A stretch of 64,000 nt of DNA from Herbidospora sakaeratensis (GTDB lineage Bacteria > Actinomycetota > Actinomycetes > Streptosporangiales > Streptosporangiaceae). Where the stretch lies: NCBI RefSeq assembly GCF_001570525.1, contig NZ_BBXC01000016.1:1-64000 (forward strand). Reading direction: 5' to 3'. The notes beneath the pieces are model-generated. The model was given only the letters and a program-made list of their open reading frames with translations. It had not been told where the DNA came from and did not search any database. This document shows, one piece after another, positions 1 to 64,000 of the stretch (within the stretch, counting starts at the first letter, position 1; every line of letters begins with the position of its first letter). Position numbers and translations under genes: made by a program.

Positions 1-169
1 CCCCCGTGAACGCCGACAACCGCGACCCCGCCCCGCGCCCATCACCCCCCGTCACCCGCGCATCCGTCAGCACCATCCACTCCCGATGCCGCGGCCAATC
101 CGTCAGCACCGAAAACAATCGCTCCGCCGGCACATCCGCCTCCGCCGACACCGCCAACCGCACCGCCAC
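1..169 (-). CDS. SRPBCC family protein, partial (cut by left edge)
   Basis: Reading the minus strand from a GTG at 169 gives VAVRLAVSAEADVPAERLFS followed by VLTDWPRHREWMVLTDARVT, running in frame to the window edge. An N-terminal strand, then a helix with the pattern V-P-A-E-R-L-F-x-V-L-T-D-W-P-R-H-x-E-W, is the start of an SRPBCC/polyketide-cyclase-like fold (START-like hydrophobic ligand-binding family). A GGGAGGG Shine-Dalgarno sequence lies at 174-180. Only 56 codons are visible, so ligand and exact subfamily cannot be given. It is divergent from the DUF3224 gene at 257. Confidence 0.7.
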   Translation of the reverse strand, partial: MAVRLAVSAEADVPAERLFSVLTDWPRHREWMVLTDARVTGGDGRGAGSRLSAFTG

Positions 170-256
170 GACACCCTCCCTCACACCCCACCCAGACGAA
201 ACACCCCTACCCCCACCTGACAGAACCTGACAACAATCCCCGCCACCATCGCCGAC

Positions 257-652
257 ATGCACGCCACCGGAACCTTCGACATCACCACCTGGGACACCCT
301 CGCCACCGACGAACACCCCGGCGCCACCATCGCCCGCCACCGCCTCACCAAACACTTCACCGGCGACCTCACCGGCACCTCCACCACCGAGATCCTCACC
401 ATCACCACCCCCGACGGCCCCGCCGCCTACACCGGCCTCGAACACCTCGACGCCACCCTCCACGGCCGCACAGGCACCTTCGTCCTGGCCCACAGCGCCG
501 GCGGGGGAGCGGACGGAACACCGTGGACGCGCTGGGAGATCGTCGCCACGTCGGGAACGGGAGAACTGACCGGCATCACCGGCTCAGGCCAGATCATCAA
601 CGACGACGGACACCACTACACCCTCGACTACACGCTCACCAACGGGACATGA
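257..652 (+). CDS. DUF3224 domain-containing protein
   Basis: The 131-residue protein matches the DUF3224 pattern along its length: an opening GTFDITTWD, a central segment with TKHFTGDLTGTS and YTGLEHLDATLHGRTGTFVL, and a closing GTGELTGITGSGQI...YTLDYTL. The family forms a small allene-oxide-cyclase-like beta barrel; its biochemical role is unknown. There is no signal peptide or membrane segment, so it is probably cytosolic. No clear ribosome binding site precedes the ATG. It is divergent from the SRPBCC gene (87-bp gap). Confidence 0.85.
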   Translation: MHATGTFDITTWDTLATDEHPGATIARHRLTKHFTGDLTGTSTTEILTITTPDGPAAYTGLEHLDATLHGRTGTFVLAHSAGGGADGTPWTRWEIVATSGTGELTGITGSGQIINDDGHHYTLDYTLTNGT

Positions 653-663
653 GCGGATTCTCT

Positions 664-762
664 CCGTTACGGCTCCGCCTGGCCGGCACCGACCGCCGCC
701 ACCTGTTCCGGTCGGCCGAACGGCGGCAACCACCCGCTGTGGTCCCGCGCCGTCACGGGTCG
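664..762 (-). repeat. Dispersed repeat, left inverted copy
   Basis: Reverse-complement counterpart of 1196-1295. Two blocks are conserved: an outer block at 664-687, identical to the complement of 1271-1294 (24 bases), and an inner block at 721-762, matching the complement of the other copy with about one mismatch over 42 bases. The middle (688-720) is diverged. A third, more diverged outer block occurs at 22391-22414. Confidence 0.75.
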
Positions 763-798
763 CCCGACTCCCTAAACAACGGGCATCGCCTCCGACCC

Positions 799-911
799 GC
801 CCAGGGAACCAGCAGCCTCGGCGACGCCATCGAGACGCTCGCCGGTGCCGCGGCATGCGCGTCATCGTCTCCGACTTACTCGACGACCCCGGCTGCCCGG
901 AACACCCCATC
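799..911 (+). pseudogene. Decayed fragment of a DUF58-family gene
   Basis: Translates as [16 protein letters not shown] and, after a frameshift near 850, RGMRVIVSDLLDDPG. This corresponds to [16 protein letters not shown]...[15 protein letters not shown] of the intact DUF58 gene in this window (about 35207-35328). A gap of several bases relative to the intact copy shifts the frame, and the rest of the gene is missing on both sides. Either a duplicated piece of that gene or a relic of a second MoxR-DUF58 locus. Confidence 0.7.
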
Positions 912-1000
912 CCGGGCAGCGGGGGAGAGGGGAGCGGCCCCGAGGTGTAGCCCGGCCGGCCCAGGGGTCGCCGACGGCAGCTGGAGTGCGGCCACGTCGG

Positions 1001-1043
1001 GCTGATCCTCCTCGGCGTCATCGCCGGCATCGTCCTGCTGGCC
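1001..1043 (+). repeat. Exact 43-bp copy of the L7/L12-like gene's membrane segment
   Basis: Bases 1001-1043 are identical to 1759-1801, which encodes part of the N-terminal membrane helix of the downstream L7/L12-like protein. Similarity stops abruptly on both sides. The identity implies a recent short duplication or recombination, in contrast to the decayed DUF58 piece next to it. Confidence 0.75.
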
Positions 1044-1195
1044 CCCAGGGGAGGACCGGGGCGAGCGGCGCCCGGCCAAGGCGCTGCCGACATCCCGGCA
1101 GGCAGGGCGCGTCCCGCAAGCGACCAGGGCCCCAGCACGCCGGGCGGCACGGGCGGGCGCGGTTGCGGCAGGCCGCCCCGGCGAATCGCCGACCA

Positions 1196-1295
1196 CGACC
1201 CGTGACGGCGCGGCACCACAGCGGGTGGTTGCCGCCGCGCACCGAACCGCGACGCGCTGCGGCGAGCGGGGCCGGCCAGGCGGAGCCGTAACGGA
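1196..1295 (+). repeat. Dispersed repeat, right inverted copy
   Basis: Inverted partner of 664-762. The outer block 1271-1294 is followed by an A-rich run and AGACC. The same order (outer block, A-rich run, AGACCC) is seen in the third copy at 22391-22425, so the element extends at least to that A-rich tail. No transposase or terminal target duplication was recognised. Confidence 0.7.
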
Positions 1296-1672
1296 AAAAG
1301 ACCTGAAAACGCGGAGGAGCCCCCCACCCAACCACGGGAAAGAGGGCCCCTCACCACGCCCCGGCACCGGCAGGCGACGGGGGACGGCCACACGCGGGCC
1401 ACCGCCGTAACCCGCGCCGCCGTCACCGCCGGCGGCCCCGGCAAGAAGTGGTCGACACCGCCGCGACCGACCACCCCCGAAAACCGGCGCCACCCATCCC
1501 GCCGACACGTCATGCCCGCCGAAAGCCGGACGAACGGCGATGGTCACCTTCACCACCCGCCACGGTCAATCCCGAGACCCGCTCACGACCCGACCGAAAC
1601 CCACCACGACCAGCACAACCGCGCCCACCCGCGCCGCCCGGCGCGCTGAACCTTTCACCCCGCCCAGCCAAC

Positions 1673-1723
1673 TTGACATAATGTTCATTATCGAGCACGC
1701 AAAGCCGTCGTAAGATCACCGTC
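1673..1723 (+). promoter_or_regulatory. Promoter/operator region of the L7/L12-like gene
   Basis: An AT-rich island in otherwise GC-rich DNA. TTGACA lies at 1673-1678 and overlaps the inverted repeat ATAATG-TT-CATTAT (1678-1691), a likely repressor site. A TAAGAT -10-like hexamer is at 1711-1716, only 7 bases before the ATG, so a leaderless or nearly leaderless transcript is possible. The spacing between TTGACA and TAAGAT is too long for one promoter, so the two may not work together. Confidence 0.4.
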
Positions 1724-2173
1724 ATGGGCAACGTCGGACCCACCGAACTCCTCGTCCTGCTGATCCTCCTCGGCGTCATCGCCGGCATCGTCCTGCTGGC
1801 CGTCAGAGCCGCCGGCGGACGACCCCGCGCCCAAGTCGCCTACTGGGCGCCCGGCGTCATCCCGCAGATCGCCGAACCCATCCGCGACCGCGTCCGCGAC
1901 CTCGGCGCCGACGGCCGCATCCTGGAAGCGATCAAACTCGTCCGGCAGGAAACCGGCCTCGGCCTGCGCGACGCCAAGTTCGTCACCGAATCGATCATCG
2001 CCGGCCGCTACCTCCCCACCAGCACCGAACGCGCCCTCCAGACCGGGCCCGACCTGGCCGGGCGGGTCCGCGAACTCAAGGAGGCCGGGCGGACCGAGCA
2101 GGCGATCTTCCTGGTGCGCGGCGAGACCGGCATGAACCAGGAACAGGCCGAGGCGTTCGTGGGCCTCATCTGA
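1724..2173 (+). CDS. Membrane-anchored protein with two ribosomal L7/L12 C-terminal-like domains
   Basis: 149 residues. One N-terminal membrane helix (about 8-30) is followed by two copies of the L7/L12 C-terminal-domain signature: ILEAIKLVRQETGLGLRDAK at about 65-85 and EQAIFLVRGETGMNQEQAEA near the C-terminus. In ribosomal L7/L12 this small domain docks translation GTPases. Free-standing membrane-tethered versions are common in actinobacteria with no assigned function. It is not the ribosomal protein itself. A 43-bp exact copy of its membrane-helix coding sequence lies upstream. Confidence 0.8.
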   Translation: MGNVGPTELLVLLILLGVIAGIVLLAVRAAGGRPRAQVAYWAPGVIPQIAEPIRDRVRDLGADGRILEAIKLVRQETGLGLRDAKFVTESIIAGRYLPTSTERALQTGPDLAGRVRELKEAGRTEQAIFLVRGETGMNQEQAEAFVGLI

Positions 2174-2200
2174 GAACCCCCATATCGGGCAAAGATGTCT

Positions 2201-2240
2201 ATACCAGACAGAAGGTGAATTCTGTTTGGTATCCCATTTT
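2201..2240. terminator. Terminator hairpin between convergent genes
   Basis: A 13-bp stem (2201-2213 with 2220-2232, one G.T wobble) and a six-base loop, followed by CCCATTTTT. It separates the L7/L12-like gene from the minus-strand oxygenase gene and is AT-rich for this genome. Confidence 0.7.
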
Positions 2241-2311
2241 TGTCGTGTTGTGAGCTACTGATTGACCAGGCAGGTAGTCGAACCATGACGCACATGTCGA
2301 GCGAACTCTGA

Positions 2312-2935
2312 TCACATCCACGGCTCTTCATGGTCGGGAAGGGTCGTGCACCAGATCGCCAACGTGTAGCGGTCGCCGTCTTCGACGACGCCTACCTCAT
2401 GTTCGAACCGACGATCACACGGGAAAGCGACGAGGGTGCCCGCAGCCGGGATCACCTCCAGCTCGCGGGACGGGAAGCGCAGCGAACCTCCCGAATAGCC
2501 GCCGCCCGGGCCTGCTGAATTGAGATAGAGAATCGCGGCATGGCTTCGGTGAGGGGTGTGGTTGGGCTCCCATTTCTCGGCTACGCGACGCTCGTTGTCG
2601 GCGTGGAGGGGAACACGGTCACCGGCCCGCATTTCACTCAGGATGGTGCATTCCAGCCATAGGTCGTCGAGGCCGAAGAATTTGCTCAGTTCGGCAAGAA
2701 CGCGGGAGCGGATTCCTGCAACGGTGTCGTCACCGTGCTCCATCAGGGAGATTGCCGACATCTCCGAGCGCACCCGGGTGGTTCGCACCGTCGGGTCGCT
2801 CGTCTTGACTTCCCGGATTTGCTCGACGAGGCGGCCACACTCGGCTGCGGTCGTGAAGCCGGGCCTGATCATGATCTGCATGTTGGCCCCCACACATGGT
2901 TCCGCCAGGTCATGTGATGACGGTAAGTCGGACAC
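2312..2935 (-). CDS. 2OG-Fe(II) oxygenase, prolyl 4-hydroxylase-like
   Basis: 207 residues with the facial triad of Fe(II)/2-oxoglutarate dioxygenases: H111 and D113 (in PLHADNE), H179 (in FEHEV), and R189 (DRYTLAIW) for the 2OG carboxylate. The spacing and the YLN...GGSLRFP segment resemble the prolyl-4-hydroxylase (P4Hc) group, whose members hydroxylate proline or other residues in peptides. The start is uncertain: the first ATG lacks a ribosome binding site, and M19 (about 2881), preceded by GTGGGGGCC, is a good alternative. It is divergent from the DUF6065-peptide-oxygenase operon. Prolyl hydroxylation of the proline-rich peptide encoded at 3793 is an attractive but untested inference. 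Confidence 0.85.
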   Translation of the reverse strand: MSDLPSSHDLAEPCVGANMQIMIRPGFTTAAECGRLVEQIREVKTSDPTVRTTRVRSEMSAISLMEHGDDTVAGIRSRVLAELSKFFGLDDLWLECTILSEMRAGDRVPLHADNERRVAEKWEPNHTPHRSHAAILYLNSAGPGGGYSGGSLRFPSRELEVIPAAGTLVAFPCDRRFEHEVGVVEDGDRYTLAIWCTTLPDHEEPWM

Positions 2936-3040
2936 AGAGCCGGATCAAGCTCGCTTGGCAGGGGTTGCGTGCCCGTCCTTGACGCTGTCGGCCCCCCGTG
3001 CTCACAATCGCTGTACCGTTGCCACGGATTAGGAGAACGC

Positions 3041-3781
3041 GTGGACTTCTCCATGCGGCAGTTGACGGCCTACGCACTCGAGCCGCCTCATCTCCCCCTC
3101 GAACCCGCAGAAGTGTTTCGAGACTGGATGAACGGGACTCCCGATCGGTACGCGAACCGATGCCTGCCGATGCTCATCGCCAATCAGTACGGGTGGCACG
3201 TCCTCAACAGGGGGACGGTCCGCGTGGAATGGAATGGCGGCATCGACGCGGCCGACGTCTCTATCAGCGCTGATGGCTGGGACGACCCACCGATCTCGAA
3301 TTTCGGCAGCGGCATAGTGACCTGGCGAATCCCCTATCTGTTCAGGACGCCGCCGGGCTGGAATCTGCTTGTCCGCGGTCCGGCGAACCACATCAAGGGT
3401 GGTGCCGGCTCACTTGAGGGGATAGTCGAGACCGACTGGGCGATCACCCCCGCGTTCCATTCCTGGCGCCTGACCGACCCGGGCCGCACGGTTGTGTGGA
3501 CCGACGGCGAGCCGATCTGCTCGATCGTCCCGCAGCGGCGGAGCGATCTGGAGCGCTGGGACCCGATCCTGCGTGAGCTGGGGTCCGATCCGCAGCTCGC
3601 AGAGGAGTATCGCCGATTCGCCGAACGCCGCGCCGCGTTCAGCGCCGCCCATCCGACCGGCTGGGAGAAGGACTACTTTCTCGGCCGCCGGCCGGGCGGC
3701 GAGGTATCCGGCCCGGATGACCATCAGCGCAGGCTCCGCCTGCGTGCCTTCACTCCCGCCGTCGCCGACGGAACACAGTAA
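3041..3781 (+). CDS. DUF6065 family protein
   Basis: 246 residues from a GTG at 3041, preceded by AGGAGA at a good distance; an upstream ATG at 2969 has no such site. The N-terminal region has the DUF6065 hallmarks: P-L-x-P at about 20, YANRCLPMLIANQYGWHVLN, then SNFGSGIVTWRIPYLFRTPP and a charged C-terminal helix. The family has no known biochemical function to my knowledge. No membrane segment. Its stop codon overlaps the AAGGAG that serves the following peptide gene, so the two are tightly coupled. Next to two 2OG oxygenases and a short peptide, a role in peptide modification or substrate presentation is possible. Confidence 0.75.
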   Translation: MDFSMRQLTAYALEPPHLPLEPAEVFRDWMNGTPDRYANRCLPMLIANQYGWHVLNRGTVRVEWNGGIDAADVSISADGWDDPPISNFGSGIVTWRIPYLFRTPPGWNLLVRGPANHIKGGAGSLEGIVETDWAITPAFHSWRLTDPGRTVVWTDGEPICSIVPQRRSDLERWDPILRELGSDPQLAEEYRRFAERRAAFSAAHPTGWEKDYFLGRRPGGEVSGPDDHQRRLRLRAFTPAVADGTQ

Positions 3782-3792
3782 GGAGCTCTCTC

Positions 3793-3903
3793 ATGCCGAC
3801 TGATGAGACGACCGCCGAGGAGACTCCGGAGATCGCGGAGCCCGCCGTTCTCACCCCGGACGAGGTGAACCCGCCGCCTCCCCCGCCTGTCCCCACCCGC
3901 TAG
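3793..3903 (+). CDS. 36-residue acidic, proline-rich peptide; candidate RiPP precursor
   Basis: ATG preceded by AAGGAG at a 7-base spacing. The N-terminal two-thirds is acidic and Glu/Thr-rich (starts MPTDETTAEETPEIAE), like a leader region. The end is VNPPPPPPVPTR: six consecutive prolines, one more proline and a C-terminal arginine. The gene lies between DUF6065 and an arginine-hydroxylase-like oxygenase, with a prolyl-hydroxylase-like enzyme divergent upstream, so the C-terminus matches the residue types these enzyme families act on. A strong hairpin follows the stop. Ribosomal synthesis is well supported by the start signals; modification is inferred. No Cys, Ser or Lys is present for common RiPP chemistry. 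Confidence 0.6.
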   Translation: MPTDETTAEETPEIAEPAVLTPDEVNPPPPPPVPTR

Positions 3904-3912
3904 GCCGTGCCT

Positions 3913-3937
3913 CCCGTGGCGCAGCGCGCGCCACGGG
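3913..3937 (+). terminator. Intercistronic hairpin (attenuator) after the peptide gene
   Basis: A perfect 10-bp GC stem (3913-3922 with 3928-3937) and a five-base loop, 10 bases after the peptide stop and 24 bases before the next ATG. There is no T-tract. Partial termination or 3'-end protection here would raise peptide mRNA over enzyme mRNA, an arrangement usual for precursor peptide genes. Confidence 0.6.
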
Positions 3938-3960
3938 GGCCTACTACCGAGGAACGCCCC

Positions 3961-4923
3961 ATGGCCGGACCCTGCCGCCTGACCCTGTTGGACTGTGAGA
4001 TCGACGAGATCGGGGCGTTGCTGAGTGAGGTGGCGGCCCGTTATTCGTTCGTCGATGACACCGGTTTCCTCATGGAGGCCGAGCGGCTCGCCCACGGCCT
4101 CCCCCGACGGCTGCGGGCCTTCCTCGCTGAGTGCCGCGCTGCGGAGAGGCCGTTGTTCGTCATCGCGCGCTGGCCGGTCGACGATGCCGCATTGGGACTT
4201 ACTCCGCCGGACTGGCGAGCCGGCTGCGCCGACCACGAGTCGATCCACCGGCACCAGTTGCTGTTGGTGCTCGCCGCCTCGTTGCTCGGCGATCCGTTCA
4301 CTCTTTCCTCCGCTCAGGGGGGACACCTGGTCAACCACATCGTGCCGGTCGCTGGTGCCGAGCGGCAGATCAGCGCGGCCAGTAGCGAGGAGCTGGGCTG
4401 GCACACGGAGGAGGCCGGTTTCCGGTTCCGTCCCGACCATCTCGGCTTCATCTGCCTGCGTAACCCTCAGCGGGTGCCGATGATGATCGGACTGGCTGAC
4501 CATCTGGTCCTCGATCCCGCCGTCAGGGAGATCCTTCGCAGCCCTTTGTTCGGCATGCCGCAACTGGGGGCGGCTGAGCGAATCGAGTACGCGCCCGTCC
4601 TTTACGGCGATGTGGACCGACCTTATTTGAGTGCCGATTCGGTCTACATGGTGCCCGCGCCGGGTGACCGGGCCGCCGCGGAGGCCTGGGAGGTGCTGGG
4701 CGCGGCGATCGACACGGCCCTGCGTCCGTTCGTCATGGAGCCGGGCGACCTCTACTTTCTGGACAACCACCGGGCGGTCCACGGCCGCCCGGCGTTCCTT
4801 CCTCGGTACGACGGTGCCGACCGGTGGCTGCTGCGGGTCAAGATCGGCAGGGACCTGCGCGCTTCTCGTCCATATCGGGGCGGCGCAGGGACCCGCGTGA
4901 TCGATTTCGACCGGTTAGGCTGA
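3961..4923 (+). CDS. Clavaminate synthase/arginine beta-hydroxylase-like Fe(II)/2OG oxygenase (TauD/CAS superfamily)
   Basis: 320 residues from the ATG at 3961, preceded by GAGGAA. The metal triad has the His-x-Glu form typical of clavaminate synthase and VioC/OrfP-type L-arginine hydroxylases: H148-x-E150 (GWHTEEAGF) and H274 (FLDNHRAVHGR), with R288 or R292 (ADRWLLRV) for 2OG. Relatives hydroxylate free amino acids, especially arginine and lysine, at C-beta or C-gamma. Here the gene sits behind a peptide ending in Arg, so a peptide substrate is possible. Against this, CAS-like enzymes usually act on free amino acids. The trypco2 gene starts 39 bases downstream. Confidence 0.85.
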   Translation: MAGPCRLTLLDCEIDEIGALLSEVAARYSFVDDTGFLMEAERLAHGLPRRLRAFLAECRAAERPLFVIARWPVDDAALGLTPPDWRAGCADHESIHRHQLLLVLAASLLGDPFTLSSAQGGHLVNHIVPVAGAERQISAASSEELGWHTEEAGFRFRPDHLGFICLRNPQRVPMMIGLADHLVLDPAVREILRSPLFGMPQLGAAERIEYAPVLYGDVDRPYLSADSVYMVPAPGDRAAAEAWEVLGAAIDTALRPFVMEPGDLYFLDNHRAVHGRPAFLPRYDGADRWLLRVKIGRDLRASRPYRGGAGTRVIDFDRLG

Positions 4924-4962
4924 TGCGGCATTCAGGGGTTCTCGACATGAGGTGCGACGCCG

Positions 4963-5262
4963 ATGATCGAACTGCATGAGCTGATCCGCGATCTGCGTTC
5001 GGAATTGATGGAAGCGATGGCGGCCGCGCCCGAGGAAGGGCTGCAGTTCGAACTGGGTCCGATCGAGCTCGAAGTCAGCTTCGGCGTCGAGAAGAGCGGC
5101 GGCGGTGGGGCCAAGGTCAAGTTCTGGGTCGTCTCGCTTGAGTCCGAGGGGAAGGTGGCTGCGACGTCCTTGCAGAAAGTGACGTTGACACTGTCGCCGC
5201 GGACTGCCGGCTCCTCCGCTCCCCCGTATGTCTCCGGTCGTGAACGGCTGGGCGAGCGGTAG
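4963..5262 (+). CDS. Trypsin-co-occurring domain 2 (trypco2) protein
   Basis: 99 residues. An N-terminal helix (IELHELIRDLRSELMEAMAAA) is followed by strands LQFELGPIELEVSFGVEKSG and AKVKFWVVSLESEG, ending in QKVTLTLSP. This matches the trypco2 family, small proteins encoded next to trypsin-like/STAND proteins in predicted NTPase-dependent conflict systems. It probably acts as a partner or sensor of the adjacent protease. GAGGTG lies 8 bases before the ATG. Its 3' end overlaps the earliest start of the next gene. Confidence 0.8.
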   Translation: MIELHELIRDLRSELMEAMAAAPEEGLQFELGPIELEVSFGVEKSGGGGAKVKFWVVSLESEGKVAATSLQKVTLTLSPRTAGSSAPPYVSGRERLGER

Positions 5263-8200
5263 CTCCGTGCCCTCGACGGTCGGACGAATGGGACGCGCGC
5301 GAGGCCATGGGCTCGATCCGCACAGCGCCGCTGAGATCATCACGGTGCTGCCGGACGGTTCTCGGCGCAGGGGCTCCGGCTACCGGGTCTCGGCGACGGC
5401 GGTTCTCACCGCAGCCCATGTCGTCGTCGGCGCCGAGACGGTCACGGTACGGTTCGACGCGGACCGTTCCGATGAAACGGTGGGCCCCGCGACCGTCGCC
5501 TGGCTTGACGAGACCATCGATGTCGCCGTCCTCGAAGGCGCCTGGCCGCTCCCGGGAGGCGCTGCGCGCGTCGTGCGCTACGGCTGGGTGGACGACGTGG
5601 ACACGGTCTTGTCCTGTTCTTCCGTCGGGTTCCCGCGCCACAAACTCCGTCAGGCGGCCGATGGCTGGTATCGCGACTCCAGCCACGTACACGGCACGAT
5701 CTCGGCGCTGTCGCACCGCCGCGAGGGGACGCTGGAGATTCGCGTCGGACCGCCGGACAGTGACCCCGACCCGAGCATCTCCCCGTGGGAGGGGATGTCG
5801 GGATCTGCCGTGTTCGCTCGTGGGGTCTTCATCGGCATGGTCTCGCGTCACCATCGTTCTGACGGCCTCGGCGTGCTGACCGCGACCCGGGTCGACGGCT
5901 GGCTTACCCGGCATGACCGTGGGCTGCTGGCCGGGCTGTGCGCGTTGACCGGCCTGCCGTCCGCCCCTGAGGAGCTCGTCGACGTCCTGGGTGAACTGGG
6001 CGACGCGGAGGCCGCGGTGCTCGCGCCGGTCGCGCCGTCGCGGACGGTCTTTCTCTCCTACGAGGTGCACGACCGTGCTTCCGCCGACCAGGTGGCGCGG
6101 CTGCTGATGCGGCACAGTATTCGTTCTCTCACCGATCCGGCGTCGTCGGCCGACGATCCGCTCGGCGGGTCGTTGGAGCAGACCGAAGCGGTCGCTGTGC
6201 TCGTGGGGCCCGAGGGCATCACCGGCGAACGCTCGGCCAGCATCCGCGCGGCCGTCGAATACGCCAGCCGTGAGCGCAGCAACCTGCGCATCGTGCCGAT
6301 CCTGCTGCCCGGCGCCTCCGCGCGACTGCTCCCGGCGTTTCTGTCCCGGCAGCTCGCGGTGGACCTCCACACCGCTCTGGGGCAGCCGCGCACGAGAGCG
6401 GAGCTGGTCGCCACCGTAGAGGGCCTGGCTCCCGAGAGGTCGCAGACGACGCTGCCGGATGATCCGGCGCCGTTTCCGAGCCTGCGCGCTTTCACTTCCA
6501 CCGAGGCGTCGTTGTTCTTCGGCCGCTCCGCCGAGACCGCGCGGCTGGTTGATCGGGTGCGTGGTGCGTCCTTCACCGCGGTGGTCGGCGCCTCGGGCTC
6601 GGGCAAGTCGTCCTTGGTGATGGCGGGGCTGGTGCCCGCCGTCGGGGAGCGGACCGAAGTGGTGACGTTGGTGCCCGGACCATGGCCGATCCGTGCGCTC
6701 GCCGCCCGGATCGCCGCGCTGGTGCCTGAGAACGAGCGGCCGAGCCCGAGCGTGCTCGAACGGCAGTTGCTGACCGACCCCGACGAGCTCGGCAAACTCC
6801 TGCATGATCTGGTCGCCGCCGACGATCGAACCGACCGGGTGTTGCTCATCGTCGACCAGTTCGAGGAGGTGTTCACCCTCAAGCCGCCGCAGCGGGGCGA
6901 CGTCGACGCGCAGCTGCACTTCATCCAGAGCCTTCATCGCATCGCCGAATCCCGGTCCGACGCGGTCCGCGTCGTGATCACGCTCCGCGCCGACTTCGTC
7001 CAGCACTGCCTCGCCTTCGCCGAACTCCGCGAACTGCTGGCCGCCGACCAGCTGCTGCTCGGACCGCTCGACGACCCTTCTTTGCGCGAAGCGATGCTGA
7101 TGCCCGCGCAGCACGTCGGCGCGCTGTTCGAGCGCGGCTTGGTCGACCGGGTCCTGGTCGACATGCGAGGCCGGTCCGGCGCGCTGCCCCTGCTGCAGAC
7201 CGCGCTCGCGGCGTTGTGGCGGCGGCGTCGCGGCGTGTGGCTCACCCACGCGGACTACGATGCCGTCGGCGGCATCGGTGGCGCGCTGAACCAACTGGCC
7301 AACGACACCTATGCAGGGCTCAGCGAGCGCCAACGGGAGCTCGCCCGGCTGATGTTTCTGAGGTTGGTGGCCGTCCGTGAGGGCGCTTACACCCGGCGGC
7401 GGGTCCCCCGGCACGAGCTCGACCTCGTCGCGGCCGATCCGCGGGAGATCGAGCAGGTCATCCTCACGTTGTCCCATCGTGACGCCCGGCTGATCGCCGC
7501 CGGTCACGACACGGTGGAAATCGTCCATGAGGCGCTGATCGACAACTGGGACACGCTCATCGCCTGGTTGCAGCAAGACGCCGCGGACTTGCGCACCCAC
7601 CGGCTGCTCACGGAGGCTGCGCAGGAGTGGGCCGATCACGAACGTGAGGACAGCTACCTCTACCGCGGGCTGCGTCTGGCGGCCGCGAGCGACTGGGCCA
7701 CCCGCAACGCAGGGCTCCTGAGCAGGCTGGAGGATGTCTTCCTGACCTCCAGCCGTACCGCGCAGGACACTGCGGTGGCGCGTGAGCAGTCCGATCGGAC
7801 CCTCGCCCGCGCCGGGCAGGCCATGTTCGAGCTGGAGGCGGCGCCGGAACAGGCGCTGAGGTTAGCGCTCCAGGCCGCAGACGACGGCGGCGATATCCCG
7901 CTGGTGCAGCGAACGATGTTCCGGGTCTTCAACGAGGCACGGGTGCGCCGCATCCTGCGGGGCCACTCCGACCGGTTGTCGGGGGTGGCCTGGCATCCTG
8001 ACGGCCGCCTGGCGGCCACCGCCAGTTACGACGGCACGATCCGGCTGTGGGACGCGGCCGAGGGTCGTCTTCTGACGGTCATCGAGGCGGGCCAGGACTG
8101 CGTGACGTGCCTCGACTTCGACGCCGACGGGACTCGCCTTGTGAGCGGCGGCTGGGACGGCACCGCTGGGATCTGGGACGTCGGGAGCGGACGGAGCGTC

Positions 8201-9733
8201 AGTAGGCTGAGGGGCCATACCGACTGGGTGTCGTCGGTGAGGTGGAGCCCAGACGGCCGGTTCGCGGTGACGGGAAGCCTGGACACCACGGCCCGCATAT
8301 GGGACGTCTGTGCGGGAACGACGATCCGCACGCTGGAGGGGCACAGCGACTGGGTGCGCTCGGCCGAGTGGCATCCGGACGGCACACGGATCTGCACCGG
8401 TAGCTATGACACCACCGCCGCGGTCTGGGATGTGGAGACCGGGGAACGGCTCTCGACGTTGCGGCAGCACGAAGGGCCGGTGCCGGCGGTCGCGTGGAGC
8501 GCCGAGGGGACCGAACTGCTCACCGCGAGCGAGGATGGAAGTGTCGTCCTGTGGGATGCCGAGCACTTCACTCCGGTCCGCCGTATGTCGGTGACCTCGA
8601 CCCCGCTCTACGGAGTCGGCTGGTCGCCGGCTGAGCGGCGGGCGGCCGTGTGCGGGGAGGACGGCCGGGTCCGCTTGCTCGACGTCGACCTCGGGCAGAC
8701 CGTTGACACGCTGCCCGGCCACGTGGGCTGGGCCTCTGGAGTGGCGTGGAGCCCTGGCGGGCATCTGCTGCTGTCCGGGAGCGAGGACGCCACCGCCCGC
8801 GTCACCGCCGTGGACGAAGGTTTCGTGGCACGAATCGCCGGTCGGCACGAAGGCCGGGTGCTCAGTGTCGCCTGGCATCCCGACCAGGAGAGGATCGCAT
8901 CAGCGGGCCAAGACGAACGGGTGCGAATCTGGGACACCAAACACGGCGGCCCGCCGACGGAGCTCCTGACGGACGCCGTCGCCGTCGCGTGGAGCCCGAA
9001 CGGCCATAGCCTCGCCATCGGAGGCGACGACGGGTCGGTCAGCATCCGCGACTCTCTCACGTTCGCCGTGGACGCCACCGTTCACGGGCACCAGGGCAGG
9101 GTCACCTCGGTCCGCTGGAGTCCCGACGGGCTGCTCCTGGCTTCCGCCGGCAGCGACGGCTCGGTGACGATCTGGGCGGCCGACGGCCTGCGAGAGCGCT
9201 GGCGGCTTTCGGGTGACCAACTCGTCGAGGACCTGGCGTGGAGCCCGACGGGCGAGCACGTCGCCGTCGCGGACTGGAACACGGAGGCGCGCGTCTGGCA
9301 GCCCGGCGCCGACGCCGATCCTGTCCGGCTTCCCGCCCACACCGCACCGCTGCACGCGATCGACTGGAGTCGCAGCGGCCGCTACCTGCTCACGTCGAGT
9401 GGCGACGGTACCGCTCGCCTGTGGGACACCCACGACCGCCGACCGGTCCTGCGGCTGGCGACCGGCGAGTCGCACGCCGCACGCTTCAACCCGATCTACA
9501 CCCAGGTCGCCACCGGAAGCCAGGACGGCGGCGTCCGGCTGTGGAACTACGCCGACAGCGGCGACCTGCTCGTCACCTACGCCCACCCGGGCGCGGTGTG
9601 GTCACTGGCCTTCCGTCCCGATGGCGGCGAGTTGGCGACCGGCTGCGAAGACGGCGCCGTTCGCGTCTGGCTCACCAGCCCGCAGACCATCCACGCCGCC
9701 CTGCGCCAACGCGTGGCTGATCTTTCGGCCTGA
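5228..9733 (+). CDS. Trypsin-like protease - TIR - STAND NTPase - WD40 conflict-system protein
   Basis: 1,501 residues. (1) Trypsin-like domain at about 35-225, with H64 (TAAHV), D98 (IDVAVLE) and S191 (GMSGSAV). (2) TIR-like domain at about 268-390, opening with RTVFLSYEVHDRASADQVA. (3) STAND NTPase with Walker A GASGSGKSS at about 453-461 and Walker B LLIVDQFEEVF near 540, followed by helical repeats to about 850. (4) 14 WD40 repeats from about 905 to 1490, enough for two seven-bladed propellers. Expected logic: the propellers sense, the STAND module switches on NTP binding, and the protease (perhaps with TIR) is the effector. The start is uncertain; GTG 5267 or ATG 5288 in the same frame would avoid the 35-bp overlap with trypco2. 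Confidence 0.9.
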   Translation: MSPVVNGWASGSSVPSTVGRMGRARGHGLDPHSAAEIITVLPDGSRRRGSGYRVSATAVLTAAHVVVGAETVTVRFDADRSDETVGPATVAWLDETIDVAVLEGAWPLPGGAARVVRYGWVDDVDTVLSCSSVGFPRHKLRQAADGWYRDSSHVHGTISALSHRREGTLEIRVGPPDSDPDPSISPWEGMSGSAVFARGVFIGMVSRHHRSDGLGVLTATRVDGWLTRHDRGLLAGLCALTGLPSAPEELVDVLGELGDAEAAVLAPVAPSRTVFLSYEVHDRASADQVARLLMRHSIRSLTDPASSADDPLGGSLEQTEAVAVLVGPEGITGERSASIRAAVEYASRERSNLRIVPILLPGASARLLPAFLSRQLAVDLHTALGQPRTRAELVATVEGLAPERSQTTLPDDPAPFPSLRAFTSTEASLFFGRSAETARLVDRVRGASFTAVVGASGSGKSSLVMAGLVPAVGERTEVVTLVPGPWPIRALAARIAALVPENERPSPSVLERQLLTDPDELGKLLHDLVAADDRTDRVLLIVDQFEEVFTLKPPQRGDVDAQLHFIQSLHRIAESRSDAVRVVITLRADFVQHCLAFAELRELLAADQLLLGPLDDPSLREAMLMPAQHVGALFERGLVDRVLVDMRGRSGALPLLQTALAALWRRRRGVWLTHADYDAVGGIGGALNQLANDTYAGLSERQRELARLMFLRLVAVREGAYTRRRVPRHELDLVAADPREIEQVILTLSHRDARLIAAGHDTVEIVHEALIDNWDTLIAWLQQDAADLRTHRLLTEAAQEWADHEREDSYLYRGLRLAAASDWATRNAGLLSRLEDVFLTSSRTAQDTAVAREQSDRTLARAGQAMFELEAAPEQALRLALQAADDGGDIPLVQRTMFRVFNEARVRRILRGHSDRLSGVAWHPDGRLAATASYDGTIRLWDAAEGRLLTVIEAGQDCVTCLDFDADGTRLVSGGWDGTAGIWDVGSGRSVSRLRGHTDWVSSVRWSPDGRFAVTGSLDTTARIWDVCAGTTIRTLEGHSDWVRSAEWHPDGTRICTGSYDTTAAVWDVETGERLSTLRQHEGPVPAVAWSAEGTELLTASEDGSVVLWDAEHFTPVRRMSVTSTPLYGVGWSPAERRAAVCGEDGRVRLLDVDLGQTVDTLPGHVGWASGVAWSPGGHLLLSGSEDATARVTAVDEGFVARIAGRHEGRVLSVAWHPDQERIASAGQDERVRIWDTKHGGPPTELLTDAVAVAWSPNGHSLAIGGDDGSVSIRDSLTFAVDATVHGHQGRVTSVRWSPDGLLLASAGSDGSVTIWAADGLRERWRLSGDQLVEDLAWSPTGEHVAVADWNTEARVWQPGADADPVRLPAHTAPLHAIDWSRSGRYLLTSSGDGTARLWDTHDRRPVLRLATGESHAARFNPIYTQVATGSQDGGVRLWNYADSGDLLVTYAHPGAVWSLAFRPDGGELATGCEDGAVRVWLTSPQTIHAALRQRVADLSA

Positions 9734-9797
9734 CTGGCTCCGGTCTTCGATTCACGTCGTATGGCCCCCCGCATGACCGTGAAGTAGTGTCGCCCGG

Positions 9798-10361
9798 GTG
9801 TATCCCATCGAACTCATGCACCGGGGCGGCATACGGCTACGCGAGTTCGCGCCTGACGATGGTGAACAGCTTTTCGCGATTTACGGCGATGCCGAGGTCA
9901 CTCGGCACATGAGTTTCGAGCCTGGCGACAGGGAGCAAGTCGAGGAGATCGTCGGCTCGGTGAGACGGGCGGCTCTGGACCAGCCTCGGCAGGAGTACTC
10001 CCTGGCGGCTGTCGATCCGTCGGGCCTGCTCGTGGCGTTCGCCCGGCTGGCCGTCGACACCGTCCATCCCCGCCAGAATTCGGGCCAGATCGGGTTCGCG
10101 GTACGTGCTGACCAGTGGGGTAAGGGCATCGGTGGCCAGGTCGTGAACTTGCTGTGCAGGCTGGCGTTCGATGACATGGGTCTCTATCGCGTGTGGGGTG
10201 CTCGTTCTCCCGTCAATGAGTCTTCGGCCCGTGTGATGGGACGTGCGGGAATGATCGAGGAGGGAGTCATCCGGGGGCACATTCGTGTGGGTGACGGTTA
10301 CCGCGATTCGGTGGTTCATTCCATCCTGCTGCCGGAGTGGAAGACCCGAACCGCTGCCTAG
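9798..10361 (+). CDS. GNAT family N-acetyltransferase (RimJ/RimL-like)
   Basis: 187 residues from GTG 9798. The opening IRLREFAPDDGEQLFAIYGD, the central IGFAVRADQWGKGIGGQVVN (acetyl-CoA loop, Q/RxxGxG/A type) and VNESSARVMGRAGMIEEG are typical of RimJ/RimL-type acetyltransferases, which modify protein N-termini or small amines. No substrate can be inferred. It is the last clear gene of the accessory island. No strong Shine-Dalgarno sequence is visible. Confidence 0.85.
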   Translation: MYPIELMHRGGIRLREFAPDDGEQLFAIYGDAEVTRHMSFEPGDREQVEEIVGSVRRAALDQPRQEYSLAAVDPSGLLVAFARLAVDTVHPRQNSGQIGFAVRADQWGKGIGGQVVNLLCRLAFDDMGLYRVWGARSPVNESSARVMGRAGMIEEGVIRGHIRVGDGYRDSVVHSILLPEWKTRTAA

Positions 10362-10535
10362 CCTTGCCTGTGCTCGTCCGGCGATGTCGAGGACATGAAG
10401 ATGTCAGCGTGTAGCTCCGAGGTGACGATCGTGACGTACAGCGGACCTGAACCGACGAGCAGCGCGAGATCCTCAGCCTCGACCACTGGAGCACCGCGTC
10501 AGCGCCCTCGCAGGCGAGGATGAACTCCTTGGCGT
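10358..10535 (-). pseudogene. Possible frameshifted gene remnant
   Basis: On the minus strand one frame reads IVGNAKEFILACEGADAVLQ and, after a shift near 10460, another reads VEAEDLALLVGSGPLYVTIV followed by TSELHADIFMSS and a stop at 10358. The joined sequence looks protein-like (alternating hydrophobic pattern), while neither frame alone does. No family was recognised. It could also be chance or one sequencing error. It overlaps the GNAT stop by 4 bases. Confidence 0.3.
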
Positions 10536-10801
10536 TGCCCACGATGGACGACACCCCGGCCGAGACGCGGGGCGAGCCGCACACGCTGATGTTCGGCTCC
10601 CCCGGTTACCGCCGCGCGATGTTCACCCGCCCCGACTTCGCCCGCTACCGGGTGGTGCTCAACTACGCCTCCCTGCGCCTGACGCGGCTCGGGCTGACCC
10701 CGCTCGACCGTTTGCGCGCCTGTCACCTGCTGGCGAGCGCGGCCGAGGAGGTCTACGGCGTCTCAGGGGTGGAGTCGATGCGCCGCTACGCCCGCGGCTG
10801 A
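10520..10801 (+). CDS. Hypothetical protein, 93 residues
   Basis: Encodes a basic, helical protein: after a disordered start it reads YRRAMFTRPDFARYRVVLNY, then ASLRLTRLGLTPLDRLRACH and a helix to RRYARG. Not recognised. An internal ATG at 10547 would give a start closer to the conserved-looking part. It may be the C-terminal remnant of a larger gene, because the DNA upstream (10362-10519) also looks degenerate. Confidence 0.4.
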   Translation: MNSLALPTMDDTPAETRGEPHTLMFGSPGYRRAMFTRPDFARYRVVLNYASLRLTRLGLTPLDRLRACHLLASAAEEVYGVSGVESMRRYARG

Positions 10802-10804
10802 CGG

Positions 10805-11302
10805 CTATTTCTCCTCGACCCAGAAGGTGTCGTGGCGGACGAAGAACTCCTGGTCGGTGCGGCCGGAGGCGGCCCATTCGGCGATGCCCTCGAAGTAGCC
10901 CTCCCGTGGCGCCCCCGGGGAGAAGATGAGCAGCAGGCTGGCCGGTTCGCCGGATTCGTTGCGGAAGCCGTGCACGCCGCCCTCGGGGACGTGCACGAAG
11001 TCGCCGGGGACCGTGGTGATCCATTCGCGGCCGTTGTAGATGCGGACGGCGCCGGTGAGGATGAAGAACGACTCGGTGAGGCTGCGGTGGAAGTGCGGGG
11101 CGGGGCCGCTGGGTTTAGCGCCCATGTCCCAGCGGTAGAGGCCGAACTTGCCGTCGGTGGAGGCGCCGGTCGCCAGGTAGGTGCAGCTGCCGCCGTTGGC
11201 GTAGGTGATGTCGGGCGGGGCGCCGTGCGGGAGGTAGGTGGCGGTGATCTCCCCGGTGTCCCCCAGGTAGCGCGGTTCCGGATATGTCATGTTATCGATC
11301 AT
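10805..11302 (-). CDS. Cupin domain-containing protein
   Basis: About 165 residues with a single cupin barrel: motif 1 PHFHRSLTESFFILTGAVRIY (two His, one Glu) and motif 2 PGDFVHVPEGGVHGFRNESG (His). The metal ligands are therefore complete. Such proteins bind small molecules or act as dioxygenases, isomerases or quercetinase-like enzymes; none is specified by sequence. M at 11302 or 11290 is the likely start; the longer frame from 11350 would run into the divergent recombinase gene. No Shine-Dalgarno sequence is visible, so translation may be leaderless. Confidence 0.8.
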   Translation of the reverse strand: MIDNMTYPEPRYLGDTGEITATYLPHGAPPDITYANGGSCTYLATGASTDGKFGLYRWDMGAKPSGPAPHFHRSLTESFFILTGAVRIYNGREWITTVPGDFVHVPEGGVHGFRNESGEPASLLLIFSPGAPREGYFEGIAEWAASGRTDQEFFVRHDTFWVEEK

Positions 11303-11348
11303 GCCACTGAGCTGGGATTGTCGGTGGCGGGGGTTAGGGTCTGGGGTC

Positions 11349-12368
11349 ATGCGTCCGGCGGAGCTGAATCGGTTGTCGGTGGAAGAGGCGGCGGATCGTT
11401 ATGTGGAGCTGGTCCGCGCCAAGGTGGTGACGGGCGGGTTGTCGCGCGCCACGGCGGAGGTGTACGCGCGGGATGTGCAGACCTTCGTGCGGCTGACGGC
11501 GGCCTGCCGGTTGTCGCCGGTGCTCGACGACCTGTCGGGTGACGACGTCGACGCGGTGCTGCTGGCCTTCGCCCGCAAGCCCGACGAGCGGCGGCGGGCC
11601 CCGGCGGGCGGCGGGGAGTTGCAGAGCGCCGCCTCGCAGGCGCGGTTCCGGCGGTCGGTGTCGGCGCTGTTCAAGCATGCCGCGCTGGCCGGGTGGGTGC
11701 AGCTCAACCCGATGGCGGCCGCGACGGTGACGGCGCGGGAGCGGGGCGGGCTGCGGGCCGAGCGGCGGGCGCTGACCCGTGAGCAGGCGCAGGGGCTGAT
11801 CGGGGCGGCGGCCGATCCGGCCGCGGGTGAGGAGGCGCGGGGGCGGCGTGACCAGCGGACCGAGGTGCGTGACGCGCTGATCGTGCTGTTGCTGACGATG
11901 GTGGGGCCGCGGGTGTCGGAGCTGGTCCGGGCCAACGTGGAGGATTTCTACACCAACGACGGCGAGCGCTACTGGCGGATCTTCGGCAAGGGCGGCAAGA
12001 CGCGTGACGTGCCGCTCCCCCGTCTGGCGGCTCGGGCGCTGGCGGCGTATCTGGAGGTCCGGTCGAGTGAGGAGAAGGCGTTGTTGTTGTCGTGGCGGGG
12101 GCGGCGGCTGGCCCGGGGCGACGTCCAGGGGGTGATCGACCGGGTGCTGGCCCGCGTCGACCCGGAGCGGCGGCGGTCGGTGACCCCGCACGGGCTGCGG
12201 CACACCACGGCGACCCATCTGCTGGCGGGCGGGACCGACATGGACGCGGTCCGCCGGGTGCTGGGCCACGGCGACCTGAGCACGCTGGGCCGTTACCGCG
12301 ATGAGCTGCCGGGCGAGCTGGAGGCGGCGATGCGGGCCCATCCGCTCGTGCACGATACGGGTGTCTAG
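11349..12368 (+). CDS. Tyrosine recombinase/phage-type integrase
   Basis: 339 residues from ATG 11349. An N-terminal SAM-like core-binding domain (SVEEAADRYVELVRAKVVTG) is followed by the catalytic domain with R (VGPRVSELVR), K (KGGKTRDVPL), H-x-x-R (PHGLRHTTATH), H (LGHGDLS) and the nucleophile Y (TLGRY). All catalytic residues are present. XerC/D-like in size. It borders the accessory island, but no tRNA or direct-repeat attachment site was seen, so its role in mobilising the island is unproven. Confidence 0.88.
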   Translation: MRPAELNRLSVEEAADRYVELVRAKVVTGGLSRATAEVYARDVQTFVRLTAACRLSPVLDDLSGDDVDAVLLAFARKPDERRRAPAGGGELQSAASQARFRRSVSALFKHAALAGWVQLNPMAAATVTARERGGLRAERRALTREQAQGLIGAAADPAAGEEARGRRDQRTEVRDALIVLLLTMVGPRVSELVRANVEDFYTNDGERYWRIFGKGGKTRDVPLPRLAARALAAYLEVRSSEEKALLLSWRGRRLARGDVQGVIDRVLARVDPERRRSVTPHGLRHTTATHLLAGGTDMDAVRRVLGHGDLSTLGRYRDELPGELEAAMRAHPLVHDTGV

Positions 12369-12395
12369 GGCGGGCGGTAGAGGGCCGTATAGGGC

Positions 12396-12426
12396 TTGAC
12401 TCTCACGTTACGGCAGGCCGCAGGCT
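12396..12426 (+). promoter_or_regulatory. MerR-type promoter/operator of the TipAS regulator gene
   Basis: -35 TTGACT (12396-12401), operator CTCACGTTACGGCAG (12402-12416) and -10-like CAGGCT (12421-12426), with a 19-bp spacer. The over-long spacer with a dyad inside it is the hallmark of promoters activated by MerR-family DNA untwisting. It lies immediately upstream of the merR-like gene, consistent with autoregulation. A near-identical site is at 29530-29560. Confidence 0.7.
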
Positions 12427-12456
12427 GGGTCGCGTCCGAGAAGGGAGGGGGAGATC

Positions 12457-13209
12457 GTGGCGGGTTATTCGGTGGGGCAGGTGGCGGCGTTCGCGGGCGT
12501 GACCGTGCGGACGCTGCACCACTACGACGAGATCGGCCTGTTGTCGCCGAGCGAGCGCACGGCCGCCGGCTATCGGCGGTACGCCGGGCCCGATCTCGAC
12601 CGGCTGCAGCAGGTGCTGTTCTACCGGGAGCTGGGTTTCCCCCTGGAGGAGATCACCACGATCCTCGACGATCCGGGGGCCGACGCGCAGACGCATCTGC
12701 GGCGTCAGCATGAGCTGCTGCGGCGGCGCATCGCCCGGCTGGAGGCGTTGGTGGCGTCCGTGGAGACCGCGATGGAGGCGGCGAGAATGGGAGTGTCGTT
12801 GACGCCCGAGGAGCGTTACGAGGTGTTCGGGGAGTTCCGGCCCGAAGACCACGCCGAGGAGGCCGAGCGGCGGTGGGGCGGCAGTTCGGCGTGGACGGAG
12901 AGCCGCCGGCGCACCGCCTCCTACAGCAAGGCCGACTGGGAGCGGATCACGGCCGAGGCGGGCGCGCTGGTGACCGACTGGCACGCGCTGTTCGCGGCGG
13001 GTGTGCCGGCGGCCTCGCCCGAGGCGACGGCGGTGGCCGAACGCCACCGGGCCCACATCAGCCGCTGGTTCTACGAGTGCGGTTACGAGATCCACGTGGG
13101 CCTCGGGGAGATGTACGTGGCCGACGAGCGGTTCGCCGCCAACTACGAGCGGGTGGCCGACGGGCTGGCGGCCTACATCCGCGATTCGATCGCGGCGAAC
13201 GCCCGCTAG
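12457..13209 (+). CDS. MerR family regulator with TipAS antibiotic-recognition domain
   Basis: 250 residues from GTG 12457 with GGGAGG upstream. The N-terminal MerR winged helix reads YSVGQVAAFAGVTVRTLHHY and GLLSPSERTAAGYRRY; a dimerisation coiled coil spans about 75-115; the C-terminal region (EERYEVFGEFRPEDHAEEAE to the end) matches TipAS domains, which bind and sometimes covalently trap thiopeptide-like drugs. In TipA-type proteins ligand binding switches on the 19-bp-spacer promoter. Its own promoter has that form. The DUF2268 gene at 28659 may be a second target. Confidence 0.88.
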   Translation: MAGYSVGQVAAFAGVTVRTLHHYDEIGLLSPSERTAAGYRRYAGPDLDRLQQVLFYRELGFPLEEITTILDDPGADAQTHLRRQHELLRRRIARLEALVASVETAMEAARMGVSLTPEERYEVFGEFRPEDHAEEAERRWGGSSAWTESRRRTASYSKADWERITAEAGALVTDWHALFAAGVPAASPEATAVAERHRAHISRWFYECGYEIHVGLGEMYVADERFAANYERVADGLAAYIRDSIAANAR

Positions 13210-13345
13210 GCGGCTTTGTCACCGGTTTCCCCACGGCCGCCCGTGATCTTTGTCATGATGGTCGTGACTGGCTGTGGGTAAGCCCGGTTTCCCCTTTCAC
13301 GTCGTGGAAACGCCGTTGTAATAGGGGTTCCGGAGGATGGGCGGC

Positions 13346-14068
13346 ATGATCAGGGCCATTCTCTTCGACCTGGACGAGACGCTGTTCGATCATCGGGCGG
13401 CGGTGGCGCACGCGGTGACGGCGTGGACGGCCGGACGGTCTCCGTTCCATCCGCTGCTGGCCGAGGGGCCGGGCCTGTGGTTGCGGCTGGAGGACGTCCA
13501 CCTCCCGGCCTGGCACCGGGGCGAGTGCTCCTTCGGCGAGCAGCGCCGCCGGCGGCTGCGCGACTACTGCCGGCGGATGGGCGTGCGGGTCCCGGCCGAC
13601 CTCGACGGGGCGTACGCGGAGTTCCTCGACCTGTACGAGCAGGCGTGGACGGCCTTCCCCGACGCCGCTCCCCTCATCGGCCGGCTGGCCGGCACGGGGT
13701 TGACGCTGGGGGTGCTGACCAACGGCCAGCCGGTCCAGCAGGAGGCGAAGCTGCGGCGGCTGGGCCTGCTCGACCGCCTCGACCCGGTGCTCACCCCCGA
13801 CGCGCTGGGCGGGAACTTCAAGCCCGCCGCCGAGGTGTACACCGCCGCGGCCGCCAAGCTGGGCCTCGACCCGGGAGAGGTGGTGCTGGTGGGCGACAAC
13901 CTGAACCTCGACGCCATCGGGCCGACGCGGGCCGGCATGCACGGCGTGTGGCTCGACCGCTACGGGTCGGCCCCTCCCCCGGCGGGCGTCCCGACGATCC
14001 GCACCCTGGCCGACCTGCCGGCGCTGCTGCCGGAACTGGCGTCGGTGCGCCCCCTGGCCCTGGTCTGA
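13346..14068 (+). CDS. HAD family hydrolase
   Basis: About 240 residues. Motif I is FDLDETLFD (nucleophile Asp and acid/base Asp), motif II LGVLTNGQ, motif III the Lys in NFKPAAEVY, and motif IV LVGDNLNLDAIG. The helical cap between motifs I and II is of subfamily I (phosphoglycolate phosphatase/haloacid dehalogenase-like). Substrate unknown. ATG 13346 is favoured over 13337, because GGAGG abuts the earlier ATG but is 9 bases from the later one. Confidence 0.88.
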   Translation: MIRAILFDLDETLFDHRAAVAHAVTAWTAGRSPFHPLLAEGPGLWLRLEDVHLPAWHRGECSFGEQRRRRLRDYCRRMGVRVPADLDGAYAEFLDLYEQAWTAFPDAAPLIGRLAGTGLTLGVLTNGQPVQQEAKLRRLGLLDRLDPVLTPDALGGNFKPAAEVYTAAAAKLGLDPGEVVLVGDNLNLDAIGPTRAGMHGVWLDRYGSAPPPAGVPTIRTLADLPALLPELASVRPLALV

Positions 14069-14083
14069 GGGTTCTGGTGGAGG

Positions 14084-15139
14084 TCACCGGGCCGCGGCGG
14101 CGAGGTTGCGGGCCCTGCGGGGGTCGGTGAGGGCGTCGGTGTTGTCGGCGACCTGGTCGACGGCGCCGACCAGATCCAGGCGGGCGACGGCGGGGTCGGT
14201 GACGGCGTCCATGAGGGCGCGGGCGAACCGATGGCCGCCGATCACCTGGAACGGCCGGTCGTGGTAGAGCCGGGTGCCGGGTTCGACGGGGGCCGTCAGC
14301 GCCAGCCGGTTGTGCAGGGCGGCGACGCGCCGGTAGGCGGCCGACAGGTGGTGCTCGCGGCCCTGCCAGGTCGTCTCGCGCAGCGCGCCGGTCAGCGCGT
14401 CGCCGAGTTCGGCCGACCCCGACAGCCGGTTGAAGGCGCTGCCGAGCCACTTGGTGTAGGGCGGGTAGCGCCGCCGCATGAGCAGCGTCAGCCGCATCAG
14501 GTCGCGGGCGATCCTGCCGGTCGCCAGCACCGACCCCAGGTCGTCGCCGACCTCGCCGGCGCGGCCCGGGAAGCTCTCCTCCTGCGCGATGCGGGTCCAC
14601 TGGCAGGCCAGCACGTACCGCCACACGTCGTCGGGGTACCAGCGCAGCCGCCGGCGGGCCGCGCACACCTCATCGAGGCCGTCGTGGAAGACGTCGCCGC
14701 CGGTGAACTCCGCCAGCCGCTGCCACGGCACGCCCAGCCAGTCGTCGACCCCGATCGGGTCACGCGGGTCGAAACCGAGCAGGTCACGGGCCCACGGCGA
14801 GAACTCGGTGATCGTGACCCCCGGCCGCACCGGATGCACGTCGGAACCGAACGCGGTCGGGAAACCGCCGTACTCGGCCGGCAGCCGCCGCCAGACCCGG
14901 TCGCGGACCTCCTCGGCGCACCCGGCGGGCACGAACACGATCGCGCGGGGCCCCCAGTCGTGGTCGGCCGAGCGGGCGGTGTCGAAACCGAGCACCTCCG
15001 ACCCGGGCCCGATGAGCGCGGCACTGTGCGGAACGGGATGGGGGCCGTCGTCCAGGAGCGGCCGCAGCACGTCGTGGTAGTAGGCGCGGCACAACTCCAG
15101 GCCGGGGACAAACGCGGACATCATTCCCTCACTGTGCAT
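14084..15139 (-). CDS. DUF4037 domain-containing protein (nucleotidyltransferase-like)
   Basis: 351 residues. The N-terminal half carries a nucleotidyltransferase-like core with HSAALIGPGSEVLGFDTARS and the acidic SADHDWGPR; the C-terminal half (LRRRLRWYPDDVWRYVLACQ-like, then RDLMRLTLLMRRRYPPYTKW) matches DUF4037. Members are predicted kanamycin-nucleotidyltransferase-fold enzymes without a known substrate. Cytosolic. The gene stands alone between the HAD and GNAT genes. Confidence 0.85.
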   Translation of the reverse strand: MHSEGMMSAFVPGLELCRAYYHDVLRPLLDDGPHPVPHSAALIGPGSEVLGFDTARSADHDWGPRAIVFVPAGCAEEVRDRVWRRLPAEYGGFPTAFGSDVHPVRPGVTITEFSPWARDLLGFDPRDPIGVDDWLGVPWQRLAEFTGGDVFHDGLDEVCAARRRLRWYPDDVWRYVLACQWTRIAQEESFPGRAGEVGDDLGSVLATGRIARDLMRLTLLMRRRYPPYTKWLGSAFNRLSGSAELGDALTGALRETTWQGREHHLSAAYRRVAALHNRLALTAPVEPGTRLYHDRPFQVIGGHRFARALMDAVTDPAVARLDLVGAVDQVADNTDALTDPRRARNLAAAAR

Positions 15140-15165
15140 GGTCGGGCCGCGCCGCTCACCTGGTT

Positions 15166-16173
15166 TTATGCCTCCTGTACGGCCCTGGTCGCCGCCACCG
15201 GCCGCCGCGCGTAGCCCAGCCGCCGGTAGACGGCCAGCGCGGCGGCGTTGACGTCGTCGACCATGAGCGACACCCGGCCGTGCCGCTCCAGCAGCGCCGC
15301 GGTGAGGAACCGGCAGATCGCCCCCGCCAGCCCGCTCCCCCGCGCCTGCGGCAGCGTGGCGACCCCGCCGACGAACCCGACCGTCGGAGCCGACCAGGCG
15401 TCGGCGCCGACGGCGACCAGCCGCCCGCCCTCGTCGCGGATCCCGGCCCAGCGGAAGACGCCGGGCATGCCGGGCCGGGCGTAGGCGTCGGGATTGGCCA
15501 CCGCCAGCACCCGGGCGACCTCCTCGACGTCACCGGGCCCGAGCCAGCCGACCCTGGGCTCCACCAGCACCGGGGACCCGCCGGAGCCCACGGGCCCGCG
15601 CCGCCCCTCCCCTGCCTCACCGGCCCGGCCGGCCAGACCGGGAGCGCTCGGCGACGGCTCCGCGGCCGGGCTCGACGATCGGCCAAGCCCCGCGGGCAGG
15701 GGCCCGGACACGTCGGCCAGACCTGGAAGGTCGTCGCGCCCGCGCTGCGACTTCATCTCGAGGGACCTCGTCTCGAGGGGTCCCGTCGTGAGTCGTGCTG
15801 TGTCGAGCCGCGCCGGGTCCAGGCGGACCGTGTGCGGGTCGACGGTCATCCAGGTGAAGTTCCCGGCCGGGCCCAGCTCCCCCGGCATCGCCTCCACCAG
15901 CCGGTGGATCACCTCGCGGTCGCCGAAGGGCCGCAACCCCGTGCCCATCTCCCGCCACACCCGCCGCACCAGCGCCGGCAGCGCGGGATCGCCGGCGGCG
16001 CCGAACACCGCCAGGCGGTCGTGCTTGGACACCGCCGGGCAGGCCGCCACGACGGCCCCGCCGTGCGCGAAGGCGCGTGCTCCGCCCTCGGGCAGCCGCT
16101 GGGCCGTCCAGACGAGCAGGTCGTCGCCCCCGCAGGCGGCGGCGACCTCCTCGGCGTGGTGCAGTTCGATCAC
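15166..16173 (-). CDS. GNAT family N-acetyltransferase with Pro/Ser/Gly-rich insert
   Basis: 335 residues. The C-terminal third is a GNAT domain (VGFVGGVATLPQARGSGLAG, acetyl-CoA loop; VNAAALAVYRRLGYARR). The N-terminal half resembles a degenerate GNAT lobe. A low-complexity linker of about 60 residues separates them (about 140-200). The GTG start overlaps the purB stop by 4 bases (GTGA), so the two are translationally coupled. Function unknown. Confidence 0.8.
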   Translation of the reverse strand: MIELHHAEEVAAACGGDDLLVWTAQRLPEGGARAFAHGGAVVAACPAVSKHDRLAVFGAAGDPALPALVRRVWREMGTGLRPFGDREVIHRLVEAMPGELGPAGNFTWMTVDPHTVRLDPARLDTARLTTGPLETRSLEMKSQRGRDDLPGLADVSGPLPAGLGRSSSPAAEPSPSAPGLAGRAGEAGEGRRGPVGSGGSPVLVEPRVGWLGPGDVEEVARVLAVANPDAYARPGMPGVFRWAGIRDEGGRLVAVGADAWSAPTVGFVGGVATLPQARGSGLAGAICRFLTAALLERHGRVSLMVDDVNAAALAVYRRLGYARRPVAATRAVQEA

Positions 16174-17594
16174 AGAATGGCGCCCGGGGCGTACCCGGCG
16201 GCGTGCGGGTGGCGGGCGGTGATCTCCCCCACCCGGGCGGCGACGGCGGCGACCTGGTCGGCGGCCGCGCCGGTGAAGGACACCCGGTCGGCCAGCAGCG
16301 CGTCGAGGTCGGCCCGCGACAGCGGGAACCGGTCGTCGGCGGCCAGGCGGTCGAGCAGGGTGTTGCCGCCGCCGTCCTGGCGCATCGCCAGCGCGGCCGC
16401 GACCGCGTGCTCCTTGATGAGCTCGTGGCCGGCCTCGCGGCCCAGACCGGCCTTGACGGCGGCCATCAGCATCTTGGTCGTGCCGAGGAAGGGCAGGTAG
16501 CGGTCGAGTTCGGCCTCGATGACGGCGGGGAAGGCGCCGAACTCGTCCAGGACCGTCAGCATCGTCTCAACCAGGCCGTCGAAGGCGAAGAACGCGTCCG
16601 GCAGGGCCACCCGGCGCACGACCGAGCACGACACGTCGCCCTCGTTCCACTGGTCGCCGGCCAGTTCCCCGGCCATGGACGCGTAGCCGCGCAGGATCAC
16701 GGTCAGGCCGTTGACGCGCTCGCAGGAGCGGGTGTTCATCTTGTGCGGCATCGCCGAGGAGCCGACCTGCCCCTCCTGGAACCCCTCGGTGACCAGTTCG
16801 TGGCCGGCCATCAGCCGGATCGTCTTGGCCAGCGACGACGGCGCGGCCGCCAGCTGCACCAGCGTGGTCAGCACGTCGTAGTCGAGGGAACGCGGGTAGA
16901 CCTGCCCGACGCTGGTGAAGGCCCGGGTGAAGCCCAGGTGGGCGGCGACGCGCTGCTCCAGGTCGGCCAGCCGGTCGGCGCCCAGCAGGTCGAGCATGTC
17001 CTGGGAGGTGCCGACCGGGCCCTTGACGCCGCGCAGCGGATAGCGGGCGATCAGCTCCTCCAGCCGCTCGTAGGCGACCAGGAGCTCGTCGGCGGCGGTG
17101 GCGAAACGTTTGCCCAGGGTGGTGGCCTGCGCGGCGACGTTGTGCGACCGGCCCGCCATGACGGTCGCGGAGTGTTCGCCCGCCAGCCGGGCCAGCCGCG
17201 CCAGCAGGGCCACGACCCGGTCGCGGACCAGCAGCAGGCTGTCGCGCACCTGCAGCTGCTCGACGTTCTCGGTCAGGTCGCGGCTGGTCATGCCCTTGTG
17301 CACGTGCTCGTGCCCGGCCAGCGCGTTGAACTCCTCGATGCGCGCCTTCACGTCGTGGCGGGTGACGCGTTCGCGCGCCGCGATCGAGGCCAGGTCGACG
17401 CTGTCGGCCGCCTTCTCATAGGCGGTGATCACGTCGGCGGGCACCGGGATCCCGAGATCGGCCTGGGCCTTGAGCACGGCCACCCACAACCGCCGCTCCA
17501 GCACCACCTTGTGGTCGGGAGACCACAGACGGGCCAGGGCGGGCGAAGCGTAGCGGGTGGCCAGGACGTTGGGGATGCGCGGCTTGTCGGTCAC
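16170..17594 (-). CDS. purB: Adenylosuccinate lyase
   Basis: 474 residues from GTG 17594. Carries the fumarase/aspartase-superfamily signature GSSAMPHKMN with the flexible catalytic serine, and upstream HEHVHKGMTSRD and GRSHNVAAQ. Catalyses two steps: SAICAR to AICAR in purine synthesis and adenylosuccinate to AMP. A frame extending to 17630 gives MRGCAASISSGN, which is not family-like, so the internal GTG (preceded by GGGGAAC) is preferred. Its stop overlaps the GNAT start. The gene is not near other pur genes. Confidence 0.96.
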   Translation of the reverse strand: MTDKPRIPNVLATRYASPALARLWSPDHKVVLERRLWVAVLKAQADLGIPVPADVITAYEKAADSVDLASIAARERVTRHDVKARIEEFNALAGHEHVHKGMTSRDLTENVEQLQVRDSLLLVRDRVVALLARLARLAGEHSATVMAGRSHNVAAQATTLGKRFATAADELLVAYERLEELIARYPLRGVKGPVGTSQDMLDLLGADRLADLEQRVAAHLGFTRAFTSVGQVYPRSLDYDVLTTLVQLAAAPSSLAKTIRLMAGHELVTEGFQEGQVGSSAMPHKMNTRSCERVNGLTVILRGYASMAGELAGDQWNEGDVSCSVVRRVALPDAFFAFDGLVETMLTVLDEFGAFPAVIEAELDRYLPFLGTTKMLMAAVKAGLGREAGHELIKEHAVAAALAMRQDGGGNTLLDRLAADDRFPLSRADLDALLADRVSFTGAAADQVAAVAARVGEITARHPHAAGYAPGAIL

Positions 17595-17632
17595 GTTCCC
17601 CGAGCTTATCGAAGCCGCGCATCCCCTCACGT

Positions 17633-20600
17633 CTACCGGGTGGGGGCCAAAGCCTCCTCGTCGTACACCTCGAGCTTGCGCTCGTGCTTGGGTGTACGGC
17701 TGAAGCGCTCCTTGGTCCTCTCCACCATCACGTACAGCGTCGGCACCAGGACGAGCGTCAGCAGCGTCGAGGACACCAGGCCGCCGATGACGACGATCGC
17801 CAGCGCCTGCGAGATGAACCCGCCCGACCCCGTCAGGCCGATCGCCATCGGGGTCAGCGCCCCGATCGTGGCCAGCGCCGTCATCAGGATCGGCCGCACC
17901 CGGCGGCGGCCGCCCTCCATGACGGCCTCCACCACGCCCATGCCCTGCTCGCGGTACTGGTTGACCAGGTCGATCAGCACGATCGCGTTGGTGACGACGA
18001 TGCCGATCAGCATCAGCATGCCGATCAGCGCCGGCACGCCCAGCGCCGTGTCGGTGATCAGCAGCAGCCCGATCGCGCCGGTCGCCGCGAACGGGATCGA
18101 CACCAGCAGGATCAGCGGCTGCACGAAACTCGAGAACGTCGCCACCATGATCATGAAGACGATCGCGATGGCCAGCACCATCGCCAGCCCCAGGTCGGCG
18201 AACGCCTCCTCCTGGTCGGCCGAGGCGCCGCCCACGGTGGCGCTCACCCCGGCAGGCAGCGTGAGCGTGTCGAGCGTGGCGGTGACCTCGGTGGTGACCG
18301 CCCCCAGGTTGGAGGCGTCGGCCGCGCCCGACACCGTCGCGGTGCGCTCGCCGTCGAGGCGGCTGATCTGCGTCGGGCCGCCGTCCTTGACGACCTCGGC
18401 GACGTCGGTCAGCTTCACCATGCCGGTCGCCGAGGCGATCTCCAGGTCCTCCACCTGCGCCAGGCTCTCGGGCGTGTCGCCGGTGCGCAGCACGATGTCG
18501 GCGGCCCGGCCGTCGATGTCGATCGACCCCACCGGCGCGCCCCGGAACGCCTGCGCGACCTGCTGGCCGATCGCCGCCTCGGTCAGGCCCTTCTCGGCCG
18601 CCTTCTCCCGGTCGACGTGGACCTCGATCCGGTCGGCGCTGTCCTCCAGGTTGGAGGCCACGTCACGCAGGCCCGGCACGCCGGCCAGCGCCCGCACGAC
18701 GGTCGCCGAGGCGGCCGACAGCTGGTCGACGTCGGGGCCCTGCAGGATGACCTGCATCTGGTTGGAGGCCAGGCCGCCCCCGCCGCCGCCCCCGCCGACC
18801 GTGATCTCGCCCACGCCCGAGCCCAGGGCCGCGAACTTCTCCCGCAGCCCCTCCTGCAGCGCGTTCGCGTCGACGTCGTCGGCCAGCGTCACCGAGAAGG
18901 CGGCCCGGTCGGCGCTGCCGCCCGCCCCGCCCATGAACTGGTTGCCGCCGCCGACGTTCACCTGGTAGGACGCCACCCCCGGTTCGTCGGCCAGGATCTG
19001 CTCGACCTTCCCGGCGGCCGCGTCGGTGGCCTCCAGGTTCGTGCCGACCGGCATGCGCTGGCTGATGTTGATCGTGTCCATGCCGGCCGAGTCGAGGAAG
19101 TTCGTCTTCAGGTTCGGCGCCAGCGCCATCGTCCCGATGAAGATCACCACACCGATGGCCAGCGTCACCCAGCGCCGCTGCGTCGCGAACCGCAGCACCG
19201 GCAGATAGGCGCGCTGCAGCGGCGAGCGCAGCTCCTTGGCCTCGGCCTCCTCCCGCGCCCGGCGCGCCTCCTCCGGCGACAACGCCGGCGCCTTCAGGAA
19301 CCAGTAGGCCAGCACCGGGATCACCGTCAGCGACACCAGCAGCGAGGCCAGCAGCGCCACCGTCACCGTCACCGCGAACGGCGAGAACAACTGGCCCACC
19401 ATGCCGCCCACGAACGCGATCGGCGCGAACACCGCCACCGTCGTCAGCGTCGAGGCCGTCACCGCGCCCGACACCTCACGCACCGCGCCCAGGATCGCCT
19501 GCCGCTTCGGCTCGCCATAACCCAGATGGCGCTTGATGTTCTCCAGCACCACGATCGAGTCGTCGACCACCCGCCCGACCGCGATCGTCATCGCGCCCAG
19601 CGTCAGCAGGTTCAGCGAGTAGTCGCCCACCCACAACGCGATCAGCGCGATCACCACCGACAGCGGGATCGACACCGCCGTCACCAGCGTCGACCGGATC
19701 GACAACAGGAAGATCAGAATGATGATGACCGCGAACGCCAGGCCCAGCAGGCCCTCGGTCGTCAGGTCGTGGATCGACCGCTCCACATACGGCGCCTGGT
19801 CGAACACCACCGTCAGCGTCGCCCCCGACCCCAGCGCCGTCGTCAGCTCCGGCGTCAGGTCCCGGACGTCATGGGAGATCGCCACCGCGTTCCCGTCGGG
19901 CTTCATCGTGATCGACACGCCCAGGCTCGGCTTGCCGTTGGTCCGCGTCAGCGTCGTTGCGCTGTCGTCGACCACCTCGACGTCGGCCACCGACCCCAAC
20001 GTCACCGGCTTGGGCGGCGCCGGCGGCCGCACGCTCGCCACCGGCTGCCCGGGACGGCCCGGCGCCTGCGCCTGCGCGGCCGGCGGCGTCAGGTAGAGGT
20101 TCTTCAGGTCATCGACCGTCGCGACCCGGTCGCCGATCTGGACGGTCAGGTTCCGGCCGTCCTCGGTGATCGACCCGGCCGGGATCGCCACGCCGTTGGC
20201 GCGCAGCAGCTCGGGGATCGCCGCCGGCGACAACCCCTTCTTCGCCATCTCCCCGGTGTCGGGCGTGATCGTCACCTGCTTGCCGCGCGCGCCGGTGACC
20301 TCCACCTCCCGCACCCCGTCGATCCCCCGCAGCGACGGCACCGCCGCCTGCTCCAGCCGGTCGAGCAGCGTCGCCTCGTCACCGCCGGAGGCGGCCAGCA
20401 CCACCACCGGGATGTCGTCGGTGCTGCCCGCGATCACCTGCGGGTCGACCGTCGAGGGCAGCTGCCCCTCGATGCCCGCGATCGCCTGCTCCATCTGGCC
20501 GATGGCCTCGTCGATGTCGGTGCCGAACTCGAACGCCACCTGGATCGAGGCCATGCCCTCACGCGAGGTCGAGGAGATCTCCGTCACCCCGGCGATGCCC

Positions 20601-20818
20601 TGGAAGCTGCTCTCGATAGGCTTGGTGACCTGGTCTTCGACGATGTCGGGCGCCGCACCGGCGTACGGCGCCACCACGAACGCCCCCGGGAACTCCAGCG
20701 ACGGGAACAGCTGCTGTTTCAACGAGGGGATGGCATAGGCGCCGAGAGCGCTGGCCACCACCGCAATCATGATCACAAGAGTGCGGTTGGCGAGGCTCAG
20801 CCTGGCCAGGAAGGTCAT
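17633..20818 (-). CDS. RND-type efflux transporter permease (AcrB/SwrC-like)
   Basis: 1,061 residues in the classic RND arrangement: a first membrane helix (about 12-32), a large periplasmic-type loop, six membrane helices (about 345-545), a second loop and a final five-helix bundle. Characteristic segments are FPGAFVVAPYAGAAPDIVED, GRVVDDSIVVLENIKRHLGY (TM4 acidic pair for proton relay) and IGIVVTNAIVLIDLVNQYRE. It is a hydrophobe/amphiphile efflux type rather than MmpL. No adaptor protein gene is adjacent. Divergent from a MarR regulator, which probably represses it. Confidence 0.92.
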   Translation of the reverse strand: MTFLARLSLANRTLVIMIAVVASALGAYAIPSLKQQLFPSLEFPGAFVVAPYAGAAPDIVEDQVTKPIESSFQGIAGVTEISSTSREGMASIQVAFEFGTDIDEAIGQMEQAIAGIEGQLPSTVDPQVIAGSTDDIPVVVLAASGGDEATLLDRLEQAAVPSLRGIDGVREVEVTGARGKQVTITPDTGEMAKKGLSPAAIPELLRANGVAIPAGSITEDGRNLTVQIGDRVATVDDLKNLYLTPPAAQAQAPGRPGQPVASVRPPAPPKPVTLGSVADVEVVDDSATTLTRTNGKPSLGVSITMKPDGNAVAISHDVRDLTPELTTALGSGATLTVVFDQAPYVERSIHDLTTEGLLGLAFAVIIILIFLLSIRSTLVTAVSIPLSVVIALIALWVGDYSLNLLTLGAMTIAVGRVVDDSIVVLENIKRHLGYGEPKRQAILGAVREVSGAVTASTLTTVAVFAPIAFVGGMVGQLFSPFAVTVTVALLASLLVSLTVIPVLAYWFLKAPALSPEEARRAREEAEAKELRSPLQRAYLPVLRFATQRRWVTLAIGVVIFIGTMALAPNLKTNFLDSAGMDTINISQRMPVGTNLEATDAAAGKVEQILADEPGVASYQVNVGGGNQFMGGAGGSADRAAFSVTLADDVDANALQEGLREKFAALGSGVGEITVGGGGGGGGLASNQMQVILQGPDVDQLSAASATVVRALAGVPGLRDVASNLEDSADRIEVHVDREKAAEKGLTEAAIGQQVAQAFRGAPVGSIDIDGRAADIVLRTGDTPESLAQVEDLEIASATGMVKLTDVAEVVKDGGPTQISRLDGERTATVSGAADASNLGAVTTEVTATLDTLTLPAGVSATVGGASADQEEAFADLGLAMVLAIAIVFMIMVATFSSFVQPLILLVSIPFAATGAIGLLLITDTALGVPALIGMLMLIGIVVTNAIVLIDLVNQYREQGMGVVEAVMEGGRRRVRPILMTALATIGALTPMAIGLTGSGGFISQALAIVVIGGLVSSTLLTLVLVPTLYVMVERTKERFSRTPKHERKLEVYDEEALAPTR

Positions 20819-20896
20819 GCGCGAAGGCTCCTTGACAGAAGGTCGGCCGGAAGATTAATGCGGCTCACCCTAACACTTCGCGTCGTACGAATATTT

Positions 20897-20912
20897 AATG
20901 TCACGTGGCATT
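20897..20912. promoter_or_regulatory. Candidate MarR operator between the RND exporter and marR
   Basis: AATGTCACGTGGCATT is a 16-bp palindrome with one mismatched pair and CACGTG at its centre, in the AT-rich gap between divergent genes. Position and symmetry suit a MarR dimer controlling both directions. Confidence 0.45.
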
Positions 20913-20956
20913 CCTGATAACCTTCTCAGGTTTGCGACAGCCCACCGAAGGCCAGC

Positions 20957-21478
20957 GTGAAGACACCCGACACGACAGACGGCGACGAACGCGACCAGCT
21001 CATCGACTGGATCGCCGACACCCAGCGCCTCCTCGGGCGCGCCTTCGCCCGCGACCGCTCCCTCCCCCTGCTCGCCACCACCCTCACCATGCAGCAGCTC
21101 AAGGTCATCGTCGCCCTGTCGTTCCACGAATCGGCCTCCGGCCAGGAACTCGCCCGCGAACTCGGCATCGGCCTGGGCACCCTCACCGGCATCGTCGACC
21201 GCCTCGTCGCCCACGGCCTGGTCTCCCGCCGCGAAGACCCCGCCGACCGCCGCGTGCGCCGCCTCACCCTCACCACCGAAGGCCGCACCCTCACGGACGA
21301 GATGCTCGACGCCGGCGCCGCCAACTGGCGGCAGATCCTCACCCACCTCGACACCGACACCCTCCGCGACATGAGCCGCGTCATGCAACGGATCAGCGAC
21401 GTCCTCATCGAGGAAATCGGATCATCCGACGATAGGCTGAGCGGTCATGAACAATGTGGACGCCCCCTACCTCACTGA
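20957..21478 (+). CDS. MarR family transcriptional regulator
   Basis: 173 residues from GTG 20957 (GAAGG upstream). The winged helix is typical: LTMQQLKVIVALSFHESASG, QELARELGIGLGTLTGIVDR (recognition helix) and the wing REDPADRRVRRLTLTTEG. Divergent from the RND exporter, so likely its drug-responsive repressor. Its last 32 bases overlap the SDR gene in another frame, so the SDR is probably co-transcribed. Confidence 0.88.
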   Translation: MKTPDTTDGDERDQLIDWIADTQRLLGRAFARDRSLPLLATTLTMQQLKVIVALSFHESASGQELARELGIGLGTLTGIVDRLVAHGLVSRREDPADRRVRRLTLTTEGRTLTDEMLDAGAANWRQILTHLDTDTLRDMSRVMQRISDVLIEEIGSSDDRLSGHEQCGRPLPH

Positions 21479-22220
21479 CCTGTTCGGCCTCCACGGCCGC
21501 ACCGCCCTCATCACCGGCGGAAGCAGCGGCATCGGCTACGCCATCGCCCGCGCCCTCGGCGGCGCCGGCGCCCACATCACCATCGCCGCCCGCCGCCAAA
21601 CCCACCTCGACCAGGCCCTCACCCGCCTGCACGCCCACGGCATCACCGCCACCGCCGTCCAAGCCGACATGGGCGACCCCGACGACCTCACCCGCCTGTG
21701 CCAGACCGTCACCGACACCGACATCCTCGTCACCAGCGCCGCCAACAACATCCGCCACCCCATGGGCGAGCTCACCCCCGGCGACTACGAACAGACCATC
21801 GCCGTCAACCTCACCGCCCCCTACCGCCTCGGCCAGCACCACGCCCCCCGCATGGCCAGCCGCGGCTGGGGCCGCATCATCAACATCGGCTCCCAGCAGA
21901 CCCACCGCGCCTTCGGCAACAGCGGCGCCTACGGCGTCGCCAAAGCCGCCATCGGCGGCCTGTCCCGCTCCCAAGCCGAAGCCTGGAGCCCCCACGGCGT
22001 CACCGCCAACACCATCCTCCCCGGCTTCGTCCTCACCCCCCTCACCCAAGCCGCCCAAGCCATCCCCGGCCGCGTCGAAGCCCTCGCCGCCCGCCACGCC
22101 GTCGGCCGCAACGGCCTGCCCGACGACTACGCCGGCATCGCCGTCTTCCTCGCCTCCGACGCCGCCGCCTTCGTCACCGGCCAGAACATCTGCGTCGACG
22201 GCGGCTTCTCCATCACCTGA
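21447..22220 (+). CDS. Short-chain dehydrogenase/reductase (SDR)
   Basis: 257 residues. Classical SDR features: cofactor motif TGGSSGIGYAIA (TGxxxGxG), SAANNIRHP in place of NNAG, catalytic Ser (INIGSQQTH) and YGVAK (YxxxK), and C-terminal FLASDAAAFVTGQNICVDGG. Closest in pattern to gluconate 5-dehydrogenase or 3-oxoacyl-ACP reductase types; substrate not determined. Overlaps the 3' end of marR. The codons are strongly C-ending. Confidence 0.9.
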   Translation: MNNVDAPYLTDLFGLHGRTALITGGSSGIGYAIARALGGAGAHITIAARRQTHLDQALTRLHAHGITATAVQADMGDPDDLTRLCQTVTDTDILVTSAANNIRHPMGELTPGDYEQTIAVNLTAPYRLGQHHAPRMASRGWGRIINIGSQQTHRAFGNSGAYGVAKAAIGGLSRSQAEAWSPHGVTANTILPGFVLTPLTQAAQAIPGRVEALAARHAVGRNGLPDDYAGIAVFLASDAAAFVTGQNICVDGGFSIT

Positions 22221-22390
22221 ACCACCCGCGCCCCACACCCCCGCACGAGAGCCACGCCGAGCACGCAGACGAGCCCGCGAAACCGGCCGAGCGCGGAGAA
22301 ACGCGGCCCAGCCCCCTTCTCCCGTAGCCGAGAGAACCGGGCGCGACCGGTCGCCGCCGCGCACGGCGCGGACCGGGCGCCGACGTCGGC

Positions 22391-22414
22391 GCCGGCCACG
22401 CGAAGCCGTAACGG
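22391..22414 (+). repeat. Third copy of the dispersed repeat (outer block)
   Basis: About 21 of 24 positions match 1271-1294, and it is likewise followed by an A-rich run and AGACC. Here it lies just upstream of a strong terminator hairpin in the gap after the SDR gene, so the element prefers intergenic 3' ends. Bases 22221-22390 hold no gene. Confidence 0.6.
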
Positions 22415-22429
22415 AAGAAAAGACCCGTA

Positions 22430-22475
22430 CCCATCGGCCGCCCGCGGAAGGGGAAGAACACGGGCGGCCGATGGG
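22430..22475. terminator. Bidirectional terminator hairpin
   Basis: A perfect 15-bp GC-rich stem (22430-22444 with 22461-22475) and a 16-base loop between the convergent SDR and PPOX genes; it ends 4 bases from the PPOX stop. Confidence 0.7.
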
Positions 22476-22478
22476 GCA

Positions 22479-22952
22479 CTAGCGACGGCGGACCACACTC
22501 ACCCCGCGGCCCGGCGCCCAGTTCTCGATCACCAGCATCGCCTCTTCGACCCGCGTGATCACCGCACCCTCGATCTCCACCCGGAACAGGTGCGACTCCC
22601 CCGGATCCCCGCCCACCACGGCCTTCACCACCTGCGGGTCGGTCACCTCCACCGCGCGCCCCGACAACTTCGCCTCACCCGGCCAGGTGCCCGACCCCTC
22701 CTCACCCGGATCGGTCGTCGGGCCGTGCAGCGCCATGCGGCCATCGCGCAGCAGATCGGCCGCCTTCACCGCCTTGGTCATCGACCCCAGCCACAACTCC
22801 CCCTGCGCGAACTGGGTCTCGGTGCCGCTGATCCGCGGCGAGCCGTCCCGGCGCAGCGTCGCCATCGTCTTGTGCTTGCCCACGTCGAACAGCCGCAGAA
22901 AGCGCGCTGCGAACTCAGGGGCGTCGTTCTCGATCTCCTGCCACGAGGCCAT
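22479..22952 (-). CDS. Pyridoxamine 5'-phosphate oxidase-like flavin/F420-binding protein
   Basis: About 157 residues from M at 22952 (MASWQEIE); a longer frame to 22982 adds 10 unlikely residues. The split-barrel PPOX pattern is visible: KHKTMATLRRDGSPRISGTE, ELWLGSMTKAVKAADLLRDG, ESHLFRVEIEGAVITRVE. Actinobacterial relatives bind FMN or F420 and reduce small molecules. No partner gene. Divergent from the aldo/keto reductase gene. Confidence 0.82.
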   Translation of the reverse strand: MASWQEIENDAPEFAARFLRLFDVGKHKTMATLRRDGSPRISGTETQFAQGELWLGSMTKAVKAADLLRDGRMALHGPTTDPGEEGSGTWPGEAKLSGRAVEVTDPQVVKAVVGGDPGESHLFRVEIEGAVITRVEEAMLVIENWAPGRGVSVVRRR

Positions 22953-23046
22953 GCCCGCCATAGTGCACCCCGCCACCGACAAAATCGGCTCGGCCGTCGT
23001 CGATAGGTTGTGAAGTGCGGGTCAGCGCATGCCAACAACCCACCAG

Positions 23047-23060
23047 CTTTACAAAGTAAG
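23047..23060 (+). promoter_or_regulatory. Copy 1 of the CTTTACAAAGTAAG motif, in the aldo/keto reductase promoter
   Basis: The exact 14-mer lies 13 bases before the ATG and includes TAAGAT when read into the next bases, a possible -10 element. CTTTACAAAG is a short dyad (CTTT-AC-AAAG), so a repressor binding here would block the reductase promoter. Confidence 0.45.
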
Positions 23061-23073
23061 ATAGGGAGCAGAC

Positions 23074-24045
23074 ATGGAGACGCGCACACTCGGCCATCTC
23101 GCCACCTCCGCCCTCGGCCTCGGCTGCATGGGCATGAGCGACTTCTACGGCCCCGGCGACGACGCCGAATCGATCGCCACCATCCACCGCGCCCTCGACC
23201 TCGGCATCACCCTGCTCGACACCGCCGACGCCTACGGCCCCTTCACCAACGAGAAGCTCGTCGGCCGCGCCGTCCGCGACCGCCGCGACCAGGTCGTCAT
23301 CGCCACCAAGTTCGGCATCCAGCGCGCCGACGACGGCACCCGCCTGGGCATCAACGGCCACCCCGACTACGTGCGCGCCGCCGCCGACGCCTCCCTGACC
23401 CGCCTCGGCGTCGACCACATCGACCTCTACTACCAGCACCGCGTCGACCCCGCCGTGCCCGTCGAGGACACCTGGGGCGCCATGAAGGAACTCGTCGACG
23501 CCGGGAAGGTGCGCTTCCTGGGCATCTCCGAGGCCGCGCCCGAGACCGTGCGGCGCGCCCACGCGATCCACCCCATCACCGCCGGGCAGTACGAATACTC
23601 CCTGTTCACCCGCGACATCGAGACCGACCTGCTGCCCGCCCTGCGGGAACTGGGCATCGGCCTGGTCCCCTACAGCCCCCTGGGCCGCGGCCTGCTCACC
23701 GGCGCCGTCGACCTCGGCGACCTGCGCGAAGACGACTTCCGCCGCACCAACCCCCGCTGGGAGGACGCCAACCTCAAGGCCAACATGGCCCTGGTCGGCG
23801 AAGTGGCCGCCGTCGCCCGCGCCCACGACGCCACCGCCGCCCAGGTCGCCCTCGCGTGGGTGCTGGCCCAGGGCGACGACGTCGTGCCGATCCCCGGCAC
23901 CCGCCGCGCCGCCCGCGTCGAGGAGAACATCGCCGCCACCGGCCTCACCCTGTCAGGCGCCGAACTGGCCACCCTGGGCGACCTCGCCGACCAGGTCGCC
24001 GGCGACCGCTACAACGCCGCCGGCATGGCGACCCTCAACCACTGA
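23074..24045 (+). CDS. Aldo/keto reductase
   Basis: 323 residues, a TIM-barrel NADPH-dependent oxidoreductase. Visible catalytic tetrad regions: [18 protein letters not shown] (Asp, Tyr), VIATKFGIQ (Lys) and DLYYQHRVD (His). The C-terminal NADP-binding segment is [20 protein letters not shown]. The AKR type resembles the YhdN/AKR13 group, often induced by electrophile stress. AGGGAG precedes the ATG. The 3' end overlaps the convergent alpha/beta hydrolase gene by 11 bases. Confidence 0.92.
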
Positions 24046-24790
24046 AACCCTCCAGCCGGTCGAGCAGCAGCCGCGCAACCTCGCCGGGCCGCTCGATCGA
24101 GGGCAGGTGACCCGCCCAGCCGAGCTCCACCAGCTCCGCCGACGCCAGCCCCGCCGCGATCACCCGCGCGCTCTCCTGGAAGTACGGAAGATCATGTACC
24201 CCGTACACCACCACCGCCGGCGCCGTGATCACCGACAGGTCGATCGGCAGATGCCCGGCCGTCGGCTCCGGATCGGCGGCCAGCTGCAGCTCGAAGGAGG
24301 TGCGCTGCATCTCCGCCACCCAGATCCGCTCCGCCTCCCCCGCCTCGGGCCCGAGCCAGGTGTCGACGTTCAGCCGCACCGCGCCCTCGACGTCGCCCGC
24401 CTCCAGGAAGGCGTCCTCGGCCTGGCCGAACGCCCGCAGCTCCGGCGTCGGCGGCAGGCCCATCCCGGCGGCCAGCAGCACCAGCCGGCCCACCAGGTCG
24501 GGGCGCGCGGTGGCCACCTCCAGCGCCACCCGCCCCCCGTGGGAGGCGCCGATGACGGCGGCCCCCCGCACGCCCAGCCCGTCGAGCACCTCGGCCACGT
24601 CACCGGCGTCGGTGTAGGGCTCCTGGGCCGCCCACGGGCTGCGCCCGAAACCGCGGAAGTCCAGCCGCACCACCCGGAACCGCGCCGTCAGCTCCACCCA
24701 CAGCGGATCCCACATGCGCGCGTCGGCGGCACTCGAATGCAGCAGCACGACAGGAGCCCCGGAACCGGCCTCCTCGAACCAGACACCCAA
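24035..24790 (-). CDS. Alpha/beta hydrolase
   Basis: About 250 residues of family-like sequence: oxyanion segment [26 protein letters not shown], nucleophile elbow GASHGG (Ser), an acid near [10 protein letters not shown] (Asp) and the catalytic His in [12 protein letters not shown]. The start is unclear. Homology begins near a TTG at 24790, preceded by GAGAGG; the frame stays open to an ATG at 24877, but the extra residues are Arg/Gly-rich and not family-like. Substrate unknown. Confidence 0.82.
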
Positions 24791-24938
24791 CAGACGTCGG
24801 CCTCTCTGAGAAGGGCGCTCCCGCCCCCGTGGCAGAGCGCCCGGCCCATCGTCGCCATCCGGCCCCGCCCGGAGCAAACCATTTACCGTCGTCGCGAGGC
24901 TTTTTGCAGGTAAAGGTTGTCCTGCACTGCCCCGGCAC

Positions 24939-24952
24939 CTTTACAAAGTAAG
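24939..24952 (+). promoter_or_regulatory. Copy 2 of the CTTTACAAAGTAAG motif
   Basis: Exact 14-mer directly after the WYL-regulator stop and about 150 bases upstream of the alpha/beta hydrolase start. A half-site-like GGTAAAGG follows at 24909-24916. It may be the hydrolase operator, but the distance is long. Confidence 0.4.
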
Positions 24953-24954
24953 TC

Positions 24955-25923
24955 TCAGCGGTACATCTCCGCCATGCCGAGCGCCGCCTCGGCCATCATC
25001 GCGCGCAGGTCCGCCGGCCCCAGCACCTCGATCAGCGCGCCCATCCGCAGCAGCGTCCACCGCGCCCCGTTCAGCCCTTCCACCGGGATCTCCAGCACCG
25101 TCCACCCCGGGCGATCGGGGTCGGGCTCGGCCAGGGCCAGCGCGGGGGCGGCCCGCTCCTCCCCGATCGTGTACGCCAGCAGCCCCTCTCCCCCGGGCGC
25201 CAGCCGGATGCGGGCCGTCCCGGTGTACAGGCGCGCCGCGAACTCGGCCGAGAACCGCTCCCAGAAGGCCGGCAGGTCGAACTCGCCGCGCTCGAACCGC
25301 CCCGGCAGCCCGGCCAGCGTCAGGATGCGCGCCACCCGGTAGGTCCGCATCGACCCGTCGCACTCGGCCGCCAGGTACCACGACCCGCCCTTGAGCACCA
25401 GGCCGTAGGGCAGCACGTCGCGGCGCACCTCGGCCGGGCCCCACCGCCGGTAGGTCAGCCGCAGCGGGCGCTGCTCCCACACCGCCGCGGCGACCTCGGC
25501 CAGGAACGGCACGTCCTCGGCGCCCCGGTGCCAGCCGGGCACGTCGAGCAGGAACCGCTCGCGCATCCGGGCCGCCTGGGAGCGGGGGCCGGGCGGCAGC
25601 GCGGCCAGCAGCTTCAGCTCGGCGGCGGCCGCGAGCTCGGCGAGCCCCAGGTCGGCGGCCGGTCCGGGCAGCCCGGCCAGGAACAACGAGGACGCCTCGG
25701 CCTCGGTCAGCCCGGTCAGCTTCGTGCGGTAGCCGTCGAGCAGCTGGTATCCCCCGGCGGGTCCCCGGTCGGCGTAGATCGGGACCCCGGCCGACGACAG
25801 CGCCTCCATGTCGCGGTAGACGGTCCGGATCGACACCTCCAGCTCGGCGGACAGGTCCGCCGCCGTCATCCGCCCCCGGGTCTGCAGGAGCAGCAGCAGG
25901 GAGAGCAACCGGCTGGCACGCAT
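24955..25923 (-). CDS. YafY-type regulator: HTH_11 + WYL domain
   Basis: About 322 residues from M at 25923 (MRASRLLSLLLLLQTRGRMT). The N-terminal winged helix has LSAELEVSIRTVYRDMEAL; the middle is a WYL domain (RPLRLTYRRWGPAEVRRDVL, PYGLVLKGGSWYLAAECDGS, RTYRVARI); a WCX extension forms the C-terminus. WYL domains bind nucleic acid or ligands and turn DeoR-like HTHs into regulators of, for example, detoxification or defence genes. Divergent from a DeoR regulator. Confidence 0.88.
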   Translation of the reverse strand: MRASRLLSLLLLLQTRGRMTAADLSAELEVSIRTVYRDMEALSSAGVPIYADRGPAGGYQLLDGYRTKLTGLTEAEASSLFLAGLPGPAADLGLAELAAAAELKLLAALPPGPRSQAARMRERFLLDVPGWHRGAEDVPFLAEVAAAVWEQRPLRLTYRRWGPAEVRRDVLPYGLVLKGGSWYLAAECDGSMRTYRVARILTLAGLPGRFERGEFDLPAFWERFSAEFAARLYTGTARIRLAPGGEGLLAYTIGEERAAPALALAEPDPDRPGWTVLEIPVEGLNGARWTLLRMGALIEVLGPADLRAMMAEAALGMAEMYR

Positions 25924-25959
25924 GACGCCCAGTCTGTCCCATATTGCCGATCGAACAGA

Positions 25960-25977
25960 GTTCATGTTCAAATGAAC
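25960..25977. promoter_or_regulatory. Inverted repeat operator before the DeoR regulator gene
   Basis: GTTCAT-GTTCAA-ATGAAC: perfect 6-bp arms around a 6-bp centre, ending 2 bases before the deoR-like ATG (25980). The position implies autorepression, possibly also of the divergent WYL gene. There is no room for a Shine-Dalgarno sequence, so the regulator mRNA may be leaderless. Confidence 0.5.
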
Positions 25978-25979
25978 AC

Positions 25980-26738
25980 ATGGAAAGTGCCGAAAGGCTC
26001 AACGCGATCATGGGCACGCTGCGGTCCGCCGACAGCGTGACCGTGGCCGATCTGGCCGGCCACTACGGCGTGTCGGAGATGACCATCCGCCGCGACCTCG
26101 ACGAACTCGCCCAGCAGGGCGTCGTACGGCGGGTCCGCGGCGGCGCGCTCAGCCTCCTGCTGCGCGGCGAGGAACCCCCCTACGGGGCCCGTGAGCTGGA
26201 GGCGGTCGACGCCAAGAAGCGCATCGCCCAGGCCGTGGCCGGGCTGCTGTCCGACGGGGAGGCCGTCGTCCTCGACGGCGGCTCGACCCTGCTGGAGGTG
26301 GCGCGGGCGGTGCACGACCGCCGCCTGACCGTGCTGCCCCTGGCCCTGCGGTGCGCCACCGAACTGGCCACCGCGCCGAGGGTGAAACTCGTCATGCCCG
26401 GTGGGGAGGTGCGGCCGGTCGAGCTCAACCTCGTCGGCCCGCTCGCCGAGGCGTCCCTGCGGGCGCTGCGCTTCGACACCGCCGTCATCGGCTGCTGCGG
26501 ATTGTCGGCCAAGCACGGCGTCACCGCCCACGACCTGGAGGACGTCGCGGTCAAGCAGGCGGCCATCGCCTCGGCCCGGCGCGTCATCGTGGCCTGCGAC
26601 TCCGGCAAGTTCACCCGCACCGCCTTCGGCGCCGTCTGCTCCTTCGCGGGCCTGGACGTCGTCGTCACCGACACCGGCGTCCCGCCGGACGAACACGACG
26701 CCCTCACCGGAGCGGGCGTCACCGTCATCACCGCCTGA
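25980..26738 (+). CDS. DeoR/GlpR family transcriptional regulator
   Basis: 252 residues. The N-terminal DeoR helix-turn-helix (VADLAGHYGVSEMTIRRDLD, VVRRVRGGA) is followed by the sugar-phosphate-binding DeoR C-terminal domain (VVLDGGSTLLEVARA, DTAVIGCCGLSAKHGVTAHD, IVACDSGKFTRTAFG). Such regulators respond to phosphorylated sugars. The MFS gene follows after 11 bases and is the probable target. The start is placed just after the inverted repeat. Confidence 0.9.
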   Translation: MESAERLNAIMGTLRSADSVTVADLAGHYGVSEMTIRRDLDELAQQGVVRRVRGGALSLLLRGEEPPYGARELEAVDAKKRIAQAVAGLLSDGEAVVLDGGSTLLEVARAVHDRRLTVLPLALRCATELATAPRVKLVMPGGEVRPVELNLVGPLAEASLRALRFDTAVIGCCGLSAKHGVTAHDLEDVAVKQAAIASARRVIVACDSGKFTRTAFGAVCSFAGLDVVVTDTGVPPDEHDALTGAGVTVITA

Positions 26739-26749
26739 GGATCCCCCAC

Positions 26750-27958
26750 ATGTTGTTGCGCGCCCGCGTGGCCGTCTACGGGCTGTTCCTGATCTCCGGT
26801 GTCGCCCTGGGCACCTGGACCTCCCGCATCCCCGCCATCAAATCCGACCTGCGCCTCAGCGAGGGCGAACTGAGCCTGGCCCTGCTGGGCATCGCCGCCG
26901 GCGCCATCGCCGGCATGCAGGCCGTCGGCCGTCTGGTCGACCGCTACGGCTCCCGCCGCGTCATGATCCCCGTCGCCCTGCTGCAGGGCCCCGTGCTGGT
27001 GCTGCCCGCCGTCGCGCCGGGCCTCGTCGGGCTGGCCGCCGCGCTGCTGGCCTTCGGCGTCGTGCACGGCGTGCTGGACGTGTCGATGAACGCCAACGCC
27101 GTCATCGTCGAACGCCACTACCGCCGCCCGATCATGTCCTCCTTCCACGCCGTCTTCTCCGTCGGAGGGTTCTTCGGGGCCTCCACCGGCGGCCTGTTCG
27201 CGCACGCCGGCGCCAGCGTGGTGGCGACGTTCGCGACGGTCGGCGTGCTCATCCTGGCCGTCTCCCTGGTCTGCGCCCGCATGGCGCTGCCCGACGAGCT
27301 CGACCTGTCGCGCGCCCCCGCGCAGCAGGCGCCCGGCAAGACCGGCAACGCGATGGCCGGATGGGTGCTGTTCCTGGGCGTGCTGGCCTTCTGCTGCCTG
27401 GTCGGCGAAGGGTCGATGGCCGACTGGAGCTCGGTCTACCTGGTCGAGGACCTGCTGTCGGACGAGAGCGTCGGCGCCGCCGGATACGCCGCCTTCTCGA
27501 TCATGATGACGGCCGGCCGGTTCGCCGGCGACAAGCTCGCCGCCTGGCTCGGCCCGGTCCTGCTGGTGCGCTGCTGCGGCGCGCTGGCCGGCGCCGGCCT
27601 GCTGACCGCCCTGCTGATCGGCCACCCGGTGGCCGGCATCGTCGGGTTCGGCCTGTTCGGGGCGGGGCTCTCGTGCATCATCCCGCAGGTGTTCTCCGCC
27701 GCCGGGCACCGCGACCCGGCCACCAGCGGCCGGGCGCTGGCCCGCGTCGCCAGCCTCGGGTACGCCGGCCTGCTCGTCGGCCCGGTCCTGATCGGCGGCA
27801 TCGCCGAGCTCACCGGCCTGCCGTTCGCCCTCGGGGTCCCCGCGGTGATGGCCCTGTTCGTCGCCCTGGCCGCCGGAGCGCTGCGGCCCGTCGCTACAGC
27901 AGATCCCAGCCCAGCCGCAGCACCAGCGCCGACACCACAGTCAGCAGAACGACCCTGA
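26750..27958 (+). CDS. MFS transporter
   Basis: 402 residues with about 12 membrane helices; an N-terminal TSRIPAIKSDLRLSEGELSL, the loop RLVDRYGSRRVMIP (MFS signature between TM2 and TM3) and a C-terminal half with LVGEGSMADWSSVYLVEDLL. It resembles FucP/YbjJ-like sugar or drug porters. Downstream of a DeoR regulator, consistent with sugar uptake or efflux. The last 65 bases overlap the convergent TSUP gene. Confidence 0.9.
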   Translation: MLLRARVAVYGLFLISGVALGTWTSRIPAIKSDLRLSEGELSLALLGIAAGAIAGMQAVGRLVDRYGSRRVMIPVALLQGPVLVLPAVAPGLVGLAAALLAFGVVHGVLDVSMNANAVIVERHYRRPIMSSFHAVFSVGGFFGASTGGLFAHAGASVVATFATVGVLILAVSLVCARMALPDELDLSRAPAQQAPGKTGNAMAGWVLFLGVLAFCCLVGEGSMADWSSVYLVEDLLSDESVGAAGYAAFSIMMTAGRFAGDKLAAWLGPVLLVRCCGALAGAGLLTALLIGHPVAGIVGFGLFGAGLSCIIPQVFSAAGHRDPATSGRALARVASLGYAGLLVGPVLIGGIAELTGLPFALGVPAVMALFVALAAGALRPVATADPSPAAAPAPTPQSAERP

Positions 27959-28649
27959 CGAACCCGGCGCCCCGCTTGAGCGCCATCCGCGCGCCGAGCT
28001 GGGCGCCGGCGATGTTGGCCACGCCCATCGCCAGCCCCAGCGCCCACACCACGTGCCCCTGCGCGGCGAACACGGCGATGGCGCCGACGTTCGTCCCCAT
28101 ATTGATGATCTTGGAGGTGGCCGAGGCCCGCACGAAGTCCATCCCGATCACGGACGTGAACACGATGATCAGGAAGGTGCCCGTGCCCGGCCCGATCAGC
28201 CCGTCGTAGAACGCGATCGCCACCCCCGCCGCCAGCACGGCGACCACCAGCCGCGCCCGGGTCCGCCGGTTGGGCAGCGCGACCGCGCCGAAGGAGGGCC
28301 GCAACGCCACGAAAGCGGCCACGCCCACCAGGATCACGATGATCAGCGGCTTGAGGACCGCCGGGTCGAGCAGCGCCGCCAGCAGCGCGCCGCCGGCCGA
28401 GCTCAGCACCGCCGCCACCCCCGCCGGGACGGCGATCCGGTCGACGCCGGTCCGGCGGGCGTAGGTGTAGGCGGCGCTGGTCGTGCCGAGGACCGAGGCG
28501 CTCTTGTTGGTGGCCAGCGCCTCGACCGGGGTGAGCCCGGCCAGCAGCAGGGCGGGCAGTTGCAGCAGCCCGCCGCCGCCCACCACGGCGTCGACCCACC
28601 CGGCCGCCATTGCGGCCAGTAGCAAAAGCAGGATTTGTCCCCCGGTCAC
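27894..28649 (-). CDS. Sulfite exporter TauE/SafE (TSUP) family protein
   Basis: 251 residues, about 7-8 membrane helices, with the duplicated TSUP motif: GWVDAVVGGGGLLQLPALLL in the first half and FYDGLIGPGTGTFLIIVFTS in the second. TSUP proteins move sulfite, sulfoacetate or similar anions. No sulfur metabolism genes are adjacent. Overlaps the MFS gene tail to tail. Confidence 0.9.
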   Translation of the reverse strand: MTGGQILLLLLAAMAAGWVDAVVGGGGLLQLPALLLAGLTPVEALATNKSASVLGTTSAAYTYARRTGVDRIAVPAGVAAVLSSAGGALLAALLDPAVLKPLIIVILVGVAAFVALRPSFGAVALPNRRTRARLVVAVLAAGVAIAFYDGLIGPGTGTFLIIVFTSVIGMDFVRASATSKIINMGTNVGAIAVFAAQGHVVWALGLAMGVANIAGAQLGARMALKRGAGFVRVVLLTVVSALVLRLGWDLL

Positions 28650-28658
28650 GGGCCAGAA

Positions 28659-29522
28659 CTATAGACCCGCGTTCGCGATGATCTCCGCGCTGGGCAGGGC
28701 CGTCGACTGGGCGGCCGTCAGCCCGGTCGCGGCCAGGTGAGCCTCGACGATCCGCCGCCCCACCGGATACCCGGCCATCGCCGGCAGCCCGACCGGCGTG
28801 CCGCCGAACCGCGCCGCCGCCGCGTCGCCGTGGACGTAGGCCGAGAAGTTCCGCATCCCCGTCAGCGACAGATTGTCGACGATCTTCCGGTACGCCCCCT
28901 CGAACTCCCCCTCGGCCAGCGAGTTCGCCCAGTACCCGAGGGTCCCGCCCACCTCGGCCGTGAAGGCGTCGGCCAGCCCCTCCGACACGATTTGCTCGCC
29001 CAGCTGAACCGTGGGCGGGTCCCACGTCACGTTGGCGTAGCGCACGTTGTGGTGGAACTCGTGCACCGCGCAGTCGGCGATGGCCCCGACGCTCTCCTCG
29101 GTCGGCCAGATCGTCAGGTGGATCCAGCCGGGGATGCCGCCCATGCCGAAGTAGCCGTGGCTGGTCCCGGTCAGATAGGCGTCGTCGGGGTTCCCCAGCA
29201 CGAGCAGCACGTTCACGGTGTCGGCGACCGTGATGTCCGGCACGGCCGCCACCTGGTGCTCCCACGCCCGGTGCAGCGCCGCCTCGATGCGGGGGAGCAC
29301 GCCGTCGAGCCGGTCGAGGGCCGGCGGGTAGCGGTCGTCGTCGCGGTCGGTGCGGAAGCCCGACCCCTGGTGGTGGAAGTCGGCCAGCGCCCCGGTGGTC
29401 AGCCACGGCATCGCGGCGGCCATCGGGGCGAGCAGGTCGCCGAGCAGCGCGGGCCGGCCGGCCAGCGGGGCCGCGAAGACCGCGCGCATGGCGGTCACGG
29501 TGTCGATCAGGTTGAGCTTCAT
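28659..29522 (-). CDS. DUF2268 putative Zn-dependent protease
   Basis: 287 residues. The DUF2268 signature AVHEFHHNVRYANV holds an HExxH-like zinc site (HEFHH), with a later Glu in EQIVSEGLADAFTAEVGG as likely third ligand. No signal peptide, so probably cytosolic. A promoter with a 19-bp MerR-type spacer ends only about 7 bases before the ATG, so the mRNA is probably leaderless. The matching operator upstream of the TipAS-MerR gene (12396) suggests shared control by a drug-sensing regulator. Confidence 0.85.
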   Translation of the reverse strand: MKLNLIDTVTAMRAVFAAPLAGRPALLGDLLAPMAAAMPWLTTGALADFHHQGSGFRTDRDDDRYPPALDRLDGVLPRIEAALHRAWEHQVAAVPDITVADTVNVLLVLGNPDDAYLTGTSHGYFGMGGIPGWIHLTIWPTEESVGAIADCAVHEFHHNVRYANVTWDPPTVQLGEQIVSEGLADAFTAEVGGTLGYWANSLAEGEFEGAYRKIVDNLSLTGMRNFSAYVHGDAAAARFGGTPVGLPAMAGYPVGRRIVEAHLAATGLTAAQSTALPSAEIIANAGL

Positions 29523-29529
29523 GCCGGCG

Positions 29530-29560
29530 ACCCTAAGGACTCCCGTTACGTGAGGCTCAA
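29530..29560 (-). promoter_or_regulatory. MerR-type promoter/operator of the DUF2268 gene
   Basis: Read on the minus strand: -35 TTGAGC (29555-29560), dyad CTCACGTAACGGGAG in the spacer, -10 TAGGGT (29530-29535), 19-bp spacer. It shares CTCACGTnACGG with 12402-12413. It overlaps the 3' end of the alcohol dehydrogenase gene. Confidence 0.65.
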
Positions 29561-30639
29561 CGCATTATCACGACCTGCCTGACCGCCTCGCCGGACGCCA
29601 GCCGGTCGAAGCCCTCGTTCACCTCATCCAGCCTCAGCCGGCCGGACAGCAGCCGGTCGACGGGGAGCACCCCGGACTCGTACATGGCGATGAACCTCGG
29701 CACGTCGCGGCGCGGCACGCACGAGCCCAGGTAGCTGCCGCGCAGCGTCTTCTCCTCGGCGACCAGCGACAGAGCCGGAACGGTCAGCGCGGCGCCGGGG
29801 GCGGGCAGGCCGACGGTGACGGTGACGCCGCCCGGGGCGGTGGCCGCGTACGCCTGGGCCAGGACCGGGGCGACGCCGGTGGTGTCGACGACCTTCACCG
29901 CTCCCCCGCCGGTCAGCTCCCTGACGTGGTCGACGGCGCCGGGTCCTCCCGGTACGGCGTGCGTCGCGCCCAGCGACAGGGCCAGGTCGCGTTTGCCCTC
30001 GACCAGGTCGACGCCGACGAGCGTGCTCACCCCGGCCGCCCTGGCCGCCAGCAGCGCCGACAGGCCGACCCCGCCGAGCCCGAACACCGCCACGCTGTCG
30101 CGCGGCCCGACCCCGGCGGCGTGCAGGGCGGCCCCCGCGCCGGTCAGCACCGCGCAGCCGAACAGCGCCGCCACCTCGAACGGCAGGCCCGGGGGCACCC
30201 TGACCGCCGAGCGGGCCGACACGACGGCGTACTCGGAGAAGGCCGACACGCCCAGGTGGTGGAACACCTCGCCGAGCCGCCGTCCGCCGCCCAGCAGGGC
30301 GCCGGCGCGGTTGGCCGCCGCGCCCGGCCCGCAGAGCGCGGGCCGCCCGGCCACGCACGGCGGGCAGGAGCCGCAGGCCGGGACGAAGGTGAGCACCACG
30401 TGGTCGCCGGGCACGAACTCCCGCGACCGCGACGCGGCGACCACCCCGGCCGCCTCGTGCCCGAGCGCCATCGGCAGCGGCCGGGGCCGCGAGCCGTCGA
30501 TGACCGACAGGTCGGAGTGGCACAACCCCGCCGCCTCGATGCGGACCAGCAGCTCGCCCTCCTGCGGCGGCGCGAGGGTGAGCTCCCGGACGTCCAGGGG
30601 CCCGCCCCGCTCCACCAGCACGGCCGAACGCACCTTCAC
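29557..30639 (-). CDS. Zinc-dependent alcohol dehydrogenase (MDR superfamily)
   Basis: 360 residues from GTG 30639. Catalytic zinc ligands: Cys in AAGLCHSDLSV and His in LGHEAAGVV. Structural zinc lobe: CGSCPPCVAGRPALC, all four Cys present. NAD-binding GLGGVGLSALLAA. Resembles class III or aryl/medium-chain alcohol dehydrogenases. Its GTG overlaps the thioesterase stop by 4 bases. Last gene of the acyl-CoA dehydrogenase-thioesterase-ADH operon; oxidation of a fatty or branched alcohol is plausible. Confidence 0.93.
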   Translation of the reverse strand: MKVRSAVLVERGGPLDVRELTLAPPQEGELLVRIEAAGLCHSDLSVIDGSRPRPLPMALGHEAAGVVAASRSREFVPGDHVVLTFVPACGSCPPCVAGRPALCGPGAAANRAGALLGGGRRLGEVFHHLGVSAFSEYAVVSARSAVRVPPGLPFEVAALFGCAVLTGAGAALHAAGVGPRDSVAVFGLGGVGLSALLAARAAGVSTLVGVDLVEGKRDLALSLGATHAVPGGPGAVDHVRELTGGGAVKVVDTTGVAPVLAQAYAATAPGGVTVTVGLPAPGAALTVPALSLVAEEKTLRGSYLGSCVPRRDVPRFIAMYESGVLPVDRLLSGRLRLDEVNEGFDRLASGEAVRQVVIMR

Positions 30640-31040
30640 GCGACCACCAGCCTCTCCATCGCCGCCCGCATCCCGCCCTCGATCGGAGTCGGGCGGCGGG
30701 TGCGGCGGTCGACGAACACGTGGGTGAACTCGCCCTCGGCCAGCAGCCGCTCCCCCTCGAACAGGCCCAGCTCGTAGCGGACCGAGGAGGAGCCGAGCCG
30801 GCCCACGCGCAGCCCGACCCGGATGACCGCCGGGTAGGCGGCCTCGGCCTTGTAGGAGCAGCGCGACTCCACGCACAACCCGATCGCGTCGCCGCCCATC
30901 GGATCGAGGCCCGCCGAGGCGATCAGCCAGCGGTTGATCACCGAGTCCATCAGCTCGTAGTGGACGACGTTGTTCAGGTGCCCGTAGACGTCGTTGTCCC
31001 GCCAGCGCGTCGCCAGCTCGTCCCAGTGCGCGTACCCCAT
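30636..31040 (-). CDS. Acyl-CoA thioesterase, hotdog fold (4HBT type)
   Basis: 134 residues. Shows WRDNDVYGHLNNVVHYELMD, the 4-hydroxybenzoyl-CoA thioesterase signature with the catalytic Asp, then KAEAAYPAVIRVGLRVGRLG and FTHVFVDRRTRRPTPI. Hydrolyses acyl-CoA esters. Follows the acyl-CoA dehydrogenase stop directly and overlaps the ADH start by 4 bases, so all three are translationally coupled. Confidence 0.9.
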   Translation of the reverse strand: MGYAHWDELATRWRDNDVYGHLNNVVHYELMDSVINRWLIASAGLDPMGGDAIGLCVESRCSYKAEAAYPAVIRVGLRVGRLGSSSVRYELGLFEGERLLAEGEFTHVFVDRRTRRPTPIEGGMRAAMERLVVA

Positions 31041-32180
31041 CTACAACCCCAGGTCCCGGCCGACGATCTCGCGCATGATCTCGCTCGACCCGGCCCAGAT
31101 GCGGGTCACCCGCGCGTCGGCCCACGCCCGCGCGACCCGGTGTTCCCGCATGTAGCCGTACCCGCCGAACAGCTGCACGCACGCGTCGAGCACCCGCCAC
31201 TGCACCTCCGACGACCACAACTTGGCCTTGGCCGCCTCCACCGCCGTCAGCTCCCGGGCCGCGTGGGCGGCCACGCACCCGTCGACGTAGGCGCGGGTCA
31301 CCTCCAGCTCGGTGACCAGGTCGGCGAGGGTGAACTTGTTGTACTGGAAGGACCCCACCGGCTGCCCGAACGCCCGCCGCTCCCGCACGTAGGCGAGGGT
31401 CTCGGTCAGCGCCGCCCCGGCGTGCGCGAGGTTGGCGACGGCCGCGCCGAGCCGTTCCTGCGGCAGCCGCTCCATCATCGCGACGAACCCGCCGTCGACC
31501 GGCCCGATCACGTTCGCGGCCGGGACGCGGACGTCGCGGAAGAACAACTCGGCGGTGTCGGCCTCGGGCTGGCCCATCTTGTCGAGCTTGCGGCCCCGCT
31601 CGAACCCCGGCATGCCCTCTTCGACGCCGAACAGCGTGATGCCCTTCTTGCCCGGGCCGGTCCGGGCGGCGACGACCACCAGCCCGGCCTGGATGCCGTT
31701 GGTGATGAAGGTCTTGGACCCGTTGAGCACCCAGTGGTCCCCGTCCGGTACGGCGCTCGTGGTCAGCGCCGCCAGGTCGGAGCCGCCCCCGGGCTCGGTC
31801 ATGCCGATCGCGGTGACCAGCTCGCCGGAGCAGAAGCCGGGCAGCCACCGCCGTTTCTGCTCCTCGGTGGTCAGGTCGACCAGGTAGGGGGCGACGATGT
31901 CGAAGTGGATGCCGAACCCCGAGGCCAGCGCCATCCCGTGGGCGGCCAGCTCCTCGTGCAGCACCGCGTTGAACCGGTAGTCGCCGGCCGCGCTGCCGCC
32001 GTACTCCTCGGGGATCTCCAGCCCGAGCAGCCCCTGCCGGCCGGCCGCGCGCCACACCGGCGGGCCGATGAGCCGCTCCTCGGCGAAGCGCTCGGCGTGG
32101 GGGTCGACCTCCCGGGCGACGAACTCCCTGACCGACTCCCGGAACGCCTCGTGGTCCGCCGTGTAGACCGTCCGCCGCAT
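31041..32180 (-). CDS. Acyl-CoA dehydrogenase
   Basis: 379 residues with the full three-domain fold: FAD/substrate segment AIGMTEPGGGSDLAALTTSA, GSKTFITNGIQAGLVVVAAR, KLDKMGQPEADTAELFF, and C-terminal QLFGGYGYMREHRVARAWAD and RIWAGSSEIMREIVGRDLGL. The Glu of MREH or SSE is the likely base; chain-length preference cannot be read. FAD-dependent alpha-beta dehydrogenation of an acyl-CoA. First gene of the operon under the operator at 32193. Confidence 0.95.
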   Translation of the reverse strand: MRRTVYTADHEAFRESVREFVAREVDPHAERFAEERLIGPPVWRAAGRQGLLGLEIPEEYGGSAAGDYRFNAVLHEELAAHGMALASGFGIHFDIVAPYLVDLTTEEQKRRWLPGFCSGELVTAIGMTEPGGGSDLAALTTSAVPDGDHWVLNGSKTFITNGIQAGLVVVAARTGPGKKGITLFGVEEGMPGFERGRKLDKMGQPEADTAELFFRDVRVPAANVIGPVDGGFVAMMERLPQERLGAAVANLAHAGAALTETLAYVRERRAFGQPVGSFQYNKFTLADLVTELEVTRAYVDGCVAAHAARELTAVEAAKAKLWSSEVQWRVLDACVQLFGGYGYMREHRVARAWADARVTRIWAGSSEIMREIVGRDLGL

Positions 32181-32192
32181 GACACCCTCCCG

Positions 32193-32208
32193 CTAAGCGA
32201 TCGCTCAG
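32193..32208. promoter_or_regulatory. TetR operator before the acyl-CoA dehydrogenase operon
   Basis: CTAAGCGATCGCTCAG, an almost perfect palindrome 12 bases upstream of the acdA-like ATG and overlapping the TetR gene stop. It shares TAAGCG..CGCT with the perfect palindrome upstream of the TetR gene (32808). Confidence 0.65.
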
Positions 32209-32801
32209 CAGGGTAGCGCCCGGACCATCCGCAGGGCCAGATGGGCGTACAGCGCGCCGACGTCTTCTGGGGTGTCGGCGCCGCCGGGGCGGTACCAGCG
32301 GGAGACGTCCACGCACATCGACACGATCGCCCGGGTGGTGCCGGCGACGTCGGCCGCCTCGAAGACGCCCGCGGCCACCCCGGCGGCCACCTCGTCGCGG
32401 AACAGCGCCTCGATCCGGCGGCGCTCCCGGCGGATCGCCGCCCACTCGTCGGCGGCCAGCGCGCCGAGCTCGTTCTGGACGACCCGGCATCCGCGCTGGT
32501 GAGCGGCGTGAAAGCGGGCCAGTGCGTAGACCAGGGCGCGGAACCGCACGGCCGGGGCGTCCGCCTGCCGGGCCGCCTCCGCCACCGCCCGATGGGCCGC
32601 CTCGTGCACGATCAGCACGATTCGGGCCAGCAGCTCGGCCTTGGAGGGGAAGTGCACGTACATCGCCCCGGGGCTCAGCCCGGCGGCCGCGGCGATGTCG
32701 CGCGTCGAGGCGCCGCCGAAGCCGCGCTCAGCGAACAGGCCGACCGCGCCCACCACCAGGCGGCGGGCGGCCGGGGGCTCGACCGCATCCCACAACTCCA
32801 T
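32205..32801 (-). CDS. TetR family regulator of the acyl-CoA operon
   Basis: 198 residues. The N-terminal HTH reads AVGLFAERGFGGASTRDIAA, AAGLSPGAMYVHFPSKAELL; the C-terminal region resembles TetR_C domains of fatty-acid regulators (RYRALVYALARFHAAHQRGC-like). Palindromes of the same type lie before this gene and before the downstream operon, so it probably represses both and is released by an acyl-CoA. Confidence 0.88.
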   Translation of the reverse strand: MELWDAVEPPAARRLVVGAVGLFAERGFGGASTRDIAAAAGLSPGAMYVHFPSKAELLARIVLIVHEAAHRAVAEAARQADAPAVRFRALVYALARFHAAHQRGCRVVQNELGALAADEWAAIRRERRRIEALFRDEVAAGVAAGVFEAADVAGTTRAIVSMCVDVSRWYRPGGADTPEDVGALYAHLALRMVRALPC

Positions 32802-32807
32802 GAGGGG

Positions 32808-32821
32808 TAAGCGTACGCTTA
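32808..32821. promoter_or_regulatory. TetR autoregulatory operator
   Basis: TAAGCGTACGCTTA, a perfect 14-bp palindrome 6 bases upstream of the TetR ATG and overlapping the stop codon of the neighbouring membrane protein gene. Confidence 0.65.
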
Positions 32822-33559
32822 GATGGCGTCGCCGGGGTCGTCGGAGCCGCCGGGAAGCGGCGTCGGGCTGCCCCCCTCGCTCGGTCCGGGCGACGGCGAG
32901 GGCTGCGTCGGCTCCGACTGCTCGGGCACCGGCGGCGGGGTCGGCACGAACACCGTCGGCGGCAGCGGCTGCGCCGGGATCGCCTCGTCGTCGCCCCGGA
33001 ACAGGAACAACCACACCATCACCAAAAGCAGCAGCACCAGCACGGCCAGCACCGCCGAGGCCGTCGCCACCTGGCGCGGCGTCGCCGTCGGCGGCGGGGC
33101 GGGGGGAGGCGGCGCGGGCAGCGCCGGATTGCGGTCGCCCAGCCAGTAGGGCACGAAGTCGGGGCCGTGCCGGTCGCCGATCAGCATCCCGGACACCATG
33201 ACCGGCTCGAGGAACTTCTCGGCACCCGGCCCGCCCGGCACGAACGGCGTCGCCGCCCACGGCGCCTCACCGCCGTCCCACGCCACCACGAACGGCGTGG
33301 CCGGACTCGCCCGGCGCACCCGCGACAGCAGCCCGCGCACCCCCGACCGGGCCGACTCGGCCTCCCTGATCCCGGTCACGAACCGGTCCCTGGCCGCCGC
33401 GTCGAGCGCCGCGCCGCGCGTCAGCACCACCACCGACACCGCCCGCCCGTCGGGCGCCTGCCCCAGGTAGACCAGACCCGCCGGGGCCGTCTGCAGGCGC
33501 GCCTGCAGCACGAACGGACCCAGCCGGGGCGGATCGCCATACTGGAGAGGAGTGGCCAC
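32819..33559 (-). CDS. Degenerate Ser/Thr-kinase N-lobe protein with one membrane helix
   Basis: 246 residues. The first 100 resemble the N-lobe of actinobacterial Ser/Thr kinases (RLGPFVLQARLQTAPAGLVY, LGQAPDGRAVSVVVLTRG, then APWAATPFVPGG), but the ATP-binding lysine is replaced and the whole C-lobe with HRD and DFG is absent. A Pro-rich stretch, a membrane helix (about 168-188) and an extracellular Pro/Ser/Thr-rich tail follow. A non-catalytic membrane pseudokinase fragment, perhaps a scaffold. Divergent from the MoxR operon. Confidence 0.7.
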   Translation of the reverse strand: MATPLQYGDPPRLGPFVLQARLQTAPAGLVYLGQAPDGRAVSVVVLTRGAALDAAARDRFVTGIREAESARSGVRGLLSRVRRASPATPFVVAWDGGEAPWAATPFVPGGPGAEKFLEPVMVSGMLIGDRHGPDFVPYWLGDRNPALPAPPPPAPPPTATPRQVATASAVLAVLVLLLLVMVWLFLFRGDDEAIPAQPLPPTVFVPTPPPVPEQSEPTQPSPSPGPSEGGSPTPLPGGSDDPGDAI

Positions 33560-33697
33560 ACCCCATCAAAACACAACGAGACACCGACGGCCGGAACCCG
33601 CCCGAACGCACCCCGAATGCACAGGGTGTCCGCGGCGATCGCAACGGGCAGGGTGAGACCATGGTCTTTCCCGCCAAGTCACGATTGAATAACACGC

Positions 33698-34750
33698 ATG
33701 ATGGTTGCTGATGAAGGGCCGGGCACGTCCGTCGTGCCGGCGAACATGTCCGCAGGTGGCGGCGCCTCGACCGACGCCGACATGGGCGCGCTGCGCGACG
33801 CCCTGGCGGAGGTGCGGCGGGTCATCGTGGGGCAGGACCACATGGTCGAACGGCTCCTGGTCGCCCTGCTGGCGCGCGGCCACTGCCTGCTGGAGGGCGT
33901 CCCGGGCGTGGCCAAGACGCTGGCCGCCTCGACCCTGGCCACCGTGGTCGGCGGCACGTTCGCGCGCATCCAGTTCACTCCCGACCTGGTTCCCAGCGAC
34001 ATCGTCGGCACCCGCGTCTACCACCCCGGCACCGAACGCTTCGACGTCGAGCTCGGGCCGGTCTTCGTCAACTTCCTGCTCGCCGACGAGATCAACCGCG
34101 CCCCGGCCAAGGTGCAGTCGGCCCTCCTGGAGGTCATGGCCGAACGCCAGGTCTCCCTGGCCGGCGTCACCCACCCGCTGCCGCGCCCCTTCGTCGTGCT
34201 GGCCACCCAGAACCCGATCGAGTCCGAGGGCGTCTACCCGCTCCCCGAGGTGCAGCGCGACCGGTTCCTGTTCAAGGTCCGCGTCGGCCACCCCACCGCC
34301 AACGAGGAGCTGGAGATCCTCCACCGCATGAGCGTCACCCCGCCGACGCCCGACCCGATCCTCGACGCGGAGCGCCTGCTCTCGCTGCAGAAGTCGGCCG
34401 AGGCCGTGTCGGTCCACCAACTGGTGGCCGACTACGTCGTGCGCCTGGTGATGGCCACCCGCGCGCCCGCCGACTACGGGCTGCGGGAGCTGGAGGAGAC
34501 CATCGAGATCGGGGTCAGCCCCCGCGCCACCCTCGGCCTGGTCGCCGCCGGCCGCGCCCTGGCGCTGCTGCGCGGCCGCGACTACCTGCTGCCCGACGAC
34601 ATCCGCGACGTCGCCGTCGACGTCATGTCCCACCGGCTCATGCTCACCTTCGACGCGCTGGCCGACGGCATCGAGCCCGAAGACGTCGTCCGCCAGATCC
34701 TCCACTCCGTGCCGCCGCCGCTGGTCGTCTGGAACCAGGGCCAGCGATGA
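33698..34750 (+). CDS. MoxR family AAA+ ATPase
   Basis: 350 residues. Walker A GVPGVAKT, Walker [11 protein letters not shown], sensor 1 LATQNPIE, then [20 protein letters not shown]. MoxR ATPases act as chaperones for maturing or assembling complexes with VWA-domain partners. It starts the MoxR-DUF58-VWA operon (4-base overlaps between all three). The first ATG is used; GAATAAC upstream could be a -10 element. Confidence 0.93.
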
Positions 34751-35649
34751 AGGGCGCCGACTCCGCGCTGCGCAAACTGGAGCTGACCGTCGTGCGCCGG
34801 CTCGACGGTCTCCTCCAGGGCGGCCACCTGGGCCTGCTGCCCGGCCCCGGCAGCGAGTTCGGCGACACCCGCGTCTACGTCCCCGGAGAGGACGACACGC
34901 GGCGGATGGACTGGAACGTCACCGCCCGCACCACCGTCCCGCACGTCCGCGACCTCATCTCCGACCGCGAACTGGAGACCTGGGCGCTGGTCGACCTGAC
35001 CGCCAGCATGGACTTCGGCACCGCCGACATGGACAAGCGCACCCTGGTCATCCACGCCGTCGGCGCGCTCGGCTTCCTGTCCAGCCGCGTCGGCGACCGC
35101 TTCGGCGCCTACGTGCTGCACGGCGAGGAGGTGCACCGCTACCCGGCCCGGCCCGGCCGCGCCAACCTGTTCGGCCTGCTCCAGTCGCTCACCGACGCCC
35201 CCCGCGCCCAGGGCACCAGCAGCCTGGGCGGCGCGATCGAGATGCTCGCCGCCGCCCACCGCCGCCGCGGCATGCGCGTGGTCGTCTCCGACTTCCTCGA
35301 CGACCCCGGCGACTGGGAACGCCCCATCCGCCGCCTGGCCACCCGCCAGCAGGTGCTCGCCATCGAGGTGATCGACCCGCGCGAACTCGAACTGCCCGAC
35401 GTCGGCCAGATCACCCTGCTCGACCCGGAGACCGGCCGCCACCGCGACATCCACCTCACCCGCCGCATCCGCGAACGCTACGCCGAGGCCGCCGCCGAGC
35501 AGCGGGAGAACAACCGGGCCGCGCTGCGCCGGGCCGGCGCCGACCACCTCGTCCTGCGCACCGACCGCGACTGGATGACCGACATCGCCCAGTTCGTGCT
35601 CCGGCAGCGCCGAACCGCACACCTGATGGCCCGGAGGGCCCGCGCATGA
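34747..35649 (+). CDS. DUF58 domain-containing protein
   Basis: 300 residues. Contains [37 protein letters not shown] (the DUF58 core) and a VWA-like stretch with [14 protein letters not shown] (MIDAS-like DxTxS) and [13 protein letters not shown]. Partner of the MoxR ATPase. A decayed piece of a homologous gene lies at 799-911. Confidence 0.9.
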
Positions 35650-36593
35650 TCTTCCTGTCCCCCGCGTGGCTCTGGCTGTTCGCCGCGCTGGTCGTCCTGG
35701 CCGTCGGCTACGTGGTCGTCCAGTTCGTCCGGCGCCGCTACGCGGTCCGCTTCACCAACCTGGCCCTGCTGGCCCTGGTCGCGCCCGAGAAGCCCGGCTG
35801 GCGCCGCCACCTGACGGCCGGGCTGTTCCTGGCCATGATGAGCCTGCTGGTGCTCGGCGCCGCCCGGCCCGCCGACGAGGTGCGGGTGCCGCGCGACCGC
35901 GCCACCATCATGATCGCCGTCGACATCTCGTTGTCGATGGAGGCCGCCGACGTCGCCCCGACCCGCATGGTCGCCGCCCGCCAGGCCGCCGAACGGTTCG
36001 TCCAGGACCTGCCCGAGCGCTTCAACGTCGGCGTCGTCTCCTTCGCCCGCTCGGCCGCCGTGGCGATCCCGCCCACCACCGACCACGCCGCCGTGGTCAA
36101 CACCATCCGCAACCTGACCACCCGGCCCGGCACCGCCATCGGTGAGGCCGTCTTCAACTCCCTCGACGCCATCCGCTCCTTCGACCAGCAGGCCGTCACC
36201 GACCCCCCGCCCGCCGCGATCGTGCTGCTGTCCGACGGCGACAACACCAGCGGCCGGTCGGTCAACGAGGCCGTCGAGGCCGCCGCCGGCGGCAAGGTCC
36301 CGGTCTCCACCATCGCCTACGGCACCCCCGAGGGCACCGTCGCCATCGACGGCCGCAGCGTCCAGGTGCCGGTCAACAAGCAGACCCTCCAGTCGCTCGC
36401 CGACGGCACCAACGGCCGCGCCTACACCGCCGAGTCCGGCGACGAACTGCGCGAGGTGTACGCCCAGATCGGCACCAGCCTCGGCTACCGCGTCGTCCAC
36501 CAGGAGATCACCCAGCGGTTCATCATCGGCGCCGTCATCGCCGGACTGCTGGTGGCGGGATCGGCGCTGGTGCTCGGCACCCGCATCCCCTGA
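35646..36593 (+). CDS. VWA domain membrane protein (BatA-like)
   Basis: 315 residues: two N-terminal membrane helices (about 7-27 and 58-77), a von Willebrand factor A domain with [23 protein letters not shown] and [10 protein letters not shown], and a C-terminal helix (about 288-310). Metal-dependent protein binding at the outer membrane face is expected. Third gene of the MoxR-DUF58-VWA unit. Confidence 0.92.
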
Positions 36594-36612
36594 CGCGGGC
36601 GCCGAGCCCGGT

Positions 36613-38859
36613 TCACACGACGGCTCCCGTTCCCGTCCGGCTCCGGCGGGGCGCGGGCGGTGAGGGCGGCGGCTGCCCGCCGAGCCGTTCGAGCTCGACC
36701 GCGACAGGACCGGCCACCAGCGACGACGACGCGGTCCCCACCACGATCCCGGTGACCAGCGCCACGGCGAAGTCCCGCAGGGAGTCGCCGCCGAACACCA
36801 TCAGGGCCACCAGGATGAATAGCGCCCCCAGCCCGGTGTTGACCGTTCGCGGCACCGTCTGCAGGATCGCCGCGTTCACGACGTCCGGGAACCGGGCCGA
36901 GGGACTCGCCCGCCACACCTCGCGGACCCGGTCGAAGACGACCACCTTGTCGTTGACGGAGTAGCCGACGACGGTCAGCATGGCCGCCAGGAACACCCCG
37001 TCGACCGGCCGGCCCAGCCAGGCGAACAGGCCCACCACCGCCAGCGCGTCCACGACCAGCGCCAGCACCGACGCCACGGCGAAGGTCCACCGGAAACGCA
37101 GCGTCAGGTAGGCCAGCTGCGCCGCCAGCGCCACCCCGAGCGCGATCACCGCGTTGCGGCGCAGCTCCTCCCCCAGGCTGGGGCCGACCATCTCGTCGCG
37201 CCGCTTGCTCACCTCACCCACCCGCGCCTCCAGGGCCCGTTCGATCGCCGCGACGTCGTCGGCGCCGATCTGCCCCGCCCGCACCGACACCGCGGCCACC
37301 GAACCCCGCACGGAGGTCTGGACGGTCGCCGACGCGTGCCCCGCCTCGGCCACCGCCTGCCGCGCCACCTCCCCGCTCACCGGCCGCGCGGCGGTGAACT
37401 CGATCATCCGGCCCCCGGTGAACTCCACCCCGAAGTTCAGCCCGTGCACGACCAGACCGGCCACGGCCACCCCGGCCAGCAGGACCGCCCCGGCCAGCCA
37501 CCGCCGCCCGGCGGCCATGAGCCGGGGGTCGCGCCGCGCGATCCACGTCCTGACCCGGCCGGGCGAGGCCAGACCCGACCACCGCCCGCCGACCACGCCG
37601 GCGAGGGAGTGCGTCAGCACCCGGGTGACGAGCAGGGCCGACACGAGCGCCGCGAACACGCCGATGGCCAGGGTCACGCCGAAACCGCGCACCGGCCCGG
37701 ACGCCAGCCAGAACAGCAGACCCGCCGCCAGCAGCGTGGTGACGTTGGAGTCGGCGATGGCGCTCCACGCCCGCGCGAAACCCCGATCCAGCGCCGCCCG
37801 CAGACCCCGCCCCGGCGCCCGCCCGTACTCCTCCCGGGCCCGCTCGAAGACCAGCACGTTGGCGTCCACCGCCATGCCGACCGCCAGGACGAACCCGGCC
37901 AGCCCCGGCAGGGTGAGCGTCGCCCCGAGCGCCAGCAGCGCCGCATAGGAGATCAACCCGTACGTCGCCAGCGCCACCGCCGCCGTCAACCCCGACAGCC
38001 GGTAGACGACGACGATGAACACCGCCGTGAGCAGCACCCCGGCGACGCCCGCCTTGGCGCTGGCCTCGATCGCCTCCGCGCCGAGCGTGGGCCCGACGGT
38101 CCGCTGCTCGATCAGCGTCAGCGGGACGGGCAGGGCGCCCCCCTTGATCAGCATGGCCAGGTCACGCGCCTCCTCGAAGGCGAAGGAGCCGGTGATCTGG
38201 GTCGAGCCGCCCGGGATGCCGACCCGGCACGCCACCCCCGGATCGACCTGCGGCGAGGAGACGACCTCGTCGTCCAGCACGATGGCCACCCGCCGCCGGG
38301 GATCGCCGGGCTCGTGGCACGCCGCCTCGGCCGTCAGCCGCCGCCACTCGTCGGCGCCGTGGAAGTCGAGGCCGACGAACCAGCCGGGGCCCTGCGCCGG
38401 ATCGGTGCGCGCGACGGCGTCCCGCACGTCGCCGCCGGTGATCGCGGCCGGGCCGACCCGCAGCGGCCGGCCCGACTCGTCGGTCAGATCACGCCCGCGA
38501 TCCCCGGCCGGACCGAGCACGGGATGGAAGGTGAGCTGCGCCGTCCGGCCGATGACCTCGGCGGCCTGACGGGGGTCGAGCACACCGGGCAGCTCGACGA
38601 CGATGCGCCGCTCCCCGGAGCGCAGCAGGGTGGGGTCGACCACGCCGAGCGCGTCGGCGCGCCGGCGCAGCACGTCCAGCGCGCGGTCGGCGGCCCCGGC
38701 GTCGGCCTCGGCCATCGGCCCGTCCCGGGTCTCGAACACGAGCTGGGTGCCGCCACGCAGGTCCAGCCCGAGACGTGGCGAAAGGGTGAGCGTGAGCAGC
38801 AGAGCGGTGACGACGACGACGCACGCCGCCACCGCGCGCCAAAAGGGCGCACGGAACAT
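36613..38859 (-). CDS. secDF: Fused SecD-SecF protein-export membrane protein
   Basis: 748 residues from ATG 38859; the frame is open further upstream but without membrane-protein character. SecD half: first helix, LGLDLRGGTQLVFE, a P1 loop with VVELPGVLDPRQAAEVIGRT, and KGGALPVPLTLIEQRTVGPT. SecF half: LNFGVEFTGGRMIEFT and GYSVNDKVVVFDRVRE. Twelve membrane helices expected. Uses the proton gradient to pull exported chains from SecYEG. Actinobacteria usually have separate secD and secF beside yajC; a fused copy away from that locus is often an extra paralogue. Confidence 0.92.
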   Translation of the reverse strand: MFRAPFWRAVAACVVVVTALLLTLTLSPRLGLDLRGGTQLVFETRDGPMAEADAGAADRALDVLRRRADALGVVDPTLLRSGERRIVVELPGVLDPRQAAEVIGRTAQLTFHPVLGPAGDRGRDLTDESGRPLRVGPAAITGGDVRDAVARTDPAQGPGWFVGLDFHGADEWRRLTAEAACHEPGDPRRRVAIVLDDEVVSSPQVDPGVACRVGIPGGSTQITGSFAFEEARDLAMLIKGGALPVPLTLIEQRTVGPTLGAEAIEASAKAGVAGVLLTAVFIVVVYRLSGLTAAVALATYGLISYAALLALGATLTLPGLAGFVLAVGMAVDANVLVFERAREEYGRAPGRGLRAALDRGFARAWSAIADSNVTTLLAAGLLFWLASGPVRGFGVTLAIGVFAALVSALLVTRVLTHSLAGVVGGRWSGLASPGRVRTWIARRDPRLMAAGRRWLAGAVLLAGVAVAGLVVHGLNFGVEFTGGRMIEFTAARPVSGEVARQAVAEAGHASATVQTSVRGSVAAVSVRAGQIGADDVAAIERALEARVGEVSKRRDEMVGPSLGEELRRNAVIALGVALAAQLAYLTLRFRWTFAVASVLALVVDALAVVGLFAWLGRPVDGVFLAAMLTVVGYSVNDKVVVFDRVREVWRASPSARFPDVVNAAILQTVPRTVNTGLGALFILVALMVFGGDSLRDFAVALVTGIVVGTASSSLVAGPVAVELERLGGQPPPSPPAPRRSRTGTGAVV

Positions 38860-38899
38860 GAGAAAGCCTCCACGGCCATCGCAGAAGGGGAAAGGGACC

Positions 38900-39265
38900 T
38901 CAGCGCGTCGTGGCAGAAGGAGGAGCCCGTGCCGGAGCCCGGCCGGCCGCCGGTCGCGGCACGGCCGAGAACGACCCGGCGACGGCCGCGACCGCCCGCA
39001 GGACCGGAGCCGGCCACCCGATGGACGGCAGCACCGCCGGCAGGAGCAGCGGCGCGGCCACACCCCAGCCGGGCCGCAGCCGGGGCGGGGCGGTGTCGTG
39101 ATCGGCGGCCGGAGCCGGATCGCCCCACTGGGCGAGCGGCGCGGACGCCACGCCGGCGACCGCCACCGGGAGACCGGGCGCCCCAGGGGACGCGCTCGCC
39201 GGTGCGGGACCCAGCAGGAAGGCCGACAGCAGCAGGAGCAGCGCGACGGGCAGTCTCCTCCGCAC
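38900..39265 (-). CDS. Small exported/membrane protein upstream of secDF
   Basis: 121 residues from GTG 39265 with AGGAGGAGA just upstream. Begins with a strong signal peptide or anchor (VRRRLPVALLLLLSAFLLGP, then ASA), followed by Pro/Ala-rich sequence and one more hydrophobic stretch (VAAPLLLPAVLPSIG). No family recognised. It precedes secDF by 40 bases on the same strand and is probably co-transcribed, so it may assist or be a substrate of that exporter. Confidence 0.55.
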   Translation of the reverse strand: MRRRLPVALLLLLSAFLLGPAPASASPGAPGLPVAVAGVASAPLAQWGDPAPAADHDTAPPRLRPGWGVAAPLLLPAVLPSIGWPAPVLRAVAAVAGSFSAVPRPAAGRAPARAPPSATTR

Positions 39266-39454
39266 GTCTCCTCCTGACTTCCGGGGGGTTTCGCGCCACC
39301 GTACCCCGCGACCGGGAGCGGCGCGCCGCTGCGCCGACCGCGTGGGCGCCATCCCGTCGAGCGGCACGAGGCCGCCTGACCCGGCCTGCCCGGGGGCGCA
39401 CCCGCTCCCGGGCCGGAACCCGCACCCCCGGAAGCTGGGGTAACGTTCCGGCCC

Positions 39455-40045
39455 GTGCACTACTTCGACGAGCGGCCGCAGGCCGAGAGCCGGCCCGCCA
39501 CGGTCACGCTGGTGCTGCCCGACCTGCACCTGCGGCTCGAGACCGACCGGGGCGTGTTCTCCCCCGACCGCGTCGACACCGGCACCAAGATCCTGCTGGA
39601 GTCGGTGCCGCCCCCGCCGGCCTCGGGCGACCTGCTCGATCTGGGCTGCGGCTACGGGCCGATCGCGCTCACGATGGCGACCCGGTCGCCGCAGGCGACC
39701 GTCTGGGCCGTGGACATCAACCGTCGGTCACTCGTTCTGACGGAGCGCAACGCCACGGCCGCCCGCCTTGACAAAGTAAGGTGCGTGCACGCCGACGAGA
39801 TGCCCGACGACGTGCGGTTCGCCGCGATCTGGTCCAACCCGGCCATCCGCATCGGCAAGCCCGCCCTCCACGCCATGCTCACCCGCTGGCTCGACCGGCT
39901 GCTCCCCGACGGGGCCGCCTACCTCGTCGTGCAGAAACACCTCGGCTCCGACTCCCTGCAAAAGTGGCTCACCGAGCAGGGCTTCGGCGCCACCCGCCAC
40001 GCCTCCCGCGCCGCCTACCGCATCCTGAAAGTGACTCCTCGATGA
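39455..40045 (+). CDS. Class I SAM-dependent methyltransferase (RsmC-like)
   Basis: 196 residues from GTG 39455. N-terminal FSPDRVDTGTKILLESV, SAM motif LLDLGCGYGPIALTMA, WAVDINRRSLVLTERNA, and SNPAIRIGKPALHAML, the NPPF-like site of 16S rRNA G1207 methyltransferases (here SNPA). Half the size of E. coli RsmC, corresponding to its catalytic half. Overlaps the TrmH gene by 4 bases, so both are probably RNA methylation genes of one operon. It contains a copy of the CTTTACAAAGTAAG-like motif. Confidence 0.88.
   Translation: MHYFDERPQAESRPATVTLVLPDLHLRLETDRGVFSPDRVDTGTKILLESVPPPPASGDLLDLGCGYGPIALTMATRSPQATVWAVDINRRSLVLTERNATAARLDKVRCVHADEMPDDVRFAAIWSNPAIRIGKPALHAMLTRWLDRLLPDGAAYLVVQKHLGSDSLQKWLTEQGFGATRHASRAAYRILKVTPR
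39767..39780 (+). other. Copy 3 of the motif (CTTGACAAAGTAAG), inside the methyltransferase gene
   Basis: One mismatch to CTTTACAAAGTAAG. It encodes part of ARLDKVRC, using AAA and GTA, codons that are rare in this genome. Whether the protein or the DNA motif is selected cannot be told from one sequence. Confidence 0.35.
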
Positions 40046-40587
40046 CGACCCCGAACCCGCGCCGCCAACTCCGCCCGACCGACGTCAAGCGGCTCAACCG
40101 CACCTGGCGCCGCAACACGGCCGGCCGCCTCGGGATGATCGTCGAATCGGTGACCGGGCCGTTCAACATCGGTTCCATCTTCCGTACGGCCGCCGCCTTC
40201 GGCGTCGACGTGATCTGGCTGGCCGGCAACGCGACCCCGCCGACCAACCCCAAGGCGCAGAAGACCGCCCTGGGGACCGACCGGCTGGTCGAGTGGCACG
40301 AGCCGGTCCCGGCCGCCCAGGCCGTGCGCGCGGCCAAGGACGACGGGTTCACCGTCGTGGCGATCGAGCTCACCGGCGACGCCGTCCCGCTCCACGAGGC
40401 CAAGCTGACCGGCGACGTGTGCCTGGTGGTGGGCAGCGAAGACCACGGCTGCTCCCCCGCCGTCCTGGAGTCGGCCGACGCGGTCGCCTACATCCCGCAG
40501 GTGGGCCGCGTCGGCTCCTTCAACGTCTCCGTCGCGGCGGCCATCGCCCTGGCCGAGGCCCGCCGCCAGGAGTGGGCCGCCCTCTAG
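40042..40587 (+). CDS. TrmH (SpoU) family RNA 2'-O-methyltransferase
   Basis: 181 residues. Motif 1 VTGPFNIGSIFRTAAAFGVD (N..R), motif 2 VCLVVGSEDHGCSP and motif 3 VGRVGSFNVSVAAAIALAEA form the trefoil-knot SAM site of SPOUT enzymes. Target could be tRNA Gm18 or rRNA; short TrmH-like proteins of this size lack an extra RNA-binding domain. The ATG overlaps the stop of the preceding methyltransferase (ATGA). Confidence 0.9.
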   Translation: MTTPNPRRQLRPTDVKRLNRTWRRNTAGRLGMIVESVTGPFNIGSIFRTAAAFGVDVIWLAGNATPPTNPKAQKTALGTDRLVEWHEPVPAAQAVRAAKDDGFTVVAIELTGDAVPLHEAKLTGDVCLVVGSEDHGCSPAVLESADAVAYIPQVGRVGSFNVSVAAAIALAEARRQEWAAL

Positions 40588-40694
40588 GAGGGCGTCAGCC
40601 GGCCGGGCAGCCGCGCGAAGCCGATCGCCGACCCGGCCGCCGGTTCGCAGCTCAGCCGGTCCAGGTCGACGGCGGGCAAGAGCATGGTCCTCAC
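40584..40694 (-). CDS. Possible small protein, 36 residues
   Basis: Minus-strand frame from GTG 40694 reads VRTMLLPAVDLDRLSCEPAA then GSAIGFARLPGRLTPS. GGAAGG lies upstream. The composition is plausible for a small protein but no family is recognised. The rest of the gap (40695-40810) holds no gene. Confidence 0.25.
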   Translation of the reverse strand: MRTMLLPAVDLDRLSCEPAAGSAIGFARLPGRLTPS

Positions 40695-40810
40695 CGGTTC
40701 ACCTGTCCTTCCGATGCCGTTCGCCGGGACATATCCCGTCACGAAACAGGGCGTTCCATGCCGGGACGGCGAGTGGAACGGGGGCCCTCACACCGGGCAT
40801 ACTCACGCTC

Positions 40811-41608
40811 GTGCAGCGACGGTTCGCCTTCCTCGACCATCCCGGGCCGCTGGCCTTCGCCCACCGGGGCGGGGCCGCCGAGGGACGCGAGAACACGATG
40901 GCCGCCTTCGAGAAGGCCGTCGCCATGGGCTACTCCTACCTGGAGACCGACGTCCACGCGACCGCCGACGGGGTGCTCGTCGCCTTCCACGACCACACCC
41001 TCGACCGGGTCACCGACCGGCGCGGGCGCATCTCCCGGCTGCCCTACCGCGAGGTCGCCAAGGCCCGCATCGGCGGCGTCGACCCGATCCCGCTGCTGGA
41101 GGACCTGCTCGGCGCCTGGCCCGAGGTGCGGGTCAACATCGACGTCAAGGAGTCGCCGGCGATCGTGCCGCTGGCGCGGGTGCTGCGGCGAACCGGCGCC
41201 TCCGCGCGGGTGTGCCTGACCTCCTTCTCCGACATGCGGCTCGCGCAGGCCCGGCGGGCGTGCGGGCCCGAGGTGTGCTCGGCGATGGGGCCGCGCGCGA
41301 TCGCGGCGCTGCGCACCGCCTCGGCGCGCGGCGGCGGGCGGCTGCTGGCGGGGCTGGCCCGCGCGGGCGTGCCGTGCGCCCAGGTGCCCGTCGGCTGGCG
41401 GGGGCTGCGCGTGGTCACCCCGGCGTTCGTGCGCACCGCCCACGAGATCGGCGTGCAGGTCCACGTGTGGACCATCGACGACCGGCCGTCCATGGAACGC
41501 CTGCTCGACCTCGGGGTCGACGGGATCATGACCGACAACATCACCGGCCTGCGCGAGGTGCTCACCGCACGCGGCCAGTGGAGTCCCCGCCCACCTGAGA
41601 GCGAGTAG
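40811..41608 (+). CDS. Glycerophosphodiester phosphodiesterase
   Basis: 265 residues from GTG 40811. The GDPD signature is complete: AFAHRGGAAEGRENTMAAFE, LETDVHATADGVLVAFHDHT (metal and acid/base residues), VNIDVKES and VHVWTIDDRPSMERLLDLGV. Hydrolyses glycerophosphodiesters to glycerol 3-phosphate. No signal peptide, so cytosolic. Followed after 2 bases by the MFS gene; GDPD-MFS-rbpA order is common in actinobacteria. Confidence 0.93.
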   Translation: MQRRFAFLDHPGPLAFAHRGGAAEGRENTMAAFEKAVAMGYSYLETDVHATADGVLVAFHDHTLDRVTDRRGRISRLPYREVAKARIGGVDPIPLLEDLLGAWPEVRVNIDVKESPAIVPLARVLRRTGASARVCLTSFSDMRLAQARRACGPEVCSAMGPRAIAALRTASARGGGRLLAGLARAGVPCAQVPVGWRGLRVVTPAFVRTAHEIGVQVHVWTIDDRPSMERLLDLGVDGIMTDNITGLREVLTARGQWSPRPPESE

Positions 41609-41610
41609 GA

Positions 41611-42969
41611 ATGGCTTCCCCCCAGGTCATCGACGAGAGCCCGCAGGCCAGAACCCGCGAGCAAAAAGGCTGGTACTGGTACGACTGGGCCAACTCGGCC
41701 TTCCCGACCACGGTCATGACCGTGTTCCTCGGGCCCTACCTGACCGAGATCGCCGAGCAGGCCGCCAACGGCGCGCCGTTCGTCGACGTGATCGGGTTCG
41801 ACATCCGGCCCTCGGCCTACTACTCGTTCGTCGTCGGCGTGGCGGCGGTCTTCCAGATCGTCGTCATGCTGATCGCCGGCGCGCTGGCCGACCACACCGG
41901 GCGCAAGAAGGAGATCCTCGGGTTCTTCGCCTACCTGGGGTCGGCGGCCACCCTGCTCATGTGGTTCGTCGCCGACGGCGCGTACATCCTGGGCGGCGTG
42001 TTGTTCATCGTCGGCCAGACCAGCTTCGCGGCCGCGATGGTGGTCTACAACTCCTTCCTGCCGCAGATCGCCACGCCGGAGGAGCGCGACAGCGTGTCGG
42101 CGCGCGGCTGGGGCTTCGGCTACCTGGGCGGCGGGCTGCTGCTCGTGGTCAACCTCGGGCTGTTCCTGAACGCCGAGGCGATCGGCATCTCGACCGGCAC
42201 GGCGGTGCGCCTGGCGCTGGCCTCGGCCGGCCTGTGGTGGGGTGCGTTCACGATCATCCCGCTGCTGCGGCTGCGCAACCGGCGCGGCCAGGCGGCCAGG
42301 GACGAGGGCGCCGGCCGGGCCGTGGTGCTCAGCGTGCGCCAGCTCGGCCTGACCATCCGCGACCTGGTCACCCGCTATCCGCTGACGCTGGTCTTCCTGC
42401 TGGCGTACATCGCCTACAACGACGGCGTGCAGACGGTGATCAGCTTCTCGGCGACCTACGCCGACCAGGAACTGCGCCTGGGCGAGACCGAGCGCATCGG
42501 CGCGATCCTGATGGTGCAGTTCGTGGCGTTCTTCGGCGCGATCCTGCTGGGCCGGGTCGCGGTCAGGATCGGCACCCGCAAGACCGTGCTCTGGTCGCTG
42601 GCCGGCTGGTGCGGGGTCGTGGCCGCCGCCTACTTCGTGCCGCCGGAGCGGCCGCTGCTGTTCTTCGCCCTCGGGTTCGCCATCGCGATCGTGATGGGGG
42701 GAACACAAGCCCTGTCGCGGTCGTTGTTCTCCCACGTGATCCCGAAGGGGCGGGAAGCGGAGTATTACAGCCTCTACGAGATCAGTGACAAGGGTGCGAC
42801 GCTCATCGGATCCTTCACCCTGGGCCTGGCCCTCCAGCTCACCGACAGCTACCGGTACGGCATCGTCTCGCTGGTGATCTTCTTCATCATCGGCGGGGTG
42901 CTGCTCGCGTCGGTCAACCTGCCGAAGGCGATCAGGGCCGCGGGCAACGACGTGCCAGAACGGATTTGA
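41611..42969 (+). CDS. MFS transporter, UMF1/Atg22-like
   Basis: 452 residues, about 12 membrane helices. The N-terminal KGWYWYDWANSAFPTTVMTV is diagnostic for the UMF1/Atg22 group, followed by ALADHTGRKKEILGF and RGWGFGYLGGGLLL. The yeast relative exports amino acids from the vacuole; the bacterial substrate is unknown. Probably an operon with the GDPD gene. Confidence 0.9.
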   Translation: MASPQVIDESPQARTREQKGWYWYDWANSAFPTTVMTVFLGPYLTEIAEQAANGAPFVDVIGFDIRPSAYYSFVVGVAAVFQIVVMLIAGALADHTGRKKEILGFFAYLGSAATLLMWFVADGAYILGGVLFIVGQTSFAAAMVVYNSFLPQIATPEERDSVSARGWGFGYLGGGLLLVVNLGLFLNAEAIGISTGTAVRLALASAGLWWGAFTIIPLLRLRNRRGQAARDEGAGRAVVLSVRQLGLTIRDLVTRYPLTLVFLLAYIAYNDGVQTVISFSATYADQELRLGETERIGAILMVQFVAFFGAILLGRVAVRIGTRKTVLWSLAGWCGVVAAAYFVPPERPLLFFALGFAIAIVMGGTQALSRSLFSHVIPKGREAEYYSLYEISDKGATLIGSFTLGLALQLTDSYRYGIVSLVIFFIIGGVLLASVNLPKAIRAAGNDVPERI

Positions 42970-43023
42970 CGGCGAATCGGTTCACGAGCGCCGGAAAAAG
43001 CGCGATTGGATCACGTCTTGGGT

Positions 43024-43050
43024 GGGAATCCACACACGGTATCAGGCGTT
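43024..43050 (+). promoter_or_regulatory. SigR-type promoter of rbpA
   Basis: GGGAAT (43024-43029), exactly 18 bases, then GTT (43048-43050): the SigR (thiol-oxidative-stress ECF sigma) consensus GGGAAT-N18-GTT. It lies 65 bases before the rbpA ATG. rbpA is a known SigR-regulon member in Streptomyces coelicolor, so this assignment is well supported. Confidence 0.8.
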
Positions 43051-43115
43051 GTACCCGGTGGAGACCAACCCCTCTATAGCTGTGTCGTATAGGGGGACCT
43101 CAGGAGGCTTAGAAC

Positions 43116-43460
43116 ATGGGCGAGCGTGCACTTCGCGGTACCCGGCTCGGCGCGACCAGCTACGAGAACGACCGCAACACCGATCTGGCACCCCGCCAGG
43201 AGGTGTCCTACACCTGCCCCAGGGGTCACCACACCACCGTTCCACTGGCCGCCGAGGCCGAGATCCCCGCGAGCTGGGAGTGCCGTCACTGCGGCTCCCC
43301 CGCGCTCCGGGTCGACGCCGAGCAGCCCCAGCAGAAGAAGGCCAAGCCCCCGCGCACCCATTGGGACATGCTGCTGGAGCGGCGTTCGATCGAAGACCTC
43401 GAAGAGGTCCTGAACGAGCGACTGGCCATTCTGCGGGCCCAGCGGCGCAAGAGCGCATAG
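43116..43460 (+). CDS. rbpA: RNA polymerase-binding protein RbpA
   Basis: 114 residues with AGGAGG upstream. Opens with RGTRLGATSYEND; the core domain is VSYTCPRGHHTTVPLAAEAE with IPASWECRHCGSPAL (two CxxC-like pairs, the second CRHC; the first is C-P-R-G-H); the basic linker and sigma-interacting domain are KPPRTHWDMLLERRSIEDLE and EVLNERLAILR. Binds sigma-A/HrdB-type holoenzyme and stabilises the open complex. A SigR promoter precedes it and a hairpin terminator follows. Confidence 0.96.
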   Translation: MGERALRGTRLGATSYENDRNTDLAPRQEVSYTCPRGHHTTVPLAAEAEIPASWECRHCGSPALRVDAEQPQQKKAKPPRTHWDMLLERRSIEDLEEVLNERLAILRAQRRKSA

Positions 43461-43482
43461 GCCCCATCCCACCACCGACGCG

Positions 43483-43515
43483 AGGGCGCCCTCCGGACCA
43501 TCCGGGGGGCGCCCT
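43483..43515. terminator. rbpA terminator
   Basis: A 14-bp GC-rich stem (43483-43496 with 43502-43515, one G.T pair) and a five-base loop, 23 bases after the rbpA stop and before the convergent CU044_5270 gene. Confidence 0.75.
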
Positions 43516-43525
43516 GTCGCGTTCA

Positions 43526-44524
43526 TCAGCCCGTGGGGCAGCTCGCCTCGTTCGCCGCCCGCTCCATGCCCGTCCGGGGGGCGGGCAGCCCGGCGGCGAC
43601 GCCGACCGACATGATCGCCCATCCGCCTCTCAGGTCACCCTTGTAGACGACCCTGGCGGGGTCCACCGGGTCCTGCACACTCTCGTAGGGATACACCGAG
43701 CGCACCCCCATGAACCGGTCGGTCACCTGGTCGATGACCAGTTCCTCGCTGGTGTTGTCACCATCGGTGTCGATCAGGACCGACAGGCCGGGCCGCCCGG
43801 CGGCGTCGGTGACGCCCCGTTTGACGACCATGCCGGGGAATTCAGCCACGATGCGCAGGATGCGCGCCGTCACCTGCGGGTAGGGCGCGGCCATCCGGAG
43901 CTTCTGCACGACGGTGCTGAACTTGCCGGCATAGGTCTTCTTCCACTTCGGATAGGTGAAGCCGAGATCGTCCGGCCAGGAGGGCGCGTAGTCGTGCGGG
44001 CACAGGACGGAGTCCAGCCTCTCCCTGTGCCGGGTGGTCTCCCGGGCCAGCCAGGGACCCTTACCGTCGGCCGGGATCCACATCTCGGTCGTGTCGGGAG
44101 CCCTCTCCCCCGCGCTGAGGTCCAGCATGGCGAAGCGCGTGTACACGAACTGTCCCGGCCGGATCTCCAGGGGCGGGTCGGCCTCGGCCAGGTCGGCGGC
44201 GCGCAGCAGGATCTCCCGGGGGGTCGGAGCCCCGGGCGGCTTTCCGGCGGGCCCTCGCGAGGCCGGAGCGGGCGGGCCGGGCATGGGCCGTTCGGTGAGC
44301 AGGGGATCGGGTGCCGGCGGAGGGCTGCCGGCGGGGACCGGGCGCAGGAACACGGCCACCGCCATGCCGACCAGGGCGGTCGCCAGCGCCGCCAGGATCG
44401 GCTTCAGCCAGTCCCGTCCGTGCGGGCGGGCCGTCGCGGCGGCGGACACGAAGCGGGCGCGGGCGCTGGCCAGGTCGGCCTCGGTGGCCGGGGGACGGTC
44501 GAAGAGGGTGTCGAGATCACGCAT
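43526..44524 (-). CDS. CU044_5270 family membrane protein (putative anti-sigma partner)
   Basis: 332 residues: a short cytosolic N-terminus (LDTLFDRPPATEADLASARA), one membrane helix at about 41-60, a Pro-rich linker, and an extracytoplasmic domain with PREILLRAADLAEADPPLEI, PGQFVYTRFAMLDL and DTTEMWIPADGKGPWL, matching the CU044_5270 family. These proteins are regularly encoded after ECF sigma genes. Its ATG overlaps the sigma gene by 8 bases, so it may regulate that factor. Confidence 0.8.
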   Translation of the reverse strand: MRDLDTLFDRPPATEADLASARARFVSAAATARPHGRDWLKPILAALATALVGMAVAVFLRPVPAGSPPPAPDPLLTERPMPGPPAPASRGPAGKPPGAPTPREILLRAADLAEADPPLEIRPGQFVYTRFAMLDLSAGERAPDTTEMWIPADGKGPWLARETTRHRERLDSVLCPHDYAPSWPDDLGFTYPKWKKTYAGKFSTVVQKLRMAAPYPQVTARILRIVAEFPGMVVKRGVTDAAGRPGLSVLIDTDGDNTSEELVIDQVTDRFMGVRSVYPYESVQDPVDPARVVYKGDLRGGWAIMSVGVAAGLPAPRTGMERAANEASCPTG

Positions 44525-45071
44525 CGGCCGCCTCCAAAGCGGTCTTGACCCGGGTGCGGGCGCGGTTGAGGCGGGAGCGGACCGTGCCCACCGGGATCGA
44601 CAGGGCCAGCGCCACCTCCCCGTAGGTGAACTGGGCCCAGGCGACCAGCAGCAGCACGTCGCGGTCGCCCGGTTTGAGCGCGGCCAGGGCGCGCAGCAGC
44701 GGGCGGTTGACCGCCAGGGTCGTCACGCCCTCCTCCACCAGGGCGGCGACGGTCTCGTCGGGGCCGGTGCGGGCGTAGGCGCGGTAGCGGGCCGTCTCGC
44801 GGCGGCGGTGCTTGCCGACGAGGTTGGAGGCGATGCCGTAGAGCCAGGGGCGGGCGTCGGTGTGGGCCGCGTCGTAGACGTGGCGGCGGCGGAAGGCGTC
44901 GAGGAAGGTGTCGGAGACGACGTCGTCGGCCACGTCGGGGCCCAATCGGCGGGCCACGTAGGCGTGCAGGTGGGGTGCGTGCCGGTCGAACAGGGTGGCG
45001 AAGCACTCGGGGTCGGTCAGGGATAAGCGAACCAGGTCGTTGTCCCGGGCCGTCGCGGTCGCATCCCTCAT
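44517..45071 (-). CDS. ECF RNA polymerase sigma factor
   Basis: 184 residues. Region 2: FATLFDRHAPHLHAYVARRL, DVADDVVSDTFLDAFRR, ARPWLYGIASNLVGKHRRR. Region 4: LAALKPGDRDVLLLVAWAQF, TYGEVALALSIPVGTVRSRL. It follows the pattern of sigma factors paired with CU044_5270 proteins in Streptosporangiales. Target promoters unknown; no self-promoter could be identified with confidence. Confidence 0.93.
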   Translation of the reverse strand: MRDATATARDNDLVRLSLTDPECFATLFDRHAPHLHAYVARRLGPDVADDVVSDTFLDAFRRRHVYDAAHTDARPWLYGIASNLVGKHRRRETARYRAYARTGPDETVAALVEEGVTTLAVNRPLLRALAALKPGDRDVLLLVAWAQFTYGEVALALSIPVGTVRSRLNRARTRVKTALEAADA

Positions 45072-45135
45072 GGGATCCTCTCGGGCGGTTGGGTCTGACG
45101 CCCTGCTTTCACCGCGAGCCGCCCGGAGGGTTCAC

Positions 45136-45621
45136 TCAGTCGTCGACGACCTCGCCGCGCACCACGTTGTCGCGCTGCCGCGGCTGGTCGTGGCCCTGGT
45201 CATGACGGGGCATGGCGGAGATGAAGGGGGCGTAGGGGGACCGGGCGGCCATCGACTTGACCCGCCGGCCCAGGAACCAGGTCGCCAGCTGTCGGGCGAA
45301 CGGCCGGGTGAAGGGCAGGATCATGAAGAAGCCGAAGACGTCGGTGATGAAGCCGGGGGTCAGCAGCAGTGCGCCGCCCGCCACGATCAGGGCGCCGTCG
45401 GCGAGTTCCTTGTCGGGCATGCGCCCCGACTCGATCGCCTTCTGCAGCGCGGCCCAGGCCCGGCGGCCCTCCCGCCGCACCAGCCAGCCGCCCAGCAGGC
45501 TGTCGGCGATCAGCAGCGCCACCGTGGTCCAGCCGCCGATGACCTCACCGATCTGGATCAGCAGCCAGATCTCCAGCACCGGCACCACGAGAAACGCCAG
45601 GAACAGCCCGATTCGCAGCAT
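45136..45621 (-). CDS. fxsA: FxsA family membrane protein
   Basis: 161 residues. LAFLVVPVLEIWLLIQIGEVIG, ADSLLGGWLVRREGRRAWAA, GALLLTPGFITDVFGFFMIL and PFTRPFAR are characteristic of FxsA (suppressor of F exclusion of phage T7). About four membrane helices with a hydrophilic C-terminal tail. Biochemical role unknown. Encoded beside ppm, as commonly seen in actinobacteria. Confidence 0.92.
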   Translation of the reverse strand: MLRIGLFLAFLVVPVLEIWLLIQIGEVIGGWTTVALLIADSLLGGWLVRREGRRAWAALQKAIESGRMPDKELADGALIVAGGALLLTPGFITDVFGFFMILPFTRPFARQLATWFLGRRVKSMAARSPYAPFISAMPRHDQGHDQPRQRDNVVRGEVVDD

Positions 45622-45686
45622 TCGTCACACCTCCACACGCGAGCCTACGAGGGTTGGAACGCCTGCGCGCGCGAGGCGGGTTCCCG

Positions 45687-46430
45687 TTAACGCCGACGGC
45701 GAAACCGGTCGGGGAGGCCGGTGACGCCCCACACGCTGATCCGCCACAACGCCTCGGTCATGACGTCGCGGCTCATCTTGCTCTGCCCGACGGCCCGGTC
45801 GACGAAGGTGATCGGCACCTCGGTGATGCGCAGGCCCTCGCGGACCGTGCGCAGGGTCAGGTCGACCTGGAAGCAGTAGCCCTGCGACTGCACGCCCTCG
45901 ACGCCGATCTTGCGCAGGGTGGTGGCCCGGTAGGCGCGGAACCCGGCGGTCGCGTCGCGGACCGGCATGCCGAGCATGATCCGCGTGTACGTGTTGGCGC
46001 CCCGCGACAGGAACTCCCGGGAGGCCGGCCAGTTGATGACCTTCCCGCCCGGCACCCACCGCGACCCGATCGCCAGGTCGGCGCCGCCCTCGACCGCCGC
46101 GAGCAGCTTGTGCAGCTCCTCGGGCTGGTGGGAGCCGTCGGCGTCGATCTCCACGAGCACGTCGTAGCCGCGCTCCAGGCCCCACTGGAACCCGGCGATG
46201 TAGGCGGCGCCCAGGCCCTGCTTGCCGGGCCGGTGGAGCACGTGGACGTGGTCGTCGCGCTCGGCGAGCTCGTCGGCGATCTTGCCGGTGCCGTCGGGGC
46301 TGTTGTCGTCGGCGACCAGCAGGTCGACGTCGGGCAGCGCGGCGCGCAGCCGCTCGACGATGCGCGGCAGGTTGTCGCGCTCGTTGTAGGTGGGAACGAT
46401 CACGAGCACGCGCCCAAGCATCCGGTCCAT
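45687..46430 (-). CDS. ppm: Polyprenol monophosphomannose synthase
   Basis: 247 residues, a soluble GT2 glycosyltransferase: VIVPTYNERDNLPRIVERLR, LLVADDNSPDGTGKIADELA, DADGSHQPEELHKLL and SQGYCFQVDLTLRTVREG. Transfers mannose from GDP-mannose to polyprenyl phosphate, feeding protein O-mannosylation and lipoglycan synthesis. Directly downstream of lnt (9-base gap). In Mycobacterium tuberculosis the two activities are fused in Ppm1; here they are separate genes. Confidence 0.94.
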   Translation of the reverse strand: MDRMLGRVLVIVPTYNERDNLPRIVERLRAALPDVDLLVADDNSPDGTGKIADELAERDDHVHVLHRPGKQGLGAAYIAGFQWGLERGYDVLVEIDADGSHQPEELHKLLAAVEGGADLAIGSRWVPGGKVINWPASREFLSRGANTYTRIMLGMPVRDATAGFRAYRATTLRKIGVEGVQSQGYCFQVDLTLRTVREGLRITEVPITFVDRAVGQSKMSRDVMTEALWRISVWGVTGLPDRFRRRR

Positions 46431-46439
46431 CGGCTCCTC

Positions 46440-48014
46440 CTAGTGATCTTCCGGGTGATCTTCCAGGTCCCGCCGGGCCCGCCGCGCGGCGACCGCCGCG
46501 ACGACGGCCGCGCCCGCTCCCGCCGCCATCAAAATGATCTCGGGCAGAACACCTACCCGGGTCGCCACGGTGTCACGCGTGCGCACCTGGGCGGTGACCA
46601 CGGCGCTCGCGGCCACCAGTTCGGGCGTCTCCCACAGGATGCGTCCGTCGGGGGCGACGTGGGCCGAGACGCCGGTGGTCGCGACCGGGATCACCGTGCG
46701 GTTGTGCTCCACCGCCCGGATCCGCGACATGGCGAGCTGCTGCGGCGGCAGGTTCGACTGCTCGTAGGTCGCGTTGTTGGTCTGCACCACCAGCGGCGAG
46801 CCGCCCGCGCGGACGGTCCCGTTGACGATGGTGTCGAAGGCCACCTCGTAGCAGCTGACCGCGCCGAGGGTGACCGGGCCCGCCTTCAGGTCGCCGGGCT
46901 TCTCGCCGGGGATCGACTGCCGCCCGACCAGGGAGGCCCGCTCGAACAGGGCCAGCACCAGGCCCTTGTACGGGGTGAACTCCCCGAACGGCACCAGCTT
47001 CTGCTTGTCGTAGTAGGCGCCGGGCCCGGTGACCGGGTCCCACACGATGCTGCGGGTGGCCCGGGCGTCGTCGCCGAGGATCACCACGGCCCCCACGAGG
47101 ACCGGCACGCCGACGTCCTTCACGGCGGCGTCGATGATCGCGTAGGCGGCGGGGTCGCGGAAGGGGTCGATGTCGGTGGAGTTCTCGGGCCAGACCACCA
47201 CGTCGGGCTTGGGCTGCCGGCCGGCCCGGACCGCCTCGGCCAGCCGGTGGGTCTCCTCGGCGTGGTTCTTCAGCACCACGGCCGGCTCGCCCCCGTGGAA
47301 CCCCAGCTGTTCGCTGCGGGGCACGCTGCCCTGGATCACCCCGATGTTCACCGTCTTGCCCTCGTCGCCGTGGAGGGGGACGAGCATCCCCACCACCGGT
47401 AGGGCTACCACCCCGGCCGCCGTCAGCGCGACCACGCGCTCCCGGTAGTCGCGGGTGAACAGGTGAACGGCCAGGTAGGCCAGCAGGGAACCGGTCAGGG
47501 CGACGGTGAAAGTTACAAACGGGGCGCCGAACAGGGAGGCGTACTTCAGGTAGGGCGCGGTGCCCTGGCTGAAGACCAGGCGGGCCCACGGGAAGCCGCC
47601 CATCGGGAAGGTGCTGCGCGCCCACTCCTGCAGCACCCACAGGCACGCCGCCCAGAGGGGCCACAGGCGCATGCGGAGCACCAGGGACACCAGCACCCCC
47701 TGGAGGGCCCAGAAAGCGCTCTCAATGACGACCAGGGCCACCCAGGCGTCGTCGCCGATGGGCCGCACCCACGCCATGGCGGGGAACAGGAACGCCAGCC
47801 CGGCCGCGAAGCCGATCCACAGGGCGCGGCGGGGACGGACCCCGTACACGGACAGGATCACGGGCGCCACCCCGATGGGGGCGCAGAACCACCAGCCGAG
47901 CGGCGGGAAGGCCAGGAAGATCAGCAGGCCGCCGGCGACGGCGAGACCGGCGCGGGCCCACACGGGCGGGGCGAACGCCGGGGCGGTCGACCGCGGGGTC
48001 GCCGTTGCGAGCAC
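46440..48014 (-). CDS. lnt: Apolipoprotein N-acyltransferase
   Basis: 524 residues from GTG 48014 (AGGAG upstream). About seven membrane helices, then a nitrilase-like domain with the catalytic triad Glu (VVVWPENSTDID), Lys (YDKQKLVPFGEFTP) and Cys (AVSCYEVAFD), and a last helix. N-acylates the lipid-modified cysteine of lipoproteins. Adjacent to ppm, whose membrane partner it also is in mycobacteria. The longer frame to 48113 adds a non-homologous segment. Confidence 0.93.
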   Translation of the reverse strand: MLATATPRSTAPAFAPPVWARAGLAVAGGLLIFLAFPPLGWWFCAPIGVAPVILSVYGVRPRRALWIGFAAGLAFLFPAMAWVRPIGDDAWVALVVIESAFWALQGVLVSLVLRMRLWPLWAACLWVLQEWARSTFPMGGFPWARLVFSQGTAPYLKYASLFGAPFVTFTVALTGSLLAYLAVHLFTRDYRERVVALTAAGVVALPVVGMLVPLHGDEGKTVNIGVIQGSVPRSEQLGFHGGEPAVVLKNHAEETHRLAEAVRAGRQPKPDVVVWPENSTDIDPFRDPAAYAIIDAAVKDVGVPVLVGAVVILGDDARATRSIVWDPVTGPGAYYDKQKLVPFGEFTPYKGLVLALFERASLVGRQSIPGEKPGDLKAGPVTLGAVSCYEVAFDTIVNGTVRAGGSPLVVQTNNATYEQSNLPPQQLAMSRIRAVEHNRTVIPVATTGVSAHVAPDGRILWETPELVAASAVVTAQVRTRDTVATRVGVLPEIILMAAGAGAAVVAAVAARRARRDLEDHPEDH

Positions 48015-48117
48015 GCGTCTCCTTTGACCAGACCGAATGAAGGGCTGGTCGGAACGGTACCGCGCCGGACGGCAGGCCCCAAAACAGGCACTTGAACATC
48101 CCAGGGAACTCACAGCA

Positions 48118-48163
48118 ATGGTCCTTGAGTTCTCCTGTGGCCACAGGAGAACTCAAGGACCAT
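48118..48163. repeat. Perfect 46-bp palindrome
   Basis: Arms 48118-48140 and 48141-48163 are exact reverse complements with no spacer; the left arm begins ATGGTCCTTGAGTTCTCC. It can extrude a 23-bp hairpin with almost no loop. No T-tract follows on either strand, so it is not a normal terminator. Its base composition is lower in GC than the flanks. Confidence 0.85.
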
Positions 48164-48377
48164 CCGGCTACGCACAGGGCACGGGTGCCACGTGCCCAGG
48201 CCCATCTCACGAGACGGTTCGGAGCCCTGAGCGCCCTTCGGACCGGTTCCGTCCCGTCGGCGGCGGGCGCGGAGTTCCGTTGTCTACTGGGCGCCGGGAC
48301 CCCTCCCGGGTCCAACCCCCCACCCGGTTGTGGTGCCCCGGCCCGACAAAAGCGCCGGCGCCGCGCCTGGCTGAGCT

Positions 48378-48410
48378 ACGGAGCGTCCCGAATGTGGGGC
48401 GACGCTCCGT
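48378..48410. terminator. Hairpin, possible helD terminator
   Basis: A 10-bp perfect stem ACGGAGCGTC (48378-48387) with 48401-48410 and a 13-base loop, about 160 bases downstream of the helD stop. No T-tract. Confidence 0.35.
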
Positions 48411-48567
48411 CACGGACGCGGAATCCGACGATGTCTGAGCACGGCCAACCGGTCAGTCCCGTGCTGGACTGCGCAGCAAACTACCGACCTGAGCGCAGAT
48501 GTCAACCAGCTCCCCAGCAGCGGGAACGCCAAGTTTTCGCAGGTGGGACAGGCTGGTACAAGGGCCG

Positions 48568-50778
48568 CTATCGGAGGCCCGCCAGCACCTCGGGCAACGG
48601 GCCGGTGTGGACGACGCAAAGACGGCGGGTCGCCCTGGTCAGGGCCACGTAAAGGTCGCTCGCGCCGCGCGGCGACTCGGCCAGGATCCGGGCCGGTTCG
48701 ACCACCACGACGGCGTCGAACTCCAGGCCCTTGGCCTCGGTCACCGACAACACCGCCACGTCGGCGTCGAGCGCCTCGGGACCGGTCATCCGGGGCATCC
48801 CGACGTCGAGGCCGTCGGGCACGATCACGACCAGCCGGCCGTCGGCCACCTTCTGCCGCTCGATGATGCCCGGCAGGTCGGCGACCAGGTCGTTCGACCG
48901 CACGGAGGTGGGTTTCTCGCCGCTCTCGCGGACCGAGTCGGGGGCCTTCAGCGCGGGGTCGACGAGGGTCAGCACGTCGGCCGCGACGGCCATCAGCTCG
49001 GCCGGGGTGCGGTAGTTGACGGTCAGCCGCGACTCGCGCCAGCGGCCCTGGACGTAGGGGTCCAGAACGCTCTTCCAGCTGGGCGCGCCGGCCGCCGAAC
49101 CGGTCTGCGCGATGTCGCCGACGATGGTCATCGACCGCGACGGGCAGCGGCGCATCAGGGTGCGCCAGGCCATCGCCGACAACTCCTGCGCCTCGTCGAC
49201 GATCACGTGCCCGAAAGCCCACGTGCGGTCGCGGGCGGCGCGCTCGGCCGTTGTGAGATATCCCTCTTCCGCCTGCTGCCGCTCGGCGAAGCGCTCGGCG
49301 TCCATGATGTCGGCCAGGCCGGTCATCTCCAGGACCTCGCGGGCGTAGGCGAGCTGCTGCTCGCGCTCCTCCTCGGCGCGGCGGGCGGCCCGCAGCACGC
49401 CCTCGTCGATGTCGCCGAGCAGCTCGGCGGCCTCGTCGAGCAGCGGCACGTCGGCCTCGCTCCACCAGCGCTCGCCCTTGCGCGGCGGCTCGCGCAGCAG
49501 CAGCGCGGCCTCGGCCGGGGTGAGCCCGGCGGCGGTCATGCGCTCGGCCGAGGTGAACAGGCCCAGGAGCAGCTGCTGGGGGGTCAGGTAGGGCCACAGC
49601 CGGTTGAGCGCGGCCTTCACCGGTTCTTCGGTGCGCAGGTCCTCACGCAGGTCGGCGAAGTCCTCGTCGGAGAGCACGCCGCGGCCCAGGTGGCGGGCGG
49701 CCTGCTTGGTCAGCGTGTTCAGCAGGTGGCGCACGAACACCGAGCGGGCCTGGTTGTGCGGGCGGCGCGACTTGACCGCCCGGTTGCGGGCCGCCTCGAA
49801 GCTCTGCCGGTCGAGCCGCAGCGTGTAGCGGTCGAGCCTGATGTCGACGGGCCTGGCCGGCATGCGCTGCCGGTCGGCGATGGCGCGGGCGAGCACGTCG
49901 GCCATCCGCAGCCCGCCCTTGAGCGCCGCGGCGGCGGCCGGCTCGGCGCGCGTGGCGGTCACCCCGGGGAACAGCTCCCCCACGGTCGACAGCAGCACGT
50001 CGGTCTCGCCCAGCGACGGCAGGACCTGCTCGATGTAGCGCAGGAACGTGAGGTTCGGCCCGACGATGAGCACCCCCCGGCGCTCCAGCCTCTCCCTGTA
50101 CGTGTAGAGCAGGTAGGCCGCCCGGTGGAGGGCGACCACGGTCTTGCCGGTGCCCGGCCCGCCCTGGACGACCATGACGCCCGACAGGTCGCCCCGGATG
50201 ATGCGGTCCTGCTCGGCCTGGATGGTGGCCACGATGTCGCGCATCCGGCCGGTCCGGGTCTCCGAGAGCGCGGCCAGCAGGGCGGCCTCGCCGTTGAGGG
50301 TGGCGCGGTCGTCGGCGGTCAGGCCGTCGAGGTCGAGCAGGTCGTCGTCGACGGAGACGACCTCGCGGCCCTTGATGTGCAGGTGGCGGCGGCGGGTCAC
50401 GCCCATCGGCGCGGCCGGGGTGGCGCGGTAGAACGGCTGGGCCACCGGGGCCCGCCAGTCGATCAGCAGCCGCCGCTGCTCGTCGTCGGTGAGCCCGATG
50501 CGGCCGATGTAGAAGCGCGTCTCCTCGGCCCCGGGGGCCAGGTCGAGCCGGCCGAAGCACAACCCGCGCTCGACGGCCCACAACCGGGCCAGGCGCTGGG
50601 AGTACATGACGGCGAAGTTGTCGCGTTCCGACCGGTTCTGGTGGGTGCCGAACGCGCCCTGGGCGAGCACGCCGTCGAGCTGCGCGCGGGTGCGCACCCG
50701 CAACTGGTCGAGCCGGTCGTAGAGGCCGGCGACGTAGTCGCGTTCACGGGTCAGCTCGGGCGCGGATGACTGTGGCAT
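48568..50778 (-). CDS. helD: HelD-like RNA polymerase-recycling helicase (UvrD/Rep superfamily)
   Basis: 736 residues from ATG 50778. The N-terminal coiled-coil arm (ERDYVAGLYDRLDQLRVRTR) enters the RNAP secondary channel in HelD structures. SF1 motifs: VQGGPGTGKTVVALHRAAYL (Walker A), VIVDEAQELS (Walker B), VNYRTPAELM and ALTRATRRL. IDWRAPVAQPFYRATP is typical of the HelD group. ATP-driven removal of stalled or drug-bound RNAP from DNA; related actinobacterial HelR proteins protect from rifamycins. No rifamycin-associated repeat was seen upstream. Confidence 0.9.
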   Translation of the reverse strand: MPQSSAPELTRERDYVAGLYDRLDQLRVRTRAQLDGVLAQGAFGTHQNRSERDNFAVMYSQRLARLWAVERGLCFGRLDLAPGAEETRFYIGRIGLTDDEQRRLLIDWRAPVAQPFYRATPAAPMGVTRRRHLHIKGREVVSVDDDLLDLDGLTADDRATLNGEAALLAALSETRTGRMRDIVATIQAEQDRIIRGDLSGVMVVQGGPGTGKTVVALHRAAYLLYTYRERLERRGVLIVGPNLTFLRYIEQVLPSLGETDVLLSTVGELFPGVTATRAEPAAAAALKGGLRMADVLARAIADRQRMPARPVDIRLDRYTLRLDRQSFEAARNRAVKSRRPHNQARSVFVRHLLNTLTKQAARHLGRGVLSDEDFADLREDLRTEEPVKAALNRLWPYLTPQQLLLGLFTSAERMTAAGLTPAEAALLLREPPRKGERWWSEADVPLLDEAAELLGDIDEGVLRAARRAEEEREQQLAYAREVLEMTGLADIMDAERFAERQQAEEGYLTTAERAARDRTWAFGHVIVDEAQELSAMAWRTLMRRCPSRSMTIVGDIAQTGSAAGAPSWKSVLDPYVQGRWRESRLTVNYRTPAELMAVAADVLTLVDPALKAPDSVRESGEKPTSVRSNDLVADLPGIIERQKVADGRLVVIVPDGLDVGMPRMTGPEALDADVAVLSVTEAKGLEFDAVVVVEPARILAESPRGASDLYVALTRATRRLCVVHTGPLPEVLAGLR

Positions 50779-50788
50779 AGGCCGATAG

Positions 50789-50794
50789 ATTCTA
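50789..50794 (-). promoter_or_regulatory. -10 element of helD
   Basis: TAGAAT on the minus strand, 10 bases before the ATG, with no Shine-Dalgarno sequence between. The transcript would have a leader of only a few bases. No good -35 hexamer is seen at 17-18 bases. Confidence 0.45.
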
Positions 50795-50837
50795 CGCGTC
50801 CCCCCGAGTCGGCCGGTCACGATGCGGTGTCGGCCCC

Positions 50838-50866
50838 TTGACTCGTTTGGAAGGTTTCTTTACTTT
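50838..50866 (+). promoter_or_regulatory. Promoter and operator of the ROK-GH4-kinase operon
   Basis: TTGACT (50838-50843), 17-bp spacer, TACTTT (50861-50866); transcription would begin at or next to the GTG at 50874, so the first gene is probably leaderless. An inverted repeat TTTGGA (50846-50851) / TCCAAA (50868-50873) brackets the -10 and is a likely ROK-repressor site. Confidence 0.6.
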
Positions 50867-50873
50867 CTCCAAA

Positions 50874-52055
50874 GTGAGCCAGCCGACTCCCGGAACCCCC
50901 AGCCTGCTGCGGGCCATCAACGACCGCGCGGCCCTGCGGGTCCTCCTCGACCGGGGTCCGCTGACGCGGCCCGAACTGGGCGCCCTGACGGGGCTGTCCA
51001 AGCCGACCGCCTCCCAGCTGCTGCTGCGCCTCCAGGAGGCCGGTCTGGTCGTCCTCGACGGCATCCGCGAGGGCCTGCCGGGCCGCACCGCCGAGCTCTA
51101 CCGCATCAACGCCGGGGCGGCCCACGTCGCGGCCCTCGACGTCACCCGCGACCGCATCGAGGTCGCCGTCGCCGACCTGACCGGAGCCGTCGTCGGCGCC
51201 TCCGCGCTGCCGACGCCCGGCCGGGCCGGGGGCGACGTGGTGGAGAGGGTGCGCACCGCCCTGGCCGAGGCCTGGCCCCATCCGGTCAACCGCGTGGTGA
51301 TCGGCATCCAGGGCGCCGTCGACCCGTCCACGGGCCGTCTGGGGTACGCCGCCCACATCCCGGGCTGGCACATCCCCGGCCTCGTCCCGACCCTGACCGC
51401 CGGGGTCGGCACGCCCGTCGACGTGGAGAACGACGTCAACCTCGTCGCGCTGGCCGAACGCGCCCACGGCGGGCACCGCGACTTCGTGCTGCTGTGGGTC
51501 GACTCCGGCATCGGCTCGGCGATCGTGCTGGGCGACCGGCTGCACCGGGGGGCCACCGGCGGGGCGGGCGAGGTGGGCTACATGCCGGCCGTCGGCGCGC
51601 CGACCGCGCGCGACGTCGGCAAGCGGGTCGACCACGGCTTCCAGGCGCTGGCCGGCGGCCAGGCGGTGCTGCGGCTGCTGCGGGCGCGCGGCATCCGTGG
51701 AACGTCGGCGGCCGAGGCCGTGGAGCGTGCCGTGAAGGTCGCCGAGGAGGGCGGCAAGCGGGCCGGCGAGGCCGCCGAGGGGCTGCGGGAGATCGCCCGG
51801 CGGCTCGCCATGGGGCTGGCCGCGATCACCAGCGTGCTCGACCCCGAGGTCATCGTGCTGGCCGGCGGGATGCCGCTGGCCGGCGGCGAGACGCTGCGCG
51901 CGCTGACCGAACGCGAACTGCACGCCCTCACGCTGCCCCGGCCGCCGCTGCGGCTGTCGGCCGTGGAGGGCAACCCGGTGCTGGCCGGGGCGCTGCACCT
52001 GGGGCTCGACGTGGTCCGGGACGAGGTCTTCGGATCGAAACTACAAGGAGGATGA
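50874..52055 (+). CDS. ROK family transcriptional regulator
   Basis: 393 residues from GTG 50874, chosen because the promoter -10 ends 8 bases upstream; a longer frame to 50838 would start inside the promoter. N-terminal HTH: LTRPELGALTGLSKPTASQL. The ROK domain has an ATPase-like fold: VDVENDVNLVALAERAHG, VDSGIGSAIVLGDRLHRGAT, GGAGEVGYM. The zinc-binding Cys cluster of ROK kinases is absent, as in many repressors. Heads the sugar operon and probably represses it until a sugar ligand binds. Confidence 0.9.
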   Translation: MSQPTPGTPSLLRAINDRAALRVLLDRGPLTRPELGALTGLSKPTASQLLLRLQEAGLVVLDGIREGLPGRTAELYRINAGAAHVAALDVTRDRIEVAVADLTGAVVGASALPTPGRAGGDVVERVRTALAEAWPHPVNRVVIGIQGAVDPSTGRLGYAAHIPGWHIPGLVPTLTAGVGTPVDVENDVNLVALAERAHGGHRDFVLLWVDSGIGSAIVLGDRLHRGATGGAGEVGYMPAVGAPTARDVGKRVDHGFQALAGGQAVLRLLRARGIRGTSAAEAVERAVKVAEEGGKRAGEAAEGLREIARRLAMGLAAITSVLDPEVIVLAGGMPLAGGETLRALTERELHALTLPRPPLRLSAVEGNPVLAGALHLGLDVVRDEVFGSKLQGG

Positions 52056-53312
52056 GTGAAACTCGCCGTTGTCGGGGGCGGCTCGACGTACACACCAGAG
52101 CTGATCGACGGCTTCGCGCGGCTGCGCGAGGAGCTGCCGCTGAGTGAGATCGCCCTGGTCGACCCGGACGCCCACCGGCTGTCCCTGGTCGCCGGGATGG
52201 CCCGCCGCATGCTGGCCCGCGCCGGGCACCCCGCCGCCGTGACCGAGCACGCCTCGGTCGGGCCGGGCGTCGAGGGCGCCGGGGCGGTGCTGCTGCAGCT
52301 GCGCGTCGGCGGGCAGGCGGCCCGCAACGTCGATGAGACGCTGCCGCTGGAGTGCGGCTGCGTCGGCCAGGAGACGACCGGCGCGGGCGGCCTGGCCAAG
52401 GCGCTGCGGACCGTTCCGGTGGTGCTGGAGATCGCCGAGGAGGTGCGCCGCCGCGCGCCCGGCGCGTGGATCGTCGACTTCACCAACCCGGTCGGCATCG
52501 TCACCCGCGCGCTGCTCGACGAGGGCCACCGGGCCATCGGCCTGTGCAACGTGGCCATCGGGATGCAGCGGCGCTTCGCCGCCCTGCTCGGCGTGCCGTG
52601 GCAGTCGATCGGGCTCGGGCACGTCGGGCTGAACCACCTGACGTGGGAGCGGTCGGTGACCGTCGACGGGCGCGAGGTGCTGCCCGCGCTGATCGAGGAG
52701 CACGCCGCCGCGATCGCCGCCGAGGTCGGGGTGCCCGAGTGGATCCTGCGCGACCTGGGCGTCGTGCCGTCGTACTACCTGCGCTACTTCTACGAGCACG
52801 ACGCCGTGGTCGAGGAGCAGCGCACCAAGCCGTCGCGGGCGGCCGAGGTGGCCGCGATGGAGCAGACCCTGCTCGACGTCTACGCCGACCCGGCCAGCGA
52901 CACCAAGCCCGAGCTGCTGGCCAAGCGGGGCGGCGCCTACTACTCCGAGGCCGCCGTCGCGCTGATCGCCTCACTGGCCGGCGACCGGGGCGACGTGCAG
53001 GTGGTGAACGCCCGCAACGGCGACACCCTGCCGTTCCTGCGGCCGGAGGCGGTCATCGAGGTGCCCGCCGTGATCGGCGCGTCGGGCGCCGCGCCGCTGC
53101 CCGTGCCCGCCGTCGAGCCGCTCTACCGGGGGCTGATCGCGAACGTGTCGGCGTACGAGGAACTGGCCCTGGACGCGGCCAGGAACGGCGGGGAACGCCG
53201 CGTGCGGGACGCGCTGCTGGCCCACCCGCTCATCGGCCAGGCCGGCCTGGCGACGGGCCTGGCGAGCCGGCTGATCGCGGCCAACCGCGCGCACCTGCCC
53301 TGGGCCGTTTGA
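52056..53312 (+). CDS. Glycoside hydrolase family 4, 6-phospho-beta-glucosidase-like
   Basis: 418 residues from GTG 52056 (AAGGAGGA). NAD-binding VVGGGSTYTPELIDG, FTNPVGIVTRALLD, GLCNVAIGMQRRF (metal-binding Cys) and GLGHVGLNHLTWER (metal His). GH4 enzymes cleave glycosides by an NAD+/Mn2+ redox mechanism, usually on 6-phosphorylated sugars. The next gene encodes a BadF-type sugar kinase that could supply the phosphate. Confidence 0.93.
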   Translation: MKLAVVGGGSTYTPELIDGFARLREELPLSEIALVDPDAHRLSLVAGMARRMLARAGHPAAVTEHASVGPGVEGAGAVLLQLRVGGQAARNVDETLPLECGCVGQETTGAGGLAKALRTVPVVLEIAEEVRRRAPGAWIVDFTNPVGIVTRALLDEGHRAIGLCNVAIGMQRRFAALLGVPWQSIGLGHVGLNHLTWERSVTVDGREVLPALIEEHAAAIAAEVGVPEWILRDLGVVPSYYLRYFYEHDAVVEEQRTKPSRAAEVAAMEQTLLDVYADPASDTKPELLAKRGGAYYSEAAVALIASLAGDRGDVQVVNARNGDTLPFLRPEAVIEVPAVIGASGAAPLPVPAVEPLYRGLIANVSAYEELALDAARNGGERRVRDALLAHPLIGQAGLATGLASRLIAANRAHLPWAV

Positions 53313-54253
53313 TGCGGACCATCCTGGCGATCGACGGCGGGAACAGCAAGACCGACCTCGCGCTGGTCGGCGCGGACGGCTCGGTGCTCGGCACCTGGCG
53401 GGGCGGCCCGTTCACCCCGCAGAGCAGCGGCGTCGTCGCGGCGATCGACGTGATCGAGTCCGCCCTCGGCGGGCCGGGCCCGCACGCCGACCACGTCTTC
53501 GCCTACGTCGCCGGAGCCGACCTGCCCATCGAGGAGGTCCGGCTCCGCGACGAGATGGCCCGCCGCGGCTTCGCCCCCGAGATCGTCGTCGGCAACGACA
53601 CCTTCGCCCTGCTCCGGGCGGGCGCGAGCGGCCCGTGGGGTGCGGCGGTGGTGTGCGGCGCCGGGATCAACGCCGTGGCGGTCGCCCCCGACGGCCGGGT
53701 GGCCCGCTTCCCCGCCCTCGGCCGCATCTCCGGCGACTGGGGCGGCGGCGGGGGCCTGGCCGAGGAGGCCCTGTGGCACGCCGCCAGGGCCGAGGACGGC
53801 CGGGGGCCCTCCAGCGAGCTGGCCGCGATGGTCTGCCGGGTCCTGGGCGCCGCGACGGTCGAGGAGGTCGTGATCGCCCTGCACTTCGGCGACCTGCCCT
53901 ACGACCGCCTGCACGACCTGGTGGCCCCGCTGCTGGAGACCGCCCGCGGCGGCGACCCGGTCGCCCGGTCGATCGTCACCCGGCAGGCCGACGAGGTCGC
54001 CGTGCTCGGCGTGGTCGCCATGCGCCGCGTCGGCCTGCTCGACGTGCCGTGTGAGGTGGTCTTGGGCGGCGGCGTGCTGACCGCCCGCGACCCGCTCCTG
54101 ACCGCCCTGGTCGAGGAGCGGTACGCCGCCCAGGCCCCGCACGCGAAACTCGTCGTCGCCGACGTCCCCCCGATCGTCGGCGCGGCCTTCAAGGGCCTGG
54201 ACGCCCTGGGCGCCTCCCCCGAGGCGTACGACCGGGTCAGGGCGGCGTTCTAG
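53312..54253 (+). CDS. BadF/BadG/BcrA/BcrD ATPase family (N-acetylglucosamine kinase-like)
   Basis: 313 residues. Actin-like ATPase fold: phosphate 1 ILAIDGGNSKTDLALVG, VGNDTFALLRAG, VVCGAGINAVAV, GRISGDWGGGGGLAEEALWH and VVLGGGVLTA. The closest known activities are GlcNAc and other sugar kinases. The ATG overlaps the GH4 stop (TGATG), so both enzymes are made together. Its stop codon overlaps the convergent lrp stop by a few bases. Confidence 0.9.
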   Translation: MRTILAIDGGNSKTDLALVGADGSVLGTWRGGPFTPQSSGVVAAIDVIESALGGPGPHADHVFAYVAGADLPIEEVRLRDEMARRGFAPEIVVGNDTFALLRAGASGPWGAAVVCGAGINAVAVAPDGRVARFPALGRISGDWGGGGGLAEEALWHAARAEDGRGPSSELAAMVCRVLGAATVEEVVIALHFGDLPYDRLHDLVAPLLETARGGDPVARSIVTRQADEVAVLGVVAMRRVGLLDVPCEVVLGGGVLTARDPLLTALVEERYAAQAPHAKLVVADVPPIVGAAFKGLDALGASPEAYDRVRAAF

Positions 54254-54690
54254 ACGGCGGGAGGCCGGTAGTCGAACGGGGTGGAGAGCACGACCGTGGT
54301 CCGGGTCGACACGTTGGCGGCGGCCCGGATCTGGTTGAGCAGCTCCTCGAGGTCACGCGGCGAGCCGACGCGGACCTTGAGGATGTAGCTCTCCTCCCCG
54401 GCCACGCTGTGACACGACTCGATGGCGGCCAGATGGCGCAGCCGCTCGGGCGCGTCGTCGGCGGCGGCCGGGTCGATGGGCTTGATCGACACGAAGGCGG
54501 TCAGCGGCAGCCCGACCTCGTCGAAGTCGACCAGGGCGGCGTATCCCTTGATCACGCCGCGTTTCTCCAGCCGCCGCACCCGTTGGTGCACGGCCGACAC
54601 CGAGAGCCCGGTCTCCTTGGCCAGATCGGTGAAGCTCATCCGCCCGTCGGCCGCCAGCAACGCGACTATCCGCCTGTCGATCTCCTCCAT
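54250..54690 (-). CDS. Lrp/AsnC family transcriptional regulator
   Basis: 146 residues. HTH: RRIVALLAADGRMSFTDLAK, ETGLSVSAVHQRVRRLEKRG; RAM ligand domain with CHSVAGEESYILKVRVGSPR. Typical amino-acid-responsive regulator. The M24 peptidase gene lies 19 bases upstream on the same strand, so its expression or targets may concern peptide or amino-acid use. Confidence 0.93.
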   Translation of the reverse strand: MEEIDRRIVALLAADGRMSFTDLAKETGLSVSAVHQRVRRLEKRGVIKGYAALVDFDEVGLPLTAFVSIKPIDPAAADDAPERLRHLAAIESCHSVAGEESYILKVRVGSPRDLEELLNQIRAAANVSTRTTVVLSTPFDYRPPAV

Positions 54691-54709
54691 TTCGCAAACG
54701 GTACGGCAA

Positions 54710-55828
54710 TCAGACGATCACCAGATCCCGGGTCGTGTTGTTGAGCCGGGAAACGCCGTCTTCGGTGCAGATGACGATGTCCTCGATGCGGGCGCCGTGC
54801 TCGCCCGGCAGGTAGATGCCCGGCTCCACCGAGAACGCCATGCCCGGCGCCAGCGGCTCGTCGTTGCCCGCCACGATGTAGGGGTCCTCGTGGGACTCCA
54901 GCCCGATCCCGTGGCCGGTCCGGTGGACGAACAGCTCGCCGTAACCGGCCTCGGCGATCACCTCGCGGGCCGCCGCGTCGATCGACTCGCAGGTCACCCC
55001 GGGACGGACGGCCGCGCAGGCGGCGTCCTGGGCGGCGCGCAGCACCGCGAAGTAGCGCGCGTAGTCGGCCGGGGGCTCGCCCACGCAGTAGTTGCGGGTG
55101 GAGTCGGAGCAGTAGCCGCTGGCCATCGTGCCGCCGATGTCGATCACCACCGGCTCGCCGGCCCGGATCACCCGGTCGGAGACGTCGTGGTGGGGCGAGG
55201 CGCCGTTGGGGCCCGAGGCGACGATCACGAAGTCGATCGTGACGTGGCCCGCGCTCAGGATCGCGTCGGCGATGTCGCGGCCGACCTCGCGCTCGGTGCG
55301 GCCCGCCTTCAGCAGCGAGGGCACCAGCGCGTGGACGGCGTCGATGGCCGCCCCGGCCTCGGCCAGCGCCGCCGCCTCGGCGGCCGACTTGCGCATCCGC
55401 AGGTCGCGCAGCACCGAGGAGGCGAGCCGCTGCCCGGCCCCCGGCAGCGCGTCGCGGAACCGCAGCGACTGCATCGCCCACATGCGGTCGGCCAGGGCGA
55501 CGCTCCCGACCTCGCCCAGCCGGTGGGCGACCACCGCGTAGGGGTCGTCGGTCTCGTCCCACGGCACGAACTCCACGCCCAGGCGGCCGGCCGGCGAGCT
55601 CTGCGCGGCGGGCAGTTCGAGGCGCGGCACCATCATGAAGGGCTCGCCGCCGTCGCCCGGCACGACCAGACAGGTCAGCCGTTCGAGCGCGTGGGCGTCG
55701 TAACCGGACACGTAGCGCAGATCGGGGCCGGGGGTCAGCAGCAGGGCGCCGGCCCCGGAGGCCGCGGTCGCCGATCGCACCAGGTCGAGGCGGTCGGCCG
55801 AAAACACGTCAAGGGACTCCGTTGTCAC
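54710..55828 (-). CDS. M24 family metallopeptidase (Xaa-Pro aminopeptidase/dipeptidase-like)
   Basis: 372 residues. N-terminal creatinase-like domain, then the pita-bread catalytic domain with all five metal ligands: D (VVIDIGGTM), D (YCSDSTRNY), H (HRTGHGIGLESHED), E (FSVEPGIYL) and E (ARIEDIVIC). Removes residues before proline in dipeptides or N-termini. Upstream of an Lrp regulator on the same strand, divergent from a phosphatase gene. Confidence 0.93.
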   Translation of the reverse strand: MTTESLDVFSADRLDLVRSATAASGAGALLLTPGPDLRYVSGYDAHALERLTCLVVPGDGGEPFMMVPRLELPAAQSSPAGRLGVEFVPWDETDDPYAVVAHRLGEVGSVALADRMWAMQSLRFRDALPGAGQRLASSVLRDLRMRKSAAEAAALAEAGAAIDAVHALVPSLLKAGRTEREVGRDIADAILSAGHVTIDFVIVASGPNGASPHHDVSDRVIRAGEPVVIDIGGTMASGYCSDSTRNYCVGEPPADYARYFAVLRAAQDAACAAVRPGVTCESIDAAAREVIAEAGYGELFVHRTGHGIGLESHEDPYIVAGNDEPLAPGMAFSVEPGIYLPGEHGARIEDIVICTEDGVSRLNNTTRDLVIV

Positions 55829-55980
55829 AGCGTCATACTAGAAGTGGCGTGGATCGGCGAAAAACCCGGCGACCCGTCACGACCGATGCTACGCTCCGCA
55901 CAGGGCCGTTTACGGCTCGTCCCCCATCCGTCACTTCTCACCCTGTTTGGACCATGCGTTTCCCGAGAGCGAGCCTCACC

Positions 55981-56886
55981 ATGACCGGCACCGCCGGTGG
56001 CGAGCAGCCGCCCCTCCCCTCCATCGAGGAACCGTCCCTGGCCGGGGCGCACACCGCGGCCGACATGGTCGCCTCGATGCGAGAGCGGCTCGACCGCACC
56101 GAGGCGCGGCTCGCGGAACAACAGCAGCTCACCTACCTGCTGCGCGACGCGATCATGCCCGATCCCGGCGCCGACCTGGTCCTGCCCAGCGCCCGGGTCG
56201 CCGTGCGCTGCGTGCCGATGGAGGAACGCCCGGCCGGCAGCCACCACCGGCAGGTCGCGGGTGAGCCCGAGCAGCTGCTCAACGTGCTCGGCGGCGACTG
56301 GTGGGAGGCCAGCAGGCTGCCCGACGGGCGCATCCTGCTCGCCGTCGGCGACGTGTCGGGCCACGGCGTGCCCGCGATCGCCCACATGGCCCAGCTCCGC
56401 CACGGCCTGGCCGCCCTGGCGATGACCGGCCAGGGTCCGGGCGCGATGCTCGGCTGGCTCAACACGCTCACCATGACCCGCCTCGACGACACCACCGCCA
56501 CCGCCGTGGTCGGCCTGTTCGACCCCGCCACGCTGAAGTTCACCTGGGCCGGCGCGGGCCACCCGGTGCCGGTGATGGTGCGCGGCGGCATCGCGCGGCC
56601 GATGGTCGCCCCGCCGGGCGTGCTGCTCGGCGCCACCCGCAAGCCCTCCTACGGCGTGGCCAAGGTGCAGCTGCGGCCGGGCGACGTGCTGGTGATGTTC
56701 ACCGACGGGCTGATCGAGCGGCGCGACCGCGACATCGACGAGGGCCAGGCCCAGGTGCTCGCGGCGGCCGGGTCGCTGACCGTCGCCGACCTGCCCGACG
56801 GGGTCGACGCGATGCTGAAGACCGTCGGCGGGCCCAACCCGCGCGACGACACGTGCCTGCTGGCCGTGGGGGTGCTGGGAGCATAG
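55981..56886 (+). CDS. PP2C/SpoIIE-type serine phosphatase
   Basis: 301 residues from ATG 55981 (an ATG at 55954 is an alternative). A short coiled coil (MVASMRERLDRTEARLAEQQ) is followed by a SpoIIE domain: GGDWWEASRLPDGRILLAVG (metal Asp), VSGHGVPAIAHMAQLRHGL, VMFTDGLIERRDRDIDEG and NPRDDTCLLAV (last metal Asp pair). Members often dephosphorylate anti-sigma antagonists. No sensor domain or anti-sigma gene nearby. Confidence 0.9.
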   Translation: MTGTAGGEQPPLPSIEEPSLAGAHTAADMVASMRERLDRTEARLAEQQQLTYLLRDAIMPDPGADLVLPSARVAVRCVPMEERPAGSHHRQVAGEPEQLLNVLGGDWWEASRLPDGRILLAVGDVSGHGVPAIAHMAQLRHGLAALAMTGQGPGAMLGWLNTLTMTRLDDTTATAVVGLFDPATLKFTWAGAGHPVPVMVRGGIARPMVAPPGVLLGATRKPSYGVAKVQLRPGDVLVMFTDGLIERRDRDIDEGQAQVLAAAGSLTVADLPDGVDAMLKTVGGPNPRDDTCLLAVGVLGA

Positions 56887-56890
56887 AGGG

Positions 56891-57784
56891 GTGCTGATGC
56901 TTCTCGACACCCCGTCGCTCTACTTCCGCGCCTTCTACGGCATCCCGGAGTCGATGACCGCCCCCGACGGCATGCCCGTCAACGCCGTCCGGGGCCTGAT
57001 CGACATGATCGCCACGCTGGTGAAGACCCACCGCCCCACCCATCTGGTCGCGGCCATGGACGCCGACTGGCGGCCCGCGTTCCGGGTGGCGGCGATCCCG
57101 TCGTACAAGGCCCACCGGGTCGCCTCCGGCGACGAAGAAGAGATCCCCGACACGCTGGCCCCGCAGGTGCCGGTCATCGAACAGGTGCTCGCCGCCGTGG
57201 GCGTCGCGTCCTTCGGGGTCGAGGGGTACGAGGCCGACGACGTCATCGGCACCCTCACGGTGGCCGCCACGCAGCCGGTCGAGATCGTCACCGGCGACCG
57301 CGACCTGTTCCAGCTCGTCGACGACGAGAAACGACGCCGGGTCCTTTACACAGTAAGGGGGATTCGGAACCTGCAGGAGGTCGACGAGGCGTGGGTGAGC
57401 GCCAAGTACGGCATCCCCGGCCGCTCCTACGCCGACTTCGCGACCCTGCGGGGCGACCCCTCCGACGGCCTGCCCGGCGTGGCCGGGATCGGCGAGAAGA
57501 CGGCGGCCTCGCTGATCACCCGCTTCGGTTCCCTGGACGCCCTGCTCGCCGCCGCCGGCGACGAGGGCTTCCCGGCGGGGGCGCGCAACAAGCTGGAGGC
57601 CGCCCGCGACTACCTGGCGGTCGCGCCCGCCGTGGTGCGGGTCGCCCACGACGTGCCGATCCCCGAGGGGTCGTTCGAGGTGCCGGCCAAGCCGCACGAC
57701 CCCGAGGCGCTGATCGCGCTGGCCGACCGCTACGGGCTCGACAGCCCGCTCAACCGCCTGCTCGCGGTGCTCGGCAAGAGCTGA
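56891..57784 (+). CDS. 5'-3' exonuclease (Pol I N-terminal-domain-like flap nuclease)
   Basis: 297 residues from GTG 56891. LLDTPSLYFRAFYGIPESMT, AAMDADWRPAFRVAAIPSYK, GYEADDVIGTLTV, VTGDRDLFQLV and the helix-hairpin-helix LPGVAGIGEKTAASLITRFG. The acidic metal ligands are present. A stand-alone relative of the Pol I 5' nuclease, removing RNA primers or flaps. An internal motif copy (57344) uses unusual codons in VLYTVRG. The RNB nuclease gene follows closely. Confidence 0.93.
   Translation: MLMLLDTPSLYFRAFYGIPESMTAPDGMPVNAVRGLIDMIATLVKTHRPTHLVAAMDADWRPAFRVAAIPSYKAHRVASGDEEEIPDTLAPQVPVIEQVLAAVGVASFGVEGYEADDVIGTLTVAATQPVEIVTGDRDLFQLVDDEKRRRVLYTVRGIRNLQEVDEAWVSAKYGIPGRSYADFATLRGDPSDGLPGVAGIGEKTAASLITRFGSLDALLAAAGDEGFPAGARNKLEAARDYLAVAPAVVRVAHDVPIPEGSFEVPAKPHDPEALIALADRYGLDSPLNRLLAVLGKS
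57344..57357 (+). other. Copy 4 of the motif (CTTTACACAGTAAG), inside the exonuclease gene
   Basis: One mismatch to CTTTACAAAGTAAG. It encodes LYTVR with ACA and GTA, which are rare codons here. Same orientation as the other copies. Confidence 0.35.
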
Positions 57785-57796
57785 ACCGCTACGTTG

Positions 57797-59239
57797 ATGG
57801 ACGTGCCACACCGAAAAATCCGCATACCCGAGGCCGGCACGCCGCGGTTGAGCGAGGGATTCGACCGGGTGCGCCGGGAGTTCGACCTGCCCGACGAGTT
57901 CCCCCAGGCGGTCCTCGACGAGGCCACGGCCACCGCCTCGCGGCGTTTCGTCGGCGACGACCGCACCGACCTGCCGTTCCTGACCATCGACCCGCCCGGC
58001 TCGATGGACCTCGACCAGGCCCTGTGCCTGGAGGAGCGCCAAGACGGCTACCGCGTCTGGTACGCCATCGCCGACGTCGGCGCCTTCGTCCGCCCCGGCG
58101 GCGCGATCGACCGGGAGGCCAGGAAGCGGGGCGAGACCGTCTACCTGCCCGACGGCCGGGTGCCCCTCCACCCGCCGGTGTTGTCGGAGGGCGCGGCCAG
58201 CCTGCTGCCCGGCGAGATCCGCCCGGTCGCCCTGTGGTGCGTCGACCTCGACGCCGAGGGCGAGGTCGTCGGGTTCGACGTCCGCCCGGCGCTGGTGCGC
58301 AGCCGCGAACGGCTCGACTACGACTACGTGCAGACCCTCGTCGACACCGGCCGCGCCGACGGGACCCTGCGCCTGCTGGCCGAGATCGGGCCGCTGCGCA
58401 TGGAGATCGAGCGGGCCCGCGGCGGGGTGACGCTGCCGACGCCCGACCAGGAGGTCGTGCGGTCCGGCGACGGCTACCGGGTGGAGTTCCGCTCGCCGCA
58501 GCCGTGCGAGGAGTGGAACGCGCAGATCTCCCTGCTGACCGGGATGTGCGCGGCCCAGATGATGCTCGACGCCGAGGTGGGCGTGCTGCGGGTGCTGCCG
58601 GCCGCCGGGCCCGCCGACGTCGACAAGGTGCGGCGCATGGCGCTGGCGCTCGGCGTGCCCTGGCCCGAGGGGGCCGGCTACGGCGAGGTCGTGCACGGCC
58701 TCGACCCCAAGATCCCCGGCCACGCCGCGTTCCTGCACGAGTCGACGGTCCTGCTGCGCGGCGCCGCCTACGTGGCCTTCGACGGCGAACCGCCGCCCGA
58801 CGCCCTGCACGCCGCCGTCGCCGCCCCCTACGCCCACGTGACCGCTCCCCTGCGCCGCCTGGTCGACCGCTACGCCACCGAGGTCTGCCTGGCGGTGGCG
58901 AGCGGCGAACCGGTCCCCGAGGAGATCACCGAGGCGCTGGCGGAGCTCCCCCGCGACATGACCGCGGCCACCCGGCGCTCCTCGGGCGTCGACCGGGCCT
59001 GCGTCGACCTGGTCGAGGCGTTCCTGCTCCGCGACCGCATCGGCGAGACGTTCGAGGCGGTGGTCGTCGACGTCGCCGACAACGGCAAGGGCGGCCAGAT
59101 CCAGCTCACCGACCCGGCGGTGATCGCCCGCTGCGACGGCGCGGGCCTGCCCCTGGGCGGCCGGGTGTCGGCCCGGCTGCTGCGCGCCGACACGGCGACG
59201 CGGGAGATCCGCTTCACCTGGATGCCCGAGGCCGAATGA
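57797..59239 (+). CDS. RNB domain-containing ribonuclease
   Basis: 480 residues from ATG 57797. The RNB catalytic core is TIDPPGSMDLDQALCLEERQ (four Asp for Mg2+), WYAIADVGAFVRPGGAIDRE, then ERLDYDYVQTLVD and APLRRLVDRYATEVCLA. No cold-shock or S1 domain is evident at the N-terminus; a small C-terminal OB-like part may remain (FEAVVVDVADNGKGGQIQL). Hydrolytic 3'-5' RNA exonuclease. Near the flap nuclease and helY genes. Confidence 0.93.
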   Translation: MDVPHRKIRIPEAGTPRLSEGFDRVRREFDLPDEFPQAVLDEATATASRRFVGDDRTDLPFLTIDPPGSMDLDQALCLEERQDGYRVWYAIADVGAFVRPGGAIDREARKRGETVYLPDGRVPLHPPVLSEGAASLLPGEIRPVALWCVDLDAEGEVVGFDVRPALVRSRERLDYDYVQTLVDTGRADGTLRLLAEIGPLRMEIERARGGVTLPTPDQEVVRSGDGYRVEFRSPQPCEEWNAQISLLTGMCAAQMMLDAEVGVLRVLPAAGPADVDKVRRMALALGVPWPEGAGYGEVVHGLDPKIPGHAAFLHESTVLLRGAAYVAFDGEPPPDALHAAVAAPYAHVTAPLRRLVDRYATEVCLAVASGEPVPEEITEALAELPRDMTAATRRSSGVDRACVDLVEAFLLRDRIGETFEAVVVDVADNGKGGQIQLTDPAVIARCDGAGLPLGGRVSARLLRADTATREIRFTWMPEAE

Positions 59240-59252
59240 CGACCGGGCGGGG

Positions 59253-60602
59253 CTATCCGGCGATCGCGGTCTGCAGCAGGGCCAGCCCCGCCAGCAGCGC
59301 CGGGCCACGCAGCAACTGCAGGATCAGCCCCACGGGCGTCGGGCCGAACAGCCCGACGTCCACGAGCGGGCCGGAGTGGTCGAGCGGCGGCCGGGTCGCC
59401 ACCCGGTAGGTCACCGCCAGCGCTCCCGCCGCCGACACCGCCGCGGTGAGGAGCGACACCCCGGGCACCAGCGCCCAGGTGACGGCCGACCAGACCACCG
59501 CCCCGGCGGCCGGGACGGTCAGGAACGCGAGCGTCAGCAGCACGTCGGAGCCGCCCAGCGCCCGCCGGATCGACGGGGAACGCGCCATGACCCGCAACCC
59601 GGCCGCCAGCCTGTCGACGGCCGCGAACGCCGCCACCGTGTGCAGGGCGGGCAGGAAGGCGGGCAGCCCGGCGGCCTGGGCGCCATAGGGAACGGACATC
59701 AGCGCCGCCCAGATGAACAGCCCCGTCGGCATCCGCCGGACACGCGCCAGGTCGCTTCTCACCACCGCGGCGAACCGGCTCCCGCGGATCGCCGCCGGAC
59801 GCACCCACCCCACCGACCGTGCCCGCCGTTCGAGCACGACCGACCAGAACATCGTCACGTCGAGGGACAACACCGACACGTGCGTCGCGGTGGCCAGCTC
59901 CGCGCCCGACGACAACCTCCCCCGGGTCATGCCGCCGAGGCCGCGCCGGGCCCACTCGGCCGCCGCCACCGCGGCCACGACGAACGGAACCCACCCCATC
60001 GCTCCGAGCCCGGTCAGCGGCAGATCCGGCCCCAGCACCAGCACCGCCACCAGCGCGTAGGCCGCCCCGCTCAACCACAGCTGCACGGCCGCGACCGGCC
60101 AGTCGCCGGCCTGGACCCGCACGCACAACGCGGCCAGCAGCACCCCGGCCGCCGCCCACGCCACGACCGGCGCCGGCGACCGGGTCACCACGAGGAAGCC
60201 GAACCCGACGAGCGCGCCCACCCCCGCCCCCACGGCCAGCGCCGCCGCCAGGTGCCCCCTCAGCAGGGCGCCCCGGTCGACGGGGGTGCTGAGCAACCAC
60301 GTCCGCACCGGCGACCCGGCGTGCAGCGGCCCGAAACCGAGCAGCGCCTTGGCCAGGAGCACCAGGCACAACACCCCCAGCACCGCCGCCGGGACCTGGG
60401 CCACCGGATCGGGCCCGCCGTCGACGCGCGCCAGCCCGGCCCGGGCGACCTCGACCACGAGCCCGCCGAACACGCCCAGGTAGACGAGCCGCTCGACGAG
60501 CATCGAGAGCAGGAAGCCCAGGGGCCGGCGCGGCCGGCGGGCCCGCCGGCGGTGGCGGAGCTGGGCGGCCCCGGGCGGCGGCCGGACCCCGACGACGGTC
60601 AT
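59253..60602 (-). CDS. ABC transporter membrane protein (DUF6297-like)
   Basis: 449 residues with about 10-12 hydrophobic segments (for example VPAAVLGVLCLVLLAKALLG, GHLAAALAVGAGVGALVGFG, ALLAGLALLQTAIAG) and few polar motifs. No family name is certain, but position and form match the permease partner of actinobacterial ABC exporters with a single ATPase. ATG overlaps the ATPase stop by 4 bases. Substrate unknown. Confidence 0.75.
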   Translation of the reverse strand: MTVVGVRPPPGAAQLRHRRRARRPRRPLGFLLSMLVERLVYLGVFGGLVVEVARAGLARVDGGPDPVAQVPAAVLGVLCLVLLAKALLGFGPLHAGSPVRTWLLSTPVDRGALLRGHLAAALAVGAGVGALVGFGFLVVTRSPAPVVAWAAAGVLLAALCVRVQAGDWPVAAVQLWLSGAAYALVAVLVLGPDLPLTGLGAMGWVPFVVAAVAAAEWARRGLGGMTRGRLSSGAELATATHVSVLSLDVTMFWSVVLERRARSVGWVRPAAIRGSRFAAVVRSDLARVRRMPTGLFIWAALMSVPYGAQAAGLPAFLPALHTVAAFAAVDRLAAGLRVMARSPSIRRALGGSDVLLTLAFLTVPAAGAVVWSAVTWALVPGVSLLTAAVSAAGALAVTYRVATRPPLDHSGPLVDVGLFGPTPVGLILQLLRGPALLAGLALLQTAIAG

Positions 60603-61225
60603 CCCGCGACCTCGACCGTCCGGTCGGCCACCGCGCCGATCAGCTCGTGGTCGTGGGAGGTGAACAACACGGCCACGCCGGCCGCCTTCTCCTTCTGGAG
60701 CCGGTCGGCCAGCCAGGCGCGCCCGGTCACGTCGAGACGCTGCTCGGGTTCGTCGAGCAGCAGCAACCGGCGCGGCCTGACCAGGCACGACGCCAGCCCG
60801 AGCCGATGGCGCTGGCCACTGGACAGGGTGACCGGAAGCTGGTCGGCGGCCCCGTCGAGGCCGAGATCGCGCAGGGTGGCCGCCACCAGGCCGCCGGGGT
60901 CGTCGGAGCCGTGCGCCCAGGCGCAGAGGGCCAGGTGGTCGACGACCGACAGGTCGGGGAAGTAGTCGGCGTCGTCGAGCAGGCAGGCCATCGCCGCCCG
61001 CACGGCCGGGTCGGACTCGCGCAGGGGCGCCCCGTCGAACTCGACCAGCCCCTCGTCGGCGTCCTCGACCCCAGCGACGCACCGCAGCAGCGTCGTCTTC
61101 CCGGAACCGTTCGCCCCGACGACCGCCACCGCCTCACCGGCCCGGAGCACGAAATCGACCCCGTTCAGCACCGGCAACCGTGAATAGGATTTCCGCAGCC
61201 CGGACACGCGCAGCAGTGCTGACAT
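60599..61225 (-). CDS. ABC transporter ATP-binding protein
   Basis: About 208 residues. Walker A GANGSGKTTLL, signature LSSGQRHRLGLAS, Walker B RLLLLDEPEQRL, switch His in TSHDHE. A short ABC of the exporter (bacitracin/CcmA-like) type. ATG 61225 is preferred: AGGAG lies 11 bases upstream, whereas the GTG at 61237 directly abuts that site. Coupled to the permease gene. Two membrane-peptide genes precede it in the same operon. Confidence 0.92.
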   Translation of the reverse strand: MSALLRVSGLRKSYSRLPVLNGVDFVLRAGEAVAVVGANGSGKTTLLRCVAGVEDADEGLVEFDGAPLRESDPAVRAAMACLLDDADYFPDLSVVDHLALCAWAHGSDDPGGLVAATLRDLGLDGAADQLPVTLSSGQRHRLGLASCLVRPRRLLLLDEPEQRLDVTGRAWLADRLQKEKAAGVAVLFTSHDHELIGAVADRTVEVAG

Positions 61226-61240
61226 CGGGGATGACACTCC

Positions 61241-61351
61241 TCATTTCCCATCGGCTGAGGCCGTCTCGCCGGTGCTCGCCCGAACCACATCCTGGTAGGC
61301 GAACACCAGCCGGGCAACGGCTCCCGTGAGCAGGAGCAGCGCCGGTATCAC
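61241..61351 (-). CDS. Small membrane peptide, 36 residues
   Basis: GTG start overlapping the previous stop (GTGA). Reads VIPALLLLTGAVARLVFAYQ, then DVVRASTGETASADGK: one membrane helix and a short polar tail. Not recognised. Encoded 16 bases before the ABC ATPase start, so it is likely a subunit, regulator or substrate of that transporter. Confidence 0.55.
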   Translation of the reverse strand: MIPALLLLTGAVARLVFAYQDVVRASTGETASADGK

Positions 61352-61488
61352 TTCCCGCCCCGCCCGCGGACAGCAGGGACCACCAGATCCACCCGACGGC
61401 CCACGACCCTGGGCAGCGGGCGCGCGATCGGCACGATCCCCACCAGCACGAGACCGACGGCGATGAGCAGGAAAGCGTAGTGCCGCAT
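61348..61488 (-). CDS. Small membrane peptide, 46 residues
   Basis: ATG 61488 with AGAAGGGG upstream. Reads MRHYAFLLIAVGLVLVGIVP, then an Arg/Val-rich tail ending RGRGGK. One N-terminal membrane helix. Overlaps the next small gene by 4 bases. First gene of the ABC operon; the preceding terminator isolates it from upstream transcription. Confidence 0.55.
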   Translation of the reverse strand: MRHYAFLLIAVGLVLVGIVPIARPLPRVVGRRVDLVVPAVRGRGGK

Positions 61489-61533
61489 ACGATGTCGCAC
61501 CCCTTCTCGCGGACCGTGTCATGAGAATGCACG

Positions 61534-61569
61534 AAAGGGCCGCTCCGCGTGCACACGGAGCGGCCCTTT
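61534..61569. terminator. Strong bidirectional terminator
   Basis: A perfect 14-bp stem AAAGGGCCGCTCCG (61534-61547) with 61556-61569, loop of 8, A-tract on one side and T-tract on the other. Terminates the small membrane gene at 61581 on the minus strand, just before the ABC operon. Confidence 0.8.
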
Positions 61570-61579
61570 ACAAAGTCAG
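61566..61579 (+). other. Copy 5 of the motif (CTTTACAAAGTCAG)
   Basis: One mismatch to CTTTACAAAGTAAG. It overlaps the last four bases of the terminator stem and ends directly before the stop codon of the small membrane gene. Confidence 0.35.
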
Positions 61580-61580
61580 G

Positions 61581-61748
61581 TCACTTCCTGAGACTCCACG
61601 TGGTGCCGTATCCGCCCAGGTGCAGGGCCAGGAACACGGCGCCGGCGATGGTCAGCGTGGTCACGGTCAGGACCGCGCCGACGGCGTAGCCGCCGATCGC
61701 GAAGACGAGGGCGACGAGGAACAGGACAGCGGCGAGCAGAGCGAACAT
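61581..61748 (-). CDS. Small hydrophobic membrane protein, 55 residues
   Basis: ATG 61748 with GGAGG 6-8 bases upstream. Reads MFALLAAVLFLVALVFAIGG, YAVGAVLTVTTLTIAGAVFL, then ALHLGGYGTTWSLRK: two membrane helices with a short basic end. Common type of small actinobacterial membrane protein; function unknown. Monocistronic, between a hairpin-containing leader and a strong terminator. Confidence 0.65.
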   Translation of the reverse strand: MFALLAAVLFLVALVFAIGGYAVGAVLTVTTLTIAGAVFLALHLGGYGTTWSLRK

Positions 61749-61769
61749 CCGGACCTCCGGGGGCGTGGG

Positions 61770-61801
61770 GTGTTACATAGCGGATTTCCGCCGGGTAACA
61801 C
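61770..61801. promoter_or_regulatory. Nested inverted repeat upstream of the small membrane gene
   Basis: GTGTTAC (61770-61776) pairs with GTAACAC (61795-61801), and inside it GCGGA pairs with TCCGC. It lies 22-53 bases upstream of the ATG. It could be a repressor site over the promoter or an RNA hairpin in the leader. Confidence 0.4.
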
Positions 61802-61880
61802 CCGGAATCTCCCCGTGGGGATACGGTGGGCGAACGAACCACTACCCGCGCCTGACCGGCCGGTCAGTTCGCCCCCCGGC

Positions 61881-64000
61881 TCACGTCAGCGACGAGTAGG
61901 CCACCACCCCGCGCCGCATGGCGTCGATCGCCTTCGTCGAGGTCTCGCGCACCTTGCTGCCCTTGGGCGCGGCGTCGCGCAGCTGGCCCAGCAGGTCGAG
62001 CAGCTGCTTGATCCACCGGACGAAGTCGCCCGCCGCCAGGTCGTTGTCGGTCAGCACCGCGTCGAGGGTGTGGCCCTTGGCCCAGCGCCAGGCCGCCCAC
62101 GCGAAGCTCATGTCGGGCTCGCGGGTGAACGACAGGTCGTGGTCCTGTTCGACGGCCTCCAGGTCGGCCCACAACTTCACCATCGAGGCCAGGGCCTCTT
62201 TGGCCGCCCCGGCCGGCACGCGGGGGCTGCGGTTGTCGTCGGTCTGGCGCGATTCGTACACCAGGGACGAGACGCAGGCGGCCAGTTCGGCGGCGTCGAG
62301 CTTCTCCCAGATGCCGCCGCGCAGGCACTCGGCGGTCAGCAGGTCGAGCTCGGTGTAGAGCTTGGCGAGGCGGCGGCCCTCGTCGGTGACGGTCTCGCCG
62401 TCGAGATAGCCGAGCTCGTCGAGGATGCCGCAGACCCGGTCGAAGGTGCGGGCGATGACGTGGGAGCGGCCCTCGACGCGGCGGCGCAGGCCCTCGGTCT
62501 CGCGCAGCAGCTTGTAGTAGCGCTCGGCCCAGCGGGCGTGGTCTTCGCGTTCGTCGCAACCGTGGCAGGGGTGCTGGCGCAGCTCGCGGCGCAGTCGCAG
62601 GATCTCGTCGTCTTCGGCCGCGTGGTCGCGGGCCCGCACCGGCTTGCCGAGGTCGACGTCGCCGAGCTTGGCGTGCATGGTGGCGACCAGGTTGGCCCGC
62701 TCCTTGGGGCTGCGGGCGTTGAAGTTGCGCGGCACCCGGATGTGCTCGACCGGCTCGACCGGCACCGGGAAGTCGGCCGGGGTGAGCTTCTTGACCTGCT
62801 TGCCGACGGTCAGGACCAGCAGCGACGGGCCCTCGCCGCGCACGCTGACGCCCGGGTCGAGCACGACGGCCAGCCCGGCCCGCCGCCCGCCCGGGACGCG
62901 GATGACGTCGCCGACCTTCAGCACCTCGAGGCTCTGCACCGCCTGGGCCCGCCGGGCCGCGCCGCGCTGCTTGGACAACTCGGCCTCGCGGTCGGACAGC
63001 CCCCGGCGCAACGCGGCGTATTCGGGGAAGTCGCCCAGGTGGCAGGTCATCGCCTCTTTGTAGCCCTGCAGCGCGTCTTCGTGCTTGCGCAGCTGGCGGG
63101 CCAGCCCGACGACCGCGCGGTCGGCCTGGAACTGGGCGAAGGAGTCTTCGAGCAGGGCCCGGGCCCGCTCGCGGCCGACCTGGCCCACCAGGTTCACGGC
63201 CATGTTGTAGGAGGGCCGGAAACTCGACCGCAGCGGGTAGGTGCGGGTGCTGGCCAGGCCCGCGACGCCGATCGGGTCCATGCCCGGCTGGTAGACGACC
63301 ACCGCGTGGCCCTCGACGTCGATGCCGCGGCGGCCGGCCCGGCCGGTGAGCTGGGTGTACTCGCCCGGGGTCAGGTCGGCGTGGGTCTCGCCGTTCCACT
63401 TGTCGAGCTTCTCGATGACGACCGAGCGGGCCGGCATGTTGATGCCCAGCGCCAGGGTCTCGGTCGCGAAGACGGCCTTGACCAGGCCCTTGGTGAACAG
63501 CTCCTCGACGACCTCCTTGAAGGCCGGCAGCATGCCCGCGTGGTGGGCGGCCAGGCCGCGCTCCAGGCAGTCGCGGAAGTCGAGGTAACCCAGCACCGCC
63601 AGGTCTTCGTCGGGCAGGTGGGCGGTGCGCTCGTCGACCAGCTGCCGGATCTCGTGGCGCTCTTCGTCGGTGGTGAGCCGCAGGCCGGCGTAGAGGCACT
63701 GCTTGACGGCGGCGTCGCAACCCGCGCGGGAGAAGATGAACGTGATCGCGGGCAGCAGGCCCTCGGCGTCGAGGCGCTCGATGACCTGGGCGCGGTCGTG
63801 GGGCGTGCGCCGGGGGCGGTTGTAGCCGCGTTTGCCGCGCACCTGGTTGAGGCGCTGCTCGTCGCGGGAGATGCGCATCAGGTTGGCGTTGATGCGGGTC
63901 GCGCCGTCTTCGTTGGCGAACAGGTCGAAGAGGCGGTTGCCGACCAGCATGTGCTGCCACAGAGGCACCGGCCGGTGCTCGTCGACGATCACCGTCGTGT
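61881..64000 (-). CDS. helY: HelY-like Ski2/Mtr4-type RNA helicase, partial (5' end beyond right edge)
   Basis: Visible: about 706 C-terminal residues. Helicase motifs IV-VI are present: AITFIFSRAGCDAAVKQCLY, AHHAGMLPAFKEVVEELFTK, LVKAVFATETLALGINMPAR and YTQLTGRAGRRGIDVEG. Then comes the Mtr4-like stalk with SFRPSYNMAVNLVG and a DSHCT domain at the end (TELDLLTAECLRGGIWEKLD, MRRGVVAYSSL). HPCHGCDEREDHARW is the conserved Cys pair. Motifs I-III lie outside the window. Predicted ATP-dependent 3'-5' RNA helicase. Confidence 0.93.
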   Translation of the reverse strand, partial: TTVIVDEHRPVPLWQHMLVGNRLFDLFANEDGATRINANLMRISRDEQRLNQVRGKRGYNRPRRTPHDRAQVIERLDAEGLLPAITFIFSRAGCDAAVKQCLYAGLRLTTDEERHEIRQLVDERTAHLPDEDLAVLGYLDFRDCLERGLAAHHAGMLPAFKEVVEELFTKGLVKAVFATETLALGINMPARSVVIEKLDKWNGETHADLTPGEYTQLTGRAGRRGIDVEGHAVVVYQPGMDPIGVAGLASTRTYPLRSSFRPSYNMAVNLVGQVGRERARALLEDSFAQFQADRAVVGLARQLRKHEDALQGYKEAMTCHLGDFPEYAALRRGLSDREAELSKQRGAARRAQAVQSLEVLKVGDVIRVPGGRRAGLAVVLDPGVSVRGEGPSLLVLTVGKQVKKLTPADFPVPVEPVEHIRVPRNFNARSPKERANLVATMHAKLGDVDLGKPVRARDHAAEDDEILRLRRELRQHPCHGCDEREDHARWAERYYKLLRETEGLRRRVEGRSHVIARTFDRVCGILDELGYLDGETVTDEGRRLAKLYTELDLLTAECLRGGIWEKLDAAELAACVSSLVYESRQTDDNRSPRVPAGAAKEALASMVKLWADLEAVEQDHDLSFTREPDMSFAWAAWRWAKGHTLDAVLTDNDLAAGDFVRWIKQLLDLLGQLRDAAPKGSKVRETSTKAIDAMRRGVVAYSSLT

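Follow-up and report, generated by a model that had tools for sequence, protein, structure and literature searches.

Does a gene of 36 codons that ends in a run of prolines and an arginine encode the precursor of a modified peptide, and which of the genes around it would act on this peptide? The question is raised by a locus of Herbidospora sakaeratensis, which we studied within a stretch of 64,000 nucleotides (contig NZ_BBXC01000016.1, positions 1 to 64,000; "the window" in the following). A sequence-only reading had seen there a candidate new peptide locus at 2312..4923, in which two different 2OG-Fe(II) oxygenases and a DUF6065 protein accompany the peptide, and had assumed that the prolines and the C-terminal arginine are the modified residues.

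The peptide gene and the block around it

All four open reading frames were recovered at the same positions. The peptide gene (3793..3903, plus strand; MPTDETTAEETPEIAEPAVLTPDEVNPPPPPPVPTR) has a good ribosome binding site, AAGGAG upstream of its ATG. It lies between the genes of the DUF6065 protein (3041..3781, plus strand, GTG start with AGGAG upstream; PF19541, E 6.9e-73) and of a VioC/GntD-like 2OG-Fe(II) oxygenase (3961..4923, plus strand, best start ATG 3961; PF02668, E 3.3e-10). The gene of the P4H-like 2OG-Fe(II) oxygenase (2312..2935, minus strand; PF13640, E 9.6e-12) is, as had been described, divergent from the other genes of the block. The borders hold for these four genes but are too narrow for the unit, which continues past the VioC-like gene into a Trypco2 gene (4963..5262, plus strand; PF19631, E 1.1e-27) and an adjoining gene for a conflict-type STAND protein with trypsin-like, TIR, nSTAND1 and WD40 domains, and thus extends to 9733 (5228..9733, plus strand; Trypsin_2, E 4.2e-13; TIR_2, E 4.6e-8; nSTAND1, E 1.9e-109; 11 WD40 stretches). 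The PF19631 and PF13365 matches of these two neighbors are both over cut-off, and the pair has the gene content of a Trypco2-trypsin conflict system. The STAND protein was matched only partially by PADLOC models, and the P4H-like protein was matched by a Cas-associated '2OG' model of the same collection.

The peptide has an acidic N-terminal part and a tail of prolines and arginine (PPPPPPVPTR), and the proline run is written in mixed codons, which argues against a plain DNA repeat. A relative of 64 residues is encoded in a genome of another genus (G303; L112:9441-9635). It ends in PPVR, and the N-terminal MPxDET and the C-terminal arginine are common to both peptides despite the difference in length. 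Neither peptide has a match in Pfam or NCBIfam, be it to a known precursor family or to a leader. In G303, the genes of the peptide, the VioC-like enzyme (68% identity), the Trypco2 protein (74%) and the STAND protein (73%) stand in the same order as in the window, which supports that the 36-residue ORF is a real gene and that it accompanies the VioC-like oxygenase, proline run and C-terminal Arg included, in another genus as well. As in RiPP systems, a short precursor-like gene and a modifying-enzyme gene are thus conserved together, in the window and G303, i.e. in two genomes only. We filtered both strands of 1.19 Mb of DUF6065 loci, the window included, and of 0.52 Mb of further loci, which in part are copies of the window region, for short ORFs that combine a proline-run tail with a ribosome binding site. 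The filter returned the two peptides, each repeatedly from overlapping loci, and six further ORFs, three of which were judged real relatives (L004, L008, L048) and three of which look like chance (L064, L072, L112:2900-3025).

Could the short ORF be a regulatory leader, in which the proline run stalls the ribosome and a hairpin helps to set the expression of the VioC-like gene, so that the ORF would be no substrate at all? Proline runs slow translation, in both genomes the VioC-like gene follows the ORF, and a hairpin, possibly an attenuator, is predicted behind the ORF in each of them (3909..3940, plus strand, in the window). However, the folding z-scores of this hairpin are weak (-1.82 in the window and -1.21 in L112, with 9 and 22 of 200 shuffles, respectively, folding at least as well), a leader would hardly explain why both ends of the peptide are kept, and the proline-run ORFs of other DUF6065 loci stand either before DUF6065 (L008, L048) or after a hydroxyproline-arabinosyltransferase (HPAT)-like gene (L047, L062), hence in no single leader position. 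We therefore consider a leader function quite improbable and continue with the ORF as the gene of a substrate peptide.

The peptide and the VioC-like oxygenase as a core

Neither DUF6065 nor P4H is encoded on the G303 contig, and the G303 genome has no relative of the P4H-like protein at E 1e-3. The recurrence of the block without these two genes identifies the peptide and the VioC-like enzyme as the conserved core and, judged by gene content, DUF6065 and the P4H are an add-on to this core, to which a conflict-type NTPase is tied. This P4H can therefore not be the enzyme that hydroxylates prolines throughout the peptide family. The originally proposed assembly of peptide, DUF6065 and two oxygenases holds insofar as its peptide-VioC and DUF6065-P4H pairs recur, but it is not indivisible.

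The core was found in two genomes only. VioC-like carriers make up 79 of 345 genomes of the order (E 1e-20; best 6 candidates per genome scored) and Trypco2 carriers 50 of 342 (E 1e-8; best 14 scored), and among the carriers compared, both genes lie within 10 kb only in the window's genome (G000) and in G303, which both have the peptide. In the class (394 genomes, best 5 scored) and in the order of genome G610 (293 genomes, best 7 scored), the VioC-like relatives reached at most 222.8 bits, the window's own excluded. The filter found no peptide of the window's kind near them, and none of seven matches (two plus five) of a looser, plus-strand-only pattern was kept by it; gene contexts were viewed for 10 of the 29 loci L149-L177 and for 13 of the 21 loci L178-L198. 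As only the best candidates per genome were scored, weaker copies could be missed.

In principle, the peptide and the oxygenases might be passengers of a functional unit that consists of the Trypco2 and STAND proteins alone, and the 28 other Trypco2 loci of the order (L115-L142), which contain no proline-run ORF passing the filter, would agree with this; a looser proline-run pattern gave many matches that were judged noise. But in both genera the peptide and VioC-like genes precede the STAND block in an unchanged order, and in a Ktedonobacter (L048), a peptide ending in PPPPPPRPR together with DUF6065 again lies beside conflict-type genes (EACC1, 23.2 bits, and an EACC1-type caspase, 88.9 bits, both under cut-off), which makes a passenger role unlikely. 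At one further Trypco2 locus (L143), a radical-SAM gene adjoins, and no peptide was recognized.

For the VioC-like enzyme as part of the peptide system, the question is which residue it may modify. VioC structures are its match among solved structures (E 7.3e-57), while its NCBIfam scores for GntD (284.5 bits, cut-off 345) and VioC (260.3 bits, cut-off 418.6) are under the cut-offs, so that it reaches no curated name. The HxE...H triad is intact, as previously read (H148xE150, H274), and the 2OG-binding arginine is kept. The roles of substrate-contact residues, including two guanidine-binding aspartates, were taken from passages of PMC9513391 and PMC6224419, the latter of which gives Gln or Glu as the alpha-amine-binding residue in most groups of the VioC-type family. 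Carboxylate-binding Arg and first guanidine Asp are kept in the window enzyme, the second Asp is Val, and the alpha-amine position is Ala (Thr in the G303 enzyme). A kept carboxylate contact together with a lost amine contact fits a C-terminal peptidyl residue as substrate; the loss is not diagnostic, since the position is Leu in 26 of 65 VioC-like relatives. The specificity of the enzyme for Arg is weaker than had been assumed, as the amine contact and one of two guanidine aspartates are changed.

The enzyme shares its sequence family, the iron and 2OG ligands, the carboxylate Arg and the first guanidine Asp with VioC, OrfP, CmnC and GntD, and differs from them in its scores, in the two changed contacts and in the adjoining peptide gene. 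It could nevertheless hydroxylate a free amino acid and lie beside the peptide gene incidentally, with DUF6065 and the P4H, if any, as the only proteins acting on the peptide: its closest named relatives act on free Arg or enduracididine, and many relatives adjoin ORFs that by eye look NRPS-like or aminotransferase-like. Yet no NRPS or capreomycidine-type gene was recognized within the block, the amine contact is replaced, and peptide and enzyme stay together in G303 on a contig that lacks DUF6065 and P4H. We see in a free amino-acid hydroxylase a minor possibility and favor the peptide as its substrate.

DUF6065 and proline-run peptides in other bacteria

The P4H-like protein combines a 2OG-FeII_Oxy_3 domain with the HxD...H...R residues, intact as claimed before (H111xD113, H179, R189), which we take to be a prolyl hydroxylase (P4H/P3H) motif, and its best solved relative is prolyl 3-hydroxylase 1 (E 1.2e-6). 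Its relatives occur in 2 of 37 DUF6065 genomes, at positions that agree with L022, where the two are fused, and with L004, where they are neighbors. This supports an association of DUF6065 with this P4H subtype across unrelated phyla.

The DUF6065 model combines the window sequence with 43 of 84 matched ranges. In the order, DUF6065 is represented by 1 of 100 relatives and, in another survey, by 2 of 342 genomes, the second carrier (G302) with a 47-position match that is over cut-off and covers the beginning of an ORF that is otherwise different. From 136 relatives found, 80 loci were kept, 40 of them mycobacterial by title. Partners of the kinds described here (hydroxylases, proline-run peptides, HPAT-like proteins) were recognized in only 15 of the 80 and in none of the 40 mycobacterial loci, which were covered by home-made profiles and proline-run filters, with Pfam on two L013 neighbors. 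The neighbor scan of non-mycobacterial loci comprised 121 proteins; a crude gene caller had proposed 150, of which about 30 were dropped and 120 entered the scan, and the top 25 families were listed. Fusions of DUF6065 to a 2OG hydroxylase are present in 4 of 80 loci; a Cupin_8/JmjC-type hydroxylase is fused to it in L064, L079 and L080 and lies near it in L018, L032, L061 and L068. In L008, the neighbor of DUF6065 is a RiPP precursor with an NHLP leader (80.5 bits, cut-off 50.9) and the core PPPPPPPP, which a YcaO/TOMM protein adjoins, and L047 has another proline-run peptide beside DUF6065. Planctomycete loci have proline-run ORFs beside HPAT-like genes, and HPAT and RGP homologues are present in DUF6065 loci other than the window; an HPAT search gave no match in G000 and G303, where no control matched either, while the model matched elsewhere. 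Proline-run peptides next to DUF6065 were seen at L008, L048 and L047, but the raw density of proline runs is not increased there: runs of at least 6 CCN codons number 6 in 450 kb within 2.5 kb of DUF6065, equal in density to the 10 in 743 kb farther away and close to the 5 in 479 kb of control loci, so that density was discarded as proof of a link.

The structural model of DUF6065 suggests a dUTPase-like fold, as its listed Foldseek matches are dUTPases; an hhalign comparison with dUTPase gave a probability of 16.7% (E 0.0015, 60 columns), and no dUTPase appeared when solved structures were searched by profile. An oxygenase identity of DUF6065 was rejected on the listed matches, among which low-ranked folds could be missed.

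A proposed mechanism and its place among known systems

We propose, with a probability of about one half, that the locus makes a hydroxylated ribosomal proline-run peptide, the end of which is modified by the VioC-like enzyme and which serves the STAND conflict system. The P4H-like oxygenase, aided by DUF6065, would most likely hydroxylate tail prolines of the 36-residue peptide, and the VioC-like oxygenase would most likely modify the C-terminal Arg or a nearby residue. The product may then serve the adjoining Trypco2/trypsin-TIR-nSTAND1-WD40 system as a signal or as a releasable effector, possibly cut free by the trypsin domain of the STAND protein. That the peptide is the substrate, which of its residues are altered, what DUF6065 contributes and whether the STAND protein is connected beyond gene order are inferences.

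The closest analogy are peptide-processing systems of the FxSxx-COOH type and their relatives, which are coupled to NTPase conflict systems, as presented in passages of Kaur et al. 2020 (PMC7159879), where Trypco2 and EACC1 are both named and where FxSxx, RxD and acidic types of C-terminal motifs are distinguished. The likeness lies in a short variable peptide with a kept C-terminus and in the genetic tie to a conflict NTPase module in actinobacteria. In contrast, the window and G303 peptides, ending in VPTR and PPVR, have none of these motifs, the window tail is a proline run plus Arg with tailoring by predicted 2OG oxygenases, and no metallopeptidase or radical-SAM gene was recognized among the Pfam families listed for the seven genes at 1724-9733 (for the STAND protein, the best 25 of 59); two further genes of the window outside this range were scanned by family models. 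The main text of that article has no words starting with proline or hydroxyl and mentions neither 2-oxoglutarate nor RiPP. NHLP/TOMM-type RiPP clusters likewise place a small gene beside dedicated modifying enzymes, and the precursor in L008 is of this kind, but no known leader motif, maturase or exporter was recognized among the block genes of the window. Plant hydroxyproline-rich peptides and extensins share proline-run substrates and a prolyl-hydroxylase-like enzyme, and their HPAT and UDP-arabinose mutase recall the HPAT/RGP homologues of other DUF6065 loci, whereas the window is bacterial and known from its genes alone. Full-text literature searches found no publication naming DUF6065, none joining ribosomally synthesized peptides with arginine hydroxylase and 2-oxoglutarate, and none joining HPAT-type arabinosylation with planctomycetes. 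No bacterial HPAT appeared among the matches listed, judged by title or abstract start (topics were plants, algae and plant-microbe interactions); matches for polyproline RiPP gene clusters were off topic by title, and the two listed for RiPP, prolyl hydroxylase and precursor peptide were reviews, one on plant RiPPs and one on mRNA display.

Judged by the related loci of distant bacteria, the peptide may belong to a family of modified proline-rich peptides that is as yet undescribed. More tentatively, and with rather less confidence than in the mechanism itself, DUF6065 might mark a widespread bacterial hydroxyproline-peptide pathway that has not been described, composed of proline-run peptides and of 2OG hydroxylases, prolyl or JmjC-type, that either are fused to the putatively dUTPase-like DUF6065 or adjoin it, with HPAT and UDP-arabinose mutase in some phyla. 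Such a pathway would be the equivalent, in bacteria, of the extensin and CLE-type chemistry of plants; its branch in the window would have an Arg-tail hydroxylase in addition and would supply the STAND system with its peptide. If true, there would be a first lead to the function of DUF6065, 2OG oxygenases would mature a class of peptides that is coupled to a STAND conflict system, and hydroxyproline-peptide chemistry, HPAT homologues included, would exist in bacteria.

Gene block in the window and its counterpart in G303

The four open reading frames that the sequence-only reading had singled out, encoding two oxygenases, a DUF6065 protein and a peptide, were confirmed as real genes by the window sequence and family searches. 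Leftmost in the block lies the gene for a prolyl-hydroxylase-like 2OG-Fe(II) oxygenase (P4H; 2312-2935, minus strand), and to its right follow, all on the plus strand, the genes for DUF6065 (3041-3781), a 36-residue peptide (3793-3903) with its own AAGGAG and a start 11 bases past the DUF6065 stop codon, a VioC/GntD-like 2OG-Fe(II) oxygenase (3961-4923), Trypco2 (4963-5262) and, overlapping the latter, a 1501-residue protein with trypsin-like, TIR, nSTAND1 and WD40 parts (5228-9733; STAND protein). A hairpin predicted between the peptide and oxygenase genes folds only slightly better than shuffled sequences. The P4H-like protein (2312-2935) also scores 52.5 bits with the PADLOC Cas-associated '2OG' model.

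In G303, a genome from another genus of the same family, a related block on contig C21 (L112) is headed by a 64-residue ORF, MPNDETSPRTPVEAAGPGGVPTRGRTMRFPPQPPPRPAPPSPTTPRPTPPPPPPPPPPPPPPVR, followed by a VioC-like enzyme (68%), Trypco2 (74%) and a STAND protein (73%). Both peptides begin with MPxDET and have a Pro run, Val and Arg at their end. DUF6065 and P4H had no match on this contig (29.0 kb read of 29.5 kb), and the G303 genome holds no P4H relative at E 1e-3. Within the order, VioC-like enzymes occur in 79 of 345 genomes searched at E 1e-20 and Trypco2 in 50 of 342 at E 1e-8; when the listed places of these carriers were compared, the two were at most 10 kb apart only in the window's own genome and in G303. 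Filtering both strands for short ORFs with a ribosome site and a proline-run tail gave no third peptide-VioC case in samples of 394 genomes of the class and 293 of another order. Elsewhere, in genome G341, a Radical-SAM gene is divergent from a Trypco2-trypsin gene pair (L143:8326-9378).

Partners of DUF6065

Besides the window, 2OG hydroxylases are fused to or near DUF6065 (PF19541) in 9 of 80 compared loci: a P4H resembling that of the window (PF13640) is fused to it in L022 and adjoins it in L004, Cupin_8 fusions occur in L064, L079 and L080, and Cupin_8 or JmjC-type genes lie near it in L018, L032, L061 and L068. Genomes from 37 of the 40 non-mycobacterial loci were searched for P4H and HPAT (hydroxyproline arabinosyltransferase, PF23452); only two held relatives of the window P4H, at places agreeing with the DUF6065-linked copies in L022 and L004, and two held one HPAT match each, agreeing with the DUF6065 neighbours in L029 (E 1.5e-24) and L047 (E 1.8e-6), which both exceed the family cut-off. 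The HPAT-like gene of L062 is below cut-off (E 0.0011) and reaches 394 bits with a profile built from the L047 gene alone. A UDP-arabinose mutase homologue (RGP) occurs in L029 (E 7.4e-48), GT7 in L022, and GT_PLOD and GT25 in L071; home-made HPAT, RGP, PLOD, GT7 and GT25 profiles matched no further locus among comparison loci that, being mostly actinobacterial, are a narrow control. In L029 (2763-5981), four co-directional genes encode the HPAT homologue, a PqqD-domain protein with a Pro-rich tail, the RGP homologue and DUF6065, a set that looks like a bacterial hydroxyproline-arabinosylation operon. A Protein O-mannosyltransferase-family gene (PF02366; L080:9479-10828) directly follows the DUF6065-Cupin_8 fusion there.

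Proline-run peptides form a further kind of neighbour. In L008, the gene 83 bases ahead of the DUF6065 match encodes a precursor whose core includes APPSPSAPPPPPPPPTYTGWY and whose leader matches the NHLP model at 80.5 bits (cut-off 50.9); a TOMM YcaO protein lies behind. In L048 (Ktedonobacter), MYSTILLASWNPGPALTPLQPPRPIPTVPPPPRPAPTIPPPPPPRPR stands ahead of DUF6065, between it and EACC1/caspase-type genes that are below cut-off (EACC1 23.2 bits against 23.6; caspase 88.9 against 140). An HPAT-like gene is followed in L047 by a 24-residue ORF with a C-terminal Arg and in L062 by an ORF resembling extensin (MSYSPPPYSPP...), their ribosome sites being weaker or absent. L004 encodes an 83-residue ORF with the end PPPPPPPSSCWS, 6.5 kb away within a YcaO locus. 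The partner count leaves out the longer Pro-rich ORFs seen in L022, L071 and S. meliloti L200; in the last of these (3010-5738, pSymA), ORFs of autotransporter type, holding long runs of Pro in several reading frames, lie immediately upstream of DUF6065. A short ORF beside DUF6065 in an actinomycete MAG (L010:8836-9054, minus strand) has, by eye, the look of a lasso-peptide precursor.

Other counts tell against the mechanism proposed below. The nine hydroxylase loci, together with L008, L029, L047, L048, L062 and L071, bring the loci in which any such partner was recognised to 15 of 80; the other 65, including all 40 mycobacterial ones, show no 2OG-hydroxylase, proline-run-peptide or glycosyltransferase partner. 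Six-codon Pro runs are as dense far from DUF6065 as near it. In mycobacterial L006, L015, L037 and L038, a Pro run lies inside a long ORF 2.3-2.4 kb from DUF6065, and in Mycobacterium L013 (5219-7746) CbbQ/NorQ-type AAA+ and VWA genes lie immediately upstream.

Active site and proposed mechanism

In the alignment, the VioC-like enzyme retains its ligands to iron and the Arg residues that bind 2OG and the substrate carboxylate, the roles of guanidine and carboxylate contacts being taken from CmnC as described in PMC9513391. The position of VioC Gln137, given as the alpha-amine contact in PMC6224419, is Ala in the window enzyme and Thr in that of G303; among the 65 relatives of at least 270 residues, out of 85 rows in the alignment, this residue is Leu in 26, Gln in 22, Glu in 16 and Ile in one. 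The Asp268 position is retained, and that of Asp270 is Val in both enzymes. Such a site fits a C-terminal peptidyl residue with its amine in a peptide bond, but proves neither Arg nor a peptide as substrate.

In plan the block resembles peptide systems of the FxSxx type that are linked to conflict NTPases (PMC7159879), but its chemistry differs. We favour as most likely a mechanism, its chemistry and any defence role being inferred, in which the prolines of a ribosomal peptide would be hydroxylated by P4H together with DUF6065, the VioC-like enzyme would modify the peptide's end, and the modified peptide would be a signal or effector serving the STAND protein.
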